64,000 nucleotides of DNA. Origin: Candidatus Eubacterium faecigallinarum (lineage in GTDB: Bacteria > Bacillota > Clostridia > Oscillospirales > Acutalibacteraceae). The notes under the pieces are model-generated. The model was not told the origin of the DNA. It did no database searches and was given only the letters and a program-made list of their open reading frames with translations. Position 1 is the first letter of the stretch, and the number at the start of each line of letters is the position of its first letter. The stretch is from contig DXDN01000001.1 of NCBI GenBank assembly GCA_019115455.1, positions 1 through 64,000 of the forward strand, in the 5' to 3' direction. Position numbers and translations under genes: made by a program. This document shows positions 1 through 64,000 of this stretch, piece by piece.

Positions 1-2
1 GG

Positions 3-260
3 CTCAACATTGTTCAAGAGCATTATGAAGTACACTATATCGTTTTAAGGGCAAGTAAAGACGAAACTATGAAGCGAGCTATCGAACGCTCAAAGTTAGA
101 CAGAGAAACAAATATTGAATTAGTTGAAACAATGTGGAAGCAATTTTCCAATTTAGGAATCTATGAATTAAATGTTATAGATACAACTACGCATTCAATC
201 AAAGATACTGTTTCAGCAGTAAAAGAAAAAATAGTAAGCGGTACGGCTTTACTATTTTAG
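3..260 (+). CDS. C-terminal part of a P-loop (AAA/kinase-like) protein, cut by window edge
   Basis: The frame is open from the first bases of the window, so the internal ATG at 69 is unlikely to be the true start. The visible 85 residues include HYIVLRASKDETMKRAIER, which resembles the lid region that follows the beta strand 'yivL.as.e...eR' in small P-loop kinases and AAA_33-type ATPases (chloramphenicol phosphotransferase, tunicamycin-resistance family). The Walker A part lies outside the window, so the family is a tentative reading and the substrate is unknown. Base composition is AT-rich compared with the core genes after 1990, which fits accessory DNA. Confidence 0.5.
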   Translation, partial: LNIVQEHYEVHYIVLRASKDETMKRAIERSKLDRETNIELVETMWKQFSNLGIYELNVIDTTTHSIKDTVSAVKEKIVSGTALLF

Positions 261-265
261 ACAAT

Positions 266-300
266 TCCAGTTTTTAGAACTGGAGAAATTCCAGTTTGAC
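266..300. repeat. Inverted repeat plus left copy of TTCCAGTTTG repeat
   Basis: TCCAGTT at 266-272 pairs with AACTGGA at 278-284 around a five-base loop. TTCCAGTTTGAC follows directly at 289-300. This sits between the upstream P-loop gene and the GNAT gene. Confidence 0.6.
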
Positions 301-312
301 GGAGTGATGGAT

Positions 313-756
313 ATGAAAATTAGAGAAGTGGATAAGAATAAAAAGCAGTTTATATCATTATTGTTATTAGCTGATGAGCAGGAGAATATGATTGACCGTT
401 ATATTGAAAAAGGTACTATGTATGTACTTGAAGATGGTAATGTAAAAGCTGAATGTGTTGTCACTGATGAAGATAATGGAATACTTGAAATTAAAAATAT
501 TGCAGTCGATCCTCAAAATCAAGGAAAGGGCTATGGGAAAGCTCTAATTGATTTTCTTGCCAGTAAATATGCAGATGAATATTCTGTTTTGCAGGTTGGA
601 ACAGGTGATAGTCCATTGACGATACCATTTTATGAAAAATGTGGATTTGTTCGATCTCACAAGATTCCGAATTTCTTTACTGACAATTATGACCACCCAA
701 TTTATGAGGGCGGTGTACAACTAATAGATATGGTATATTTGCAAAGACATATATAA
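313..756 (+). CDS. GNAT family N-acetyltransferase
   Basis: A 147-residue protein with the GNAT fold. The acetyl-CoA pyrophosphate loop is visible as QNQGKGYGKALIDFL (Q/R-x-x-G-x-G/A form), preceded by the strand LEIKNIAVDP and followed by the late motif IPFYEKCGF. The family transfers an acetyl group from acetyl-CoA to an amine, peptide or antibiotic; the substrate here cannot be told. I prefer the ATG at 313 because GGAG at 301-304 lies eight bases upstream; GTG at 304 is inside that ribosome binding site. The gene stands alone between two copies of a 12-base repeat (289-300, 758-769) and is followed by a terminator. Its AT-rich codon use differs from the core genes, so it was probably acquired. 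Confidence 0.85.
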   Translation: MKIREVDKNKKQFISLLLLADEQENMIDRYIEKGTMYVLEDGNVKAECVVTDEDNGILEIKNIAVDPQNQGKGYGKALIDFLASKYADEYSVLQVGTGDSPLTIPFYEKCGFVRSHKIPNFFTDNYDHPIYEGGVQLIDMVYLQRHI

Positions 757-757
757 C

Positions 758-769
758 TTCCAGTTTGTC
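758..769. repeat. Right copy of the 12-base repeat flanking the GNAT gene
   Basis: TTCCAGTTTGTC matches 11 of 12 bases of the copy at 289-300. The two copies bracket exactly one gene, as in a cassette or a recombination footprint. Confidence 0.55.
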
Positions 770-790
770 GAATAAACTTACAATAATCAA

Positions 791-823
791 AGACCGCTTA
801 CATCAATAGGCGGTCTCTTTTTG
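791..823 (+). terminator. Rho-independent terminator after the GNAT gene
   Basis: AGACCGC (791-797) pairs with GCGGTCT (810-816), followed by a T-run to 823. It lies between the GNAT gene and the convergent small gene at 827-1006. Confidence 0.8.
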
Positions 824-826
824 TAT

Positions 827-1006
827 TCAGATATATTTGATTTTGAACTTTCTTTTCTTGGCTGAAATCATCTCGCAGAGAATATCATCAACTCCATCGG
901 TGTATCTGCCTTGTGCTATCAGGCTGTTCTTCAAACGGATAAGTGATTGTATCAATCTGCTGTATTCGTCATCGGAAAGATATAAATGATATTTCTGTTC
1001 TTTCAA
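827..1006 (-). CDS. Small conserved hypothetical protein, mobile-element type
   Basis: A 59-residue protein rich in charged residues (YHLYLSDDEYSRLIQSLI near the N terminus, a basic tail KKRKFKIKYI). From memory, similar short proteins recur in integrative and plasmid-like elements of Clostridia, but I cannot name a function and no domain is recognised. The longer reading begins at a GTG (1015), but AGGAGG lies only about one base upstream of that GTG and about ten bases upstream of the TTG at 1004-1006, so TTG is the more likely start. It is convergent to the GNAT gene, and its upstream side faces the ATTAGCA repeat array. Confidence 0.6.
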   Translation of the reverse strand: MKEQKYHLYLSDDEYSRLIQSLIRLKNSLIAQGRYTDGVDDILCEMISAKKRKFKIKYI

Positions 1007-1120
1007 AACAACCACCTCCTGTTACCGCAATCATATAATAGGAAAGAACATAGAGGTAGTGTGCGATTGTCGCTTGACCACCCCTAAATGAACAAATTAA
1101 CAGGGTAACAACCGCCTCGT

Positions 1121-1283
1121 TCATTAGCAAGAATTTTGCTCGTTTTTTTGTCCCATTAGCAGAGAGGGCATTTTCATTAGCAAAATGGCGAAAATCCTGC
1201 TAATTTTTATTAGCAAGCCGTACACCTGAAAGGCGGACGACATTAGTCCTAATTTCCATTAGCTGACGGAGAATTTGCTAATG
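1121..1283. repeat. Array of ATTAGCA motifs in both orientations
   Basis: The gene-free stretch 1016-1380 holds (C)ATTAGCA at 1122-1129, 1154-1161 and 1175-1182, CTGCTAAT at 1197-1204, ATTAGCAA at 1209-1216, degenerate CATTAG copies at 1241 and 1257, and TTGCTAATG at 1275-1283. At least six near-identical copies of a seven-base word occur within 163 bases, some head to head. This is typical of binding sites for a replication initiator, partition protein or recombination accessory factor. No reading frame of note was found in the stretch. Confidence 0.65.
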
Positions 1284-1320
1284 AAAATCTATGAATTTTA
1301 CGATTTTACTCTTTTTCGAT

Positions 1321-1369
1321 AAAAAAGAAAAAACGCCGGAAACCCTTGATTTTACTGGGTTTTCCGGCG
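1321..1369 (-). terminator. Terminator downstream of tRNA-Arg
   Basis: On the minus strand a 12-base-pair stem (1357-1369 with 1334-1345, one bulge) is followed by a long T-run (the A-run at 1321-1333). It ends the single-gene tRNA-Arg transcript. Confidence 0.8.
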
Positions 1370-1380
1370 GAGTTTTTGGC

Positions 1381-1453
1381 GTTCCCGAGGTGATTCGAAC
1401 ACCCGACCTACCGCTTAGGAGGCGGTCGCTCTATCCAGCTGAGCTACGGAAAC
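1381..1453 (-). tRNA. tRNA-Arg (anticodon CCT)
   Basis: A complete 73-base cloverleaf. The acceptor stem GTTTCCG/CGGGAAC pairs with one G-U, the D arm contains TAGCTCAGCTGG, the anticodon stem ACCGC/GCGGT encloses loop CTCCTAA with anticodon CCT, and the T arm holds GTTCGAATC. The 3' CCA is not encoded, unlike the tRNA-Glu and tRNA-Met nearby. It has its own promoter (1472-1500) and terminator. Its first half is 32/34 identical to the tRNA half at 1537-1576, although the acceptor sequences differ. It may be a replacement gene brought in by a mobile element. Confidence 0.93.
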
Positions 1454-1471
1454 ATCTTTGAAATCTATTCA

Positions 1472-1500
1472 ATTTTAGGCTTAGATTAACTCATTGTCAA
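1472..1500 (-). promoter_or_regulatory. Promoter of tRNA-Arg
   Basis: On the minus strand TTGACA (1500-1495) and TAAAAT (1477-1472) are separated by exactly 17 bases. The start would fall about 12-18 bases before the tRNA 5' end at 1453. This is a near-consensus sigma-A promoter inside the DNA between the tRNA half and the full tRNA. Confidence 0.75.
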
Positions 1501-1536
1501 TCACTTTTCCTCAAAAGGCGGTCGTTATAACATATT

Positions 1537-1576
1537 CTTAGGAGGCGGTCGCTCTATCCTACTGAGCTACAAGCGC
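1537..1576 (-). pseudogene. 5' half of a tRNA-Arg(CCT), broken just after the anticodon
   Basis: Read on the minus strand it begins GCGCTTGTAGCTCAG, continues through the D arm and the 5' side of the anticodon stem, and stops after CTCCTAAG. The expected GCGG that should close the anticodon stem is replaced by AATATG. Positions 1537-1570 match 1414-1447 of the intact tRNA-Arg at 32 of 34 bases, but the acceptor sequence is different, so this is a separate gene and not a local duplication. The cut point in the anticodon loop is a known preferred site for tyrosine recombinases, so I read it as the chromosome side of an attachment site. Confidence 0.75.
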
Positions 1577-1604
1577 ATATATTTTTAATTTATTTATCCT
1601 GAGT

Positions 1605-1630
1605 AAAAAAGGCACCTGAAAAGGTGCCTT
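1605..1630 (-). terminator. Terminator of the tRNA-Met/tRNA-Glu transcript
   Basis: On the minus strand AAGGCACC (1630-1623) pairs with GGTGCC (1616-1611), followed by a T-run, directly after the tRNA-Glu 3' end. Confidence 0.8.
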
Positions 1631-1632
1631 AG

Positions 1633-1707
1633 TGGTGACCCGGACGGGAATTGAACCCGTGTTACCGCCGTGAAAGGGCGGTGTCTTAACCTCTTGACCA
1701 CCGGGCC
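1633..1707 (-). tRNA. tRNA-Glu (anticodon TTC)
   Basis: The acceptor stem GGCCCGG/CCGGGTC, anticodon stem CCGCC/GGCGG with loop CTTTCAC, and T loop GGTTCAATTCC are all present. The 3' CCA is encoded at 1635-1633. It is transcribed together with the tRNA-Met, which ends two bases upstream. Confidence 0.95.
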
Positions 1708-1709
1708 GT

Positions 1710-1786
1710 TGGTGGCTTTAACTGGATTCGAACCAGTGACACTGCGGGTATGAACCGCATGCTCTAGCCAACTGAGCTATAAAGCC
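1710..1786 (-). tRNA. tRNA-Met (anticodon CAT), elongator type
   Basis: The acceptor stem GGCTTTA/TAAAGCC is fully paired, so this is not an initiator tRNA. The anticodon loop is TTCATAC, typical of elongator Met, whereas tRNA-Ile2 usually has CTCATAA. The 3' CCA is encoded. Confidence 0.92.
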
Positions 1787-1926
1787 ATACAGATTTTGTG
1801 CAAGCAAAATTATATCTTATTAATCATTATTTGTCAACACTTTTTTTATATTCACATGGATATTATCTTCTTTTGGATAAAAAATATCTCTTTTTCCGTC
1901 TGAAAATAAACAAATCAAGGAAAACT

Positions 1927-1965
1927 GCACATATGTTTGACATGCTTTTTTTATAATGGTATTAT
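1927..1965 (+). promoter_or_regulatory. lexA promoter with probable LexA operator
   Basis: TTGACA at 1937-1942 and TATTAT at 1960-1965 are 17 bases apart. The word GCACATATGTTT at 1927-1938 matches the Gram-positive LexA box core GAACATATGTTC at 10 of 12 positions and overlaps the -35 element, which would give self-repression. The promoter is seen directly; the operator is inferred. Confidence 0.6.
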
Positions 1966-1992
1966 AAGCATATAAGCGTTTCGGAGGGTGTT

Positions 1993-2580
1993 ATGGAAAA
2001 ACTCAATGACAAACAAAAAGAAATTTTTGAATACATAAAGGAAATAATATCACAAAGAGGAATTGCTCCGTCGGTAAGGGAGATTGGCTCCGCCGTAGGA
2101 CTCAGCTCAACCTCCTCCGTTCAGTACAATCTCAACGCTCTTGAGGAGGCAGGGTATATAACAAGAGAGTCTAACCTCAAAAGGACAATTCGCATATGCG
2201 GCAGCGCCGCTACTGTTAACCACATTCCGCTGCTGGGCACTGTCACGGCAGGAGTTCCGATACTCGCCACTCAGCAGATAGAGGATTATATTGCCCTGTC
2301 GGGAGTCAGCGGCGCAAACCTTTTTGCGCTTCACGTCAAGGGCGACTCCATGATAAACGCCGGTATTTTCGACGGCGATATCGTAGTAGTGGAGCAGACG
2401 CCCGTGGCGGAAAACGGCGATATCGTGGTGGCATTAATTAACGACGAGGCAACGGTAAAGCGATTTTACAAAGAAAACGGACAGTTCAGGCTACAGCCGG
2501 AAAACGACAAATACGAGCCCATAATTGTTGACGAATGCGCCGTTCTCGGCAAAGTTAAAACGCTGATACGCTCCTATTGA
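1993..2580 (+). CDS. lexA: LexA repressor (SOS response)
   Basis: A 195-residue LexA of normal length. Residues 1-65 form the winged helix DNA-binding domain (PSVREIGSAVGLSSTSSVQ is the recognition helix region). The self-cleavage site is Ala86-Gly87 (TVTAGVPI). The serine-lysine dyad is Ser119 in GDSM and Lys156 in ATVKRF. RecA on single-stranded DNA triggers cleavage and derepresses DNA-repair genes. A GGAGG ribosome binding site precedes the ATG. A possible operator overlaps its promoter. The next gene, mrp, follows after 70 bases. The adjoining element DNA at 1-1536 lies upstream of the tRNAs and does not interrupt this gene. Confidence 0.97.
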   Translation: MEKLNDKQKEIFEYIKEIISQRGIAPSVREIGSAVGLSSTSSVQYNLNALEEAGYITRESNLKRTIRICGSAATVNHIPLLGTVTAGVPILATQQIEDYIALSGVSGANLFALHVKGDSMINAGIFDGDIVVVEQTPVAENGDIVVALINDEATVKRFYKENGQFRLQPENDKYEPIIVDECAVLGKVKTLIRSY

Positions 2581-2650
2581 TATTTTAAATATATTATGCT
2601 AAAATTTGTTGATATATACTAATTTACTTAATCTACGGATGGTGAAAAAA

Positions 2651-3472
2651 ATGAGCGAATGCACACATGACTGTTCAAGCTGCAAGGAAAACTGCTCCTC
2701 AGGAAAAATGAGCAAAGAGGATTTCCTTAAGCCTATGAATAAATACTCAAAAATCAAAAAGGTAATCGGTGTTGTAAGCGGAAAGGGCGGAGTCGGAAAA
2801 AGTCTCGTCACATGTCTGCTGGCATCAAAATGCGCAAAAGCCGGACTTAAGGTTGGCATACTTGACGCCGATATTACCGGCCCGTCAATACCGAAATCTT
2901 TCGGCGTAACTTCACGTGCTATGCAGGATGACGAATGTCTGCTTCCCACAGTTACTGACGGTGGAATCAAGATAATGAGCATAAATCTTCTTTTGGAGGA
3001 CGCCGAGTCCCCCGTTGTTTGGAGAGGTCCCGTTATCAGCGGCGTTATAGAGCAGTTCTGGAGCGATGTGCGCTGGGGCGAGCTTGACTATCTTTTTGTG
3101 GATATGCCGCCCGGAACCGGTGACGTTGCCCTGACAGTATTCCAGAGTCTTCCTGTTGACGGAATTGTAATCGTTTCCACTCCTCAGGATCTTGTAAAGA
3201 TGATAGTAAACAAGGCTTACAATATGGCTAAGATGATGAGCGTGCCCGTGCTGGGACTTATTGAGAACATGAGCTATTATGTTTGCGAAGGCTGCGGCAA
3301 AAAAATAAATATATTCGGCAAATCACAGATAGATGAAACCGCCGCTCAGCTTGGAGTACCCGTAATCGCTAAGCTGCCGATTAATCCCTGCATAAACGAG
3401 CTTGTAGACAAGGGAAGAATTTTTGATGTTGAGTGCAAGGAGCTTGACGAATTCATCAGCGCTCTTAAATAA
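2651..3472 (+). CDS. mrp: Mrp/NBP35-type iron-sulfur P-loop ATPase
   Basis: A 273-residue Mrp/ApbC ATPase thought to carry and deliver Fe-S clusters. The deviant Walker A GKGGVGKS lies at residues 44-51, and DMPPGTGD is the switch region. The family's CxxC (CEGCGKK) near the C terminus is the cluster-bridging site between subunits. An N-terminal cysteine group at residues 4, 8, 11 and 15 resembles the extra ferredoxin-like cluster site of NBP35. I chose the ATG at 2651, preceded by GGATGG/GGTG, so that the protein begins MSECTHDCSSC; upstream codons (2606, 2639) look like leader sequence. It sits 12 bases before the dCMP deaminase gene, so the two are probably co-transcribed. Confidence 0.92.
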   Translation: MSECTHDCSSCKENCSSGKMSKEDFLKPMNKYSKIKKVIGVVSGKGGVGKSLVTCLLASKCAKAGLKVGILDADITGPSIPKSFGVTSRAMQDDECLLPTVTDGGIKIMSINLLLEDAESPVVWRGPVISGVIEQFWSDVRWGELDYLFVDMPPGTGDVALTVFQSLPVDGIVIVSTPQDLVKMIVNKAYNMAKMMSVPVLGLIENMSYYVCEGCGKKINIFGKSQIDETAAQLGVPVIAKLPINPCINELVDKGRIFDVECKELDEFISALK

Positions 3473-3484
3473 AGGAGAACAAAG

Positions 3485-3982
3485 ATGGCTAAAAGAGAAG
3501 GATATATCAACTGGGACGAATATTTTATGGGCGTAGCGATCCTTGCCTCACAGCGAAGCAAGGACCCAAACACCCAGGTTGGAGCCTGTATCGTTAATGA
3601 TGAAAACAAAATAATGTCCGTTGGATACAACGGATTTCCCAGGGGATGCAGTGACGATGAATTCCCGTGGGAGCGCAGCGGCGAAAAGGACAGCGAGACG
3701 AAGTATCCCTATGTTTGCCATGCAGAATTAAACGCAATTTTAAATGCCGGCGGCAACAACCTCAGCGGCTGCCGCATATATGTGGCACTTTTCCCATGCA
3801 ACGAATGTGCCAAGGCTATTATCCAGTGCGGCATCAAAGAGGTAATTTACATAAGCGACAAATACCGCGACACGGATCTGGTACAGGCAAGCAAAAGAAT
3901 GCTAAACTGTGCCGGCGTAAAGCTTACGCACTTTAACTCGGATAAATCAATAACCATAGATTTTAACGCAGAGGGTATTTGA
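3485..3982 (+). CDS. dCMP deaminase
   Basis: A 165-residue zinc-dependent deoxycytidylate deaminase, which makes dUMP for thymidylate synthesis. The zinc ligands are in CHAELNAI (His-Ala-Glu) and PCNEC. The N-terminal block [24 protein letters not shown] and the GYNGFPRG substrate loop are characteristic of the dCMP deaminase/ComEB family and distinguish it from cytidine deaminase and from TadA at 13747. An AAGGAG ribosome binding site lies just before the ATG. It follows mrp closely and is followed four bases later by the HAD phosphatase gene, suggesting one transcript. Confidence 0.93.
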
Positions 3983-3986
3983 GCTG

Positions 3987-4586
3987 ATGGATATAGATAT
4001 ATATGATTTCGACAAGACCATCGTGCCTTTTGACAGCGGTTCCCTGTTTTGCGGTTACTGCCTGCTGCACTATCCGTATCTTATTCTGCTTTTGCCTATA
4101 GGGATTCCGATACTGGCAGTGGCGGCGATACTGATGCTTGCCAAGCTGATAAGTTTCACTGACTTTAAGAAAATCTGCTTTATGTTTGTACCGCTGATTC
4201 CGCTTGACAAGGCGGTAAAGGGGTTTTGGGACAAGCACGAAAAAGAAGTGCACAAGTGGTTTTACCAAAGAAAAAGATACACAGTTGTAATCAGCGCCTC
4301 GCCGGATTTTCTTTTAAACGACATTTCTGAGCGGCTTGGTTTTGACAAACTTATATGCACCAGGCACAACAGAAAGACCGGTATGATTATCGGCGAAAAC
4401 TGCCGGGATGAGGAGAAAGTAAAACGCCTTTACGCAGAATTTGACAAAAATGAGATAAATGTTATAGACGTTTACTCCGATTCATTGAGACATGACAGAC
4501 CGATTTTTTCCCTTGGGAAAAACTGCTATCAAATCGTTGACGGAAAAATAGTACCGTTTGAATATAACAAAGTATACGTGGACTGA
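3987..4586 (+). CDS. HAD-superfamily phosphatase (HAD-IB, phosphoserine phosphatase-like)
   Basis: A 199-residue protein opening with the HAD nucleophile motif DFDKT (residues 7-11). Motif II is VISASPDF, in which Ser is the phosphate-binding residue, and the late acidic motif is in DVYSDSLRHDRP. The hydrophobic stretch at about residues 29-54 (YLILLLPIGIPILAV) may be a membrane-associated cap insertion. The layout matches HAD-IB enzymes that dephosphorylate serine phosphate or lipid-linked phosphates; the substrate is unknown. It starts four bases after the dCMP deaminase stop codon, and the secreted-protein gene follows 16 bases after it. Confidence 0.85.
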   Translation: MDIDIYDFDKTIVPFDSGSLFCGYCLLHYPYLILLLPIGIPILAVAAILMLAKLISFTDFKKICFMFVPLIPLDKAVKGFWDKHEKEVHKWFYQRKRYTVVISASPDFLLNDISERLGFDKLICTRHNRKTGMIIGENCRDEEKVKRLYAEFDKNEINVIDVYSDSLRHDRPIFSLGKNCYQIVDGKIVPFEYNKVYVD

Positions 4587-4602
4587 AATTGAGGGACAGC
4601 TA

Positions 4603-5910
4603 ATGAAAAAAACCATTATAATCATAGCTTTGCTTATTGCCGTAATCGGCGTATTTGTTTACTCATATCAATACAGAAGCGAAAAAATAGCCTCCGAGCC
4701 CTCTGTTTCGGCAACAATTCAGACGACTGCCGCTGATACCACGGCAAGCAATCAGGAGGATGAGCAGGGAAAGCGCCTTGTGGCAGAAGACAAGAAAAAT
4801 GACTGGCAGATTTACTACGACGGCACAAATGCCGAGATTATCCACGGCGATTACAAGCGCGTAATCACTTCATGGTCATATTCCTTTGACTGTGAAGACC
4901 CAACCATGTACTGCAAGGACTATGACGGTGACGGTGAAATAGAAATGATGCTCAGAATCGTCAGCGGCAAGCTTGAGGAACAGTATGATCCCGACATGTC
5001 CCCATACACCTATTCCCTTTACATGTTCGAGCCGTATACCTCATCAACAGGTGAAAAAACACTTTCTTCCATAGTTGCCTCCGACGACACGTGGAAAAAC
5101 CCGTTTGCAGAGGCAATTAATTGTGAAATGACTCAGCTCAAAAGCTGTAAAAAATTCCTACAGTTTACAATGAACGATGCTGAAGAAACTATAACGTACA
5201 ACGAAAAAACAGGAATTACCACTAACAAATATGTGGGATACGGACTTGCGCTTTGCTCCAACAGCAAGACATATTACACTCTTGACAGATGGAACAAAGG
5301 CGCAGGAATTTATAATCTTGACAAAAACGGAAATATATCCCTTGATATTCAGGTGTTAGTTAATTACAAGGAAATATCCGACACGCAGTACATCGGCAAC
5401 ATTCACTGCGGTATGGAGATAGTTGACGGCGCATTTATCTTGAAGCCTAACACGATAGTTTTCAACTCCGTTGACCCGTACAAAGTATCCGACCCAAGGG
5501 ATACTGCGAAAAAGAAATGGAACTATACAATCAAAAACGCCAGCTCCGGCACGACATTTAAAAGCACGACTATTGACTGGATTGAGGCGGATTTTGACTT
5601 AGAAGGAACTGCAAAACAAATCACACAGCCCTTTGACAGCATGGCAAGCAAAATCAAATGCGTTGATTCTGTAAAATTTACTGAAAAAAGCGTGGTTCTT
5701 ACTGCCAAGGACGGCTACTCTTTTTCGAATGTAATTACAGGAAGCGGTAATTTCTCAGTACTTATCAACAGCGGCACAGACGACGAATACGATATCTCAT
5801 ATGACTGCGCGGTAAAAAACGAAGGAAATACCAGCACCCTGACAATAAACTTTGACAAAACTTATGACAGGGAAGATTTGGACAACGTTACAATAAACTT
5901 CGGTGTATAA
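4603..5910 (+). CDS. Secreted or membrane-anchored protein of unknown function
   Basis: A 435-residue protein starting at the ATG at 4603 (MKKTIIIIALLIAVIGVFVYS), a signal anchor or signal peptide without a lipobox. A Thr/Ala/Ser-rich linker (residues 37-56) leads to a globular domain. The motif DYDGDGEIE near residue 107 has the D-x-D-x-D-G spacing of a calcium-binding loop, as seen in EF-hand and FG-GAP-like modules. I do not recognise a catalytic family. It is the last gene of the plus-strand run starting at lexA/mrp and is followed by an AT-rich intergenic stretch holding a long palindrome. Confidence 0.8.
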   Translation: MKKTIIIIALLIAVIGVFVYSYQYRSEKIASEPSVSATIQTTAADTTASNQEDEQGKRLVAEDKKNDWQIYYDGTNAEIIHGDYKRVITSWSYSFDCEDPTMYCKDYDGDGEIEMMLRIVSGKLEEQYDPDMSPYTYSLYMFEPYTSSTGEKTLSSIVASDDTWKNPFAEAINCEMTQLKSCKKFLQFTMNDAEETITYNEKTGITTNKYVGYGLALCSNSKTYYTLDRWNKGAGIYNLDKNGNISLDIQVLVNYKEISDTQYIGNIHCGMEIVDGAFILKPNTIVFNSVDPYKVSDPRDTAKKKWNYTIKNASSGTTFKSTTIDWIEADFDLEGTAKQITQPFDSMASKIKCVDSVKFTEKSVVLTAKDGYSFSNVITGSGNFSVLINSGTDDEYDISYDCAVKNEGNTSTLTINFDKTYDREDLDNVTINFGV

Positions 5911-5977
5911 AAATATTTACAGAAGAATAAAATATAAATAAAAACTAAAGATTTTGTTTATAAGTTGATTACACGAA

Positions 5978-6022
5978 TCAAGTATGATATCATACTTGAC
6001 AACAGCAAAAAATGTATATTAT
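5978..6022 (+). promoter_or_regulatory. 22-base perfect palindrome overlapping a promoter
   Basis: A perfect palindrome spans 5978-5999 (half-site TCAAGTATGAT). Its right end overlaps TTGACA at 5996-6001, and TATTAT at 6017-6022 is a possible -10 element with a short 15-base spacer. The degV-like gene begins 28 bases later. It looks like an operator for a dimeric repressor. Confidence 0.6.
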
Positions 6023-6049
6023 TAAAGGAACAGGAGGCGGAGCTAAACA

Positions 6050-6904
6050 ATGAAAGAGGTTATAATTACAGCGGATTCCACATGCGACCTGCCTGCTGAT
6101 TTAATTGAAAAAAACCAAATTAAAATTCTGCCTCTTTCCGTTCTTTTGGGTGACAAGTCTTATTATGACGGAGTAGACATATTCCCGCAGGATATTTACT
6201 CATATGTGAGCAAAACAGGTATCCTGCCAAAAACATCTGCCGTTACTCCCGCCCAGTATTACGAGGTTTTTGAAAAGGCTAATGATGAGGGAAAGGCGGT
6301 TGTTCATATCGGACTGTCCTCTGCAATCTCATCAAGCTATCAAAATGCCTGCATTGCGGCATCTGAATTTGATGACGTTTACTGTGTTGACTCAAAAAGT
6401 CTGTGCACGGCAATGGGACTTCTTGTGCTCAAGGCATGCGATTTCAGAGCAAAGGGATTTGACGCAAAAAAAATAGCTAACCGTGTAACGTCCCTTGTAC
6501 CAAAGGTTAGCACAACTTTTGTGCTGGACAATCTCGAATACCTGCACAAGGGCGGAAGATGCTCGGCTGTTACAAAATTCAGCGCCAACATACTCGGAAT
6601 TAAGCCCAGCATTGCGGTTGACCCACAGACAGGAACTCTGGATGTGGCAAAAAAATACAGAGGCAAAATAGATGCAGTGTATAAACAGTATGTCAACGAC
6701 TGCCTCAGAGATATAAACAAAATTGACACCTCACGCATTGTAATCGCAAACAGCGGCGGAATAAGTCCTGATATCATCAGCTTTGCCAAGGGTGTGATTG
6801 AGGGGAAAGCTAAATTTGGCGAAGTAATATTGGCTGACGCCAAATGCACAATATCCTCCCACTGCGGCCCCAAGACCCTTGCTGTATTTTATATAAAGAA
6901 ATAA
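6050..6904 (+). CDS. DegV family fatty-acid-binding protein (FakB-like)
   Basis: A 284-residue DegV-fold protein. The N terminus ITADSTCDLP and the motif SSAISSSYQNA are the two conserved fatty-acid and phosphate binding segments of the family, and NLEYLHKGGR is the third family signature. DegV/FakB proteins present a bound fatty acid to the kinase FakA, whose acyl-phosphate product feeds phospholipid synthesis. FakA is not in this window. The gene is alone, with a 22-base palindrome over its promoter and a terminator after it, so it is a separately controlled unit. Confidence 0.92.
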   Translation: MKEVIITADSTCDLPADLIEKNQIKILPLSVLLGDKSYYDGVDIFPQDIYSYVSKTGILPKTSAVTPAQYYEVFEKANDEGKAVVHIGLSSAISSSYQNACIAASEFDDVYCVDSKSLCTAMGLLVLKACDFRAKGFDAKKIANRVTSLVPKVSTTFVLDNLEYLHKGGRCSAVTKFSANILGIKPSIAVDPQTGTLDVAKKYRGKIDAVYKQYVNDCLRDINKIDTSRIVIANSGGISPDIISFAKGVIEGKAKFGEVILADAKCTISSHCGPKTLAVFYIKK

Positions 6905-6912
6905 AAAAGCCG

Positions 6913-6951
6913 GCAGAACATAGTTTATAAAACTTGTTCTGCTTACTTTTT
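6913..6951 (+). terminator. Terminator after the DegV gene
   Basis: GCAGAACA (6913-6920) pairs with TGTTCTGC (6935-6942), followed by a T-rich tail. Confidence 0.65.
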
Positions 6952-6989
6952 ATGAATATTGTAAACCATGTTATGAAAGAAGGTATACA

Positions 6990-7934
6990 ATGTCACTGAA
7001 AGACGACATACTTAAAGAGCTGATAAACAGCGGAGATTATATAAGCGGACAAGCACTGGCTGAAAAATTTGAAAAGAGCAGAGCCGCCGTATGGAAAGCT
7101 GTTAAAAGTCTGATAAGCGACGGTTACAGCATTGACGCCGTTACCAACAAGGGCTACATTCTCACCTCGGGCAATAATGTTTTGAGCGCCCGTAGTGTGA
7201 AAGCTTATATGGAGAAAGAAACAGACGTAATATATTTACCCAGCATTGACTCAACAAACAACTACTGCAAAAAACTCCTTGCCCAGGGGAAAGAGGGGAC
7301 ATTTCTTGTGGTCAGCGACTGCCAGACAAGCGGAAGGGGCAGGCAGGGAAAAAGCTTTTACTCCCCGCCCGGTTCAGGCGTATACTTCAGTCTGGTAATC
7401 CGTCCGCACACAACGCTGCAAAATTCCGTAACAGCAACTACTGCCGCAGCAGTGGCGGTATGCAAAGCAATAGAAAAGCTGACAAACAAAGCGCCCAAAA
7501 TAAAATGGGTAAACGACGTGTATCTTGATGGTAAAAAAATCTGCGGAATACTTACCGAAGCGATAACAAATTTTGAAGATTCAACAGTTGACAGTGTTAT
7601 AATCGGCATAGGCATAAACATTTCCACCTCGTCATTCCCTTCAGAAATCACGAACGCAGGCTGTCTTGACGCGGACGTAAACAAGAATAAGCTGGTGGCG
7701 CTGACCGCTGACTATCTGTTGACAACCGCTGTAAGCGGATACAACGATTTTATTGACTACTATCGCAGTCACTCAATTATTATCGGCGAAAAAATTAAAT
7801 TTATTAAAGACTCTCAGGTAACATATGCCACGGCAACCGCCATAGATGAAACGGGAGGGCTTGAAGTGGAGCTGGAAGACAATAGCCGCATAGTCCTAAG
7901 AAGCGGAGAAATCACCATAAGAAAAATCGACTGA
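6990..7934 (+). CDS. birA: Bifunctional biotin-[acetyl-CoA-carboxylase] ligase / biotin repressor
   Basis: A 314-residue BirA of the long, repressor-bearing class. Residues 1-60 form a winged helix (ISGQALAEKFEKSRAAVWKAVKSL). The ligase core shows SIDSTNNYCK, the biotinyl-AMP loop GRGRQGKSFYSP, and KIKWVNDVYLDGKKICGIL. The C-terminal cap follows (residues 265-314). It attaches biotin to carboxylase subunits and, with biotinyl-AMP, represses biotin genes. No biotin genes occur in this window. An AGAAGG ribosome binding site precedes the ATG, and a bidirectional terminator follows at 7951-7987. Confidence 0.96.
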   Translation: MSLKDDILKELINSGDYISGQALAEKFEKSRAAVWKAVKSLISDGYSIDAVTNKGYILTSGNNVLSARSVKAYMEKETDVIYLPSIDSTNNYCKKLLAQGKEGTFLVVSDCQTSGRGRQGKSFYSPPGSGVYFSLVIRPHTTLQNSVTATTAAAVAVCKAIEKLTNKAPKIKWVNDVYLDGKKICGILTEAITNFEDSTVDSVIIGIGINISTSSFPSEITNAGCLDADVNKNKLVALTADYLLTTAVSGYNDFIDYYRSHSIIIGEKIKFIKDSQVTYATATAIDETGGLEVELEDNSRIVLRSGEITIRKID

Positions 7935-7950
7935 AACTATAATTCACATA

Positions 7951-7987
7951 AAAAAGAGCTGTGAAAAATCACAGCTCTTTTTTTATG
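7951..7987. terminator. Bidirectional terminator between birA and cdaR
   Basis: AAAGAGCTGTGA and TCACAGCTCTTT form a 12-base-pair stem with a four-base loop, with A- and T-runs on both sides. It serves the two convergent transcripts. Confidence 0.88.
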
Positions 7988-7995
7988 CTCAGTTT

Positions 7996-9285
7996 TTATT
8001 TCTCATAAATATTTACATTTGCCGTATAGCTGCCGTAAATCCAGCAGGTATCTGAATTACTCAGTGCGGTAGTAAGTTTATATGACGATGTGCCGGTCTT
8101 AATATCTTCTGTATCAAGTCCTGAAAGGTCAACGACAAGACTCACGCTTGAGGAGGAGATATTTTCAAGATTTTCCTCCGTTCCTATTACAGTTACCTCG
8201 TCCGTACTCAAATTCACGATATCGGCATTGTAGCCCTGCGGAGCGTTAATTACACGGATATTGTCCGAGCTTACGGACACCGTCTTTTTAGTATAATCTG
8301 ACGGAACATTTACTGTAACACGTATCTCATGAATATTGTCAAGAATTACGAAACCGTCCAAAGAATCAACATTAAATGTAAATTGGTTCTCCCCCGTGTT
8401 AAGTTTGGAGAAATCAATGCTTCCTATAACAGCCTGAGATATATCCGCATCCTCCAAAACGCCGGCATTTACCCGGTCGACGCTGTAGGAAATGTCAAAA
8501 TCACTCATATCAAGATTACTGGGCTTACCGGCAAAATTAGCCACTACGTCCAGCTGCATCTCCCTTAACACAGGAATAGTTATGGTGAGGTTCTCGCCGC
8601 CGGTCTCAATGGTTATATAGTTTACATCTGAGCCGTTGCTGTCAAGAGCATTTGCCGTCAAATCCATTGATGTAGTGGAGGTAAGGGGCTTTTCAATATT
8701 CACTATTGCCGTGACTGACGCCACCTGAGATACATAGGTACGCGGACCCTTGACGGTTACTGTACTTTCGCTCAAAAGCGGTTCGCCCATAGCATATCCC
8801 TCTGCAATGAAATCTTCGTTTGCGTATTGAATATTGACATCCATCGTCTTTTCGTCCTCGACGTCAAAATACGCTCTGTATGCGGTGGGGTAGTAGCTGG
8901 TTACGGCAAATTCGGCATTATCCTCAGTCCCCACCCTGATGGGAACGTCATATGTTCCGCTGGAGGTAACAGCATTAGACTGAAGATAAACGTTAAGGTC
9001 ATCCGCCGTAATGTCTTTTGCCAAATATTTCTTGCAGCTTATGGTTACCTCTATGTCTATTTTCTCATCGCCGTAGCACTTTAAACCAAGCTGTTCCACC
9101 GCCGTATCGGAAAAATCGGGAGTAAAGGATACATTTACCGTTTTGGTAGTTTCAGGCGAAAGGTTTATGGAAGTAACCACCCATATGATAAGAGCGAGGA
9201 GAATTGATATTATTATAAGGTACTTATCGTTATAGATAAGCTTTCTCAGTGAAAATTTGCCTTTTTTGCTTTCATTTTCTGCCAT
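7996..9285 (-). CDS. cdaR: YbbR-domain protein, regulator of diadenylate cyclase (CdaR)
   Basis: A 429-residue protein with one N-terminal membrane segment (residues about 20-40, YLIIISILLALIIWVVTSI) and an extracellular part made of repeated YbbR beta domains. Each domain shows the pattern of 'V.V.G....v..v..v...vdls' strands (VTVKGPRTYVSQVASV and VTVIGTEENLENISS). CdaR binds CdaA at the membrane and tunes c-di-AMP production. Its ATG overlaps the cdaA stop by one base (TAATG), which implies translational coupling. Confidence 0.93.
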   Translation of the reverse strand: MAENESKKGKFSLRKLIYNDKYLIIISILLALIIWVVTSINLSPETTKTVNVSFTPDFSDTAVEQLGLKCYGDEKIDIEVTISCKKYLAKDITADDLNVYLQSNAVTSSGTYDVPIRVGTEDNAEFAVTSYYPTAYRAYFDVEDEKTMDVNIQYANEDFIAEGYAMGEPLLSESTVTVKGPRTYVSQVASVTAIVNIEKPLTSTTSMDLTANALDSNGSDVNYITIETGGENLTITIPVLREMQLDVVANFAGKPSNLDMSDFDISYSVDRVNAGVLEDADISQAVIGSIDFSKLNTGENQFTFNVDSLDGFVILDNIHEIRVTVNVPSDYTKKTVSVSSDNIRVINAPQGYNADIVNLSTDEVTVIGTEENLENISSSSVSLVVDLSGLDTEDIKTGTSSYKLTTALSNSDTCWIYGSYTANVNIYEK

Positions 9286-10154
9286 TATTTTTTCAACCTC
9301 CTTACAAGCTTTGTTATTATCTTGTCATCAGAGGATGAGCCTGTGGGCACAAATTCCGTCATAAGTATATCTCTGAGGTCACCGTCGGAGATATCCCTTT
9401 GAAGCACGCCCTTATGAACAACCGATATAAAACCGGTCTCCTCACTTACGATAACCACTATAGCGTCGCTCTGCTCGGTTATACCGATACCTGCACGATG
9501 CCTTGTTCCCAGGGCAGAGGACACTGTTTTCTTTGTAAGGGGCAGAATACATCCGGCGGCATAAATTTTGCCGTCACGAATGACCATAGCGCCGTCGTGC
9601 AGAGGAGATTTCGGGAAAAAGATATTCTCCACCAATTCCTTTGACACCTTGGCGTGAATTTCCGTTCCAGTGGCTATAACGTCGCCCAGAAGCGTATTAT
9701 TCTCAAAGCAGATGAGAGCGCCGACTTTTTGGTCGCTCATATCGGAGCAAGCCTTGCACACCGCCTCGATAGCATCCGAGATTTCGGCAATTTCCATCGC
9801 CACTCCCGAATGAATTATCGTTCTCAGATTTTTGGCTGTGGCGCCGTGACCCACCTGCTCGAGTATCTTCCTGACCTCAGGTGCAAAGAGGACAACCAGG
9901 ATAATCAGGATATTTGAGAACACCGCCCGGAAAATAAAGCTTGCGGCTTCCATATTAAGAAGGTTTACCACGCCGTAAATAACGGCAAGATAAATAAGAC
10001 CCTTGACAAGCTGAATGGCTCTTGATTCCCTGATAATACGAATACATATATATATTAGGATAGATACCATTACGATGTCTAAAAAGTCCGTTATCGTGAA
10101 AGTGGAAAACACACTTATTATTCTGTTAAAAACATCAGTAATTTGATCTGGCAT
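9285..10154 (-). CDS. cdaA: Diadenylate cyclase CdaA (membrane c-di-AMP synthase)
   Basis: A 289-residue enzyme that joins two ATP into c-di-AMP, the second messenger for potassium and wall homeostasis in Firmicutes. Three N-terminal membrane helices (about residues 22-45, 50-66, 72-92) precede the DAC domain, with the DGA motif at 187-189 (PLHDGAMVIRDG) and RHR at 218-220 (GTRHRAGIG). I chose the ATG at 10154, preceded by AAGGAAG; a longer frame starts at TTG 10178 with no ribosome binding site. In many Firmicutes glmM follows cdaR; here it does not. The cysteine desulfurase gene ends 75 bases upstream on the same strand. Confidence 0.96.
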   Translation of the reverse strand: MPDQITDVFNRIISVFSTFTITDFLDIVMVSILIYICIRIIRESRAIQLVKGLIYLAVIYGVVNLLNMEAASFIFRAVFSNILIILVVLFAPEVRKILEQVGHGATAKNLRTIIHSGVAMEIAEISDAIEAVCKACSDMSDQKVGALICFENNTLLGDVIATGTEIHAKVSKELVENIFFPKSPLHDGAMVIRDGKIYAAGCILPLTKKTVSSALGTRHRAGIGITEQSDAIVVIVSEETGFISVVHKGVLQRDISDGDLRDILMTEFVPTGSSSDDKIITKLVRRLKK

Positions 10155-10229
10155 ATTATACTTCCTTGATGGCAACAATTTACTTTCGGTAATATTTTAA
10201 CACAGAGAAAATGAGAAATAAAGGGAATA

Positions 10230-11360
10230 TCAAAGTTTTTTCAAAGAGTTTATAAAAATTTCACATTCACGCTGTGTGGTAAACACCGACGGACTTATTC
10301 TTACAGTTCCGCGTGACTCGGTATGATATGCCGCATGTGCCAGCGGTGAGCAATGAAGCCCGGCACGAACGGCAATTCCATCAGCGGCAAGAAGAGATGC
10401 AGTCTTTTCAGACGGATAATCGTCATAATTAAAAGACAATATCGGCGCCCAGTTATCTTTTTGAGGATAAGGGGTATAAAGTTGTACTTTATCATTTTTG
10501 CTCAGGGCTTTATACATCATCTGAACAAGTTTAAGCTCGTGACGATAAATATTATCGGTGCCTCTTTTTTTAACAAAATCCACACCTGCACCCAAGCCTA
10601 TTATTCCGCTGTTATTCAGGGTTCCCGACTCAAATCTGTCCGGCATAAAATCCGGTTGCTGAGAATTTGCGGAGGCAGAGCCTGTGCCGCCCTCTATTAT
10701 CGTATCAAGCTTTATGCCGTCCCTCAATGCCATAAAGCCTGTGCCCATCGGTCCGTAAAGTCCCTTATGACCGGGAGCACATAAAATATCTATATTTTGG
10801 TTTTTGCCGTCCACCGGCAAAACGCCGACGCTCTGAGCCGCGTCCACGATAAACCTGATACCCTTCTTCCGGCAGAGCTCGCCTATTTCTTTTATGGGGA
10901 AAACATAACCGAAAACGTTTGAAGCATGCATGCACACAATCAGCGACGTATTGCTTTTAATAAGTCTGCTGAAATTCTCCACCGTTTGGGCGGTGTCCAT
11001 GCCCGGCACAGCGATATCATACGCAGCTATGCCCTTTTTTGCCAGAGCGTAAACAGGTCTTGACACCGCATTGTGCTCAAGGGCGGAAATGATTATGTGA
11101 TCCCCAGGCTTTACGCTGCCCTTAACGGCATAATTAACTGCGGTTGTACAGTTCTGGGTAAAAGCGATATTCTCAGGATCGAAAGAAACAAGACCGCCTA
11201 ATTTTTCTCTTACGTCATAGATTTTTCCCGCCGTCTCAACGGATTTTGCATATCCTCCCCTGCCGCTGTTATAGCTGTAATTTTTCATGGCATAGCCTGC
11301 CGAATACAGCACCGTGTTGGGCTTGGGATTGGTGGTGGCGCTGTTGTCAAGATATATCAT
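10230..11360 (-). CDS. Cysteine desulfurase family PLP enzyme (SufS/CsdB-like)
   Basis: A 376-residue class V aminotransferase-fold enzyme that should release sulfur (or selenium) from cysteine (or selenocysteine) as a protein persulfide. The N terminus MIYLDNSATTNPKP is the substrate loop. Asp173 (VDAAQS) and the PLP-binding lysine Lys199 (APGHKGLYGP) are present. The active-site cysteine is Cys337 in AGLHCSPLAH, as in group II desulfurases. Its start overlaps the end of the DUF3343 gene by four bases (11357-11360), so the two are translated together. No suf or isc scaffold genes are nearby, so it more likely serves a dedicated sulfur or selenium transfer route than bulk Fe-S assembly. Confidence 0.9.
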   Translation of the reverse strand: MIYLDNSATTNPKPNTVLYSAGYAMKNYSYNSGRGGYAKSVETAGKIYDVREKLGGLVSFDPENIAFTQNCTTAVNYAVKGSVKPGDHIIISALEHNAVSRPVYALAKKGIAAYDIAVPGMDTAQTVENFSRLIKSNTSLIVCMHASNVFGYVFPIKEIGELCRKKGIRFIVDAAQSVGVLPVDGKNQNIDILCAPGHKGLYGPMGTGFMALRDGIKLDTIIEGGTGSASANSQQPDFMPDRFESGTLNNSGIIGLGAGVDFVKKRGTDNIYRHELKLVQMMYKALSKNDKVQLYTPYPQKDNWAPILSFNYDDYPSEKTASLLAADGIAVRAGLHCSPLAHAAYHTESRGTVRISPSVFTTQRECEIFINSLKKL

Positions 11361-11572
11361 GTTCGCTCAACACCCAGTATCTTTATCCTGCTGCGGCGCA
11401 GTATCTCCAAAGGTCTCTCATCATCCGCCTGCACTACCAGTGCATAACCGCAGCCCTCTGAATTAGACGGATTTTCCGCTTTTTTGATAAATGCTGAATA
11501 GCCCTCAATTTTAAGGATCCTGCGCCCACGCTGGGCATTCGTTATCGAACCTACTCTTATATATAAATTCAT
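11357..11572 (-). CDS. DUF3343 protein, putative sulfur/selenium carrier
   Basis: A 71-residue protein matching the DUF3343 pattern: an N-terminal strand (LYIRVGSITNAQRGRRIL) and a conserved cysteine before a hydrophobic strand (Cys41 in EGCGYALVV), ending in a basic RRSRIKILGV segment. Family members are annotated as putative Se/S carriers and are often next to cysteine desulfurases. Its four-base overlap with the desulfurase gene supports a role as the acceptor of the persulfide from Cys337. That role is inferred from the family and gene order. Confidence 0.8.
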   Translation of the reverse strand: MNLYIRVGSITNAQRGRRILKIEGYSAFIKKAENPSNSEGCGYALVVQADDERPLEILRRSRIKILGVERT

Positions 11573-11640
11573 AGTAATATTACCTCATTTCATAGCATAC
11601 TTCATTGTATGCAGAAATCAGGCTTTCGGGAATAAGCAAA

Positions 11641-11668
11641 GCGGCAGAGTACATAAGCACCCTGCCGC
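11641..11668 (-). terminator. Probable terminator after the transglutaminase-like lipoprotein gene
   Basis: GCGGCAG (11641-11647) pairs with CTGCCGC (11662-11668). On the minus strand it is followed by a T-rich but interrupted tail (TTTGCTTATT). It lies about 40 bases downstream of the stop codon at 11710. Confidence 0.5.
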
Positions 11669-11709
11669 AAAACATTTTTCAAATAAATTATCAAACAAAT
11701 TAAATATTA

Positions 11710-12597
11710 TTATTCAAAACTAAGTTCCATTTCACCTTGTCCGTCAGAACATGTCACATTTACGGTATCTCCGTCGACTGTGTATGATACTGAATATGCA
11801 AGCTTTTCAAAAGATTCGCCGCCTTGGATATCAACAGGCTCGCCGTCGGTATAATTAAAGCTACCCAAGCCGCCCCTGTCAGAGCCCATGGCAAACCCTG
11901 TAAGCGCTTTGCCGCCGTTATTTTCAATATCGGCAGCAGGGTCAAAATAATACCAGCCGTCCTTAAACTCCGCCGCTGACATTATTTTCTGCCCGTCAGC
12001 CGCACTTATAACATGGCTGGCTTTGCCGCCGCCCTGAAGCACAAGATATTCAAAGGCAGAACATACTGCCGCCGAATATCCCTTGCCCTGCATAATAGCG
12101 TCATACGCCGTAACAACGGAACTGTCAGACTGCATATTTGAGGTAATATAGGTATAAACATTAAAAATATATCTGTCGGTGCTGACCTTGCCGTATTCAC
12201 ACGCCTGCATTATCTCGTCAACCTTATCGTAAAAAGCATTGACAAGCTCAAGATGCTCCTCGGCGGTATTTTTATATGTAATAGTAACGCCTGTGGAATC
12301 GCCCATTAAGTCTATGCTTTCAACAAGAGGATAAAGAGGAAAGCAAGTATAAAACAGCTGATTGACGTCATCTAAAAGCGAAGTATTGAATTTTACCTCG
12401 CTGTCACCGTTTACAACAGCTGTACAAAGCTTTTCATAAGCCCGCACGGAACTCTCGTCGATATTCTCATAATGGGAATCGACGGTGATATTAATCTCGC
12501 TGTCCTGAACCGAATCATCTTTTGCGGCATCGGAGCACGCTGTAAAAATGCTCATCATGAATACAAGCAGAAGAATGACCGAAAGAAATTTTTTCAT
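11710..12597 (-). CDS. Lipoprotein with a transglutaminase-like domain
   Basis: A 295-residue protein with a lipoprotein signal peptide (lipidated Cys21, lipobox FTAC). A transglutaminase/protease-like core lies at about residues 165-230. The Cys in YSAAVCSAFEYL, the His in KASHVIS and the Asp in WYYFDPAAD have the order and spacing of the Cys-His-Asp triad seen in bacterial surface transglutaminase-like proteins. The usual Tyr/Trp-rich surroundings of the cysteine are partly changed, so activity is uncertain. Its start is six bases after the stop of the radical SAM gene at 12604, so the pair is one transcript. The substrate is unknown. Confidence 0.75.
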   Translation of the reverse strand: MKKFLSVILLLVFMMSIFTACSDAAKDDSVQDSEINITVDSHYENIDESSVRAYEKLCTAVVNGDSEVKFNTSLLDDVNQLFYTCFPLYPLVESIDLMGDSTGVTITYKNTAEEHLELVNAFYDKVDEIMQACEYGKVSTDRYIFNVYTYITSNMQSDSSVVTAYDAIMQGKGYSAAVCSAFEYLVLQGGGKASHVISAADGQKIMSAAEFKDGWYYFDPAADIENNGGKALTGFAMGSDRGGLGSFNYTDGEPVDIQGGESFEKLAYSVSYTVDGDTVNVTCSDGQGEMELSFE

Positions 12598-12603
12598 ATT
12601 CCG

Positions 12604-13680
12604 TTACCTCTTAATTTGTTTTAATTTATACTCACAGGAGTCAAAAAACGCCCTATAGGAATCGCAGTAATCCATATCACGACGCAGTCGCTTACAGCCT
12701 CCGCCTCGGCAGAGATAAAAATACTGACATTTACCGCATTTTTCATCAAGCTTAAAGGATTCCTTAAGAAATTCCACCGCTTTTTGAGAATGGTACATTT
12801 CATTGAAATCAGAATCATTTATATTGCCAAGATACCACTCGTCAGTGCAGTAAAAATCGCAGGGATAAACGCTGCCGTCGCCCTCCACCACAAACTGGGT
12901 TGAGCAGCATCCGTTCATTCCGCACTGCTCAGCGTTCCTGCCCTGATTCAGCAAAACGTAATTGTCAAACATACGTATGGACACAAAATCGGAGCGCATC
13001 AGGCTGTTATAGTAGATATTAAAAGCGCCTGAAAGAAATTTGGCGTAATCGTCGCAGTCCATATACAAGCTCTCATCACAATCGCCGTCAAGAGGTCTTA
13101 AGCAGGGAATAAACTGCATATACCTCCATCCGCTGCCTTTAAAAAAGCGGTAAGCCTTGCGAAAATCAGCGGCGGTTCTTTTGGTAAGAACACTGATAAC
13201 ATTAAAATCCACCGCATATTTCTCCAGCAGTTTTATGCCCCTTACCGTATCTTCAAAGGAGTCCGAGCCGTCGGTAAATTTCCTGTATGAATTAAGCTCG
13301 GCGTCCCCGTCCAGCGAGGCGCCCACAAGAAAGCCGTTTTCCTTGAAAAACTCGGCATAGGCGTCGTCAATAAGAGTTGCGTTTGTTTGCAGGCAGAAGC
13401 TGACTTGACAGCCCTGCGTATTTTTCTTTTTCACATACGAAACAAAATCTTCATAAAAGCCGAGCCCTCTCAAAAGCGGCTCGCCGCCCTGAAAAGTAAA
13501 ATAAACATTGCCGCCGTCCGCAAATTCCAGCGCCCTGTCAACGACCTTTTGCGCTGTTTCGGTACTCATCATACCCTTTGTAAACTCCTGCCTTTGCTCA
13601 GACAGCGAGCGATAAAAGCAATATTCGCAACTAAGGTTGCAGTTGCTGGAAGCAGGCTTGAGCATAACAGAAATATCCAT
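12604..13680 (-). CDS. Radical SAM/SPASM enzyme, anaerobic sulfatase-maturase-like
   Basis: A 358-residue enzyme with the radical SAM cluster motif CNLSCEYC (Cys14, Cys18, Cys21), the SAM-binding FQGGEPLL, and a C-terminal SPASM domain for two auxiliary clusters (CGMNGCCSTQFVVEGDGSVYP, CDFYC, CGKCQYFYLC, GGGCKR). Length, motif spacing and the start ISVMLKPASSNCNLSC match anSME enzymes, which turn a Cys or Ser of a sulfatase into formylglycine. No sulfatase gene is in this 64 kb. It is co-transcribed with the lipoprotein at 11710. I use ATG 13680, preceded by GGAGGT; the longer frame to 13713 lacks a ribosome binding site. Confidence 0.87.
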   Translation of the reverse strand: MDISVMLKPASSNCNLSCEYCFYRSLSEQRQEFTKGMMSTETAQKVVDRALEFADGGNVYFTFQGGEPLLRGLGFYEDFVSYVKKKNTQGCQVSFCLQTNATLIDDAYAEFFKENGFLVGASLDGDAELNSYRKFTDGSDSFEDTVRGIKLLEKYAVDFNVISVLTKRTAADFRKAYRFFKGSGWRYMQFIPCLRPLDGDCDESLYMDCDDYAKFLSGAFNIYYNSLMRSDFVSIRMFDNYVLLNQGRNAEQCGMNGCCSTQFVVEGDGSVYPCDFYCTDEWYLGNINDSDFNEMYHSQKAVEFLKESFKLDEKCGKCQYFYLCRGGGCKRLRRDMDYCDSYRAFFDSCEYKLKQIKR

Positions 13681-13705
13681 AACGACCTCCGTACTTTCCT
13701 GAGCG

Positions 13706-13744
13706 AAAAACACCGTTTAAAGAACTGCAGTTCTTCAAGCGGTG
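13706..13744 (-). terminator. Long hairpin terminator between tadA and the radical SAM gene
   Basis: A 15-base stem with one mismatch (13711-13725 with 13730-13744) around TGCA is followed on the minus strand by TTTTT. It separates the RING-galU-...-tadA transcript from the anSME-lipoprotein transcript. Confidence 0.85.
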
Positions 13745-13746
13745 CA

Positions 13747-14196
13747 TTATTTACTGCGTCTCAAATTTTTAAAAAACTCGGTCAGCAGATTAGAACACTC
13801 ATCCGCCATCACACCGGACACTATTTCCGGCTTGTGATTATAGGGTATATTGTTAAAATCCGCTACCGAACCGAAGGAACCTGCCTTTTTATCAAAAGCG
13901 CCGAAATAAACGCGCTTTATCCTGGAATTGATAATTGCGCCGGCGCACATGGGACACGGCTCAAGCGTTACATAAAGCTCGCACTGCCACAGCCGCCAGC
14001 CGCCAAGCTTCCTGCATGCGCTGTCAATAGCTTCAATCTCAGCATGATAAAGGGCGTTTTTTCCGTATTCACGGCGGTTTCTGCCCTCGCCGACAATCTC
14101 GCCGTCCCTGACGATAACAGCTCCCACGGGTACTTCACCTTCAAGGGCGCTGAGCTTTGCCAGCTCAACTGCCCTCTTCATAAAATCAATATTCAT
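13747..14196 (-). CDS. tadA: tRNA-specific adenosine deaminase
   Basis: A 149-residue TadA, which converts A34 to inosine in tRNA-Arg(ACG). The zinc ligands are His51 (HAE, catalytic Glu53) and Cys81/Cys84 in PCPMCAGAI. The motif SRIKRVYFGAFDKKAGSFGS is typical of TadA and separates it from cytidine and guanine deaminases. I chose ATG 14196, preceded by AAAGG; the 22 extra upstream residues of the longer frame overlap the CPBP gene and look non-coding. It ends the minus-strand run from the RING protein and is followed by a strong terminator. Confidence 0.95.
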   Translation of the reverse strand: MNIDFMKRAVELAKLSALEGEVPVGAVIVRDGEIVGEGRNRREYGKNALYHAEIEAIDSACRKLGGWRLWQCELYVTLEPCPMCAGAIINSRIKRVYFGAFDKKAGSFGSVADFNNIPYNHKPEIVSGVMADECSNLLTEFFKNLRRSK

Positions 14197-14198
14197 TT

Positions 14199-15218
14199 TC
14201 AGACCTTTGCGACAGTTGTTGCCGTAAGCCCTATAAGAATAAGGAACGGAACAATCATCCACGGGAATAAAAACGCCGTAAATTTCTGACCTGTTGTCAA
14301 AACGCTGCGGCTCTTGCTTTTTTTAATAAGTTCTTTTTTGAGAGCAAGATACACTGCGCTGATTATACCGGCAGCTATCCATACGATATATATGGCGGTT
14401 ATCGTATTGCTTGACGCGTCCTCGCCGATATATTTATTAAGTATCAGCTGAACTACCGACATACTGTTATTCAAAGCGTGAATAAATACCGCGGGAACAA
14501 TACTGTCTGTCGTCACAGTAATATAGCCCAGAATAAGACCCACTGAAAAAGCAAAAATAAACTGAACAACATTGCCGTGAAGCAGACCAAACACGATGCT
14601 GACCGCCACGACGCTGAAGCCCTTGCCGTATTTTTTCAAAAGCTGGAGCGAGCAGCAGCGCATTGCAAACTCCTCACAAAGCGCCGGAATGATTGCCAGT
14701 GAAATCAGGCACATAACGCTTGAGAACACAGAGTCCGGCTCGGTAACTTCACTTGACTGAAGCTCAAGCCCCAGGAAAGTCTGGAAAAACGTAACAATGA
14801 ACGAAACGACTACCTGGCTTATGCAGCAGCACAGCATTCCGAAGCAAATCCACGCCAGCACTTTTTGCGGTTTGAGCACCTTATTCGGAATAAGAGGCGA
14901 TGTGTATTTCTTTTTATTAATCAGCGCCATTACTCCGAAAGGCACTGCCACCGCCGCAAACGATACTCCGATAATCGAAAAGCTGTATTGAAACAGCGCA
15001 TTGTTAAGATAAAGGTCATACAAGTCAAACGTTAAAAGAGCGCCTGACACAACAGCCTGAATGATGATATAAGCAACGATGGCGCACCCCATTGTCAGGC
15101 TTATCATCCTAATCTCGTGCTTTTCGTTCTTTATCATCTGCTGTTTTTGTAATTCCCTATGCATCGCCTCATTTACACCACTGCCTGAGCCAAACGGATT
15201 ATAATAGTATTGAGACAT
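14199..15218 (-). CDS. CPBP/Abi-type intramembrane metalloprotease
   Basis: A 339-residue polytopic membrane protein with about eight hydrophobic segments. The CPBP (CAAX protease and bacteriocin-processing) motifs are complete: EEFAMR (Glu182, Glu183, Arg187), the His in FGLLHGNVVQF (His214), and HALNN (His247, Asn250/251). This family cleaves membrane-embedded substrates; known roles include bacteriocin maturation or immunity and prenylated-protein processing. The substrate is unknown here. Two bases separate it from tadA downstream, and eight from the ThyX-like gene upstream. Confidence 0.87.
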   Translation of the reverse strand: MSQYYYNPFGSGSGVNEAMHRELQKQQMIKNEKHEIRMISLTMGCAIVAYIIIQAVVSGALLTFDLYDLYLNNALFQYSFSIIGVSFAAVAVPFGVMALINKKKYTSPLIPNKVLKPQKVLAWICFGMLCCCISQVVVSFIVTFFQTFLGLELQSSEVTEPDSVFSSVMCLISLAIIPALCEEFAMRCCSLQLLKKYGKGFSVVAVSIVFGLLHGNVVQFIFAFSVGLILGYITVTTDSIVPAVFIHALNNSMSVVQLILNKYIGEDASSNTITAIYIVWIAAGIISAVYLALKKELIKKSKSRSVLTTGQKFTAFLFPWMIVPFLILIGLTATTVAKV

Positions 15219-15226
15219 TCAACAAA

Positions 15227-15856
15227 TCAGTCCTTTTCATTTTCCTGCAAAAACAATTCCTCAAAATAAGGCAGTCCTCTTATCCAGTCACAGTATGTAT
15301 GCCACTCGGCAAGCTTGTGGTTGCGCCTTGCATAATAAATATTAACAAGGTTCTCATAATTGAGCGTACAAGTTCGCATCTGATTATACGAACTCGGAAG
15401 AAGCTGTATTATGGTATACCACAAGGTTTTGTCCTTTGTTTCAATAAATTTGAGCCGGAGTTTTTCAAGGGTTTCAATAACCTTTTCCATCGCTTTGATG
15501 CCCTCTTCGTTCATATGGTCAACGGAGAAATCCGAAAGCTCAAACGGTTTTGACGTTATCTTATGCATAGTGGACGTAGAATTCGCCACGGTGCCGACCT
15601 TGTATGTATCATACTCTTTCCACCAGTAAAGGGGAGCGGTAACATCAACACTGACGAAAATCATCCTGACAAATTTCCTGTGGTCGGTGCCGGCAGAACA
15701 CAGCCTTTTGGCAAGGCTGAGATCATTTTCGCCGAACACGAAATTCCCTTTCTCATCATAGGAAGAGTCGTATCTTGCCCAGGAGTTTAAAGGATTTCTC
15801 GCACCCCGCATGGCGTTTTCAAAATTCATAACGTCCGTGCGTTCGATTTTAATCAT
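15227..15856 (-). CDS. Divergent ThyX-like (flavin-dependent thymidylate synthase fold) protein
   Basis: A 209-residue protein. Two blocks recall ThyX. One is residues 64-99, where RMIFVSVDVTAPLYWWKE aligns with the ThyX strand 'hivFtfhvkaPifvarQw'. The other is residues 152-185, where LLPSSYNQMRTCTLNY then ARRNHKLAEW aligns with 'vLP...yt.f..t.naR.L..fl.lR...hAQwEi'. The catalytic ThyX motif RHRxxSxNexSxR is not conserved; YDTYKVGTVANSTSTMH occupies its place. It is therefore either a variant enzyme or a flavin/nucleotide-binding relative. From memory, similar proteins occur in phages and Clostridia. The ATG lies three bases after the galU stop with no clear ribosome binding site, suggesting coupled translation. 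Confidence 0.6.
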   Translation of the reverse strand: MIKIERTDVMNFENAMRGARNPLNSWARYDSSYDEKGNFVFGENDLSLAKRLCSAGTDHRKFVRMIFVSVDVTAPLYWWKEYDTYKVGTVANSTSTMHKITSKPFELSDFSVDHMNEEGIKAMEKVIETLEKLRLKFIETKDKTLWYTIIQLLPSSYNQMRTCTLNYENLVNIYYARRNHKLAEWHTYCDWIRGLPYFEELFLQENEKD

Positions 15857-15859
15857 AAT

Positions 15860-16735
15860 TTAGTCTAAATCCTTTGCAATTTTCTTTATGTAAGCCTTGA
15901 GCTCATCCTTTGTTTCCGGATGATTAAGACCAACCTCGATATTAGCCTGAAGAATACCGAATTTGTTACCCATATCGTATCTTGTTCCGTCATAATCAAC
16001 GGCTACAACGCCCTTTGTCTGAGCAAGGGTTCTCATAGCGTCGGTAAGCTGAAGCTCGTTTCCTGCACCCAGCGGAGTATTCTCAAGAATTGAGAAAATC
16101 TCAGGAGGCAGTACAACTCTGCCGAGAATTGAGAAGTTAGACATAATTTCTTCCGGTGACGGCTTCTCAATCATATCGGTGCAGTTATAGCAGTTGCCCT
16201 CAAGCTTATCAACAGCAAGGGAGCAGTATTTTGTGATAGCCATGCCGGGTACTTCCTTAACGCCGACAACGCCCTTGCCGTACTTTTCGTAAGCGTCGCA
16301 AAGCTGCTTTGTAACCGGGTTTTCGGAAATGATAACGTCGTCGCCGTACAGTACAGCAAACGGCTCGTCACCAACAAAGCTCTTGGCGCACAGTACTGCG
16401 TGACCGAGTCCCTTGGTCTCCTTCTGACGGATAAAATAAATGTTTCCGAAATTGGAGCACTGCATTACGTCGTCATAGATTTTCTTCTTGCTTTCATTCC
16501 CCTCAAGCTTTGCCTCAAGCTCAAAAGCGTGGTCGAAATGGTCTTCAATAGCGCCCTTGCCTCTGTTTGTTATGATAAGCACATCCTCAATTCCTGAAGC
16601 AAAAGCCTCCTCAACAATGTACTGGATAGCAGGCTTATCAACAATATTGAGCATTTCCTTCGGTACTGCCTTGGAAGCCGGAAGCACACGTGTGCCCATA
16701 CCGGCAGCTGGGATAATCGCCTTTTTAACTTTCAT
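15860..16735 (-). CDS. galU: UTP-glucose-1-phosphate uridylyltransferase
   Basis: A 291-residue GalU that makes UDP-glucose from UTP and glucose 1-phosphate for glycolipids, polysaccharides and teichoic acid precursors. The nucleotide-binding signature AAGMGTRVLPASKAVPKEML is at the N terminus, and the sugar-binding EKPSPEEIMSNFSILGRYV-type block (here EKPSPEEIMSNFSILGRVV) is present, as is GAGNELQLTDA. A strong AGGAGGAAC ribosome binding site precedes the ATG. It lies 13 bases after the RING-finger gene and directly before the ThyX-like gene. Confidence 0.97.
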   Translation of the reverse strand: MKVKKAIIPAAGMGTRVLPASKAVPKEMLNIVDKPAIQYIVEEAFASGIEDVLIITNRGKGAIEDHFDHAFELEAKLEGNESKKKIYDDVMQCSNFGNIYFIRQKETKGLGHAVLCAKSFVGDEPFAVLYGDDVIISENPVTKQLCDAYEKYGKGVVGVKEVPGMAITKYCSLAVDKLEGNCYNCTDMIEKPSPEEIMSNFSILGRVVLPPEIFSILENTPLGAGNELQLTDAMRTLAQTKGVVAVDYDGTRYDMGNKFGILQANIEVGLNHPETKDELKAYIKKIAKDLD

Positions 16736-16748
16736 AAAATGTTCCTCC

Positions 16749-17771
16749 TTATAGACGTGAAATAATGTCTGTTATTATATTAAGGACACAATAGGCTACG
16801 ACCGGCGAGAAGAAGCTGGTTCCGCCCATTTTGCCCAAGTAAAGCTTTTTCATATCCTTTTGAGAAAGGTTTGAGCCGTCAAGCATCGGCGCCATATTAA
16901 ACGTGGCGCCCTCTTCAAGATTTTTTTCAACCTTGTTTAATACATTAATCACCTTTGACCTGTAAAACGCATCTGCAAAAAGCGCAATAATCAGGTGAAT
17001 AACAAAGGTTGCCGCCGCCGACAGCAAAAGAAACGGCATAATCTTACTGTTTGCCTGAGCAACGTTTGACATAAATTCCTGAGTAGGGTTGTAAAACGAA
17101 TCAATATTTGACGAAATGAACGACATATACTCGACAATCTCCTTGCTGAAGACTCCGTTTAGCACAAGCGTAGCCGCCAAATTCAACGCCATAAAGATGA
17201 TTCCCTGCTCATACATTTTTCTGAAAAACAGATAATACGGACCGAATATAAACGCGCTCCAGTTCCAGGAAATCTTCTTGTTTTTAAGAAATTTCGGAAT
17301 AAATCTATCCGCATTGGAATTTACAACAGCGGCGACCTCCTCAAGGTTCTTGCCGCCGACTGTGCGGGTGTCGTTGGCGTATTTAGCGCTGTACTGCATA
17401 TTCGGAAAATTCGGAATATACGTTTCGTAAAATTTCTTTTCTGTGTTTTGTTCTTTTTTATTCTCCTCTCTGGCGTCCTGATTTTCTTGGCGTGCATTTT
17501 CAGACGGATGATCAGGCGACTGAGGCGGCACGTAATACTGACCCTCCTGAGTACCTGAGGCAAAATCACCTTGGCTTTGCTTTGGCTCGTCAGCACCTTG
17601 GGGAGCATATTCAAAATCAGTACCGTGTTTGTCGGAATTTATGCAGTGCCCCAGTGAGTTATAGCATTCCCTGTGATGAGGCGTTCCGCAGATGGGACAG
17701 ATAACAATATCGTCCTCCTGAGTAAACTGCCTGCCGCAAACAGGGCATTTTTCATTTGAGTTTAAATACAT
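16749..17771 (-). CDS. Membrane protein with N-terminal RING-like zinc finger and DUF2628-type region
   Basis: A 340-residue protein. Residues 9-43 form a RING-type zinc finger: Cys9-x2-Cys12, Cys25-x2-Cys28, His32/His33, Cys36 and Cys43 (CPICGTPHHRECY). A Gln/Glu/Lys-rich linker (about residues 58-110) leads to the membrane part (about 165-340), where WNWSAFIFGPYYLFFRKMYEQG is the DUF2628 signature followed by three or four hydrophobic helices. Bacterial RING fingers of this kind occur widely in Clostridia; whether any act in protein modification is not known to me. It heads the galU transcript. Confidence 0.8.
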   Translation of the reverse strand: MYLNSNEKCPVCGRQFTQEDDIVICPICGTPHHRECYNSLGHCINSDKHGTDFEYAPQGADEPKQSQGDFASGTQEGQYYVPPQSPDHPSENARQENQDAREENKKEQNTEKKFYETYIPNFPNMQYSAKYANDTRTVGGKNLEEVAAVVNSNADRFIPKFLKNKKISWNWSAFIFGPYYLFFRKMYEQGIIFMALNLAATLVLNGVFSKEIVEYMSFISSNIDSFYNPTQEFMSNVAQANSKIMPFLLLSAAATFVIHLIIALFADAFYRSKVINVLNKVEKNLEEGATFNMAPMLDGSNLSQKDMKKLYLGKMGGTSFFSPVVAYCVLNIITDIISRL

Positions 17772-17922
17772 GATTCAGTCCTTTCTTCTTCAGACAATCT
17801 ATTATACATTATAATAACACAATAAATCAATCATTTCATTAAAATATTATTAATTGTTTTTTAAGTAAAATTGACATTAAGCGGCAGCCCTTGACAAAGC
17901 GGCGGCGCACCGCAACTTACAC

Positions 17923-17951
17923 TTGAAAAAAATTCCGGAATTGTTTATAAT
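17923..17951 (+). promoter_or_regulatory. prfB promoter with a 12-base palindrome in the spacer
   Basis: TTGAAA (17923-17928) and TATAAT (17946-17951) are 17 bases apart. The spacer holds the perfect palindrome AATTCCGGAATT at 17931-17942, a possible repressor site. Confidence 0.7.
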
Positions 17952-18009
17952 ATAATAATCTATAATACTTATGAATACATTTAATTTAGAATGATTTACG
18001 GAGAGAAAA

Positions 18010-19131
18010 ATGATAGAATATGAAGAACTCAAACTCAGACTCCTGGAGTCCGAAAAAACTGTTAAAAATTTAAAGGAAGCGCTCGCTATTGACCTTCTCA
18101 AGAAAGATATAGCAGAGCTTGAAGAAAAGAGCAGTCAGCCGGGATTTTGGGACAACATGGAAGAAAGCCAAAAAATCATGCAGAAGATCGGCTCGCTTAA
18201 AGCAAAGATATCCTCTTATGAAAGTGTAAAAAATGATTACGAGGACGCTATTGTTATGATAGAACTTGCCAACGAAGAGGAGGACGCCGACCTGCTGGAC
18301 GACTGCACAAAATCAGTTGAGGAGATAGAAAAAAGGCTGGAGGAGCTGACTCTTTCAACACTTCTCAGCGGTGAGTACGACAGCAAGAACGCCCTGCTAA
18401 CTTTCCACGCAGGAGCCGGCGGAACAGAGGCTCAGGACTGGGCGGAAATGCTCTTCAGAATGTATAACAGATGGGGCGAGAGACACGGCTACAAGGTGTC
18501 CACGCTGGACTACCTTGACGGCGACGTGGCGGGAATAAAAAGCGCTACGATACTCATCGAGGGCGAAAACGCATACGGCTATCTCAAGGGAGAAATGGGA
18601 ATACACCGTCTTGTCAGGGTATCGCCCTTTGACTCCTCGGGCAGACGCCACACCTCTTTTGCCTCGCTTGAAGTAATGCCTGAAATCGACGACGACGTAA
18701 ATGTCGAGATACGTGAGGAAGACATTAAAATGGACGTGTACAGAGCATCAGGCGCAGGCGGACAGAAAGTAAACAAAACCTCCTCCGCAGTAAGACTCAC
18801 CCACATACCCACGGGAATAGTAGTTTCATGTCAGATTGAGCGAAGCCAGCACCAAAACAGAGAAGTTGCAATGAGAATGCTCAAGTCAAAGCTCGTGGAA
18901 ATAAAGGAAAGAGAAAACCTCGAAAAAATCGAGGACATCAAGGGCGACCAGAAGGAAATCGCCTGGGGAAGCCAGATACGCTCATACGTTTTCATGCCGT
19001 ACACGATGGTCAAGGACCACAGAACCGGCTACGAGGTCGGCAACATAAACTCGGTAATGGACGGAGAAATCGACGGCTTTATTAACGCATATCTTAAAAT
19101 GAAATCTGTTGAAGGGGCTGAGAATCAATAA
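18010..19131 (+). CDS. prfB: Peptide chain release factor 2
   Basis: A 373-residue RF2, which ends translation at UGA and UAA. The stop-codon recognition tripeptide SPF is at residues 205-207, and the GGQ peptidyl-hydrolysis motif is at 250-252 (GAGGQKVNKTSSAV). Many bacteria make RF2 through a programmed +1 frameshift at an in-frame UGA near codon 25; here the frame is open from the ATG through that region, so no frameshift is needed. A GGAGAG ribosome binding site precedes the ATG. Its stop overlaps the start of the MgtC-family gene by one base. Confidence 0.96.
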   Translation: MIEYEELKLRLLESEKTVKNLKEALAIDLLKKDIAELEEKSSQPGFWDNMEESQKIMQKIGSLKAKISSYESVKNDYEDAIVMIELANEEEDADLLDDCTKSVEEIEKRLEELTLSTLLSGEYDSKNALLTFHAGAGGTEAQDWAEMLFRMYNRWGERHGYKVSTLDYLDGDVAGIKSATILIEGENAYGYLKGEMGIHRLVRVSPFDSSGRRHTSFASLEVMPEIDDDVNVEIREEDIKMDVYRASGAGGQKVNKTSSAVRLTHIPTGIVVSCQIERSQHQNREVAMRMLKSKLVEIKERENLEKIEDIKGDQKEIAWGSQIRSYVFMPYTMVKDHRTGYEVGNINSVMDGEIDGFINAYLKMKSVEGAENQ

Positions 19132-19853
19132 TGGCTGAGTTTCTGGATATTACCACCATTATGGGATTTACATTAAGACTGCTTCTTGCCGTGCTTTTGG
19201 GCTTCTTTGTGGGGCTTGAACGGCAGTGGACGAAGCATCAGGCAGGCATCCTCACCAACGTAATTGTTTGCGTCGGAGCGTATGCTTATACTGCATTTTC
19301 ATACATTTCCGAAGACGGTTATGTGGATGTAACCCGTATTGCTGCTCAGGTAGTAAGCGGCGTCGGTTTCCTTGGTGCCGGTCTTATTCTGCGTGACGGA
19401 ATCAACGTCAGAGGTCTTTCCACCGCCGCTACCATATGGACAACAGCCGCAGTCGGCATACTCTGCACTCTGCCAAATATATTCTTCTCCGTTATTGTAG
19501 CCGCGGCGATAGTTGTGCTTCATCTTGTGCTGCACCCATTTTCCGATTTTGTTGACAAAAGAAAAAATTACAAAAAACAGGGCGACAGAATTTCGGAATA
19601 TTTTTATAAAATTTCCATTAAATGCACAGAGGAGAGTGAAACAGACATCCGCTCCCACCTTGTCAAGACTATTAGAAATAAAGACAATGTACTGCTTCAC
19701 AATTTGGAAAGTGTTTCCACAGATGACGGAAACGTAAAGATCCGCGCGTACATAACCACCAACAAAAAAAGCGACGAGGTGGTAGAGAATCTTCTGATAC
19801 ATATCGGCAAGGACGAGGGAATAATAACAGCAGGCTGGAAAATCGAAAATTAA
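19131..19853 (+). CDS. MgtC/SapB family membrane protein
   Basis: A 240-residue protein with four to five N-terminal membrane helices and a cytosolic C-terminal domain (about 150-240). The family signature LGFFVGLERQWTKHQAGI and the Asp/Gly-rich stretch VSGVGFLGAGLILRDG are visible. The MgtC/SapB family is linked to magnesium limitation and acid tolerance in other bacteria; the role here is not shown. The start codon overlaps the prfB stop (TAATG), so translation is coupled. A hairpin that may be its terminator runs directly into the next gene's ribosome binding site. Confidence 0.9.
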   Translation: MAEFLDITTIMGFTLRLLLAVLLGFFVGLERQWTKHQAGILTNVIVCVGAYAYTAFSYISEDGYVDVTRIAAQVVSGVGFLGAGLILRDGINVRGLSTAATIWTTAAVGILCTLPNIFFSVIVAAAIVVLHLVLHPFSDFVDKRKNYKKQGDRISEYFYKISIKCTEESETDIRSHLVKTIRNKDNVLLHNLESVSTDDGNVKIRAYITTNKKSDEVVENLLIHIGKDEGIITAGWKIEN

Positions 19854-19921
19854 TTAACAAATTTTTCCTGAATAAATATAATTAACCGGCGGCTGAATTA
19901 ATTACCACAAATATTAAATTA

Positions 19922-19954
19922 CCCCCTGACAAAAATAAGTTAGGGGGATTTTTT
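19922..19954 (+). terminator. Hairpin with T-run abutting the deacetylase start codon
   Basis: CCCCCT (19922-19927) pairs with AGGGGG (19942-19947), followed by ATTTTTT, and the ATG is at 19955. The 3' arm is also the only ribosome binding site of the next gene, so the hairpin can both terminate upstream transcription and hide that site. Confidence 0.6.
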
Positions 19955-20824
19955 ATGAAAAAAATTATAACGGCGATGCTTTGCGTAGCACTGCTGGCAG
20001 GATGTACGGCAAAAAACGCCGAGGATCCTCAGAGCACTGTAAGCAGCACTCAAAGCACCCAAAGTACTCAAGCTACGAATACCACGCAAACCACAACAAA
20101 CGTGGCTCAGACCACTGTTGAAATAACAGGCGTTGACACGGCAAATTACAGCGGTGAAAAGGTCGTCTGGGGTCCCGGCAGAGCCGAGGATCATCAGCGC
20201 CCCGCAGACCCTGTATCGCTCCAGAAAGAATACGGAGATCTCGGCGCAACTTTCATTATGGAGGACGAAAGTTATATATGCCTCACCTTTGACGAGGGTT
20301 ATGAAAACGGATACACGCCCGCCATACTTGATACGTTAAAAGAAAAGAATGTCAAGGCGATATTTTTTGTGACGTATGATTTTGCCAGGGACAACCCCGA
20401 TTTAATCGAGCGAATGATTGACGAGGGGCACGTAATAGGCAACCATTCCTACAGGCACTACACCATGGACGAGGTGTCGCAGGAGGAAGCTACCGAAGAG
20501 ATTGTCTTTCTCGATAATTATATGAAAGATACTTTTAAGTATAGGATGACGCTCTTCAGATTCCCTAAAGGCGAATTCAGCGAGAAAACGCTGGCTCTGG
20601 CAGACAGTCTCGGATACAGCAGCGTGTTCTGGTCCTTTGCTTACGAGGACTGGGATTCACAAAACCCGACTGATCCCGAAGAGGCTCTTAAAACGATAAC
20701 AGACCACACTCACAATGGTGAAATTATGCTTCTTCACGCCGTAAGCCAAACAAATGCCGAGATACTTGGCGACGTTATTGACGAGGCAAGAAATCAGGGT
20801 TACGAATTCACAGTGGAAATATAG
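19955..20824 (+). CDS. PdaA-like polysaccharide deacetylase lipoprotein
   Basis: A 289-residue lipoprotein (lipidated Cys17, lipobox LAGC) with a Ser/Thr/Gln-rich linker at residues 25-55 and a NodB-homology domain from about 105. The catalytic Asp113 is in LTFDEGYENGYT, and the metal ligands His164 and His168 are in NHSYRH. RFPKGEFSEKTL, with the expected motif 3 Arg, and the late His in MLLHAV complete the active site. This pattern matches PdaA, which deacetylates N-acetylmuramic acid to make the delta-lactam of the spore cortex. Lipidation is less usual for PdaA, so a general wall deacetylase role is possible. Confidence 0.88.
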   Translation: MKKIITAMLCVALLAGCTAKNAEDPQSTVSSTQSTQSTQATNTTQTTTNVAQTTVEITGVDTANYSGEKVVWGPGRAEDHQRPADPVSLQKEYGDLGATFIMEDESYICLTFDEGYENGYTPAILDTLKEKNVKAIFFVTYDFARDNPDLIERMIDEGHVIGNHSYRHYTMDEVSQEEATEEIVFLDNYMKDTFKYRMTLFRFPKGEFSEKTLALADSLGYSSVFWSFAYEDWDSQNPTDPEEALKTITDHTHNGEIMLLHAVSQTNAEILGDVIDEARNQGYEFTVEI

Positions 20825-20835
20825 CTTAAAAGACA

Positions 20836-20865
20836 CGGCGGATTTTTTACACCGCCGGTCTTTTT
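20836..20865 (+). terminator. Terminator after the deacetylase gene
   Basis: CGGCGG (20836-20841) pairs with CCGCCG (20852-20857), with a T-run at 20860-20865. Confidence 0.75.
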
Positions 20866-20951
20866 ATATACAGTTGATATTATTTGAAATATTAATACGG
20901 TACATACAGCGGCGTGAGATTTTACAATTTTGTAAATTTTCATATTTGCTA

Positions 20952-20980
20952 TTGTTATAAATAATACTCTATTATATAAT
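20952..20980 (+). promoter_or_regulatory. Promoter of the mreBCD-mrdA operon
   Basis: TTGTTA (20952-20957) and TATAAT (20975-20980) are 17 bases apart, leaving a leader of about 70 bases. A palindrome TTTACAA-tt-TTGTAAA at 20921-20936 lies just upstream. Confidence 0.65.
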
Positions 20981-21055
20981 ATACATACTGTTAAAATTAC
21001 AATGGAAATTTTATAAAGTTTTATGAATTGCCATTTTTGAAAGTGAGAGAAATAT

Positions 21056-22036
21056 ATGCTGTTTTCAAGGGATATCGGTATTGACCTGGGCACGTCAAAC
21101 ACGATAATCAGCGACAAGAAGGGTCGCATCATTATTCGTGAGCCCAGCGTTGTTGCCGTTGACGTAAAATCAAAAAGAGTTCTTGCCACCGGGGATGAGG
21201 CTAAAGCGATGATCGGCAGGACTCCCGGCTCAATAATCGCAGTACGTCCGCTTCAGGACGGCGTTATTGCGGATTTCGACATGACGTCCGACATGCTCAG
21301 GAGTTTTATCTACCGTTCCAGCAAGAGAAGCCTTTTTACCAGGACAAGGGTAGTAGTAAGCATACCCAGCGGTGTTACCGAGGTTGAGCGAAGAGCGGTA
21401 GAAGACGCCGTTCGTTCTGCAGGAGCTCAGGACGTTGAGCTTATCGAAGAGCCGATGGCGGCGGCGCTGGGAGTAGGTCTTCCTGTATACGACGCCACGG
21501 GTTCCATGGTTGTGGACATCGGCGGCGGCACCTGCGACATTGCGGTTATCAGCCTTGGCGGAATTGCCGCATGCAAGAGTATTAAGGTCGGCGGTGACGC
21601 TCTTGACAACGCAATAATAAATCACCTTAAGAAAGAGCATGATCTTCTTATCGGACCTAACACGGCTGAGGATATCAAACTCAAGATAGGCTCTGCCGCA
21701 CCGTACGACGGCGAGGGCGCTATGGAAGTACGCGGCAGAAATCTCATTAACGGTCTGCCGAAAAACACCGAAATAACCTCTGAGGAAGTGCGTTCAATTT
21801 TATCGGAACCGATTTCTCAGATCATTGCGGCTATAAAGGAAACTCTTGAAATCACTCTGCCGGAGCTTGCCGCAGATATCATCGACAAGGGAATCTACAT
21901 GACCGGCGGATCATGCCAGCTCAGGGGGCTTTCACAGCTTATCTCACAGGAAACGGGTATAGACGTACATATCCCGGAAAACCCCTTGGACTGTGTAGCT
22001 AAAGGAACATCAATCAAACTCAGAAGGGCTATATAA
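21056..22036 (+). CDS. mreB: Rod shape-determining protein MreB
   Basis: A 326-residue bacterial actin. The phosphate 1 motif DIGIDLGTSNTII, phosphate 2 motif MVVDIGGGTCDIAVI and adenosine motif YMTGGSCQLRGL are present. Filaments under the membrane direct side-wall peptidoglycan synthesis together with MreC, MreD and the elongation transpeptidase, which all follow in this operon. It is a little shorter than typical MreB (about 335-345), with differences at the C terminus. The gene order implies rod or ovoid growth by lateral wall insertion. Confidence 0.95.
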   Translation: MLFSRDIGIDLGTSNTIISDKKGRIIIREPSVVAVDVKSKRVLATGDEAKAMIGRTPGSIIAVRPLQDGVIADFDMTSDMLRSFIYRSSKRSLFTRTRVVVSIPSGVTEVERRAVEDAVRSAGAQDVELIEEPMAAALGVGLPVYDATGSMVVDIGGGTCDIAVISLGGIAACKSIKVGGDALDNAIINHLKKEHDLLIGPNTAEDIKLKIGSAAPYDGEGAMEVRGRNLINGLPKNTEITSEEVRSILSEPISQIIAAIKETLEITLPELAADIIDKGIYMTGGSCQLRGLSQLISQETGIDVHIPENPLDCVAKGTSIKLRRAI

Positions 22037-22039
22037 CAG

Positions 22040-22888
22040 ATGAAAAATCTTTTTAAAAGCAGCAGGTTTAAGTTAATCGCCTGCGTTATAGCGCTGCTGC
22101 TGGCAGGTATGCTGCTGTGTGCAGCCAACGGCACCGGCGAAACCGCTCAATCCGGGATTATTTCGACCGTGTTCGCCCCGGCGCACTGGGTGGCTTCAAA
22201 GCTTTCGGACGGCATTGACAGAATTGCCGGAAACGCATCAGGCGACGCCCAGTACCAGCAGGAAATAGACGATCTTCGCCGTCAGGTGGGCGATCTTCAA
22301 AGCAAGCTTGCCGATTATAACAGCCTCAAGGCGCAAAACGAACTCTACAAGGACGCTCTTGAGCTTAAGGAGGATAATCCCGATTTCAACTATCTTCAGG
22401 CATCGGTAATAGGACGTGACAGCGCAGACCCGTTCTGTGCCTTTTCCGTAAACAAGGGAACGCTTGACGGAGTTAAGGACGGCGACGCTGTGCTTTACGG
22501 CAAATATCTGGTGGGAATAGTTAAAAAAGCTTATCCAAAATACAGTGTAATCAGCTCAGTTACCGACCCTGATTTCAGCGTGTCGGCATACGATATAGAC
22601 ACGGGAGAGCTCAGTTATGTGACCGGCGACGCTCAGCTGGCACAGGACGGATACTGCAAATTTGAAAATCTGGATTCCACTACCAAGGTATCCTACGGTT
22701 CAATAATTGCCACTGCCGGAATAAGCTCAACCATGCCGAAAAACATTATAATCGGCACAGTGCGTGACATAAACGATGAAGTGACGGACATATCCACCTA
22801 CGCAGTTATCGAACCAGGCACAGATATAAACAAAATCGACGAATGCCTTATACTCACCGGCTTTGAAGCTGAAAGCGAGGCAGAATAA
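22040..22888 (+). CDS. mreC: Rod shape-determining protein MreC
   Basis: A 282-residue bitopic protein: one N-terminal membrane helix (about residues 10-30), a coiled coil (about 70-115, YQQEIDDLRRQVGDLQSKL), then the beta-rich MreC domain (VIGRDSADPFCAFSVNKGTLDGVKDGDAV). MreC bridges MreB and the elongation penicillin-binding protein. It starts three bases after mreB and its stop overlaps the mreD ATG by one base. Confidence 0.95.
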   Translation: MKNLFKSSRFKLIACVIALLLAGMLLCAANGTGETAQSGIISTVFAPAHWVASKLSDGIDRIAGNASGDAQYQQEIDDLRRQVGDLQSKLADYNSLKAQNELYKDALELKEDNPDFNYLQASVIGRDSADPFCAFSVNKGTLDGVKDGDAVLYGKYLVGIVKKAYPKYSVISSVTDPDFSVSAYDIDTGELSYVTGDAQLAQDGYCKFENLDSTTKVSYGSIIATAGISSTMPKNIIIGTVRDINDEVTDISTYAVIEPGTDINKIDECLILTGFEAESEAE

Positions 22889-23418
22889 TGTATCTAACAA
22901 CAAAGCAAAAAACTATAAAATACGTGTGCTACTGCCTTATTTTGATTGCGGCGGACCTTTTGCAGAATACTCAGGGACTGTTTCCGCAGATTTTCGGAGC
23001 AAGATGCTTCCTGCTTCTGCCGCTGGCAATCACCATTGCCATGGGTGAGGAAATAATCGCGGCGTCATTTCTCGGACTTTTCGCAGGACTGCTGTGGGAC
23101 ATAACCGCTCCGGTTCATTTAGGCTTTAACTGTATTTTCATCGCCGTGGTATGCTTTTTGTCCTCGGCGCTGGCGACATATATTGTGCGCGATATTTTCG
23201 TTACCAACATGATATGCTGTGCGGTAGTCACCGTGCTTTACTGCCTGCTGTACTGGCTCTTCTTTATAGTTATAAGAGGGGTTGACGGCGGCGAATATAC
23301 ACTGTACTCATTCTATCTGCCGTGTGCGGTATACACGCTTGTGATATCACCGCTGATTTGGCTGATAATGAGACCCGTTAAAAGAAAACTCAACTTTGAA
23401 AAAAGCGTAGAAATATAA
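22888..23418 (+). CDS. mreD: Rod shape-determining protein MreD
   Basis: A 176-residue very hydrophobic protein with about five membrane segments, including FLGLFAGLLWDITAPVHLGFN, the MreD signature (G-x-x-x-D near the middle). It is assigned from size, topology and its place between mreC and mrdA. It completes the elongasome membrane complex. Confidence 0.9.
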   Translation: MYLTTKQKTIKYVCYCLILIAADLLQNTQGLFPQIFGARCFLLLPLAITIAMGEEIIAASFLGLFAGLLWDITAPVHLGFNCIFIAVVCFLSSALATYIVRDIFVTNMICCAVVTVLYCLLYWLFFIVIRGVDGGEYTLYSFYLPCAVYTLVISPLIWLIMRPVKRKLNFEKSVEI

Positions 23419-23445
23419 TTTAAAATCAAAACGGAGGTCAGCAAA

Positions 23446-25470
23446 GTGAAATCAAGATACAAAAGCGCAAGAAGCACTATTGCAATTATCTTAATAATAG
23501 CGGTAATCTTGGGCTTTGCTTTTGACCTGTACATAATTCAGATACGTGACAATGAGTACTACGCACAGCAAAACAACACTGTTGACACTTACGTGGTGCC
23601 CATTGAGGCCGCAAGAGGCGAAATAGTTGACAGAAACGGTAACTCCCTTGTTACCAACCGTCAGGGCAACTCCATTATTCTTAATGCGGTATACTTCCCG
23701 TCATCCCAGGACAATGCTCGCAGAAACGAAATCATCTATAACCTCATCAAGCTGTTTGAATCAAACGGCGAGGAGTATGCCGGCAACCTCCCTCTGGAAT
23801 TTGACAGTAACGGAAACATAAGGTTCACCAGCGGCAAGGACGCCGAACAGGATATTGAAACGATGAAAAGCCCTGATATGCTGAATCTTCAGCCCTACGC
23901 AACTGCTCAAAACTGCTACGACGCAGTGATGGAGAAGTACGAGATCGAGGGATATGACCCGCAAACAGCCCTTAAGATCGGCAACATCAGGTATGAACTT
24001 ACCCGTCTTCTTTTCTCCTATGAAAATCCTGTCACCATAGCCGACGACGTAAGCGACGAGACGGTGGCTAAGATAAAAGAGGACCAGGACTCATATCTCG
24101 GCGCTGATGTAAAAGTAGTGGCTTACAGAGAATATGTCGATTCAACCATCGCTCCCCACATTCTCGGCACTGTCAGAAAAATCAATGCAGAGGAATATGA
24201 GGAAAGAAAAGATGACGGATACGGAATTGACGACCAGATAGGTGAATCGGGAATAGAACAGGCGATGGAAAGCGAGCTGAGAGGAACTCCCGGAGAGCTT
24301 ACCATAACTGTTGACAAGGACGGCAACGTCACGGAAGAGGTTACCAAGAAACCGATTCAGGGAAACACCGTTGTTCTGACCATAGACAGGGACCTTCAAG
24401 TGCTGGCACAAAAGAATCTTGAAAAGGTGTGCAACGAGGTTGACGCCTCTTCCTCAGCCGGCGCTGTTGTGGTAGAGGACTGCCGAAACGGAGAAATCCT
24501 TGCGGCGGCTTCATATCCCACCTTTGACCTGAATGACTACTATGACAAATATGACGAGCTTTCCTCAAACCCCAGAAATCCCCTGTGGAGCAGGTTTGCG
24601 CTGGGCACATATGCTCCCGGCTCAACCTTTAAGCCTGTTACCGCAGTTGCAGGTCTTGAAACGGGCTCTATAACTCCTGACACCACCTACGTCTGCGTAG
24701 GACAGCAGGAATTTTACGGACAACCGTTCCAGTGCCTTAACGGAAACGCCCACGGCACAGAAGATGTAAAAGAAGCGCTGAGGGATTCCTGTAACATGTT
24801 CTTCTATAACACGGCGCTGGATACCGGAATAGAGGCTATTGACGAATATGCCGAAGCGTTCGGTCTCGGTCAGAGCACAGGAATCGAAATAGCCGAGGCT
24901 ACGGGAAACATCTCCTCCCCCGAAAACAGGGAAAATGCAGGCGGCATATGGCGAATCGGTGACACGATGCTTACCGCAATTGGACAGAGTGACAACCTTT
25001 TCACTCCCCTTCAGCTTGCCAACTACTGCTCTACGCTGGCAAACGGCGGCACAAGATACGAGCTTCACCTTGTAAAATCCATAATCGACACCTCCAGCGG
25101 AATAGTCAACGAAAAAAGCATTGTTGAGGCGGAAACCCTCGACATAAGCGAAACCACTCTTGACAACGTATACGAGGGAATGAGAATGGTTGCCACAAGC
25201 GGCGGACCGGGATATATTTTCAACAATCTCGATACTGAAGTAGCATGTAAAACCGGTACGTCTGAAGTAAAAGTAAACGGAGTTAAGAGAAACAACGGTT
25301 TCCTCATTACCTACGCTCCGTACAAAAATCCGGAAATATCAGTATCCTCGGTAGTTGAGCTTGCCGGCTCCGGTTCTGAAACCGCAGAGATGACAGCCGC
25401 AATAATTGACTACTGGTATCAGAACAACACCGACGCAAAAACTAATCAGCAGGTAGGAACACTGCTTTAA
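23446..25470 (+). CDS. mrdA: Class B penicillin-binding protein (elongation transpeptidase, MrdA/PBP2)
   Basis: A 674-residue transpeptidase that cross-links peptidoglycan during elongation. One N-terminal membrane helix (about 10-30) is followed by the pedestal domain (RGEIVDRNGNSL, residues 57-68). The penicillin-binding domain has the catalytic Ser393 in STFK, SCN at 448-450 and KTGT at 602-605. The start is GTG at 23446, preceded by GGAGGT. Position after mreD marks it as the partner of MreB. The paired RodA glycosyltransferase is not in the operon. Confidence 0.94.
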   Translation: MKSRYKSARSTIAIILIIAVILGFAFDLYIIQIRDNEYYAQQNNTVDTYVVPIEAARGEIVDRNGNSLVTNRQGNSIILNAVYFPSSQDNARRNEIIYNLIKLFESNGEEYAGNLPLEFDSNGNIRFTSGKDAEQDIETMKSPDMLNLQPYATAQNCYDAVMEKYEIEGYDPQTALKIGNIRYELTRLLFSYENPVTIADDVSDETVAKIKEDQDSYLGADVKVVAYREYVDSTIAPHILGTVRKINAEEYEERKDDGYGIDDQIGESGIEQAMESELRGTPGELTITVDKDGNVTEEVTKKPIQGNTVVLTIDRDLQVLAQKNLEKVCNEVDASSSAGAVVVEDCRNGEILAAASYPTFDLNDYYDKYDELSSNPRNPLWSRFALGTYAPGSTFKPVTAVAGLETGSITPDTTYVCVGQQEFYGQPFQCLNGNAHGTEDVKEALRDSCNMFFYNTALDTGIEAIDEYAEAFGLGQSTGIEIAEATGNISSPENRENAGGIWRIGDTMLTAIGQSDNLFTPLQLANYCSTLANGGTRYELHLVKSIIDTSSGIVNEKSIVEAETLDISETTLDNVYEGMRMVATSGGPGYIFNNLDTEVACKTGTSEVKVNGVKRNNGFLITYAPYKNPEISVSSVVELAGSGSETAEMTAAIIDYWYQNNTDAKTNQQVGTLL

Positions 25471-25515
25471 ACAAGACTTATCACTACTTACTGTTATATT
25501 AATTTTAAATTAATG

Positions 25516-25544
25516 TTGAACAGTTGTAAAAATTGTGATAATAT
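25516..25544 (+). promoter_or_regulatory. mgsA promoter
   Basis: TTGAAC (25516-25521) and TAATAT (25539-25544) are 17 bases apart, about 70 bases before the mgsA start. Confidence 0.55.
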
Positions 25545-25614
25545 ACTTAATATTGGAGAAAAAAGAAACATAAATAACTTTAATTTGGTTTGACTATTAC
25601 TTGGAGGTAAATTA

Positions 25615-26031
25615 ATGAACATTGCTCTCATTGCTCACGACGCAAAAAAAGAACTACTTGTTCAGTTTTGCATTGCTTACTGCGGCATTATCAGCCGCCA
25701 CGAAGTTTGCGCCACAGGCACCACGGGTAAACTGGTGTCAGAAGCGACAGGGCTTAAAATCAACTGCTTTCTTGCAGGCAGTCAGGGCGGCGGCCAGCAG
25801 ATTGCCAGCCGTATTGCATATAACGAAATAGATCTTCTCATATTTTTCCGTGACCCGCTTTCACCAAAGCCTCACGAGCCAAACGACAACGATCTCTTAA
25901 GGCTGTGCGATGTGCACAACATCCCCTATGCCACCAACATTGCCACTGCTGAAGCACTCATCAGGGGCGTGGAGCGGGGCGATTTTGAATGGAGAGAAAT
26001 CGTTAATCCGAAATATAATCCATCTAAATAA
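25615..26031 (+). CDS. mgsA: Methylglyoxal synthase
   Basis: A 138-residue MgsA, which converts dihydroxyacetone phosphate to methylglyoxal and phosphate, a bypass of lower glycolysis used when sugar phosphates build up. The family motifs [14 protein letters not shown], the phosphate site [11 protein letters not shown]-like [11 protein letters not shown], and the catalytic Asp in [15 protein letters not shown] are all present. A GGAGG ribosome binding site precedes the ATG. It has its own promoter and is followed by two hairpins before hisS. Confidence 0.96.
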
Positions 26032-26038
26032 ACAGCAG

Positions 26039-26117
26039 GTATCCGCAAGGCTTTTGCGGATACTGACGCGTTTAATGACTTTTCGGGTGAGCCGGGCGAT
26101 AAGCTCACCCACTTTTA
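26039..26117 (+). terminator. Two tandem hairpins between mgsA and hisS
   Basis: The first stem is GTATCCGCAA (26039-26048) with TTGCGGATAC (26054-26063) and has no T-run. The second is GGGTGAGC (26085-26092) with GCTCACCC (26103-26110), followed by ACTTTTAT, a plausible terminator. No T-box sequence was seen. Confidence 0.55.
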
Positions 26118-26143
26118 TTACAAATTAAAGAGGTGTGAATCAC

Positions 26144-27505
26144 ATGGCACTTATAACAAAAGCAATAAAAGGTACAAAGGACGTTCTGCCCAAAGATATA
26201 CACAAGAATCAATATGTTGAGGCGGTTATGTCCGACGTTGCGCAGCGTTTCGGCTACAGGGAGATACGTACTCCCACATTTGAATACACCCAGCTTTTCC
26301 AAAGAGGCGTGGGTGACACCACCGACGTTGTGCAGAAAGAAATGTACACCTTTGACGACAAGGGCGGACGCTCCATAACACTTCGCCCTGAGGTCACCGC
26401 AGGTGCTGTGCGCTCTTATCTGGAAAACGGACTGTGCAACGAAGCACTGCCCCAGAAGGTCTGCTATCTCGGTCCGTGCTTCAGGTATGAAAAGCCCCAG
26501 GCAGGCAGGCTCAGAGAATTTCACCAGTTCGGTGCGGAATGTTTCGGCACGTCGTCGCCGCTGGCTGACGCTGAGCTTATCGCTTTTGCAAAGCAGATTT
26601 TTGACGAACTGGGTGTAAGCGGTCTTTCGCTGGAGATTAATTCAATAGGCTGCCCCACCTGCCGCGCTGAATATCACAAGGCGCTTAAAGAGTATTTTTC
26701 GTCAAAAAGCGATGAGCTTTGCGACACATGTCGTGACAGGCTGGACAGAAATCCCATGCGTATTCTGGACTGCAAGAGTCCCGTTTGCTCAGAAATAGCA
26801 AGCGGCGCTCCCGTTGTTACAGATTATCTGTGTGACGAGTGCAGGGAGCACTTTGAAAAAGTACGTGAATATCTGTCCATAATGAACATAGAATACACCG
26901 TTAATCCCAAGATTGTGCGCGGTCTTGACTATTATACGAAAACCGTGTTTGAATTTATTTCAAACGAAATCGGCGCTCAGGGCACAGTCTGCGGAGGCGG
27001 ACGCTACGACGGGCTTGTTAAAGAGCTGGGCGGTCAGGATACTCCTGCGCTGGGCTTTGGTATGGGAATCGAAAGGCTTATGCTTCTTATGGAAGCGCAA
27101 AATGCTGAGTTCCCCCCTGCTCCTGTACCCGACCTTTTTGTGGTGGCAATGGGTGACAAGGCGACAGCAAAGGCAATTGATATTGTAAAAGATATGAGAG
27201 CTGAGGGCTTTTCGGCAATTATGGATACAAACCAGCGCTCCCTCAGAGCTCAGCTTAAATATGCGGACAAGCTCGGCGCCAAATACAGCGTCATTATAGG
27301 CGACAACGAAGTGGACAACGGCGTTACACAGCTTAAAAACATGGAAACAGGCGAGCAACAGGAAATAGAGCTTAACATGTTTGTAAGCGGTTTTTACAAC
27401 ATAACGCTTTCCGACCAGCTTGAAGATATCGAGATTAACGGAGAAGAGCTTGATTTTGCGTCACTCTTCGGACTGAACAAAAATGAGCAGCAAGGAGAAG
27501 AATAA
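26144..27505 (+). CDS. hisS: Histidine-tRNA ligase
   Basis: A 453-residue class II synthetase. Motif 2 (CYLGPCFRYEKPQAGRLREFHQ), the histidine A and B motifs (RGLDYYTKTVFEF) and motif 3 (PALGFGMGIERL) are visible, followed by the anticodon-binding domain (about 330-430). A four-cysteine zinc-ribbon-like insert (CPTCRAEY, CDTCRD, CDECREH) lies at about residues 165-255, as in many Clostridia HisRS. The start is ATG 26144, preceded by AGAGGTG; an upstream GTG overlaps that site. Its stop overlaps the aspS start by one base. Confidence 0.96.
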   Translation: MALITKAIKGTKDVLPKDIHKNQYVEAVMSDVAQRFGYREIRTPTFEYTQLFQRGVGDTTDVVQKEMYTFDDKGGRSITLRPEVTAGAVRSYLENGLCNEALPQKVCYLGPCFRYEKPQAGRLREFHQFGAECFGTSSPLADAELIAFAKQIFDELGVSGLSLEINSIGCPTCRAEYHKALKEYFSSKSDELCDTCRDRLDRNPMRILDCKSPVCSEIASGAPVVTDYLCDECREHFEKVREYLSIMNIEYTVNPKIVRGLDYYTKTVFEFISNEIGAQGTVCGGGRYDGLVKELGGQDTPALGFGMGIERLMLLMEAQNAEFPPAPVPDLFVVAMGDKATAKAIDIVKDMRAEGFSAIMDTNQRSLRAQLKYADKLGAKYSVIIGDNEVDNGVTQLKNMETGEQQEIELNMFVSGFYNITLSDQLEDIEINGEELDFASLFGLNKNEQQGEE

Positions 27506-29289
27506 TGGCTGAATCTATAAAAGGCTTAAAAAGAACCCATTACTGCGGCGAGCTCAGGCTTTCCGACAGCGGAAAGGAGGTCACTCTTTTCGGCTGGTGC
27601 CAAAAACAGCGTGACCTTGGAAATCTTATTTTTATTGACCTGAGGGACAGAACGGGAATCGTTCAGCTCTCTTTTAACGACACCACTGACAGAGAAGTTT
27701 TTGAAAAGGCTCAGTCTGTTAGGGCTGAATTTGTCGTTGCGGCGGTAGGCACTGTTTGCGAGCGTGAAAGCAAAAACAAAGAGCTTCCCACCGGCGACAT
27801 TGAAATCAACGTTAAAGAATTTCGCATTATTGCAAAATCTGAAACTCCGCCCTTTGAAATTGCTAATTCAGAAAAAGTCGGCGACGAAACAACCCTTAAA
27901 TACCGCTATCTGAACCTCAGAAATCAGAAGCTTACACAAAATATAATAATGAGGCACAAAATCGCCAAGATTGCCAGGGAGTATTTTTATGACAACGATT
28001 TCATCGAGATTGAGACCCCGATGATGATCAAGTCAACTCCTGAGGGTGCCAGGGACTATGTAGTGCCGTCACGTGTTCACAACGGCAAGTTCTACGCTCT
28101 GCCCCAGTCCCCCCAGATTTACAAGCAGCTTTGCATGGTTGCAGGATTTGACAGATATATTCAGCTTGCCCGCTGCTTCAGGGACGAGGACCTCAGAGCT
28201 GACAGGCAGCCGGAATTTACTCAGATAGATCTTGAGATGTCCTTTGTTGACACTGACGATATTATGGAAATGGCAGAGGGCTTCATCACAAAGCTGATGA
28301 AAGAAACCGTGGGTGTTGATATCCCCATGCCGCTTCCGAGAATGACATTTGCTCAGGCTATGGAAAAGTACGGCACCGACAAGCCGGACACCCGCTTTGA
28401 AATGCTGATAAATGATATAACCGAATGGGCGGACAAGACTGATTTCGGCGTATTTAAAAACGCAATTGCCGACGGCGGAAGCGTAAGAGCTATCGTTGCC
28501 GAGAATGCCGCATCAGTATACACAAGAAAGAAGATTGACAAGCTGACTGAGCACGCCAGAGGAATCGGCGCCAAGGGACTTGCTTATATACGCTGGGCAG
28601 ACGAGGAGCCTAACTGCTCCTTTGCTAAGTTTTTAAAGGAGAACCAGCTTCAGGAGCTTATTGCTCAGCTTGGTGCAAAGAAGGGCGACTGCATATTTAT
28701 CGTATCTGACAAAACGCCGCTGGCTCTTTCTATTCTGGGTGCTATCAGGCTGATAATCGCCAAAGAGCTTGACATCATACCCGATGACAAATGGAATTAT
28801 CTCTGGATTACGGAGATGCCGTTCTTTGAATACGACGAGGAAAGCGGCGAGTGGCTGGCAATGCACCACCCGTTCACAATGCCTATGGAAGAGTGCATAG
28901 AATACCTCGATACCGACAAAGGCAGGGTAAGAGCAAAGGCATTTGACCTTGTATTAAACGGAACCGAGCTTTCCTCAGGCTCAATGAGAATTACCGACTG
29001 CGCTCTGCAAAACAAGATGTTTGAGCTGCTGGGAATGAGCCAGGAGGAAATCGACGCAAAATTCGGATTCCTGGTAGAGGCTTACCACTATGCCTCACCT
29101 CCTCACGGCGGAATGGGAATCGGTCTTGACAGACTTGCTATGATTATCTGCAAGGCTGACAGCTTAAGGGACGTAACCGCATTCCCGAAAGTTCAGAATG
29201 CCAGCGAGCTTATGAGCGGCGCACCCAGCACCATAGACGAAGTGCAGCTTGACGAGCTTGGCATATGCATTGCCAAGGCGGAGGAGTAA
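27505..29289 (+). CDS. aspS: Aspartate-tRNA ligase
   Basis: A 594-residue bacterial-type AspRS. The N-terminal OB fold (GWCQKQRDLGNLIFIDLRDRTG) binds the anticodon. Motif 2 (ARCFRDEDLRADRQPEFTQ) and motif 3 (GMGIGLDRLAM) form the active site, with the GAD insertion domain (about 290-420) between them. hisS-aspS is a common gene order in Firmicutes. It is followed one base later by the HD-domain nucleotidase gene. Confidence 0.97.
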   Translation: MAESIKGLKRTHYCGELRLSDSGKEVTLFGWCQKQRDLGNLIFIDLRDRTGIVQLSFNDTTDREVFEKAQSVRAEFVVAAVGTVCERESKNKELPTGDIEINVKEFRIIAKSETPPFEIANSEKVGDETTLKYRYLNLRNQKLTQNIIMRHKIAKIAREYFYDNDFIEIETPMMIKSTPEGARDYVVPSRVHNGKFYALPQSPQIYKQLCMVAGFDRYIQLARCFRDEDLRADRQPEFTQIDLEMSFVDTDDIMEMAEGFITKLMKETVGVDIPMPLPRMTFAQAMEKYGTDKPDTRFEMLINDITEWADKTDFGVFKNAIADGGSVRAIVAENAASVYTRKKIDKLTEHARGIGAKGLAYIRWADEEPNCSFAKFLKENQLQELIAQLGAKKGDCIFIVSDKTPLALSILGAIRLIIAKELDIIPDDKWNYLWITEMPFFEYDEESGEWLAMHHPFTMPMEECIEYLDTDKGRVRAKAFDLVLNGTELSSGSMRITDCALQNKMFELLGMSQEEIDAKFGFLVEAYHYASPPHGGMGIGLDRLAMIICKADSLRDVTAFPKVQNASELMSGAPSTIDEVQLDELGICIAKAEE

Positions 29290-29290
29290 A

Positions 29291-29875
29291 ATGGACAGCA
29301 ATTTCTTCGCAATGGTCAACAGAATGAAGCTCATTGACAGATGGGCGCTGATGCGAAACACGGCTAAGGAAAACATCGCCGAGCACAGCCATTCCGTTGC
29401 CGTTATTGCTCACGCTCTGGCGCTTATCGGCAACAAAAAATTCGGCAAAAATTACGATGAACAGCGTGTTTGCCTTCTTGCCTTGTACCATGACACGACA
29501 GAGGTCATCACAGGCGATATGCCCACCCCTGTAAAATATTATAACGACGAAATAAGAGACGTTTACAAAGAGGTGGAGCACAGCGCCGCCCAAAGGCTGC
29601 TTGCAATGCTTCCTGAGGAATTCAGGGAGGATTATGAGCCGCTGTTTGAAAAGCGTGATGAGGACAAGGAACTTTGGGTACTTGTAAAAGCGGCTGACAG
29701 AATCAGCGCTCTTATAAAGTGCATCGAGGAAAGCCGTATGGGTAATCTTGAATTCAGCAAAGCGCTGGAAGCTCAGGAAAAGCTCATTGACGATATAAAG
29801 CTTGACGAGGTAAAATATTTCAGAGAAAACTTCCTTAACGCTTATTATCTTACCCTTGATGAGCACACCAAATAA
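29291..29875 (+). CDS. HD-domain 5'-deoxynucleotidase (YfbR-like)
   Basis: A 194-residue phosphohydrolase. The HD metal site is visible as the His of AEHSHSVAVIAHAL and HD of ALYHDTTEVITGDMPTPVKY; the TPVKYY element is characteristic of YfbR, which removes phosphate from deoxynucleoside monophosphates. ATG 29291 has GGAGGAG just upstream, overlapping the end of aspS; the longer frame from 29249 lies inside aspS. Confidence 0.9.
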   Translation: MDSNFFAMVNRMKLIDRWALMRNTAKENIAEHSHSVAVIAHALALIGNKKFGKNYDEQRVCLLALYHDTTEVITGDMPTPVKYYNDEIRDVYKEVEHSAAQRLLAMLPEEFREDYEPLFEKRDEDKELWVLVKAADRISALIKCIEESRMGNLEFSKALEAQEKLIDDIKLDEVKYFRENFLNAYYLTLDEHTK

Positions 29876-29884
29876 AGACATACA

Positions 29885-29926
29885 AAAAGCCGTCAGGTCA
29901 TTAAAGACCTGACGGCTTTATTTTTA
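29885..29926. terminator. Bidirectional terminator between yfbR-like gene and GH30 gene
   Basis: GCCGTCAGGTC (29889-29899) pairs with GACCTGACGGC (29906-29916), an 11-base-pair stem with A- and T-runs on both sides. Confidence 0.9.
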
Positions 29927-29965
29927 TGTTATTTTATAAATGCAATATTTACTGCCAAAGCGATT

Positions 29966-31567
29966 TTATTTTACAACGACAGTTACAACGGACATTGCAG
30001 GAACTGAGATATCCGCGTCGCCTGCCGCACCTTCAGCGGTCTTTTCCAAATCATACTTATCGCTGGTAGTATAAACTGAATAATCGCCGGTTGCAGTAAG
30101 TTTTGTTACCTCGTCGGTATCCGTATTGTTCACGTAAACGATAACGGTGCTGTTATCCTGATTTACAAAGGCACAGCTTGAAAGAGAATCTACACCACCT
30201 GAGCAGGCAACTCTCACGGCACCTTCCTCAATAAATCTTGAGAAATTACCGAGGCACCAAAGCCTTTTTGAAAGCTGGATGTCGCTGTGGTCGTCAGGAT
30301 TAAGATAAACCAGTCCGTCCGGATAAACTCCGTATGAGCATCCAAGCCACCAATCCCATTCCTTGGCATTGAGGATAGTGAGATCGTCCACAATCACCTT
30401 AGCCATGGCAACGCCGTATTCGATGGTCATACCGTTGGTGCCGTTTTCCTCCTGAGATATCAGGTCAAAAACTCCTGAGTTCTCGTCGTTAGTCATCTGG
30501 CAGTACTCGGTGCAAACCACGTCATAATTTGAATATTTTTCAGCGATATAATCCGCCGCCTGCTGCTTTGTCTCGGCAGAAGACCAATAAGAATGGAAGC
30601 TGACTGTGTCAAAATAATCTCTTAATTTCTTATTTTTGAAAACATATTTCGGTCCTTTTCCGATAATGCAGTCAAGATAAGCGGCGCAAGAGGAATCATC
30701 GCCCTCCGCTGAACCGGATTCAAACATTGATATTTTGCAGCCGTTATACTCGACATCCGAGCCTGCAAATTTATCAATCATTGCGTTATAAAGAGCAGTG
30801 GCTTCCGTCTTGGAATAATAGCAGCCCTCCTGATTAACGGAATATGTGCCGTCGTCATTATACCAGGCACGCCAATTGTACTGAGGCTCGTTTATCGGCG
30901 AAACATCAGTGACCCTATAACCGTTATCAAGGAAATATTCGGCACTGTTATAGCAGAAATCGGCAAACTCGTCATAATTCGACTCGTCAAGATTTGTAAC
31001 CCAAGGAGCGTTTTCATCCTCTTCCGCCGAGCAATATCCTGCGCCATTTTTAGTCAGGCTTACCGGAGCGCTGTTACAAAACAGGGTGACCCTGAGGTCG
31101 TCGCCTGCAAACTCCCTGGCAGCGGCAAGACAGTTCTGAGCCGCACGGTCCTTGCTGAAATCATATGAACCGTCCGCCTGAAGGAAGCATTCAGTGCTCC
31201 TGTTTTCTGTCAGTATATGTTCGTCGCCCTTTGAGCCTGCGCCGAGATTATATCTGTATATATTGAGTCCGATGCCCTTTTCGCTGTCATATAGATATGA
31301 AATAATATCCTCATAATTCTCCCATTCGCCGACATCCTGGCTCCACCAGCATGCGGATGCGCCAAATCCGTTCATGGTCTGATACGTGACTGAATCGTCG
31401 ATAACCGTTATTCCGGTGCCGCTGTTATTAGCAACGCTCTCGCTTTGGTCATACGTCCTCTTAGAGTCAATCCCGACAACGCCTAAAAAGATATACAAAA
31501 GCACGCCGACAATTACCACAATCAGTGCCAGAACTATGCCAATAATAAGCTTGTTGCTCTTTAACAT
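29966..31567 (-). CDS. GH30-family glycoside hydrolase, membrane-anchored
   Basis: A 533-residue protein with an N-terminal signal anchor (residues 7-30) and no dockerin. The GH30 hallmarks are MNGFGASACWW (residues 65-75), the acid/base Glu227 in SPINEPQYNW and the nucleophile Glu354 in VVCTEYCQM. A beta-sandwich tail follows to residue 533. GH30 enzymes cut xylan, beta-1,6-galactan or beta-1,6-glucan; the GFGxSxxWW form resembles the galactanase/glucanase groups, while the neighbouring uxuA and fructuronate reductase suggest a glucuronic-acid-bearing substrate. It is third in the minus-strand run uxuA - reductase - GH30. Confidence 0.87.
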   Translation of the reverse strand: MLKSNKLIIGIVLALIVVIVGVLLYIFLGVVGIDSKRTYDQSESVANNSGTGITVIDDSVTYQTMNGFGASACWWSQDVGEWENYEDIISYLYDSEKGIGLNIYRYNLGAGSKGDEHILTENRSTECFLQADGSYDFSKDRAAQNCLAAAREFAGDDLRVTLFCNSAPVSLTKNGAGYCSAEEDENAPWVTNLDESNYDEFADFCYNSAEYFLDNGYRVTDVSPINEPQYNWRAWYNDDGTYSVNQEGCYYSKTEATALYNAMIDKFAGSDVEYNGCKISMFESGSAEGDDSSCAAYLDCIIGKGPKYVFKNKKLRDYFDTVSFHSYWSSAETKQQAADYIAEKYSNYDVVCTEYCQMTNDENSGVFDLISQEENGTNGMTIEYGVAMAKVIVDDLTILNAKEWDWWLGCSYGVYPDGLVYLNPDDHSDIQLSKRLWCLGNFSRFIEEGAVRVACSGGVDSLSSCAFVNQDNSTVIVYVNNTDTDEVTKLTATGDYSVYTTSDKYDLEKTAEGAAGDADISVPAMSVVTVVVK

Positions 31568-31615
31568 ATTTTCACCTCTGATAGCACAGACGGCGCAAGC
31601 CGTCAGTTAATACGG

Positions 31616-32467
31616 TTAAACGCCTGAATAAGCGTTGAATCCGCCGTCAACGGGGATATTGACACCGGTTATAAATCCGGAATACTCCTCGTCGCAGAGG
31701 AAGAGCAGTGTGCCTGAAAGTTCCTCCGGCTCGCCAAACCTGTCCATAGGAGTAGCCGCAAGAATTTTGCCGGTTCTGGCAGTTGGGGTTCCGTCTTCGT
31801 TCCAAAGCAGAGTTTTATTCTGCTTTGTGGAGAAAAATCCGGGAGCAATGGCATTTACCCTGATACCCAGCGGCGCAAAATGAACTGCCATCCACTCGGT
31901 GAAATTCTTTACCGCTGCTTTTGCGGCACTGTATGCCGGAATACGGGTAAGCGGACGAAAAGCGTTCATAGAAGTTATCATGATAATTGTGCCTTTCTCC
32001 TTCTCCGCCATATCCTTGGCAAAAACCTGAGTAGGAATCAAAGTGCCCAGGAAATTAAGATTGAACACAAAGCTGATACCATTTGGATCAAGATCAAAAA
32101 ATGTTTTGATATTTTCATCCTTTTGAACAAGGTCAATCTTTTCAAGAGTGTCCTTAGTGGTAGAACCTTTCGGATTGTTTCCGCCGGCTCCGTTAAGCAG
32201 GATATCACAGGTTCCTAACTTTTCATTTATCACATCTCTTGCCTGATTCATAGAATCCAAGTCAAGCACGTTGCAGCCCACGGCGATAGCCTGTCCGCCA
32301 GCAGCGTTTATTTCATCGGCGCATTTTTGAGCAGCCTCCTCGTTGAGGTCAAGAACTGCAACCTTGCAGCCCTGCTGGGCAAGAGTCTTGGCAAAAGCGG
32401 CGCAAAGTACTCCGCCGCCGCCGGTAACAACCGCTACTCTGCCCTTTAAATTATCATGTTTAAACAT
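31616..32467 (-). CDS. Short-chain dehydrogenase, probable D-fructuronate reductase (mannonate oxidoreductase)
   Basis: A 283-residue SDR with the NAD(P)-binding TGGGGVLCAAFA (residues 15-26), NAG-like NGAGGNNP, and the catalytic YSAAK with upstream Ser (ITSMN). The insert DPNGISFVFNLNFLGTLIPTQVF matches the SDR-type D-mannonate oxidoreductase (YjmF/UxuB-like) of Firmicutes, which differs from the long-chain E. coli UxuB. The gene is six bases downstream of uxuA, which supports the reaction fructuronate to mannonate just before the dehydratase step. Confidence 0.87.
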   Translation of the reverse strand: MFKHDNLKGRVAVVTGGGGVLCAAFAKTLAQQGCKVAVLDLNEEAAQKCADEINAAGGQAIAVGCNVLDLDSMNQARDVINEKLGTCDILLNGAGGNNPKGSTTKDTLEKIDLVQKDENIKTFFDLDPNGISFVFNLNFLGTLIPTQVFAKDMAEKEKGTIIMITSMNAFRPLTRIPAYSAAKAAVKNFTEWMAVHFAPLGIRVNAIAPGFFSTKQNKTLLWNEDGTPTARTGKILAATPMDRFGEPEELSGTLLFLCDEEYSGFITGVNIPVDGGFNAYSGV

Positions 32468-32473
32468 CTTGTT

Positions 32474-33544
32474 TTACTTTTCCTTTCTGCTTTTTTCTAC
32501 TGCTTCCCACAAACCGTTGAGATAGCATACTCCCAGCGCTCTGTCATAGAGTCCGTAACCTGGACGGGCAACCTCGCCCCATATCATTCTGCCGTGGTCG
32601 GGGCGAACATATCCGTCGAATCCGACCTCCTGCAAAGCCTTAACTATCTCATACATATCCAGTGAGCCTGCGGCGCTTTCGTGAGCAGTTTCGTTAAACC
32701 ACTGGTTATTTATGGAAACATTGCGCAGATGAGCAAAATATATGCGGTCTGATGCGGCTTTTATAATATCCACTATATCATTGTCAGGGCTTGCGCCGAG
32801 GGAACCAGTGCAAAGCGTAATGCCGTTATACTTGCTGGGCACCATATTAAGAAGCTTTTCAATAGCTTCTTTTCCTGTAATAATTCTCGGCAGTCCGAAA
32901 ATCGGCCAGGGCGGATCATCGGGATGTATCGCCATTTTAACGTCACATTCCTCGCACACCGGCATAATAGCGTCAAGAAAATATTTAAGATTTTCCCAAA
33001 GGTCATCAGCGGTAATGCCCTTGTATTTTTCAAACAGCTCCTTGATCTCGCCCATGCGCTCGGTTTCCCAGCCCGGCATAGCGTAACCGTTTGAATTGTC
33101 GTCTATCTCCCTGAACATATCCTCAGGTGACTTGCCCTCCACCTGCTTACCGTCATAGCAAAGGCAGGTTGAGCCGTCGGGCAACGGCATATAAAGGTCC
33201 GTTCTTGTCCAGTCGAAAACCGGCATAAAGTTATAACAAATTACCTTTACGCCAACTTTGGCAAGATTTCTGATTGATGTTTTGTAATTCTCAATCAGCC
33301 TGTCGCGGGACGGCAGGCCGAGCTTGATATCTTCGTGCACATTTACACTTTCTATACACTCCATAGTAAGCCCGGCGGCAGTAATTTCATCATACATTTT
33401 CTGCACGTCGTCCATCTCCCAGGCTTCGCCTGCCGGAAGATAGTGAAGCGCCGGAACAACGCCGGTAACTCCGGGTATCTGCTTAATCTGGCTAAGGGTA
33501 ACGGTATCCTTGTCGCTGCCAAACCAGCGGAATGTCATCTGCAT
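32474..33544 (-). CDS. uxuA: Mannonate dehydratase
   Basis: A 356-residue UxuA, which dehydrates D-mannonate to 2-keto-3-deoxygluconate in glucuronate breakdown. The TIM-barrel metal ligands sit in CNFMPVFDW-like CYNFMPVFDWTRTDL, MAIHPDDPPWPIFGLPRI, LCTGSLGASPDND, FAHLRN and VRPDHGRMIWGE. An AAGGAGG ribosome binding site precedes the ATG. It leads the transcript with the reductase and GH30 genes. The glucuronate isomerase and the KDG kinase and aldolase are not in the window. Confidence 0.96.
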   Translation of the reverse strand: MQMTFRWFGSDKDTVTLSQIKQIPGVTGVVPALHYLPAGEAWEMDDVQKMYDEITAAGLTMECIESVNVHEDIKLGLPSRDRLIENYKTSIRNLAKVGVKVICYNFMPVFDWTRTDLYMPLPDGSTCLCYDGKQVEGKSPEDMFREIDDNSNGYAMPGWETERMGEIKELFEKYKGITADDLWENLKYFLDAIMPVCEECDVKMAIHPDDPPWPIFGLPRIITGKEAIEKLLNMVPSKYNGITLCTGSLGASPDNDIVDIIKAASDRIYFAHLRNVSINNQWFNETAHESAAGSLDMYEIVKALQEVGFDGYVRPDHGRMIWGEVARPGYGLYDRALGVCYLNGLWEAVEKSRKEK

Positions 33545-33617
33545 GTTTTTCAGCCTCCTTGTTTTTTTTATTTAACAAATTTATTTTATCATATCGCATA
33601 ATCCCTTTCAAGGCAAA

Positions 33618-34592
33618 TTATGATTTTCTTCTTACGATATATGAGGCACTGAGGACGCATTTGTCCGCATCCATTTCGTGACTTTCGGTCTTATTGATTA
33701 TTTCAAACCCGTCAAATTCGCTTTCTTCACTATAGGTCATTTTCTTCTGTGCCAGCTCAAGGAGCTCACTGTCGCTGAGCATCCTCGCTGTTGACTGAAG
33801 ATACTGCTCACGCGTGGTGGTGATGCCGATGGGAAGTTTTGTATCCTTAACAGTCAGCCAGGTTTCGCTCTCCTGGGATATATCGCCGGTTTTCTTGTTA
33901 AAATAAAGCGGTATATCGGCATTGAAAAAGTGAATACGGCTATAATCCTTAACGCCCTTAACGGTTATGTCTTTCTGCTCTCTGTATGCCACCACCTGGA
34001 GCTCTTTTCTGAAAACGTTTATGCCCTTGAGCTTATCCTCGTCGCCGTCCTTGTCGGCGGTACGCACCTCATTTATTTCCACACGTGCCGTTGAGCCGTT
34101 CTTATTTATGTGCACCCACGATATTTCCTCAAAATCGCTCATCATATTCCAGCACACATCGTCCCTGCTGACGCTGCTCCACATCACGCCGGGGCTTATA
34201 TTGTTGTCCTCAAGCCAGGCATACATAGTGGTATCGCTGATTTGCTCATTGCCGACTATCTCAACATTCCAGATAAAACAGCTGAGAAATGAAACGATAA
34301 CGGTAAACGCCAGCATGCCCACAAAAAATCCGATACGATTCTTCAGCGGAAGCAGTAAAAAGGGCAGACCTTTTCTTTTGATTACCCTGACTTTTCCGCC
34401 GTGGCGAAAAGCGTAATGATGAAGCTTCTTATAAGTTCTAAGGTTACAGCAGGCGTCAAAGCCGTCGGAATCAGCCGCAACGTCACGTATCTGTATACCG
34501 TCGGAAAAACACTCCGTAAGAAAATTCTCGGCAAAGCCGCCTCTAAACGAAAAGCGAACATAGCCGAAAATCCATCTAAACAACCAGGTCAA
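33618..34592 (-). CDS. yqfD: Sporulation protein YqfD
   Basis: A 324-residue membrane protein, one transmembrane helix at about residues 85-110 (GFFVGMLAFTVIVSFLSCFIW), followed by the strand IWNVEIVGNEQIS typical of YqfD. In spore formers the sigma-E-controlled yqfC-yqfD pair acts at stage IV (cortex). Its start overlaps the yqfC stop by four bases. The same pair usually precedes phoH; here the region downstream holds uxuA instead. Confidence 0.88.
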   Translation of the reverse strand: MTWLFRWIFGYVRFSFRGGFAENFLTECFSDGIQIRDVAADSDGFDACCNLRTYKKLHHYAFRHGGKVRVIKRKGLPFLLLPLKNRIGFFVGMLAFTVIVSFLSCFIWNVEIVGNEQISDTTMYAWLEDNNISPGVMWSSVSRDDVCWNMMSDFEEISWVHINKNGSTARVEINEVRTADKDGDEDKLKGINVFRKELQVVAYREQKDITVKGVKDYSRIHFFNADIPLYFNKKTGDISQESETWLTVKDTKLPIGITTTREQYLQSTARMLSDSELLELAQKKMTYSEESEFDGFEIINKTESHEMDADKCVLSASYIVRRKS

Positions 34593-34849
34593 GACGAAAA
34601 CTCCATTGAAATAATATTGCCTTCCACTACTGCTCCCTCTCTGGTAAATGAATTTATGTGAAGGTCATCGCCGAAAAACGTGATTATCTGCGAGCCGAGG
34701 CTGAGGGTTATTTTGTCGTTTGAGTATTCCACTATGCTTTGCAGTCCGTCCACAAGACATTCGCTGCCGTTCATTTCAATCCTTGGCTTTCCGAAATAAT
34801 AATCACAGGACTGGGGCACAATTTTTTCCTTAAGCTTTACCTTTTTCAT
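34589..34849 (-). CDS. yqfC: YabP/YqfC family sporulation protein
   Basis: An 86-residue beta-rich protein. MNGSECLVDGLQSIVEYSNDKITLSL and the following ITFFGDDLHINSF are the family pattern. It is paired with yqfD by a four-base overlap and is part of the evidence that this organism forms endospores. Confidence 0.87.
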   Translation of the reverse strand: MKKVKLKEKIVPQSCDYYFGKPRIEMNGSECLVDGLQSIVEYSNDKITLSLGSQIITFFGDDLHINSFTREGAVVEGNIISMEFSS

Positions 34850-34894
34850 TTTATCACCAGTAAATTCTATGCAGCCGAGCGTGATAAAAGAATA

Positions 34895-34935
34895 GATCAG
34901 GTCAGAATATTCCGACCTGATCCTGATATTTTATA
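34895..34935 (-). terminator. Hairpin between mfd and yqfC
   Basis: GATCAGGTC (34895-34903) pairs with GACCTGATC (34914-34922), and the minus-strand side is followed by TATTCTTTT. It likely ends the pth-mfd transcript. Confidence 0.65.
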
Positions 34936-34971
34936 TTTACTATATAGACGATAAATATTTGAGTTATAAAA

Positions 34972-37900
34972 TCATTGGGGCATATCCGACTGATTCTGCT
35001 CCTTAATATACTGCTTTGCCTGCCTCATAAGCTTAAGGGTTTCCCTGAGTGTTTCAATATTTGACTCCTCAGCTGTCAGTTTGACCGCAATATACGGCTT
35101 TTTGCCGGCGGAAAGAGTAACTCTGCCCTTCATAAAGGCATTGAGCATAGCAACTGTTTTAAGCTCCACATCCGGCGAATAGAAAAGAAGTGAGCCGTTT
35201 CTCTGCACCACGTCGGTAATATTGAGCTCAACCGCCGTATTCCTAAGCAGCGCAATCTCGATAAGTCCCCACACCGCCCCGGGCGGAGAGCCGAAACGGT
35301 CTGTAAGCTCATTATATACGTCATTGGCGTCATCATCATTTCTGATATTGGCTATGCGCTTATACATTTCAAGCCGCTGGGCCGTGGACGAAATATATTC
35401 CTGAGGGATATGAGCGTCGATAGCAACGTCGATAAGGCACTCTTTTTCCTCGGTCTCCTCTTCCTTAATCTCGCCCTTTTCCATAGCCACAGCCTCGCCG
35501 AGGAGCTTAAGATACATATCGTATCCGACAGCCTCCATATGCCCGTGCTGTCTGTTGCCAAGAAGAGAGCCTGCGCCTCTTATTTCAAGGTCACGCATAG
35601 CAATCTTAAATCCTGAACCGAATTCCGTATATTCCCTGATAGCCTCTAATCGCTTAGTGGCAATGTCGGAAAGCTCACGTCCCCTGGTAAAGGTGAAATA
35701 TGCATATGCCCTCCTTGATGACCTGCCTACCCTGCCCCTAATTTGATGCAGCTGAGCAAGCCCCATTCTGTCGGCTTTTTCTATTATGAGGGTGTTGCAG
35801 TTTGGCACGTCAACACCTGTTTCAATAATGGTGGTGCACACAAGGATGTCAATCTCGCCGTTTAAAAGCTGGTTCCACACGTTGGAAAGCTGTTCTTCGG
35901 TCATTCTGCCGTGGGCGATACCGACTCTTGCCTGAGGCAGGGATTTCTTGATATGCATTGCCTTGTGCTCAATGGTGTCGATACTGTTATGAAGATAATA
36001 GCACTGGCCGCCCCTGTTTATCTCCCGCTCCATTGCTTCCATGAGGATATCGTTGTCGTATTCGATAACATACGTCTGAACAGGCTGTCTTTCGCCGGGG
36101 GCTTCCTCCAGCAGGCTCATATCACGTATGCCGCTCATCGCCATATTAAGGGTTCTCGGAATAGGTGTGGCAGACAGTGTAAGAACATCTACACGGGGGA
36201 ATTTTTCCTTGATTTTTTCTTTCTGTGCCACTCCGAACCGCTGTTCCTCGTCAACTATAAGCAGTCCCAAATCCTTAAAGCTGATATTCCTGCCCAGGAG
36301 TTTGTGCGTTCCTATAAGAACATCCACATTTCCGTCGGCAAGACGCTTTAGTATTTCCTTTTGCTTTGACGGTTTAACGAATCTTGATATCATTTCCACA
36401 TTAAGGGCATATGGCTCAAACCGCTTTAACGCCGTCTGAAAATGCTGCATCGCAAGCACCGTTGTGGGCACAAGAATGGCGCACTGCTTACCGTCCGTTA
36501 CGCATTTGAACACGGCTCTCAGGGCAACCTCCGTTTTGCCGAATCCAACATCGCCGCAAAGCAGTCTGTCCATAGGCGCCGATTTTTCCATATCGCCCTT
36601 GATTTCCTCACTGCATCTGAGCTGATCGTCGGTTTCCTCATACTCAAACCTAAGCTCGAAGTCACGCTGAAGGTCGCCGTCAGGGGAAAAGGCAAAGCCC
36701 TTGGTGCTCATTCTCTTGGCATAAAGGGCAATAAGCTCCTTCGCCATATCCTTAACTGAGGAGCGGACTCTCGATTTTGTCTTTTTCCAGTCAGCTGAGC
36801 CCAGGCGGTTGATTTTAACACGGCTGTCCTCGCCCGGTCCTATATACTTTGACACCAGGTCAAGCTGTGTTACAGGCACGTAAAGCGTGTCGCCCTTGGC
36901 GTAACTGATTTTAATGTAATCTTTTTTTACCTTGTTTATTTCCAGAGCGTTTATGCCCTCAAACACTCCGATACCGTGAACATTGTGTACAATATAATCT
37001 CCCACGTGAAGCTCGTCAAGGGAATGAAAAGCATTCTTGGCAGGAGCTTTTTTCTTTTTCTTTGAGCTTTGATTAGACCTTGAATGGGTCATCAAAGCAA
37101 ATTTTATCTGGGAGAACTGAAATCCGGCAGGCATTGTGCCCGTTATTACGTTTATCGCCTTTTGCCGGAACTCCGACGGATATTTGTCAAAAAATACCGA
37201 GTCATATCCCATATCCCTGATATCCTCGGCAAGGGCTCTTGCGGCTCGAACTGTGCCAGCCATAATACAAATAGTATATCCGCCCTTGACAAGTCCGAAC
37301 AACTCGTCCTTAAGCTGTGAAAGCGTACCGTTCCAGGGATTGAAGCTCTGCAAAGTAAAGTTTGCAAGATATTTAACCGGGGTGTCAAAGCTGCCCCTGG
37401 GAAGCGAGTCCATATATACGGCGTTATCTTTTTCATAAACAGCCGTAAGTTCGTCAAAATTCAGCGAGAATTTATCAAGCCCCTTACAAAGGGTACCGTC
37501 CTCCACAAACCATTTCAAATCCTCGGTATTCAGGCGTTCCTGCTTAAGGCATCGCTCTTTTACCCTGGCGCTTTCCACCACAAAAAGTTTGCCCTGAAAA
37601 TAGTCAAACACACCCTTTGACTCATAGCAAAGCGGCAGATATTTGTCAAGGCAGTTAATCTGCTGAGCGTTTCTGAGTTTATCGCAGTCGGCATAAAGCT
37701 TCTCGCGAGCCTTGATTGCTTTGCCCTTAAGCGACGAAGCAACTTTTTCAATTTTCATTGCCAAGTCTTCGGCGCTGTCGAAAAGCACCTCATTTGCAGG
37801 TGTTATACTGATAAGGTCAAGGCTTTTGTTTCTACGCTGAGTATAAATATCGAAGGAAGATATGGTATCAATACTGTCTCCCCAAAGCTCAATTCTCACC

Positions 37901-38463
37901 GGCTCATCAAGATATGCCGGGAAAATATCAATGATTCCGCCTCTTACGGCGAACTGACTTGTGCCGTCCACCTGGTCATATCTGACGTACCCAGCGCTGA
38001 CCAGCATTTCTTCCAGCGCAGTCACATTGATTTCATCGCCCACGGACAGCGTGAAGCTTCTTTTCTTCAGCTCCTCAGGGGGCATGGTGTACTGGCACGC
38101 TGCGTTTGCAGACATTACTACGGCGGAAAAATCTCCGCTAAGTAAGCGGGAAAGAACGCCGAGCCTTATATGCTCGAATTCACGGCTGACTCCGGCAACC
38201 TCAACAAATGTAAACTCCCTTGACGGATAGAGCAGCACCCCATCCTGAAGCTGGGAAAGGCTCTCCTGCATACGAACGGCAGTTGCCTCGTCAGGAGTTA
38301 TAACAAATGCTTTTGAGCCTTCCTCGCATATCGAGTGGATAACCATACATTTTGCAATATCTGGAAGACCTATAGCCCCGACGGGAGAATTGAGGGTATC
38401 AATACTCCTGCCGAGGCCTGCAAAATCTTTACTCTTATTAAATTCTTTTGAAAAACAGGACAT
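34972..38463 (-). CDS. mfd: Transcription-repair coupling factor
   Basis: A 1163-residue Mfd, the ATPase that removes stalled RNA polymerase from damaged DNA and recruits UvrA. An N-terminal UvrB-homology region (FDIFPAYLDEPVRIELWGD-type block) is followed by the RNA polymerase-interacting Tudor-like domain (LHVGDYIVHNVHGIGVFEGI), the RecG-like helicase (Walker A GDVGFGKTEVALRA, DEEQRFG, SATPIPRTLNMAM) and the C-terminal TRCF domain. It lies 13 bases after pth, a common gene pair in Firmicutes. Confidence 0.97.
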   Translation of the reverse strand: MSCFSKEFNKSKDFAGLGRSIDTLNSPVGAIGLPDIAKCMVIHSICEEGSKAFVITPDEATAVRMQESLSQLQDGVLLYPSREFTFVEVAGVSREFEHIRLGVLSRLLSGDFSAVVMSANAACQYTMPPEELKKRSFTLSVGDEINVTALEEMLVSAGYVRYDQVDGTSQFAVRGGIIDIFPAYLDEPVRIELWGDSIDTISSFDIYTQRRNKSLDLISITPANEVLFDSAEDLAMKIEKVASSLKGKAIKAREKLYADCDKLRNAQQINCLDKYLPLCYESKGVFDYFQGKLFVVESARVKERCLKQERLNTEDLKWFVEDGTLCKGLDKFSLNFDELTAVYEKDNAVYMDSLPRGSFDTPVKYLANFTLQSFNPWNGTLSQLKDELFGLVKGGYTICIMAGTVRAARALAEDIRDMGYDSVFFDKYPSEFRQKAINVITGTMPAGFQFSQIKFALMTHSRSNQSSKKKKKAPAKNAFHSLDELHVGDYIVHNVHGIGVFEGINALEINKVKKDYIKISYAKGDTLYVPVTQLDLVSKYIGPGEDSRVKINRLGSADWKKTKSRVRSSVKDMAKELIALYAKRMSTKGFAFSPDGDLQRDFELRFEYEETDDQLRCSEEIKGDMEKSAPMDRLLCGDVGFGKTEVALRAVFKCVTDGKQCAILVPTTVLAMQHFQTALKRFEPYALNVEMISRFVKPSKQKEILKRLADGNVDVLIGTHKLLGRNISFKDLGLLIVDEEQRFGVAQKEKIKEKFPRVDVLTLSATPIPRTLNMAMSGIRDMSLLEEAPGERQPVQTYVIEYDNDILMEAMEREINRGGQCYYLHNSIDTIEHKAMHIKKSLPQARVGIAHGRMTEEQLSNVWNQLLNGEIDILVCTTIIETGVDVPNCNTLIIEKADRMGLAQLHQIRGRVGRSSRRAYAYFTFTRGRELSDIATKRLEAIREYTEFGSGFKIAMRDLEIRGAGSLLGNRQHGHMEAVGYDMYLKLLGEAVAMEKGEIKEEETEEKECLIDVAIDAHIPQEYISSTAQRLEMYKRIANIRNDDDANDVYNELTDRFGSPPGAVWGLIEIALLRNTAVELNITDVVQRNGSLLFYSPDVELKTVAMLNAFMKGRVTLSAGKKPYIAVKLTAEESNIETLRETLKLMRQAKQYIKEQNQSDMPQ

Positions 38464-38476
38464 ACCGTCTGCCCCT

Positions 38477-39082
38477 TTACGAATTATATAAATTCATCGC
38501 CTTGTCAATCTCGTCACTGACAATAAGGCGAACTGCTTTCGTACTGTTTTCAAGGGCGGTTTTAAGGTCTTTTTCAAGCTCTGCCGGAAATCTTCCCAGC
38601 ACCCACGCCGCCAAATCATATTCAGGATTAGGCTTTTTGCCCACACCTATTTTAACTCTTGGAAAATTCTCGCTTCCTAAATGGCTGATTATACTTTTTA
38701 TGCCGTTGTGACCCCCTGCCGAGCCCTTGCGGCGTATGCGTGTCTTGCCCACGTCCAGCGAGATATCATCATACACTACAATAATTTTTTCAGGCGGCAC
38801 CTTATAAAATTTTGCCGCTTCTCCCACCGCTTCGCCGCTGGCATTCATCATAGTCTGAGGCTTCATAACAAGACACCTTTTGCCGCCTATGTTCACATCG
38901 CTGACAAGAGCATGGTGCTTGAGCCGCTTGATATCAAAGCCCTCTTCAATTGCCAGTAAATCCATTGCCAAAAAACCGGCGTTATGGCGTGTCATCTCAT
39001 AACGTGCGCCGGGATTGCCGAGCCCCACTATAATATAATCGTATGAGGCACTGTTAAATTGTTTCTTCCTGGTCAGAAACAT
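38477..39082 (-). CDS. pth: Peptidyl-tRNA hydrolase
   Basis: A 201-residue Pth, which recycles peptidyl-tRNA dropped by ribosomes. The motifs IVGLGNPGARYEMTRHNAGF (catalytic His in RHN), KPQTMMNASGEAV, VYDDISLDVGKTRIRRKGSAGGHNGIKSI are complete. About 13 residues precede the usual start (MFLTRKKQFNSAS), but GGAGAAAG upstream of the ATG at 39082 supports this start. mfd follows. Confidence 0.97.
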   Translation of the reverse strand: MFLTRKKQFNSASYDYIIVGLGNPGARYEMTRHNAGFLAMDLLAIEEGFDIKRLKHHALVSDVNIGGKRCLVMKPQTMMNASGEAVGEAAKFYKVPPEKIIVVYDDISLDVGKTRIRRKGSAGGHNGIKSIISHLGSENFPRVKIGVGKKPNPEYDLAAWVLGRFPAELEKDLKTALENSTKAVRLIVSDEIDKAMNLYNS

Positions 39083-39109
39083 TTTCTTTCTCCGTTCTTT
39101 TTACAGTAC

Positions 39110-39144
39110 AAAAAAGCGTGCAATAGCATTCAGCCGGTGCACGC
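39110..39144 (-). terminator. Terminator after the radical SAM gene
   Basis: GCGTGCA (39116-39122) pairs with TGCACGC (39138-39144); on the minus strand TTTTTT follows. It ends the 39168-40595 gene. Confidence 0.8.
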
Positions 39145-39167
39145 CGTTTGTAAAATCAACAAACAGA

Positions 39168-40595
39168 TTACTCTGTTTTTTCAAATTCGCTGAAGAGTCT
39201 TTCCTCATCAGGAATTTCAAAATTATACATATTTTCGTCCTTGATATGGTTCTTGATGAACTTATCCCTGTCAAAGAGCTCATCTGCCTTAACTTTCCAT
39301 GCCTTAGCGGCTGCTATAGTTTTGTCAAACAGCTCGTTGGCACTTTCCGGATTTTCCATCTCAGTTGAATAAGCGCCGGTTTCGCTGACCATTTTACTGA
39401 TAGCTCCCGGATTATCGAGCACCGGACAAGGGCGAAGCATATTGTTGTTAAACGGCTGATTTTTCTTATAAGCCATAAACAGCGGACTCTTAAGAGCGTC
39501 AAGAACAGAACAGTTCTTGATATTAACATTTGAATAGTGAACAAAGGCACAAGGCTCGCAGTCGCCGTTTGCATTAATATGGAAATAATGTCTGCCGCCG
39601 GCAATACAGCCCTGTACATATTCGCCGTCATTCCAGAAATCAAGGGCAAAAATCGGCTTAGTATGTCTCCACTCATGCATTTTCTTATACATAGTGGCAC
39701 GCTGCTCGGGTGATACCATAAGATCGGTAACAGCGCCGTTACCTGTGGGCATATAGGTAAAGAACCATGCAAACATTACGCCCTGGTCGATAAGCCAATC
39801 CATATATTCGTCAGAAGCAAGCACGTCGGTATTCTTGCTGGTATAGCAAAGTGACGCACCGAAGGGGATACCCCTGTCTTTAAGGCGCTTCATTGCAGCG
39901 GTACATTTTTTGAATGTGCCCTCGCCGCGTCTGAAATCGTTTTCCTCCTCGTAGCCCTCAATTGAGAATGCCGGAAGGAAGTTACCTACTTCGCCAATCT
40001 CATCGGCAAAGCTGTCGTCAATAAGAGTTCCGTTTGTAAAGCTCATAAAGATACAATCCGGATTCTCTCTGCAAAGGCGCATAATATCGTTTCTTCTGAT
40101 AGTGGGCTCGCCGCCTGTGTAAAGATACATATATGTGCCAAGCTCTTTACCCTCACGGATAATTTTAGCCAGTTCATCATAAGAAAGCTGACTGTTCTTG
40201 CCGTACTCGGCAGCCCAGCAGCCCGTGCAATGAAGATTGCAGGCAGCGGTGGGATCCATAAGAATAGCCCAAGGCACGTTGCAGCCATGCTCTTCGATAG
40301 CCTTCATTCTTTTTGAATAGCTGTTTATTGCAACATTGAGGGCAGGGGGAACAAGTTTTTCCACCACGTGCTCGTTTGTATCGCAGATAAGCTTCTTTGC
40401 AAATATCATCCAGTTATTGTTCGGATCGTCCAGCACCTTATGAAGTCCTGCGTATGTACTTCTGTTTACCTTCTTCACATCAGCCATTTCAAGCAGGCTT
40501 AAGATTTTAGGTGCATTATTAAAGAAGTCCTTACGCGCATACTTAATAGCATTTTTAATTGCAATAGTCATTGCGGTTTCTTTTAATGATTTCAT
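39168..40595 (-). CDS. Radical SAM protein of unknown substrate
   Basis: A 475-residue protein. The radical SAM cluster motif is CNLHCTGC (Cys119, Cys123, Cys126), preceded by a 110-residue N-terminal region and followed by YLYTGGEPTIR. A C-terminal motif NANGDCEPCAFVHYSN resembles a short SPASM/twitch cluster site. The protein has no signal peptide. It stands alone between GH2 and pth, with its own terminator. ATG 40595 has AGAGAGGA upstream; the frame to 40655 begins without one. Radical SAM family membership is clear; the substrate is not. Confidence 0.85.
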   Translation of the reverse strand: MKSLKETAMTIAIKNAIKYARKDFFNNAPKILSLLEMADVKKVNRSTYAGLHKVLDDPNNNWMIFAKKLICDTNEHVVEKLVPPALNVAINSYSKRMKAIEEHGCNVPWAILMDPTAACNLHCTGCWAAEYGKNSQLSYDELAKIIREGKELGTYMYLYTGGEPTIRRNDIMRLCRENPDCIFMSFTNGTLIDDSFADEIGEVGNFLPAFSIEGYEEENDFRRGEGTFKKCTAAMKRLKDRGIPFGASLCYTSKNTDVLASDEYMDWLIDQGVMFAWFFTYMPTGNGAVTDLMVSPEQRATMYKKMHEWRHTKPIFALDFWNDGEYVQGCIAGGRHYFHINANGDCEPCAFVHYSNVNIKNCSVLDALKSPLFMAYKKNQPFNNNMLRPCPVLDNPGAISKMVSETGAYSTEMENPESANELFDKTIAAAKAWKVKADELFDRDKFIKNHIKDENMYNFEIPDEERLFSEFEKTE

Positions 40596-40744
40596 ACAAA
40601 ATCCTCTCTTATCATTACTGCGCCGGGGCATAAGTTCACAGGGCGCTGCAAACATCTATACGATTACTATTAAGAAATATATTCCTTTTAAATAAAAATG
40701 TCAAGTTAAAAATTCCTTTAGAGATACTCCTTCAGACAACACCG

Positions 40745-43807
<3,063 letters not shown>

Positions 43808-43850
43808 TTATTCTCCGTATTAATATAATCCGTATAAATTATAGTATTTA

Positions 43851-44468
43851 TTATCTTCTGTGAATTTTGCCTTCTTGGTACCCCTCCTGCTTAAGAGCGA
43901 CAGTGATACTTCGCAGCATGATTACCATGTCAAGCTTAAGCGACCAGTTATCGCAGTAAAGCTTGTCATATCTTATTTTTTTCATCAGCGATATTTCGTC
44001 CCTGCCGTTTATTTGAGCCATTCCGGTAAGTCCCGGTCTGAAACGGTAGATTCCGTATTCGAGCCTGAGCCTGTGCGCCCTCATCTCTGATGAGATAAGC
44101 GGCCTCGGTCCCACAAAGCTCATATCGCCTTTAAAAATATTCCAAAGCTGTGGCAATTCGTCAAGACTTGTTTTCCTGAGAATCTTGCCAACTTTTGTAA
44201 TATACTGTTCAGGATTTTCCAGCTGCCCGGTAGCAACATTGGGCGTATCATTCTTCATCGTCTGAAATTTATATATTTTGAACGGTTTTCCTCGTCTGCC
44301 CCGGCGCTCGTGTGAAAAAAACACGCTGCAATTAGGAGTGAGTATATTGGCTATACATATCAAAAGGAACAGCGGTGATAAAACTATCATACCAAAAAGC
44401 GACATGACAATATCAAACAGCCTCTTGAATTTTGTAGGGCCGAAATATTTTTTAAAAAAATCTTTCAT
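43851..44468 (-). CDS. Bacterial sugar transferase (polyprenyl-phosphate hexose-1-phosphate transferase)
   Basis: A 205-residue WbaP/EpsL-type transferase that loads the first sugar phosphate on undecaprenyl phosphate for exopolysaccharide or glycoprotein glycans. The membrane hairpin is KRLFDIVMSLFGMIVLSPLF. The catalytic region has SHERRGRRGKPFKIYKFQTM, KTSLDELPQLWNIFKGDMS and FVGPRPL. I chose ATG 44468, preceded by AAGGAAG. It is orphan here: no glycosyltransferases or flippase lie next to it. Confidence 0.92.
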   Translation of the reverse strand: MKDFFKKYFGPTKFKRLFDIVMSLFGMIVLSPLFLLICIANILTPNCSVFFSHERRGRRGKPFKIYKFQTMKNDTPNVATGQLENPEQYITKVGKILRKTSLDELPQLWNIFKGDMSFVGPRPLISSEMRAHRLRLEYGIYRFRPGLTGMAQINGRDEISLMKKIRYDKLYCDNWSLKLDMVIMLRSITVALKQEGYQEGKIHRR

Positions 44469-44612
44469 TGCAACTTCCTTGTAAAGCGGCGTTAAATTCA
44501 TCTTCCGTGCCGCCTGTACCCTGTAAAATATATACCCGGCAGGCAGGACCGGCGCCTGACTAAGCCGAGATTAAAAATCATCGAATTCAACATAATGTGC
44601 TTAATTTTGTTG

Positions 44613-44623
44613 ATTATACCACA
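44613..44623 (-). promoter_or_regulatory. Extended -10 element upstream of the sugar transferase
   Basis: On the minus strand TGGTATAAT carries an extended -10 (TGn-TATAAT, TATAAT at 44618-44613). The leader to the gene is about 140 bases and holds GC-rich inverted segments (44530-44565), which may fold; no known riboswitch was recognised. Confidence 0.4.
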
Positions 44624-44728
44624 TATAATTAAAATATGCAATTTTTTTATAATAATTTTAATTAGTATTGCCAAAATTATTTTTATTATATATAATTAGT
44701 TGGTAAAATTTTTAAAGGAGCTTTTAGT

Positions 44729-45325
44729 ATGAAAAAAACCTTATCCTTGGTCCTTGCGCTGATACTGTGTCTAAGCTTTACTGCCTGCTCAGGACCAAAT
44801 GCAGAAATGACAGAAGAAAACATCACCGAAACGGTTGCAACGGTTGAGACCGCTCTCAAGGAATTTGACACCGAAGCCCTTGACAAATACGTGGACTCAG
44901 CTACTCTTTCGGTAATTATAAAATATGCTGATGAGCACGAGCAGTTTTCACAGCTGGGAAAGGCAATATTTGAAAATCTCGAATTAGAAGTTAAGGAAAT
45001 AGACATTGATAACAAGACAGTAACCGTTACTGTAAAGAACAAGGATCTTTCCGAGGCAACCAGCGAATTTGCTGAAAAACTTCAGAGCAATTATTCAAAT
45101 TTCGCTCTGCTCAAAAAGCTCAACGACGACGCGTTCCTTGACGAAAAGCTCACCGAGCTTCAGGATAAAATCAACGCCTGCCAGATGATGGATTCGGGTG
45201 TTGACATAGTTTTAAATATCGAGCAGGACAGCAAGAATCTTGTTTTAAGCTTTGACGAGAATGCCGAGGACACCGTATCCGGAGGAGCTCTGTCCGCCAT
45301 TAAAAGTATTTACGGTATTGCATAA
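44729..45325 (+). CDS. Lipoprotein of unknown function
   Basis: A 198-residue lipoprotein with lipidated Cys20 (lipobox FTAC). The mature part has an NTF2/DUF4878-like outline: a helix (ENITETVATVETALKEFDTEALDKYV) followed by strands (LEVKEIDIDNKTVTVTVKNKDL) and further helices. This resemblance is weak and rests on pattern only. A GGAG ribosome binding site precedes the ATG. It stands alone just before secA on the same strand. Confidence 0.75.
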   Translation: MKKTLSLVLALILCLSFTACSGPNAEMTEENITETVATVETALKEFDTEALDKYVDSATLSVIIKYADEHEQFSQLGKAIFENLELEVKEIDIDNKTVTVTVKNKDLSEATSEFAEKLQSNYSNFALLKKLNDDAFLDEKLTELQDKINACQMMDSGVDIVLNIEQDSKNLVLSFDENAEDTVSGGALSAIKSIYGIA

Positions 45326-45353
45326 TATCTTATAATATTAATATAAAAAAATA

Positions 45354-45382
45354 GTGACATTAATTACCATTTGTGGTAGAAT
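45354..45382 (+). promoter_or_regulatory. secA promoter
   Basis: GTGACA (45354-45359) and TAGAAT (45377-45382) are 17 bases apart, with an extended TGG before the -10. Confidence 0.6.
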
Positions 45383-45415
45383 GTTAGTTGGTATTATTTT
45401 CCGAGGTGTAATTAT

Positions 45416-48157
45416 ATGGCAAATAAATTATTAACGGCTCTTTTCGGCGACTATTCAAAAAAAGAGGTCAAAAGAGTAAAAAAAATATCAAACAAAGTGC
45501 TTGCGCTTGAAGATAAATACCAGGCAATGAGCGACAGCGAGCTTACGGCGCAGACAGCCGCTCTTAAACAGAGGCTTGCTGACGGGGAAACTCTTGACGA
45601 TATTCTCCCCGACGCCTTTGCGGTATGCCGTGAGGCTGCGTGGCGTGTTCTCGGTATGAAGCACTTTGAGGTTCAGATAATCGGCGGCATCGTCCTCCAC
45701 CAGGGCAGAATCGCAGAGATGAAGACCGGTGAAGGCAAGACGCTGGTTGCGACCCTTCCTGCTTATCTTAACGCCCTTACAGGCGAGGGAGTTCACATAG
45801 TAACCGTTAACGATTACCTGGCAAAGCGCGACTCTGAATGGATGGGCAAGCTGTACCGTTTTCTCGGTCTTGACGTTGGTCTTATTATCCATGATAAAAA
45901 TAACAGCGAGCGCAGAGCTGCCTATAACGCCGACATAACCTACGGCACAAATAACGAAATGGGCTTTGATTACCTGCGTGACAATATGGTTCAGTACAAG
46001 GAACAAAAGGTTCAGAGAGGTCACAAATTCGCCATCGTGGACGAGGTTGACTCAATCCTTATTGATGAGGCACGTACGCCCCTTATCATAAGCGGTAAGG
46101 GCGAGCAGTCCACCGACCTTTACAGACAGGCAAACGCTTTTGCAAAAACGCTAAAAATGGTCAAGGTTGCCAAAATGGACGAAAAGCAGGATACCGAATC
46201 AACCTACGACGGCGATTACGTTGTTGACGAAAAGGCAAAGACGGCTACTCTTACACAGGACGGTGTAAAGAAAGCAGAGGCTTATTTCAACGTAGAGAAC
46301 CTGATGGAGATGGAAAACTCCACCCTGCTTCACCACATCAACCAGGCTATCAAGGCAAACGGTGTTATGAGGCGTGATATCGACTACGTTGTAACCGACG
46401 GTCAGGTTAAAATCGTTGATGAATTCACCGGACGTATTATGGAAGGCAGAAGATATAACGAAGGTCTGCACCAGGCAATTGAGGCTAAGGAAGGCGTTAA
46501 GGTTGAGCACGAGAGCAAGACTCTTGCAACAATCACTTTCCAGAATTACTTCAGACTCTACGGCAAGCTTTCCGGTATGACAGGTACTGCGTCCACCGAG
46601 GCTCCCGAATTCTCCGAAATCTATAAGCTTGACGTTGTGGAGATACCCACCAACAAGCCGCTTATCAGAATAGATCATCCGGACGTTATTTTCCAGACGG
46701 AAAGAGCAAAATTCAATCACGTAATCGAGCAGATTAAAATATGCCACGAAAAGGGACAGCCTGTGCTGGTAGGTACAATCAGCATCGAAAAGAGCGAACT
46801 GCTTTCCAAGATGCTCAAGAAAGCAAAAATTCCTCACAACGTGCTCAACGCAAAGAATCACGAGCGTGAGGCTGAAATAATCGCTCAGGCAGGTAAGCTC
46901 GGAGCCGTAACCATCGCCACCAACATGGCAGGACGTGGTACGGATATCATGCTGGGCGGTAACGCTGAGTATCTGGCAAAGTCAGAAATGAAGCGCATGC
47001 AGTATACCGACGAGCTGATTGCAGAAGCAACCGGCTTTGCCGAAACTGATAACGAGGAAATTCTGGAAGCGAGAAAGACTTTCCAGGAGCTCGAGGCAAA
47101 ATATAAGGACGAAATCAAGGAAGAGGCGGACAAGGTAAGAGAAGCAGGCGGACTGTTTATTCTCGGTACCGAACGCCACGATTCACGCCGAATTGATAAC
47201 CAGCTGCGCGGTCGTTCAGGCCGTCAGGGTGATCCCGGTGAAAGTCAGTTCTATCTTTCCTGCGAGGACGACCTTATGCGTCTGTTCGGCGGCGAAAGAA
47301 TGCAGCTTATGATGGGCAGACTTGCCGATGACGAGAATATGCCTATTGAATCCAAGATGATTTCAAAGACTGTTGAATCATCACAGAAAAAGGTAGAGGG
47401 CAAGAACTTCGGCATACGTAAAAACACGCTTCAGTACGACGACGTTATGAACCGTCAGAGACAGCTTATCTATAAGCAGAGAGACCAGGTTCTTGACGGA
47501 ATAGACCTTACTGATAAGATAGTTGCAATGCTCGACACCAACATTGAGGAAAATGTAAAGAACTATCTTGCAGGCGACCACAAGTCTGACTGGAATGTTG
47601 CCGGACTTAAAGAAAAATACAAGGGCTGGCTGACTACAGACGATGATTTTGAGGACGTTGACGCTCTTTCTATCGACGAAACAATCGAAACACTTCAGGA
47701 ACGCGGACACAAAATTCTCGATGAGAAACGCGAAATGCTCGGCGACGAGATGTTCCAGGATTTTGAAAGAATGGTTCTTCTCAGAAACGTTGATACGCTG
47801 TGGATGGATCATATCGACGCTATGGACGACCTGAAACAGGGTATCGGACTCAGAGCGTACGCACAGCAGGATCCGGTTGTTGCATTCCGTATGGAATCAT
47901 ATGATATGTTTGATGAAATGACCGCTACCATCCGTGAAAACACCGTGCGCATGATGCTCACCATTATGCCGAGAAGGCGTGAGGACGTTGAGCGCAAGGC
48001 AGTTGCAAAGGTAACCGCTACCTCTTCAGGCGGCGATGACACCGTCAAAAAAGAACCAGTGAGAAAAGGACAAAAAATAGGACCTAACGATCCGTGTCCC
48101 TGCGGCTCAGGCAAAAAATACAAGAAGTGCTGCGGAGCTCCCGGAAAAGAAAAATAA
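45416..48157 (+). CDS. secA: Protein translocase ATPase SecA
   Basis: A 913-residue SecA, the motor that pushes preproteins through SecYEG. The Walker [16 protein letters not shown], the [19 protein letters not shown] Walker B region, the preprotein cross-linking domain, [12 protein letters not shown], the second motor half with [15 protein letters not shown], and the C-terminal zinc motif [14 protein letters not shown] (SecB or ribosome binding in other species) are all present. The lipoprotein at 44729 ends 90 bases upstream. A strong bidirectional terminator follows. Confidence 0.98.
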
Positions 48158-48178
48158 ATGATATCTTAATGATATGAA

Positions 48179-48212
48179 AAAAGCCGCTGCGGTTATCCGC
48201 AGCGGCTTTTAT
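48179..48212. terminator. Bidirectional terminator between secA and the GDPD gene
   Basis: GCCGCTGCGG (48183-48192) pairs with CCGCAGCGGC (48197-48206), with A- and T-runs on both sides. Confidence 0.9.
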
Positions 48213-48227
48213 TATGTTTACTTATTT

Positions 48228-49094
48228 TTATTTTGTGATACTATCAGTAGTAATAAGGGTTACACCGCTTGCCACAAGTTTATCCAGAAGCTCGGTGTCA
48301 TTTATCGTCCAAGCGCCCACATCAAGCCCGCTGTCGATACATTTTTCTATCATACCGTTTTCAAAATTTTCTTCCTTTTCGCCGTTAAAATCAATACCGC
48401 AATTTTCCAGCGTTTTGGCAAACTCGATATCCTCATCCTCAATCTCCTGAACAAGATAGTAAACCGGAGCGTCGGTAAGCTCACGAATCTTTTCAAGATT
48501 TTCAAAATGGAAAGAGATATAAACAGCGTCCACGCCGTACTTTTCCACAAGGTCTGTAACGTCACTGTAATATTCCGTATTATTCTTGCCCTTAAGCTCA
48601 ATAACAGCGGTCATACCGTACTCTTTGCAAATCTGCAAATATTCTTCAAGAGTACAGATTTTGAGATCAGGATAATTTTCAATATTTGAGCCGTTGTCAA
48701 CGGTTTCCTCCATCAGCTCATCATAGGTCTTTTTCTCAACCCATGACATTTTATCCATCATACGGTAAGTATTAACGTCGTGAGTTACCACCCATACGCC
48801 GTCCTTCGTTCTGTAAATATCACACTCTGCGCCCCAGAAACCTGCCTTGCCCGCCTCTTCAAAAGCGGCGGACGTATTCTCCGGCGCTACCGCACGGTAT
48901 CCCCTGTGAGCCACAAGAGTAACCTGCTGCTGAGTTTTAGCAAGCTCAAAGTCAGGCGTTTTGCAGTACCAGTTTAAAACGCACACACCGGCAATGACCA
49001 CAAGGATAATCAGCGCCAGCAATACTGACAGAACTATTACCGCAATTTTTTTCTTTTTGGACCATTTTTTCTTTACCTTAACAGCCTCACTCAT
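48228..49094 (-). CDS. Membrane-anchored glycerophosphodiester phosphodiesterase
   Basis: A 288-residue protein with a basic N terminus and one membrane helix (IAVIVLSVLLALIILVVIAGV), then a GDPD TIM barrel outside the membrane. The active-site motifs are VAHRGYRAVAPENTSAAF (His-Arg-Gly, Glu-Asn), WGAECDIYRTKDGVWVVTHD (metal Glu/Asp and His), and ELKGKN. It cleaves glycerophosphodiesters to glycerol 3-phosphate and an alcohol. ATG 49094 sits nine bases after GGAG and overlaps the nitroreductase stop; another ATG at 49100 is too close to that site. Confidence 0.9.
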   Translation of the reverse strand: MSEAVKVKKKWSKKKKIAVIVLSVLLALIILVVIAGVCVLNWYCKTPDFELAKTQQQVTLVAHRGYRAVAPENTSAAFEEAGKAGFWGAECDIYRTKDGVWVVTHDVNTYRMMDKMSWVEKKTYDELMEETVDNGSNIENYPDLKICTLEEYLQICKEYGMTAVIELKGKNNTEYYSDVTDLVEKYGVDAVYISFHFENLEKIRELTDAPVYYLVQEIEDEDIEFAKTLENCGIDFNGEKEENFENGMIEKCIDSGLDVGAWTINDTELLDKLVASGVTLITTDSITK

Positions 49095-49863
49095 TTTCAT
49101 TCTCTCCTTTATTTTCAGGGAATTTGATAAGCTTTGCATCCTCGGTGCAGAACCTGCCGGTAAAATCCCATTCGCCCTTAACGCCCTTTGCCGCCGCTCC
49201 GAGGCAAAAATGCAGCTGAGCTATTCCGAACTCCATACTCTTGTCTGAATACGGCTCGTCAACATAGGCGGAAATCACCTTGTTCTCATATTTGAAATGA
49301 ACAGGTCTGCTGTTGGTGCTTGACGGCGCTTTTTCCACCAGTTTCATTGCGTACTCATAGTACGGCGGCAGCTTTTCGTCGCACACAACAAACATTTTCT
49401 GATAAGGCTTATTGTTCTTGTGCATCACATTATGCATCATTTTTTCCTTATAGCTCAGTTTTTCCTTAACATTACCGATAACTATAAGACCGTAAAGTCT
49501 GGTAAACTTCGGAAGATGGAGCAAAGCAAGGATTTTGTTTTCATCATAGGTTCCCGTAACCCAGCAGGTGCCAAGCCCGTGGTAAACGCACTGAAGAACG
49601 ATAGTCTCGCCGTAATATCCGGATTTTATTCTGGTCTTTTCAGAGTCGTCGCCGCAAATTGCAATAGCGGAAAATTTGCCAGAAAACAGCTTGAATGCCG
49701 AGGTGGCGTCCTCGATAAATCTGAAATCGACTCCCTCTTTTTCATTTACGATATCCACCATCTCACGAATTACCTGCATCGTGTCGCTGTCAAGGGGATA
49801 TGAACTGTAGCTGCGCCTTGAACGGCGCTTATTTATTGCGCTGATATATTGCTCGTTTGTCAT
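49087..49863 (-). CDS. Nitroreductase-family flavoprotein
   Basis: A 258-residue protein of the putative TM1586-type nitroreductase group. The start INKRRSRRSYSSYPLDSDTM is the FMN phosphate-binding motif. A tandem-like arrangement has a second half with KLVEKAPSSTNSRPVHF and GIAQLHFCLGAAAKGV, the classical nitroreductase helix. It probably reduces quinones or nitro compounds with NAD(P)H; the real substrate is unknown. It overlaps the GDPD gene by eight bases. Confidence 0.85.
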   Translation of the reverse strand: MTNEQYISAINKRRSRRSYSSYPLDSDTMQVIREMVDIVNEKEGVDFRFIEDATSAFKLFSGKFSAIAICGDDSEKTRIKSGYYGETIVLQCVYHGLGTCWVTGTYDENKILALLHLPKFTRLYGLIVIGNVKEKLSYKEKMMHNVMHKNNKPYQKMFVVCDEKLPPYYEYAMKLVEKAPSSTNSRPVHFKYENKVISAYVDEPYSDKSMEFGIAQLHFCLGAAAKGVKGEWDFTGRFCTEDAKLIKFPENKGENENE

Positions 49864-49918
49864 ACTAAACTTCCTGACGTATAAATTTAACTGAAATTAC
49901 ACTAAGAGTATAACATAA

Positions 49919-51742
49919 TCAAAGCTCAAACTCAACATTGTAATTTTTTATCCACACATAAATCTGATAAATATAAGCCAGTACCTGTGGCACCTGCATA
50001 AGCTGACCGTACCACGGCTCGGTCATCGAGTCGGGATTGTTCATCAGTTTTCTGACAGCGCCGACATCAATCATCTCGCTGAGGGGGCAGGATTTATCAT
50101 CCAGAGCACGCTGCGCAAGATTGCACACGCATTTGAAATACACGGGATTATGTGTTTTCGGATACGGACTTTTCTTGCGCCATGCGATTTCATAGGGCAG
50201 ATCGTTTTCAAAAGCTTTTCTGAGGATTCCCTTTTCTCTGCCGTCCAGCGCCTTAATATGCCACGGCATATTGTACGCATATTCAACCAGCCTCCAGTCG
50301 CAAAACGGAACTCTTACCTCCAGCGATGACTCCATACTCATTACATCCTTGCGTGCCAACAGAGTCTGCATAAACCAGTTGAGATTGAGCACAAACATTT
50401 CTCGCATGCGCTTTTCGAGCTTGCTGTCGCTGTCTAAGCAGGACACATTAGCAAGAGTGCTCTCATAAGCGTTTTGAAGATAATCCTCGCCGTTTTTAAG
50501 AAAGCCTTTTCTGAGGATATTTCTTCTTGCGGCGGTGGACCTTGACCAGGGGAAACACTCTTCAAAAAGTATCTCCTTTCTGTGATACCATGGATAACCG
50601 CCGAAAATTTCATCAGCACATTCTCCGGAAAGACAGACCGTAAAGTCCTTTTTAACCTCACGGCAAAACAGCAGCAAGGAGGAATCCACGTCTGCAAATC
50701 CCGGAACGCATCTGGCAATTGCGGCAGGGGCAAGGGCATCCGCCACAGCGGCATTATCAAGCACCACATTGTGATGGCGCGAGCCTATAGCATCGGACAT
50801 CATGCCGATAAAATCCGAGTCCTTGTTAGGCTGGAAAAGGCTCTTTTTAAAATACTTGTCATTGTCGGTGTAATCAACGGAATAAGTATCAAGCACCATT
50901 CCGTTCTCCTTATATTTATCAGAAGCCACCTTGGAAATAATGGAAGAGTCAAGTCCTCCGCTCAAAAAAGTTGTCAGCGGAACGTCGGAAATAAGCTGCC
51001 TTTCGATAGAATCCTTAACCAGCGCATAAGTATGCTCAACTGCCTGGAGTTCTGTCTCGGTATTTTCCACAGCCGTAAGTTTCCAGTAAGGCTTAATCAC
51101 AATTCTGCCGTCCTTATAGCTCAGATAATGAGCCGGGGGCAGTTCGCTTATATCTCTGAAAATCGCCTTGCCTATGGTTTTTGCCGGTCCCAGCATAAAT
51201 AATTCGTTGAGCCCCTCCTCATTAACAACAGGCTTTATCTGCGGTATACACAAAAGGCTGCTTATTCTGCTGGCAAAAGCGAACAGATCCCCCACCTTTG
51301 AGTAAAAACAGGGCTTTACGCCTATTCTGTCACGGGCAAGGAAAAGGCTTTTTTCCTTTTCGTCATAAACAGCGTAAGCAAAAATCCCGTTTAGTTTTGA
51401 CACGCTTTGCTCTTTCCATTTGTCATACGCTTTAAGCACAACTTCCGTGTCGCTGTGGCTGTCAAATTTATATCCGCAGGACAAAAGCTCGTCACGCACC
51501 TCAGCGGTGTTATAAATTTCGCCGTTATACACGATAATATATTTTCCAAAGCGCATGGGCTGACCGCCTCTCTCAGGGTCGATAACGCAAAGCCTGCGGT
51601 GTATCAGTGCCGCAGACGGCGTTATATACTCGCCTCTGGCGTCGGGGCCTCTCATTTTCAGCGTCTGACTGATTTTTTCTATCAGGCTTTTTTCGCCTCT
51701 TAAATCTATGGACTCAGTTAATATTCCTGCAATTCCACACAT
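49919..51742 (-). CDS. asnB: Asparagine synthase (glutamine-hydrolysing)
   Basis: A 607-residue AsnB. The N-terminal glutaminase has catalytic Cys2 (MCGIAGIL) and MRGPDARG and YNGEIYN. The C-terminal synthase has the pyrophosphate loop FLSGGLDSSII and SGECADEIFGGYPW. The typical product is asparagine from aspartate, glutamine and ATP. The start has a GAGGTG ribosome binding site. It stands alone between the nitroreductase gene (same strand, 56 bases away) and the small amidohydrolase-like gene. Confidence 0.95.
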   Translation of the reverse strand: MCGIAGILTESIDLRGEKSLIEKISQTLKMRGPDARGEYITPSAALIHRRLCVIDPERGGQPMRFGKYIIVYNGEIYNTAEVRDELLSCGYKFDSHSDTEVVLKAYDKWKEQSVSKLNGIFAYAVYDEKEKSLFLARDRIGVKPCFYSKVGDLFAFASRISSLLCIPQIKPVVNEEGLNELFMLGPAKTIGKAIFRDISELPPAHYLSYKDGRIVIKPYWKLTAVENTETELQAVEHTYALVKDSIERQLISDVPLTTFLSGGLDSSIISKVASDKYKENGMVLDTYSVDYTDNDKYFKKSLFQPNKDSDFIGMMSDAIGSRHHNVVLDNAAVADALAPAAIARCVPGFADVDSSLLLFCREVKKDFTVCLSGECADEIFGGYPWYHRKEILFEECFPWSRSTAARRNILRKGFLKNGEDYLQNAYESTLANVSCLDSDSKLEKRMREMFVLNLNWFMQTLLARKDVMSMESSLEVRVPFCDWRLVEYAYNMPWHIKALDGREKGILRKAFENDLPYEIAWRKKSPYPKTHNPVYFKCVCNLAQRALDDKSCPLSEMIDVGAVRKLMNNPDSMTEPWYGQLMQVPQVLAYIYQIYVWIKNYNVEFEL

Positions 51743-51795
51743 AAAATCACCTCTTTTTAATATATGCCCATAAGGTGATTATTGCCAAAGCACAA

Positions 51796-51821
51796 CAAAA
51801 AAAGCCGCGTTAAAACGCAGC
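51796..51821 (-). terminator. Terminator after the small amidohydrolase-like gene
   Basis: On the minus strand GCTGCGTT (51821-51814) pairs with AACGCGGC (51811-51804, one G-U), followed by a long T-run. Confidence 0.75.
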
Positions 51822-51846
51822 TTACTCATAAATCATATGTAATTTG

Positions 51847-52173
51847 CTATACTTTTCTTCTTCCTTTTTTGTACACCTCAAGTATTTTGGCGTCGCTGTC
51901 AGTGAGGACGTTCCTGTCCAGAACAATAAAGTCCGCCCGCTCGCCCTCCTTGAGCTCACGGCATTTAGCATGAGTAATATCGTAATACACCATATCGTTA
52001 ATTAGCGGTATAACATACCCTCCGTTGAGGTCCACCACCCTGTTACTGTCATAGCACAAAGGGGTATTGTAGCCGAGATAAACAATATCCCTGCCGTTTA
52101 CAACCATAACGGAATATATATCATTTTCTTTATTCATTGTTATAAAATTAGCGTTAGTAAAAACAGTTACCAA
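51847..52173 (-). CDS. Small amidohydrolase-like protein with the composite domain but no TIM barrel
   Basis: A 108-residue protein. Its first half (VFTNANFITMNKEN, VMVVNGRDIVYLGY, VVDLNGGYVIPLIND) follows the N-terminal beta segment of amidohydrolases such as YtcJ ('ADlV..n..I.t.d......AvaV.dGrI...G.....D..G..v.PGfiD'). Its second half (RELKEGERADFIVLDRNVLTDSD, ILEVYKKGRRKV) follows the C-terminal 'G.i..Gk.ADfvvLD.d.l......I....V..t...G..V'. The 350 or more residues of the catalytic barrel, with all metal ligands, are absent, and the two halves are joined in frame. The start is TTG 52173, preceded by GGAG. It is intact with a terminator, so it may be expressed. Confidence 0.65.
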   Translation of the reverse strand: MVTVFTNANFITMNKENDIYSVMVVNGRDIVYLGYNTPLCYDSNRVVDLNGGYVIPLINDMVYYDITHAKCRELKEGERADFIVLDRNVLTDSDAKILEVYKKGRRKV

Positions 52174-52240
52174 ATTGATCACTCCGCGCAAGATTATAAA
52201 GAAATAATAATACAAACGGAGTAATTTGTCAAATCAGGCA

Positions 52241-52269
52241 AAAAATCCCCCTAAAAAGGAGGATTTTTT
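52241..52269. terminator. Hairpin terminator downstream of the flavoprotein gene
   Basis: AAAAATCC.CCT and AGG.GGATTTTT pair around a short A-rich loop, with T-runs on both strands. It ends the minus-strand flavoprotein transcript. Confidence 0.75.
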
Positions 52270-52297
52270 AAATAATATGTATAATATCAATCGTTTC

Positions 52298-53458
52298 TCA
52301 GCTGTTTACAATTTCACCGGCAAGCTTCTCCAGCTGCTCGATATCCGTGCCCTTAACAGTTGTCTTAATGGTAACGGTATCGCCCACAAAAGTGATATTC
52401 TTCATCTGCTCGAATTCAGCTTTCATGGTTCTTGCGGCGCTGGGAGCCCAGGACGCATTTTCCACCAGAGAGATCTTTCTGTTCTGAAAAGCCTTGCTCT
52501 TAAGGTGATGAATAAAATCAGCCATGGGAGCAAAAACTCCGCCGTCGTAGCTGGGAGCCATACACAGCAGATTGCTGTAGCGGAAGGCGTCTTCCACACA
52601 CTCGGCGATATCGTCCCTGGAAAGGTCCGCCATTGCCACTTTCGGGCAGCCCTTAGCCTCGAGTATCTCTTTCATCTTATGAGCTGCCTGAGCAGTGTTT
52701 CCGTGCATGGACGCATAGGCGATGAATACTCCATCGTTCTCAGGCTCATATGATGACCAGATGTTATAAAGTCTAAGAACCTCGGGAATTGTATCTGTAA
52801 GTATAGGACCGTGAAGCGGACAGATTGTCTTTATCTCAAGTCCGGCGGCTTTCTTGAGCAGAGCCTGTACCTGAGCGCCGTATTTTCCTACTATATTGAA
52901 ATAGTAGCGTCTTGCCTCGCAGGACCAGCCTTCATCAGCGTCCAGCGCTCCGAATTTACCGAAAGCGTCTGCGGAAAAAAGTATATTCTCGCTGGTTTCG
53001 TAAGAAAGCATTACCTCAGGCCAGTGAACCATCGGCGCCATAACAAAAGTAAGAGTATGGGAGCCGAGCTCAAGAGTCTCGCCCTCTTTTTTAGGGATTA
53101 TTTTATCCTCGTCAACATTGCAAAACTGAGGCATCATTGCCTTCGCCTTGGCGGAGCACACAATCTTCATGTCAGGATAAAGCTCAGTAAGCGCGCCGAT
53201 ATTTGCGGAATGATCGGGCTCAAGGTGCTGAACCACAAGATAATCAGGCTGTCTGCCGTCAAGACATTCCTTAAGATTTTCAAGCCATGCGTCGCTTACG
53301 ATTTTATCTGCGGTGTCCATTACGGCGATTTTTTCATCAAGAATAACATATGAATTGTACGCCATTCCGTTGGGCACAACATACTGACCCTCAAAAAGGT
53401 CCAAGTCATACGCATTTGCGCCTATATATTTAACTGCATCTGAAATTTCAACTTTCAT
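52298..53458 (-). CDS. A-type flavoprotein (flavo-diiron oxygen/NO reductase)
   Basis: A 386-residue FprA/ROO-type enzyme that reduces oxygen to water or nitric oxide to nitrous oxide. The metallo-beta-lactamase diiron site is HLEPDHSAN (His78, Glu80, Asp82, His83). Later ligands are in MVHWPEVMLSY (His), FSADAFG (Asp) and CPLHGPIL (His). The flavodoxin domain (about 240-386) opens with VFIAYASMHGNTAQAA, the FMN loop. ATG 53458 has GAAGGAGG upstream. It is followed upstream on the same strand by reverse rubrerythrin and PerR, giving an oxygen-defence group. Confidence 0.94.
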   Translation of the reverse strand: MKVEISDAVKYIGANAYDLDLFEGQYVVPNGMAYNSYVILDEKIAVMDTADKIVSDAWLENLKECLDGRQPDYLVVQHLEPDHSANIGALTELYPDMKIVCSAKAKAMMPQFCNVDEDKIIPKKEGETLELGSHTLTFVMAPMVHWPEVMLSYETSENILFSADAFGKFGALDADEGWSCEARRYYFNIVGKYGAQVQALLKKAAGLEIKTICPLHGPILTDTIPEVLRLYNIWSSYEPENDGVFIAYASMHGNTAQAAHKMKEILEAKGCPKVAMADLSRDDIAECVEDAFRYSNLLCMAPSYDGGVFAPMADFIHHLKSKAFQNRKISLVENASWAPSAARTMKAEFEQMKNITFVGDTVTIKTTVKGTDIEQLEKLAGEIVNS

Positions 53459-53550
53459 AATAGCAAGTCCTCCTTCATTTCTCACAACATATTAACACAT
53501 ATCAAATTAATATGCAATAAGAAACTACACGTATTTTAAGCAAAAAAAGA

Positions 53551-53580
53551 AAAAGAGCTGTTTCAAAAACAGCTCTTTTA
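53551..53580. terminator. Terminator between rubrerythrin and flavoprotein genes
   Basis: AAAGAGCTGTTT and AACAGCTCTTTT form an 11- to 12-base-pair stem with flanking A- and T-runs, just after the rubrerythrin stop at 53592. The flavoprotein gene downstream therefore probably has a separate promoter. Confidence 0.85.
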
Positions 53581-53591
53581 TTAGCCGGTTA

Positions 53592-54125
53592 TTAGCCGAA
53601 ATATCTCTTAAGAAGTCCTTCAAAAGCTTTGCCGTGACGAGCCTCGTCCCTTGCCATCTCATGAACTGCGTCGTGGATTGCGTCAAGGTTCTGCTCCTTT
53701 GCAAGCTTAGCAAGCTGAGTCTTGCCGAGTGTTGCGCCGTTCTCTGCAGCGGCTCTCATTTCGAGATTCTTCTTTGTGGAATCTGTTACTACCTCGCCGA
53801 GCATCTCAGCAAATCTTGCAGCGTGGTCAGCCTCTTCATAAGCTGCCTTCTCCCAGTAAAGACCGATTTCAGGATAGCCCTCTCTGTGAGCAACTCTTGC
53901 CATAGCAAGATACATACCAACTTCTGTGCACTCGCCGTTGAAGTTGTCACGAAGACCCTGTACGATCTCTTCGCTTACGCCGTCGATAATACCTACTTTA
54001 TGCTCTGCTGCCCAAGAAACAGCGCCTTCTTTTCTCTCTTCCATTTTTGCGCCGCAAACAGGGCAAACTTCGATTGGTTCGTCACTTTCGTATCCGCATA
54101 CCGGACAAAAATACTTTTTAGCCAT
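53592..54125 (-). CDS. Reverse rubrerythrin
   Basis: A 177-residue rubrerythrin with inverted domain order. The rubredoxin-like iron site is at the N terminus (Cys7, Cys10, Cys21, Cys24 in [21 protein letters not shown]-type spacing), and the ferritin-like diiron domain follows. Its metal Glu/His are in [41 protein letters not shown] and [16 protein letters not shown]. This order defines the reverse rubrerythrins of Clostridia, which reduce peroxide and oxygen. It lies just downstream of the PerR gene (26 bases), and a PerR-type box precedes that gene. Confidence 0.94.
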
Positions 54126-54151
54126 TTTAATTACTCCTTTAATATTAATTA

Positions 54152-54550
54152 TTATTTACAACAGCTGCATATTCCGCTGTAATAAACGTCTTTTTGTCTG
54201 ACTTCAAATCCGTCAATCCCGGAGGTTTTCTCGCCCGAGCATTTGAAATCATATATCCTGCCGCACTTTTCACAGATAAAGTGACCGTGAAATCCCGTGT
54301 CGGCGTCATACCTGATCTTTTCGCTGTCGATTTTTACCGGTATCAGCAGACCGCAGGCGGACAGCGCTTCAAGGCAATTATAGACCGTCGTTTTTGAAAA
54401 GGACGGGTTTTCCTTCTTAACATTTTTATACACGGTGTCAACATCCGGGTGAATAGGATTTTGAGCAAGGAAATTATATACCGCAATCCTCTGCGGCGTC
54501 GCTTTCAGACCCTTTTGTCTGAAAAGTTCAGTTATTTCTCTCGTGTCCAA
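54152..54550 (-). CDS. perR: PerR-type peroxide-sensing repressor (Fur family)
   Basis: A 132-residue Fur-family regulator. The winged helix is at 1-78 ([27 protein letters not shown]). Structural zinc cysteines are Cys93/Cys96 and Cys128/Cys131. The regulatory metal site has His34, Asp82 or Asp84, His88, His90 and Asp101. Asp101, five residues after Cys96, is the aspartate typical of PerR, where Fur has glutamate. The start is TTG at 54550, with GGTG upstream and no ATG in frame. A perfect PerR-like palindrome at 54580-54594 suggests self-control and control of the downstream rubrerythrin. Confidence 0.88.
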
Positions 54551-54579
54551 ATCATCACCACTTTGTAATCATTTGTATT

Positions 54580-54594
54580 TTGTAATGATTACAA
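54580..54594. promoter_or_regulatory. PerR-type operator
   Basis: TTGTAATGATTACAA is a perfect 7-1-7 palindrome close to the PerR box TTATAATNATTATAA. A partial second copy (TTTGTAATCATTTG) is at 54562-54575. It lies 30 bases upstream of the perR start. Confidence 0.8.
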
Positions 54595-54634
54595 TTTGAA
54601 TTATATCACAAAAAAATGATTTGTCAACAGTAAA

Positions 54635-54811
54635 TTAAAAAAATTTATTATTTTCCTTGCTGTACTCAAACCCCGCCGCCTTAAGCTTGCTGCAAAGCTC
54701 TTCCTTATCGACATTCATGTCCTCGCAAAGCGCGTCTAAATCAGGGTAAAAATCCCTCAGTTTCATATTTATCATGCTCAAAAGCATATACGGATCATTT
54801 GGCAGTTGCAT
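54635..54811 (-). CDS. DUF4250 domain protein
   Basis: A 58-residue protein in the stretch between perR and gltX. It starts MQLPNDPYMLLSMINMKLRD and contains LDALCEDMNVDKEELCSKL and GFEYSKENNKF, the pattern of the DUF4250 family (a short helical protein of Firmicutes, function unknown). The ATG at 54811 has AAAGGGG upstream. It is divergent from gltX and the coding signal is clear because both ends match the family. Confidence 0.88.
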   Translation of the reverse strand: MQLPNDPYMLLSMINMKLRDFYPDLDALCEDMNVDKEELCSKLKAAGFEYSKENNKFF

Positions 54812-54893
54812 AAAAATCCCCTTTCAACTAATCGGTATTTGAAAATAATTTATCACAGTAAAAGATTATTTTCAACAAAATATAATTATAATA

Positions 54894-54922
54894 TTGATTA
54901 ATTACATAATATGTGAGATAAT
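54894..54922 (+). promoter_or_regulatory. Promoter of the gltX-glnS transcript
   Basis: TTGATT (54894-54899) and GATAAT (54917-54922) are 17 bases apart, about 30 bases before the gltX ATG. Confidence 0.55.
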
Positions 54923-54953
54923 ATTAAATAATTTTTAAGACTCAGGAGAAAAT

Positions 54954-56630
54954 ATGACTGATTATAAAGAGCTTGCTCAGTTGCTCTTTCCCGACATCGA
55001 CAAGAGCACTGACTATTATGAAAATCTTTATCCGACAAGAAATCTTAAGGAGGGTGCCCGTGTAACAAGATTCGCACCAAGTCCCACCGGATTTCTTCAT
55101 CTCGGCAATCTCTTTGCCTGCTCGGTTGCATATAAAACAGCAAAAACCACCGACGGCGTTTTCTATGTAAGAGTGGAGGACACCGACCAGAAGAGAAAGG
55201 TGGAGGGCGCAGTTGAGGTTATGCTTCAGGGGCTCAAGACCTACGGCATTACAGCAGACGAGGGCGTTATGCCGGACGGCTCACAAAAGGGCGATTACGG
55301 CCCCTATATTCAGAGCCAGCGAAAAGAAATTTACCAAACCTACGCAAAATGGCTTGTTAAACAAGGACTTGCATACCCATGCTTCTGCTCGGCTGACGAC
55401 CTTGAGGCTCTCAGACAGCAGCAGGAAAACGACGACATAAAAGGATATTACGGCAAGTACGCAAAATGCCGTGATCTTTCATATGAACAGGTAAAGGCGA
55501 ACATCGACGCCGGCATGAGCTGGACGCTCCGCCTGAGGTCCCCCGGCGACGTCAGCAAAAAATGCTATTTTGACGATATGATTAAGGGCAAAATCGAAAT
55601 GCCCGAAAATGTAATCGACGTGGTGCTCCTTAAAACGGACGGAATCCCCACATATCATTTTGCACACGTTATTGACGACCACCTTATGCGCACTACCCAC
55701 GTTATAAGAGGCGACGAGTGGATCGCTTCGGTTGCGCTCCATATTCAGTTATTTAAAGTTCTCGGCTTCAAGCCTGTAAAATACGCCCATGTGGCTCCGC
55801 TTATGAAAGAGGAAAACGGCAACAAGAGGAAGCTTTCCAAGCGAAAGGACCCTGAGCTTGCTGTGACATACTATGAGCAGGAGGGCTTCCCCGCCGAATC
55901 CGTCAACGAATATATGCTGACTATTATGAACTCGAATTTTGAGGACTGGAGAAGAACCAACAAGGACGCCGATATCAACAGCTTTCCGTTTAATCTCAAG
56001 AAAATGTCTGTTTCCGGCGCTCTGTTTGACCTGGTAAAGCTCACCGACGTTTCCAAAAATGTAATCTGCACCATGACGGCGCAGGAAGTTTTTGATAAAT
56101 CATACGAATGGGCAAAGGAATATAACAAGCAGCTTGCCGCTCTTTACGAAAAGGACAAGGCTTATGCCACCTCCGTTCTCAATATTGACAGAGGCAACAA
56201 AAAGCCCAGAAAGGATATAGCCAAGTGGTCTGATATTATGGACTATATCAGCTATATGTATGACGAAACCTTTGAGAAAAATTACGAACTGACCGGCAAC
56301 GCTACTCCCCAGCTTGCGGCGGATGTTCTTGAGCTTTACAAGGATATCGTTGATGTAAACGACGACAAGGACACATGGTTTGCCAAGATAAAAGAGCTTT
56401 GCCCTCAGGTGGGATGCACTCCTAACGTTAAGGAATACAAGCAGAATCCCGACGCTTACAGAGGGCATGTGGGCGACGTATCAACCGTTATTCGTGTGGC
56501 GCTGACAGGCAGGACAAACACTCCCGACCTTTTTGCCATAACCGCTCTTCTGGGCGCTGACAGAGTCAGGGAGAGGATAGAAAACGCTATCGCATATTAC
56601 AAGGAGGAAAACAATGGCTCAAATCAATAA
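54954..56630 (+). CDS. gltX: Glutamate-tRNA ligase
   Basis: A 558-residue class I synthetase. The HIGH-type motif is [13 protein letters not shown] and the KMSKS-type loop is [13 protein letters not shown]. At 558 residues it is longer than most bacterial GluRS (about 470-490), with extra sequence in the C-terminal anticodon-binding half, as I would expect for the long clostridial form. It overlaps glnS by 17 bases, so the two synthetases are made together. Because a true GlnRS is encoded next door, this enzyme may be discriminating, but that cannot be told from sequence alone. Confidence 0.93.
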
Positions 56631-58296
56631 CAGCGAAGAAAATGCAACGAGCACAAACTTTATTCACGATTTTATTGACGAGGATCTTGCCGAGGGTAAA
56701 TACAGCAGAATTCAGACCCGTTTCCCTCCTGAGCCAAACGGCTATCTTCATATCGGTCACGCAAAGGCGATATGCATTAATTTCGGCGTTAAGGAAAAGT
56801 ATCACGGAATCTGCAATCTGCGTCTTGACGACACAAACCCCACAAAAGAGGACACGGAATACGTTGACGCCATTATGGAGGATATCAGATGGCTGGGATT
56901 TGACTGGGACAATGTTTACTACGCCTCAGACTATTTTGATTTCCTGTACGAGTGCGCCATTAAGCTGATAAAAAAAGGCAAGGCGTTCGTGTGCGAGCTT
57001 ACTCCCGAACAGATGAGGGAATACAGGGGCACCCTTACACAGCCCGGCAAAAATTCCCCCTACAGGGACAGAAGCATAGAAGAAAATCTTGACCTTTTTG
57101 AAAGAATGACTAAGGGAGAATTCCCTGAAGGCTCAAAGGTACTCAGAGCGAAGATAGACATGGCTTCCCCCAACCTCAACATGAGGGACCCGATTATCTA
57201 CAGAATTATGTTTGCGCACCACCACAGAACAGGCGACAAATGGTGCGTATATCCCATGTACGATTTTGCGCATCCGCTTTCTGACGCATACGAAAAGGTA
57301 ACCCACTCTCTCTGCTCACTGGAATTTGAAAATCACAGACCGCTTTACGACTGGTTTGTCAATGAGCTCATTGAGGGCGAAAAACCGCGTCAGATCGAGT
57401 TTGCAAGGCTTAATCTCAACTACACTCTTACTTCAAAAAGAAAGTGCCTCAAGCTCGTTAACGACAATATAGTATCCGGCTGGGACGATCCGAGAATGGC
57501 AACCCTCAGCGGAATGAGGAGAAGAGGATACCCTGCCGAGGCAATCAGGGATTTCTGCGACAGAATAGGCGTTTCTAAGGCATACAGCGTTGTTGATTTT
57601 GCATTGCTGGAGGCTTGCGTGCGCGATAATCTCGGCGCAACATCCCCCAGGGCAATGGCGGTTATTGACCCGCTTAAACTGGTTATCGACAATTATCCTG
57701 AGGACAAAACCGAGGAGATAGAATGTGAATATCATCCGGATCATCCCGAATACGGATCAAGGAAAATGCCGTTTTCAAAGGAGCTTTGGATAGAAAAGAA
57801 CGACTTTATGATTGAACCTATCAAAAAGTACCGTCGTCTTTTTGTGGGCAATGAGGTAAGACTTTACAAGGCTTATTTTGTTACCTGCACCGGATATGAC
57901 CTTGACGAAAACGGCGAGGTATGCTGCGTGCACTGCACATACGATCCCCAGACCCTCGGCGGCGATGCACCCGACGGCAGAAAAGTTAAGGGAACGATTC
58001 ACTGGGTATCAGCTGAGGACAACTGCCCTGCCCAGATAAGGCTCTATGAAAGGCTCTTTAATGTTGAAAACCCCAGCGACGAGGAGGGCGTAAGCTCCTT
58101 TGAGGACAACCTTAATCCCGATTCGCTGACTGTTGTAAACGGCTATGTTGAAAAAGCTCTGGCAGATTGCAGCGTCGGTGCAAAATATCAGTTCATGAGA
58201 AACGGATATTTCTGCAAGGACAAGGATTCAACCGGCGACATGCCTGTATTCAACAGAACTGTCGCATTACGTGACGGATTTAAAATCGCAAAATAA
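56614..58296 (+). CDS. glnS: Glutamine-tRNA ligase
   Basis: A 560-residue GlnRS: the class I motif [23 protein letters not shown], the catalytic-core block [19 protein letters not shown], the KMSKS-type [12 protein letters not shown], and the GlnRS-specific [24 protein letters not shown]. The two C-terminal beta-barrels follow ([11 protein letters not shown] onward). Having GlnRS means glutaminyl-tRNA can be made directly and not only through GatCAB. The ATG lies inside the end of gltX, with AAGGAGG upstream. Confidence 0.96.
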
Positions 58297-58311
58297 TCGC
58301 AGGTGAAAGTT

Positions 58312-60135
58312 TTGACTACAAGAAATGATATTAAAAATATCGCTATAATAGCTCACGTTGACCACGGAAAGACTACGCTTGTTGATGAAATGCTGCACCA
58401 GAGCGGCATTTTCCGTGACAACGAGGAAGTGGCTGAGAGAGTTATGGATTCTAACGACCTTGAAAGGGAGAGAGGAATCACCATTCTTTCAAAAAACACA
58501 TCCATTCATTATAAGGACACAAAAATAAATATTGTTGACACACCCGGCCATGCCGATTTCGGCGGCGAAGTGGAGCGTATTCTCACTATGGTAGACGGTG
58601 TTCTGCTTTTGGTAGACGCCTTTGAGGGCTGCATGCCGCAGACCCGTTTTGTTCTGAAAAAAGCACTGGGACTGCATAAAAAGCCGCTGGTGGTTGTCAA
58701 CAAAATTGACCGTGACGGAGCAAGACCTGCCGAGGTAATTGACGAAGTTCTTGACCTGTTCATTGAGCTTGGTGCCGACGATGACCAGATAGAATTCCCG
58801 GTAGTATACGCTTCGGCAAGGGACGGATACTCCAGCCTCGACCCTAATGTCAGAGAAGGAGATATGAGACCTTTGCTTGACGCAATTTTGGAATACATAC
58901 CATCACCCGTGGGAGATATGGAGGGACCGACTCAGGTATTATTCTCCTCCCTTGAATATGACGATTACGTAGGGCGAATCGGCGTCGGAAGAGTAGAGAG
59001 AGGCGTTGTAAAAGTTAATACTCCGTATGTTCTCTGCCGCCACGACGGCACTCAGGAAAACGTAAAATTCTCAAAGATTTATCAGTTTGAGGGACTTAAA
59101 AGAGTTGACTGCAACGAGGCTAAATTCGGCGACCTTATCTGTGTATCTGGCATTGCAGACCTTAACATCGGCGAAACCGTATGCGACCCGGAACACGTTG
59201 AGCCGCTGCCCTTTGTTAAAATTGACGAACCCACAATCTCAATGAATTTCATTGTCAACGACTCGCCATTCGCCGGCAGAGAGGGCAAATATGTAACCTC
59301 AAGAAATCTTCGCGACAGACTTTTCAAGGAAGTTGAAACCAACGTATCCATGCGTGTGGAAGAGACAGATTCCATGGATACATTCAAGGTATCCGGCAGA
59401 GGCGAACTTCATCTCTCAATACTTATTGAGACTATGCGCCGTGAGAATTACGAGTTCCAGGTATCACGTCCCCAGGTAATTATGAAAAAGGACCAAAACG
59501 GAAAGACACTTGAACCTGTTGAGCTTGCCATTATTGAGGTTCCTGAGGAATATGTGGGCGTTGTTATGGAAAAACTCTGCTCCAGAAAGGGCGAGATTGA
59601 AAACATGGACACCCGCTCCACAGGAATGACTCATCTTGAAATCAAGATTCCTTCAAGAGGACTTATAGGCTACCGCTCGGAATTCCTTACCGACACAAAC
59701 GGTAACGGCATTATGAACCAGCTTTTTGTTGGATATGAGGAATACAAGGGCGATATAGCCACCAGAAGCCGAGGCTCCATCGTTGCCCACGAAACAGGAA
59801 CCACCACCGGTTACGGTTTGTGGAACACTCAGGACAGAGGAAAGCTTTTTGTAGGTCCGGGCGTTGAAGTTTACGAGGGAATGATTGTCGGCGAATGTGC
59901 TAAGGATGAAGATATTGTATGCAATGTCTGCAAGAAAAAGCATGTTACAAACACACGTGCCAGCGGCTCGGATGAAGCGCTGAAGCTTGTTCCGCCAACG
60001 GTACTGTCCCTTGAACAGAGCATGGAGTTTTTGGCTGACGACGAGCTGCTTGAGGTAACGCCTAAATCAATCAGGCTCAGAAAGACAATTCTTGACAAAT
60101 CCCTGAGACTCAAAGCGGAAAGCAGAAAGAAATAA
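58312..60135 (+). CDS. typA: Ribosome-associated GTPase TypA/BipA
   Basis: A translational GTPase of about 607 residues. The G1 motif is AHVDHGKTTL, G2 is in RGITI, G3 is DTPGHADF, G4 NKID and G5 SAR. Domains II, III and V follow, and the BipA-specific C-terminal domain includes IPSRGLIGYRSEFLT. BipA helps 50S assembly and growth under cold or stress. AGGTGA at 58301-58306 best fits a TTG start at 58312; a GTG at 58303 is the alternative and adds three residues. It follows glnS by fewer than 20 bases. Confidence 0.96.
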   Translation: MTTRNDIKNIAIIAHVDHGKTTLVDEMLHQSGIFRDNEEVAERVMDSNDLERERGITILSKNTSIHYKDTKINIVDTPGHADFGGEVERILTMVDGVLLLVDAFEGCMPQTRFVLKKALGLHKKPLVVVNKIDRDGARPAEVIDEVLDLFIELGADDDQIEFPVVYASARDGYSSLDPNVREGDMRPLLDAILEYIPSPVGDMEGPTQVLFSSLEYDDYVGRIGVGRVERGVVKVNTPYVLCRHDGTQENVKFSKIYQFEGLKRVDCNEAKFGDLICVSGIADLNIGETVCDPEHVEPLPFVKIDEPTISMNFIVNDSPFAGREGKYVTSRNLRDRLFKEVETNVSMRVEETDSMDTFKVSGRGELHLSILIETMRRENYEFQVSRPQVIMKKDQNGKTLEPVELAIIEVPEEYVGVVMEKLCSRKGEIENMDTRSTGMTHLEIKIPSRGLIGYRSEFLTDTNGNGIMNQLFVGYEEYKGDIATRSRGSIVAHETGTTTGYGLWNTQDRGKLFVGPGVEVYEGMIVGECAKDEDIVCNVCKKKHVTNTRASGSDEALKLVPPTVLSLEQSMEFLADDELLEVTPKSIRLRKTILDKSLRLKAESRKK

Positions 60136-60194
60136 ATATTTTTCACATTAATAACAAATCAAGTATTAACAAATACAACAGATTATATAACTAA

Positions 60195-60222
60195 AGACCT
60201 GCCTTTACGGCAGGTCTTTTTT
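60195..60222 (+). terminator. Terminator after typA
   Basis: AGACCTGCC (60195-60203) pairs with GGCAGGTCT (60209-60217), followed by a T-run. Confidence 0.9.
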
Positions 60223-60228
60223 GTGCAG

Positions 60229-60257
60229 AAAAAGGCGGCAGCCCGAAAGCTGCCGCC
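60229..60257 (-). terminator. Terminator of the dockerin/repeat-protein/peptide transcript
   Basis: On the minus strand GGCGGCAGC (60257-60249) pairs with GCTGCCGCC (60242-60234), followed by TTTTT. It lies 21 bases after the peptide gene stop codon, confirming that the peptide gene is the last of its transcript. Confidence 0.88.
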
Positions 60258-60278
60258 CCCTGTTATTACCGAATCAGA

Positions 60279-60380
60279 TTAATCCCAAGAAGGATTAAGG
60301 TTCTCAATAGATGTTGTTACAACATCTGTTGTCTTGAATTCCTGTACTTCTGAAACCGGCTTAGTATAAAGTTCTTTCAT
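60279..60380 (-). CDS. 33-residue peptide of unknown function, possible peptide precursor
   Basis: A short frame opening at ATG 60380, with GAGGGGG about ten bases upstream, and ending TAA at 60279, followed by a terminator. The peptide begins MKELYTKPVSEVQEF, continues KTTDVVTTS, and ends IENLNPSWD. It is acidic and has no cysteine, signal peptide or membrane segment. It lies 24 bases after the 905-residue secreted protein on the same strand. The layout (polar leader-like part with KP and EV/EF, then TTS, then a short tail) recalls families of short Clostridia peptides and ribosomally made peptide precursors, but I cannot assign a family. A 19-base palindrome (60309-60327) lies inside the gene. 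Confidence 0.7.
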   Translation of the reverse strand: MKELYTKPVSEVQEFKTTDVVTTSIENLNPSWD

Positions 60381-60404
60381 TTAGCTTTATCCCCCTCGCC
60401 TGAA

Positions 60405-63122
60405 TTAATATGCATATGTCTGAGGTGCAGCATAAACTACCTGAGTAGCACCTTCAGCGTCAACATAAGCAAGGAATGCTCTTGCAACGATAGTACCTGT
60501 CTGAGCAGTGATACCATAGTTGAGTGCGAACTGATTAGCGTCAGTAGCGCAGTAGATAGCCTTTACAGTAGAACCGTCAACATCAGCAAGAGTGATCTCC
60601 TGATTTGCAAGATCCTTACCATAAATGTATCCAGCGTTTACATATGTGCAATCATCAGTCATTTCACGAGTTGCAAGGAATGAAGCACCCTTCATACCGT
60701 TTGATGTGATCTCTGTTACTGAAACTGATGCAACTGTAGGAGCAGCCTCAACTACATCATATACAGGTGTAAGATCCATATCAGTACCGATATAGAATGA
60801 GTATGTTTCACCGTAAGCAACTGTTGATTCACCCATCTTCCAAGCTGTTGCGCCAGGAGCTGTAACTGTTACGAGTGTGTTGTAACCGATACCAGTATTA
60901 ACATCCTCAGTTGTTGCATAAGGTGTTGTGATTGTAGCACCGTCAGCTGTTACTGTATAAGTAACCTCTGTGATTCTCTCATAAACAGGTGTGATTGTTG
61001 TTGTTGCTGTAAGAGCATCAATCTCCTCGTCTGAGAGTGACCAGCCGATAGCGTTGTAGCCAGCTATTGCAGGAACAGCAGGAACAACGATGTCAGCACC
61101 ATTTGTTACGGTCTGTGCATCAACAACGTTGCCGAACTTGTCAGCAAAAATAACAGTGAATTCGTTATCAGCTACTTCATCTTCTACAAGCTGGAATACA
61201 GGTGTGTAAACGATGTTAGCAAGAGCCTTAGCTGTGTAAGTTGCTTCAGTAGAAACGATCTTGCCGTTTACTTCCCAACCTACAAACTCAGCGCCCTCGA
61301 TAGGTGTAGCAGTAAGAACTACGTCAGAATTTGTATCAACATTGATTGTTACATCTTCAGCTGTTACAGCATTGTCGTTAACAGTAGCTGTACCAAGATC
61401 AACAGCCTCAACTGTTACAGAAACGCCCTTAAGAGCAGCGATCGGTCTTGTCTCAACGTGTGAAGGATCGTTGTTACATACACGAGTCTCTTCACCAGCC
61501 TCATCATATGTAGGCTCTTTTGTTACTGTCCACTCGCCCCAATCGTGACCTTTTGCAGGGATAACTTCACCTGTGGTGACTGTCTCGCCGCAAACTGAGC
61601 ACTTGGTGTCGCCGGTGTAACCAGGCTCTGTACATGTAGCAGCCTTAGCGTTGCCAGCGTCTACAGGAGTATGACCTGTTGCTTCGATAACTTCACCAGG
61701 AGTGATTACTTCACCGCAAACTGAGCATACAACGTCACCGGTGTAACCAGGTTCTGTACATGTAGCAGCCTTAACATTAGCAAGCTCATCAGCAGGAGTA
61801 TGACCTGTAGCCTCAGGATACTCGTCATAAGTCTCGCCGCCTACTGTGCACTTGTATACATAGTGGCCAGCCTCAGTACATGTAGGCTCTGTGCTAGCCT
61901 CTGCGTCCTTAACCCAATCATGAGCTACAGGACCGTTTGCAATTTCGTTATATGTTACATCAGCAGTAACATCAGCAACTGCAGGCCATGTATATGTTGT
62001 ATGACCATCATCATTTGATGTTGCAGCTGTGTTTGCAGGAACAACTACATCTGAAGCAGCTGTGCCAGCATCGTAAGCCTGCTCGGAAACTGTAACGCCG
62101 GCAGCGTTTACAAACTTAACTGTGTACTGATCTGCAGGAGCAGGTTCGTTAAAGATATTTGTTCCCATAAATGTGAATTTACGAGAACCAGGAGCTTCGG
62201 TATCGCCCTCAGTGTTAGTACCAGGAATACGATAGTTATACGCATATGTGGTAATATCACCAGTCATGATACCATCATCACGGTGCGCAACATAAAGAGC
62301 ACTTTCGAAGTTCGGATTAAGAGTATTGTCAGGGTCTCTTAATTCAAAATTAATGGGACCTTCGCCTGTGATCTTAAATACCCATGTATGCATGATGAGA
62401 GTATTCTCATATGTATAACCTGTGCTCAGATCACCTGTGTTGGGATCAGCAAAATAATCATCATGTGTTGATGAAATATCTGTACCAGCAGTAGATGAAG
62501 CAATTACATCTTCAAAATAATCATCTTTAATAGATGAAGGCTCAAGAGCTATGTTTATTTCTGGATAATATTTCATAGCTGACATGCTATCAAGGAAGGT
62601 GTCACCACCAGCTGCGAAAGTACCGCCAACAGCTGCTGCTTCTGAAACAGTACCAAGAGCATAAGTCGTTACACGACCGCTTCTGTATGAATAATATCCA
62701 GCAGGCTCAATATTGTCAGAAAATTTGATCTGAGTCTGTAAAGCATATACTGTATCAATGTTTTCAACTACTGAAGTTACTGTGAAATAGTCGCCTACAC
62801 CGTAAGTAACATCTGACTCAGGTGCTGCATAGCCAAGCACTTCGGCTGCTTTTGCTGCTTTTTCAGCAGAAAGTGTAAGAGTTCCGGCTTCCTTATCATA
62901 CTCAAGCGGAACATCATAAAGGCCACACATATCAAAAGTCTTACCAGCAGTTGCTGTATAATCCTGCCAGTCAGTAGCGTCATCTGCATGGAAAGTACCA
63001 AAATACAAATTAATATTTGGCTGATAGTCTCCAGCTGCAGCGAGAGCTGTGAATGGTACAGAAAATACTACCATAAGTACTGCAAGCAGAACTGCAATAG
63101 CCTTTTTAAATGATTTTTTCAT
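60405..63122 (-). CDS. Large secreted repeat protein with Cys-containing 42-residue repeats and InlB-type domains
   Basis: A 905-residue protein with a Sec signal peptide (KKAIAVLLAVLMVVFSVPFTALAA). Residues about 30-330 form a domain with cohesin/adhesin-like strand content that I cannot place. Around 335-395 is an InlB B-repeat-like unit (YTVKFVNAAGVTVSEQAYDAG). Three Cys-rich repeats follow, of the form ATCTEPGYTGDxxCSVCGE...GEVI.A.GH, a surface module common in Clostridia. Further beta units (FVGWEVNGKI, TVIFADKFGNVVDAQTV, YNAIGWSLS) follow. No sortase or dockerin motif is seen at the C terminus (PQTYAY). It follows the dockerin gene by 60 bases. Confidence 0.82.
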   Translation of the reverse strand: MKKSFKKAIAVLLAVLMVVFSVPFTALAAAGDYQPNINLYFGTFHADDATDWQDYTATAGKTFDMCGLYDVPLEYDKEAGTLTLSAEKAAKAAEVLGYAAPESDVTYGVGDYFTVTSVVENIDTVYALQTQIKFSDNIEPAGYYSYRSGRVTTYALGTVSEAAAVGGTFAAGGDTFLDSMSAMKYYPEINIALEPSSIKDDYFEDVIASSTAGTDISSTHDDYFADPNTGDLSTGYTYENTLIMHTWVFKITGEGPINFELRDPDNTLNPNFESALYVAHRDDGIMTGDITTYAYNYRIPGTNTEGDTEAPGSRKFTFMGTNIFNEPAPADQYTVKFVNAAGVTVSEQAYDAGTAASDVVVPANTAATSNDDGHTTYTWPAVADVTADVTYNEIANGPVAHDWVKDAEASTEPTCTEAGHYVYKCTVGGETYDEYPEATGHTPADELANVKAATCTEPGYTGDVVCSVCGEVITPGEVIEATGHTPVDAGNAKAATCTEPGYTGDTKCSVCGETVTTGEVIPAKGHDWGEWTVTKEPTYDEAGEETRVCNNDPSHVETRPIAALKGVSVTVEAVDLGTATVNDNAVTAEDVTINVDTNSDVVLTATPIEGAEFVGWEVNGKIVSTEATYTAKALANIVYTPVFQLVEDEVADNEFTVIFADKFGNVVDAQTVTNGADIVVPAVPAIAGYNAIGWSLSDEEIDALTATTTITPVYERITEVTYTVTADGATITTPYATTEDVNTGIGYNTLVTVTAPGATAWKMGESTVAYGETYSFYIGTDMDLTPVYDVVEAAPTVASVSVTEITSNGMKGASFLATREMTDDCTYVNAGYIYGKDLANQEITLADVDGSTVKAIYCATDANQFALNYGITAQTGTIVARAFLAYVDAEGATQVVYAAPQTYAY
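61615..61880 (-). repeat. Tandem 126-base coding repeats in the secreted protein
   Basis: The block starting GTGTAACCAGG at 61615 recurs at 61741, a spacing of exactly 126 bases (42 codons), with a third, diverged copy further on. Each encodes ATCTEPGYTGD plus a CSVCGE pair. The high DNA identity suggests recent duplication or recombination. Confidence 0.8.
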
Positions 63123-63182
63123 TTAAATTTTTCTCTCCCTGTTTAAGTAATTTTGTTATTCGATAACCTAAAACGTTTTATA

Positions 63183-63998
63183 TCAAAGTGTTAAATCATC
63201 ATATGCTACTGTTTTACCAAATATTCCGGAAAAAACAGCTGCATCAATTGCATTAACACCCTTGTCTGCATTCAAATCACAGTAGACATTATATTCCCCA
63301 CTAAAGGAACCGGAAAATACTGCAACATCAATAGCGTTGAATGCTCCGTCTTTGTTATAATCACAAATAACAATACCTACACTATCTAAAGTAACAACCG
63401 AATCAACGGCCTTGTCGGAGGATACCGTTAGGGTACCAGCTCTGTCAACAGTCGTTGAACCGCTAAAAGTGATAGTGTACTCTCCCACCGGAATATCCGG
63501 CAGGGTATAGAATCCGTTTTCGTCTGTTACGGCTTGGGCAATTATCAATCCATCTTTTTCAACTGTAACAGTTATACCGATAATTCCAGCCGTAGTGTTT
63601 GTTCCTGTGGTATCGGTAGCAATCAGTACCTGACCGTTTACCGTATACTCCGCTGTAATAACAGGAGTTACATCACAGGACATTGGGTAAAGGTTACCTG
63701 AGTAACCAGGGTACGAATCAACAAGTGCGTACTGGTCGCTAGTACTGTCGTTAAGGTCAACCTGTACAAACGTGTGATTCGGATCTTGATCTGCCGTGAT
63801 ATAATCAGCGGCATCACAATCTGACGCAAAGGTCATAGAAATGGTTGTCAGCACTTGACCGTCAGAAGAAATAGCCGTGCAATCATCATTGCCAGAAATA
63901 AATCCTGTGATGATTGTACTGTTTTCGTTCTTATACCCGATAGTGTGGAAAGGAAATGCCTCATCATCAGATATCGAGTATGACGGCGCTGAAGCCAC
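63183..63998 (-). CDS. Dockerin-containing secreted protein, cut at the window edge
   Basis: A partial C-terminal part of 271 residues; the frame continues to the edge, and the GTG at 63998 is probably internal. A beta-sandwich of carboxypeptidase-regulatory or Cna-B type (IIGITVTVEKDGLIIAQAVTDENGFYTLPDIPVGEYTITF) is followed by a two-repeat type I dockerin. Its calcium loops are DYNKDGAFNAIDVAVFSGSF and DLNADKGVNAIDAAVFSGIF, with the D-x-N-x-D spacing of the F-hand. The second loop has D-x-N-A-D-K in place of a Gly after the last Asp. Dockerins bind cohesins of scaffoldins, so the protein may be part of a cellulosome-like complex. A catalytic domain, if present, lies outside the window. Confidence 0.82.
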   Translation of the reverse strand: MASAPSYSISDDEAFPFHTIGYKNENSTIITGFISGNDDCTAISSDGQVLTTISMTFASDCDAADYITADQDPNHTFVQVDLNDSTSDQYALVDSYPGYSGNLYPMSCDVTPVITAEYTVNGQVLIATDTTGTNTTAGIIGITVTVEKDGLIIAQAVTDENGFYTLPDIPVGEYTITFSGSTTVDRAGTLTVSSDKAVDSVVTLDSVGIVICDYNKDGAFNAIDVAVFSGSFSGEYNVYCDLNADKGVNAIDAAVFSGIFGKTVAYDDLTL

Positions 63999-64000
63999 AG

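Follow-up and report, generated by a model that had tools for sequence, protein, structure and literature searches.

A 33-codon gene behind a secreted-protein gene of Candidatus Eubacterium faecigallinarum as a probable precursor of an LPP-like RiPP

What does a 33-codon open reading frame encode when it lies between the gene of a large secreted protein and a transcription terminator? The window, that is, the whole analysed stretch of 64,000 nucleotides, contains such a frame close to its end, together with the following features:

60229..60257, minus strand: intrinsic terminator, a G+C-rich 9-pair hairpin (60234-60257), then TTTTT on the minus strand
60279..60380, minus strand: probable LPP-like RiPP precursor gene, 33 aa plus stop, called from the frame, homologue searches and conservation
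60282..60317, minus strand: predicted released tail TTSIENLNPSWD, residues 22-33, with a predicted cut site and Ser24 as predicted phosphosite
60318..60380, minus strand: leader, residues 1-21, with the RRE-binding-type motif Y5xxP8, called from conservation; its 3' boundary is predicted from the LPP register (PMC13381572)
60391..60397, minus strand: Shine-Dalgarno sequence GAGGGGG, called from sequence
60405..63122, minus strand: 905-aa secreted protein, upstream in the presumed shared transcript, with a C-terminus of the type ..ARAFLAYVDAEGATQVVYAAPQTYAY
63183..64000, minus strand: gene of a 365-aa dockerin_1 protein (Pfam match), which continues to 64280 past the window

The frame runs from an ATG at 60380 to a TAA at 60279-60281 and encodes MKELYTKPVSEVQEFKTTDVVTTSIENLNPSWD. 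Its ATG follows the stop codon of the 905-aa gene by 24 nt, and the terminator hairpin starts 21 nt past its own stop. An earlier note, made from the letters of this DNA, had described an unannotated 33-residue gene with a ribosome binding site, TAA stop and nearby terminator, on the same strand as the secreted-protein gene; the coordinates agree, and sequence and conservation bear the description out. The product has no signal peptide and matched nothing in Pfam or NCBIfam. Relatives were found by tblastn (E<=10) in 63 of the 80 genomes of the genus, while a family profile (E<=0.01) matched 64 of them, with up to 12 copies per genome; their Shine-Dalgarno sequences mostly read GGAGG. The family is large and belongs to Clostridia that live in gut and rumen. 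In a sample of the class, 25 of 391 genomes carried the peptide, including our genome, in which the profile detected one recognisable precursor and no second copy. Among 43 sequences the leader shows the pattern expected of coding DNA: pN/pS is ~0.27, and third codon positions vary most. Two of the checks proposed in the earlier note, retention of the frame among homologues and nonsynonymous change well below synonymous change, thus came out in favour of a gene. The 33 codons form a genuine gene that is conserved among relatives.

The opposing explanation, a chance open frame or an RNA element in the 3' region of the secreted-protein gene, could draw on the shortness of the frame and on a 19-nt palindrome inside it, AGATGTTGTAACAACATCT, which is perfect in this copy. 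The conserved frame and the codon usage described above refute it, and we assign it practically no probability. The suggestion that the palindrome acts in RNA found no support and was rejected, as just 3 of 47 relatives have a perfect copy. The palindrome is a by-product of coding, because the codons of DVVTTS account for it.

If the frame is a gene, its position behind a secreted-protein gene might be accidental or recurrent. The 905-aa protein carries a Sec-type signal and sub-threshold matches to Flg_new/InlB-like repeats. A long same-strand frame ends close upstream of the peptide in 29 of the 30 best genus hits, and most of 20 further paralogue loci also have a long frame upstream. Where a start was visible, the upstream gene usually encoded a Sec-type signal, as judged by eye and with a crude hydrophobicity measure. 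The exceptions were a transposase-like gene in opposite direction (L018), two loci with no large frame (L177, L180) and one with a membrane protein (L179). In a set of 42 distinct pairs, selected so that the upstream frame spanned 150 aa or more, the gap had a median of 20 nt and the upstream frame exceeded 300 aa in 41. Class-wide relatives have the same layout, with the peptide behind a secreted-protein gene. The pairing is therefore real and recurrent, both across genus loci and among relatives in the class. Even the longer gene order that the earlier note had proposed to look for is kept in Eubacterium sp. MAG.69 (L124), where a relative of the 365-aa protein is followed by the secreted protein, the peptide and then TypA.

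Many upstream partners share the C-terminal type of the 905-aa protein. With the leader controlled, similarity of the tails tracks similarity of the upstream C-termini (partial Mantel r 0.46, p 0.001). That tail type follows C-terminal type suggests that peptide and secreted protein may work together; the correlation is to be read as suggestive, since a gene pair may have been duplicated whole and the leader is under constraint.

On the far side of the 905-aa gene, the 365-aa protein and a 2051-aa protein stand in tandem (to 70797 in window numbering, L234) and share the terminal motif AVFSGxFGxTVxYDxLxL. Tandem proteins with a common end motif, the first of which matches dockerin_1, suggest a cellulosome-like surface complex.

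We then considered the peptide itself. Residues 1 to about 24 are conserved in the family as MKExYxKPxxEVEEFKTVDVITTS, with Y5, K7, P8 and D19 invariant among 30 aligned members. The tails have a mean length of 12 residues and are acidic and variable, with G, D, E and P abundant; 33 of 42 have an aromatic residue within the last six positions. Cys was absent from all 42 tails, and no radical SAM gene was consistently linked in the loci examined, unlike what defines sactipeptides and ranthipeptides. The proposed division into a charged leader and a short tail is strongly supported by this pattern, the boundary lying close to the end of family conservation.

Such an architecture is known from linear polyphosphorylated peptides (LPPs), which were described as a RiPP family in May 2026, with lppAKBSDN of Paenibacillus alginolyticus (PMC13381572). 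In LPPs, an RRE presents the leader to the signal-peptidase-I (SpI)-like protease LppS, whose cleavage site follows T-1. Ser3 of the core is the residue that LppK polyphosphorylates; a Tyr stands at -16, and the leader consensus is YxxPxVLxHQxIxFETxxS (PMC13381572). In our family, 24 of the 26 peptides from across the class, counted after one chance match was left out, have Ser at Pro+16. If this Ser is set at +3, as in the LPP register, cleavage would fall between residues 21 and 22, Y5 would take position -17, and the product would be TTSIENLNPSWD. By this analogy Ser24 is a likely phosphosite and the leader would be cut after residue 21.

Since YxxP resembles the RRE-binding leaders of lasso and LPP RiPPs (PMC13381572), PqqD-type RREs were searched for. 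Two discrete ones exist in our genome. All parts of an LPP-type machinery are present, spread over four unlinked loci, all outside the window:

contig C9: RRE-A, PqqD-type
G000:C1, L073:9669-11044: RRE-B, paired with NTP_transf_5
G000:C13:15352-16071: HprK-like kinase (profile E 2e-83)
G000:C25:91091-91474: signal-peptidase-I-like protease (profile E 3.5e-38)

Directly downstream of the protease gene on C25 lies the gene of an MsbA-like ABC exporter. Structure models show an RRE fold and a kinase fold: modelled RRE-A (pLDDT 91) has its best match in TbiB1 with bound lasso leader (5v1u, TM 0.79) and also matches 6jx3, another lasso B1 with bound leader, and the kinase model matches HprK/P and PEPCK folds. 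By profile, the kinase is weakly related to ScmC/HprK. In the PDB, the protease weakly matches signal peptidase I; in its family His and Asp are invariant and the Ser of GTSM is present in all sufficiently long rows, a pattern that matches the catalytic residues S29/H68/D93 of LppS (PMC13381572). In several genomes of the genus, the pair of RRE-B and NTP_transf_5 stands just before a LepA-type GTPase gene.

Peptide and machinery occur together. PqqD-type RRE matches were obtained in 72 of the 80 genus genomes, two of them weak (G004, G025). The peptide is present in 64 of the 70 genomes with a clear RRE and in none of the 10 without (Fisher 5e-9, uncorrected for phylogeny); in six genomes a clear RRE was found but no peptide was detected. 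Profiles detected the kinase in 63 and the protease in 65 of the 80 genomes. Both are absent from the same 10, which are also those without clear RRE and without peptide. Several peptide-carrying genomes, all draft assemblies, have no detected kinase or protease (e.g. G024, G034, G037). In a TypA tree, nine of the ten machinery-less genomes could be placed; they occupy at least three positions, with G041 nested among carriers. The joint absence of RRE, kinase, protease and peptide thus goes back to few independent events in at least three lineages, a number that is approximate because the tree is built on a single gene. Across the class, all 25 peptide carriers have PqqD, versus 189 of 391 genomes (48%) overall (p 1e-8).

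In some relatives, the genes are also physically linked. The peptide adjoins the RRE in G073, G076 and G028 and the kinase in G076. Two genomes (G431, G171) have the gene order peptide, kinase, RRE, protease, and G168 has a cluster of these four plus two NTP_transf_5 genes and an ABC exporter. The machinery is likewise clustered in L089 and L231. The earlier note had proposed a search for a radical SAM or leader-peptidase partner. Candidate partners were indeed found (kinase, RREs, protease, NTP_transf_5 and exporter), but radical SAM enzymes are not among them, and maturation by such an enzyme was dropped because the linked loci carry the kinase/RRE/protease set instead.

The cluster of L231 (4447-9685, G049:C1) is compact. 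It opens with a 133-aa precursor-like protein that contains NPEINVILFSNEDVIATSG, a longer type of precursor, followed by an RRE-like gene, ABC exporter, protease, kinase and NTP_transf_5.

Taken as a whole, these observations lead us to read the peptide gene as an LPP-like RiPP precursor matured in trans, with a probability of about 0.77. The idea of a small modified peptide, one of several in the earlier note, is strongly supported. As the machinery is scattered in our genome, the assignment of the peptide as its substrate rests on co-occurrence and on the relatives. Maturation might proceed as follows. The leader, about residues 1-21, would dock on a discrete PqqD-type RRE via Y5xxP8. The HprK-like kinase would (poly)phosphorylate Ser24, the signal-peptidase-I-like protease would cleave near residue 21, and the MsbA-like ABC exporter would secrete the acidic tail of about 12 residues, which NTP_transf_5 may have modified further. 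As the peptide would share its transcript with the 905-aa protein, the production of the tail probably keeps pace with that of the protein. Presumed co-transcription and the correlation between tails and C-termini suggest joint action, so that the tail would probably act outside the cell together with the 905-aa protein.

The same gene pairing and correlation would also fit a small peptide that stays unmodified and serves the upstream secreted protein as partner, chaperone or regulator, with the RRE, kinase and protease acting on other substrates. We consider this improbable, since the peptide is absent together with the three machinery genes, has RRE and kinase genes as physical neighbours in several genomes, is conserved in the leader rather than the tail, and has no signal peptide of its own.

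How closely does the LPP-like reading correspond to the described LPPs? A YxxP leader, a conserved N-terminus and a variable C-terminus are common to both, as is the list of parts: discrete RRE, HprK-like kinase, SpI-like protease, NTP transferase and MsbA-like exporter. The conserved Ser lies in nearly the same register as the phosphosite S3 of LppA. However, of the full leader consensus only YxxP and Ser correspond, HQ and FET being absent, and the distance from Tyr to Ser is one residue longer in Clostridia. The tails in the genus are also very short and acidic. Furthermore, the Clostridia precursors are dispersed, most of them following genes of secreted proteins, and the machinery would act in trans; in our genome four unlinked loci take the place of a single gene cluster. 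Because of the different leader consensus and the scattered genes, we call the system LPP-like rather than a proven member of the family.

Phosphate need not be the final group on the tail. The kinase step could yield an intermediate that then receives a nucleotide, a sugar or a glycerophosphate from NTP_transf_5 or from other enzymes. In our genome NTP_transf_5 forms a pair with RRE-B, and the authors of the LPP study left their final product unidentified and suspect more steps (PMC13381572). Nothing speaks directly against this variant, which we rate as a serious possibility somewhat short of even odds; it is compatible with the LPP-like reading and included in the confidence given for it.

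A lasso peptide or other cyclised RiPP would also explain the YxxP leader and RREs whose closest relatives, by profile and fold, are lasso B1 proteins. The likeness extends to paeninodin-like phosphorylated lasso peptides, which combine a [W/Y]xxP leader with a B1-type RRE, an HprK-like kinase and an NTP transferase (PMC13381572). Here, however, the motif has Y rather than W, the Cys-free tail has only about 12 residues, and the B2 transglutaminase-like leader peptidase gave only a sub-cut-off match in our genome. No cyclase, including the macrolactam synthetase (C protein), was found in the clusters examined. The AsnB encoded in the window (49919-51742) starts with MCGIAG, like an ordinary glutamine-dependent enzyme. 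The lasso candidate was rejected, and cyclisation in general appears very unlikely.

The arrangement of the LPP-like genes recalls prochlorosin-type RiPPs, in which one machinery serves many precursors that have a conserved leader, hypervariable tails and positions distant from the enzymes. Conserved leaders, variable tails and remote precursors are found here too. The chemistry differs, given tails devoid of Cys and no lanthionine synthetase in the loci examined, and here the precursors are tied to secreted-protein genes.

The LPP study maps Bacilli and capsule loci, its main text makes no mention of Clostridia, and it states the biological role of LPPs as unknown (PMC13381572). In the literature searched, with subscription papers and preprints outside the search, we found no Clostridia system described with one machinery and scattered precursors behind secreted-protein genes. 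LPP-like precursors behind surface-protein genes of Clostridia, up to a dozen per genome, tie a kinase-modified RiPP to specific extracellular proteins, which makes the question of LPP function testable. Tentatively, and at rather less than even odds, we propose a genome-wide peptide cofactor system of Clostridia, in which a central set of kinase, RRE, protease and exporter would mature many different short phosphopeptides. Each of these would follow the gene of one large secreted protein, be produced along with that protein and be specific for it, and its exported tail would help to anchor, assemble or label the protein at the cell surface. Mining for precursors close to enzymes could overlook genes scattered in this way, and this precursor goes unrecognised by Pfam and NCBIfam.

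Two other kinds of gene lie near peptide loci. A LytR-CpsA-Psr ligase-like gene, recognised by eye, adjoins seven of them (L002, L004, L006, L007, L008, L016, L029). Small lipoprotein-like genes whose products end in ..DKDGWINKWY follow the peptide genes of L020, L021, L023 and L025 and possibly encode a further partner. The peptide tail GWVDKWY of L183 resembles these lipoprotein ends.
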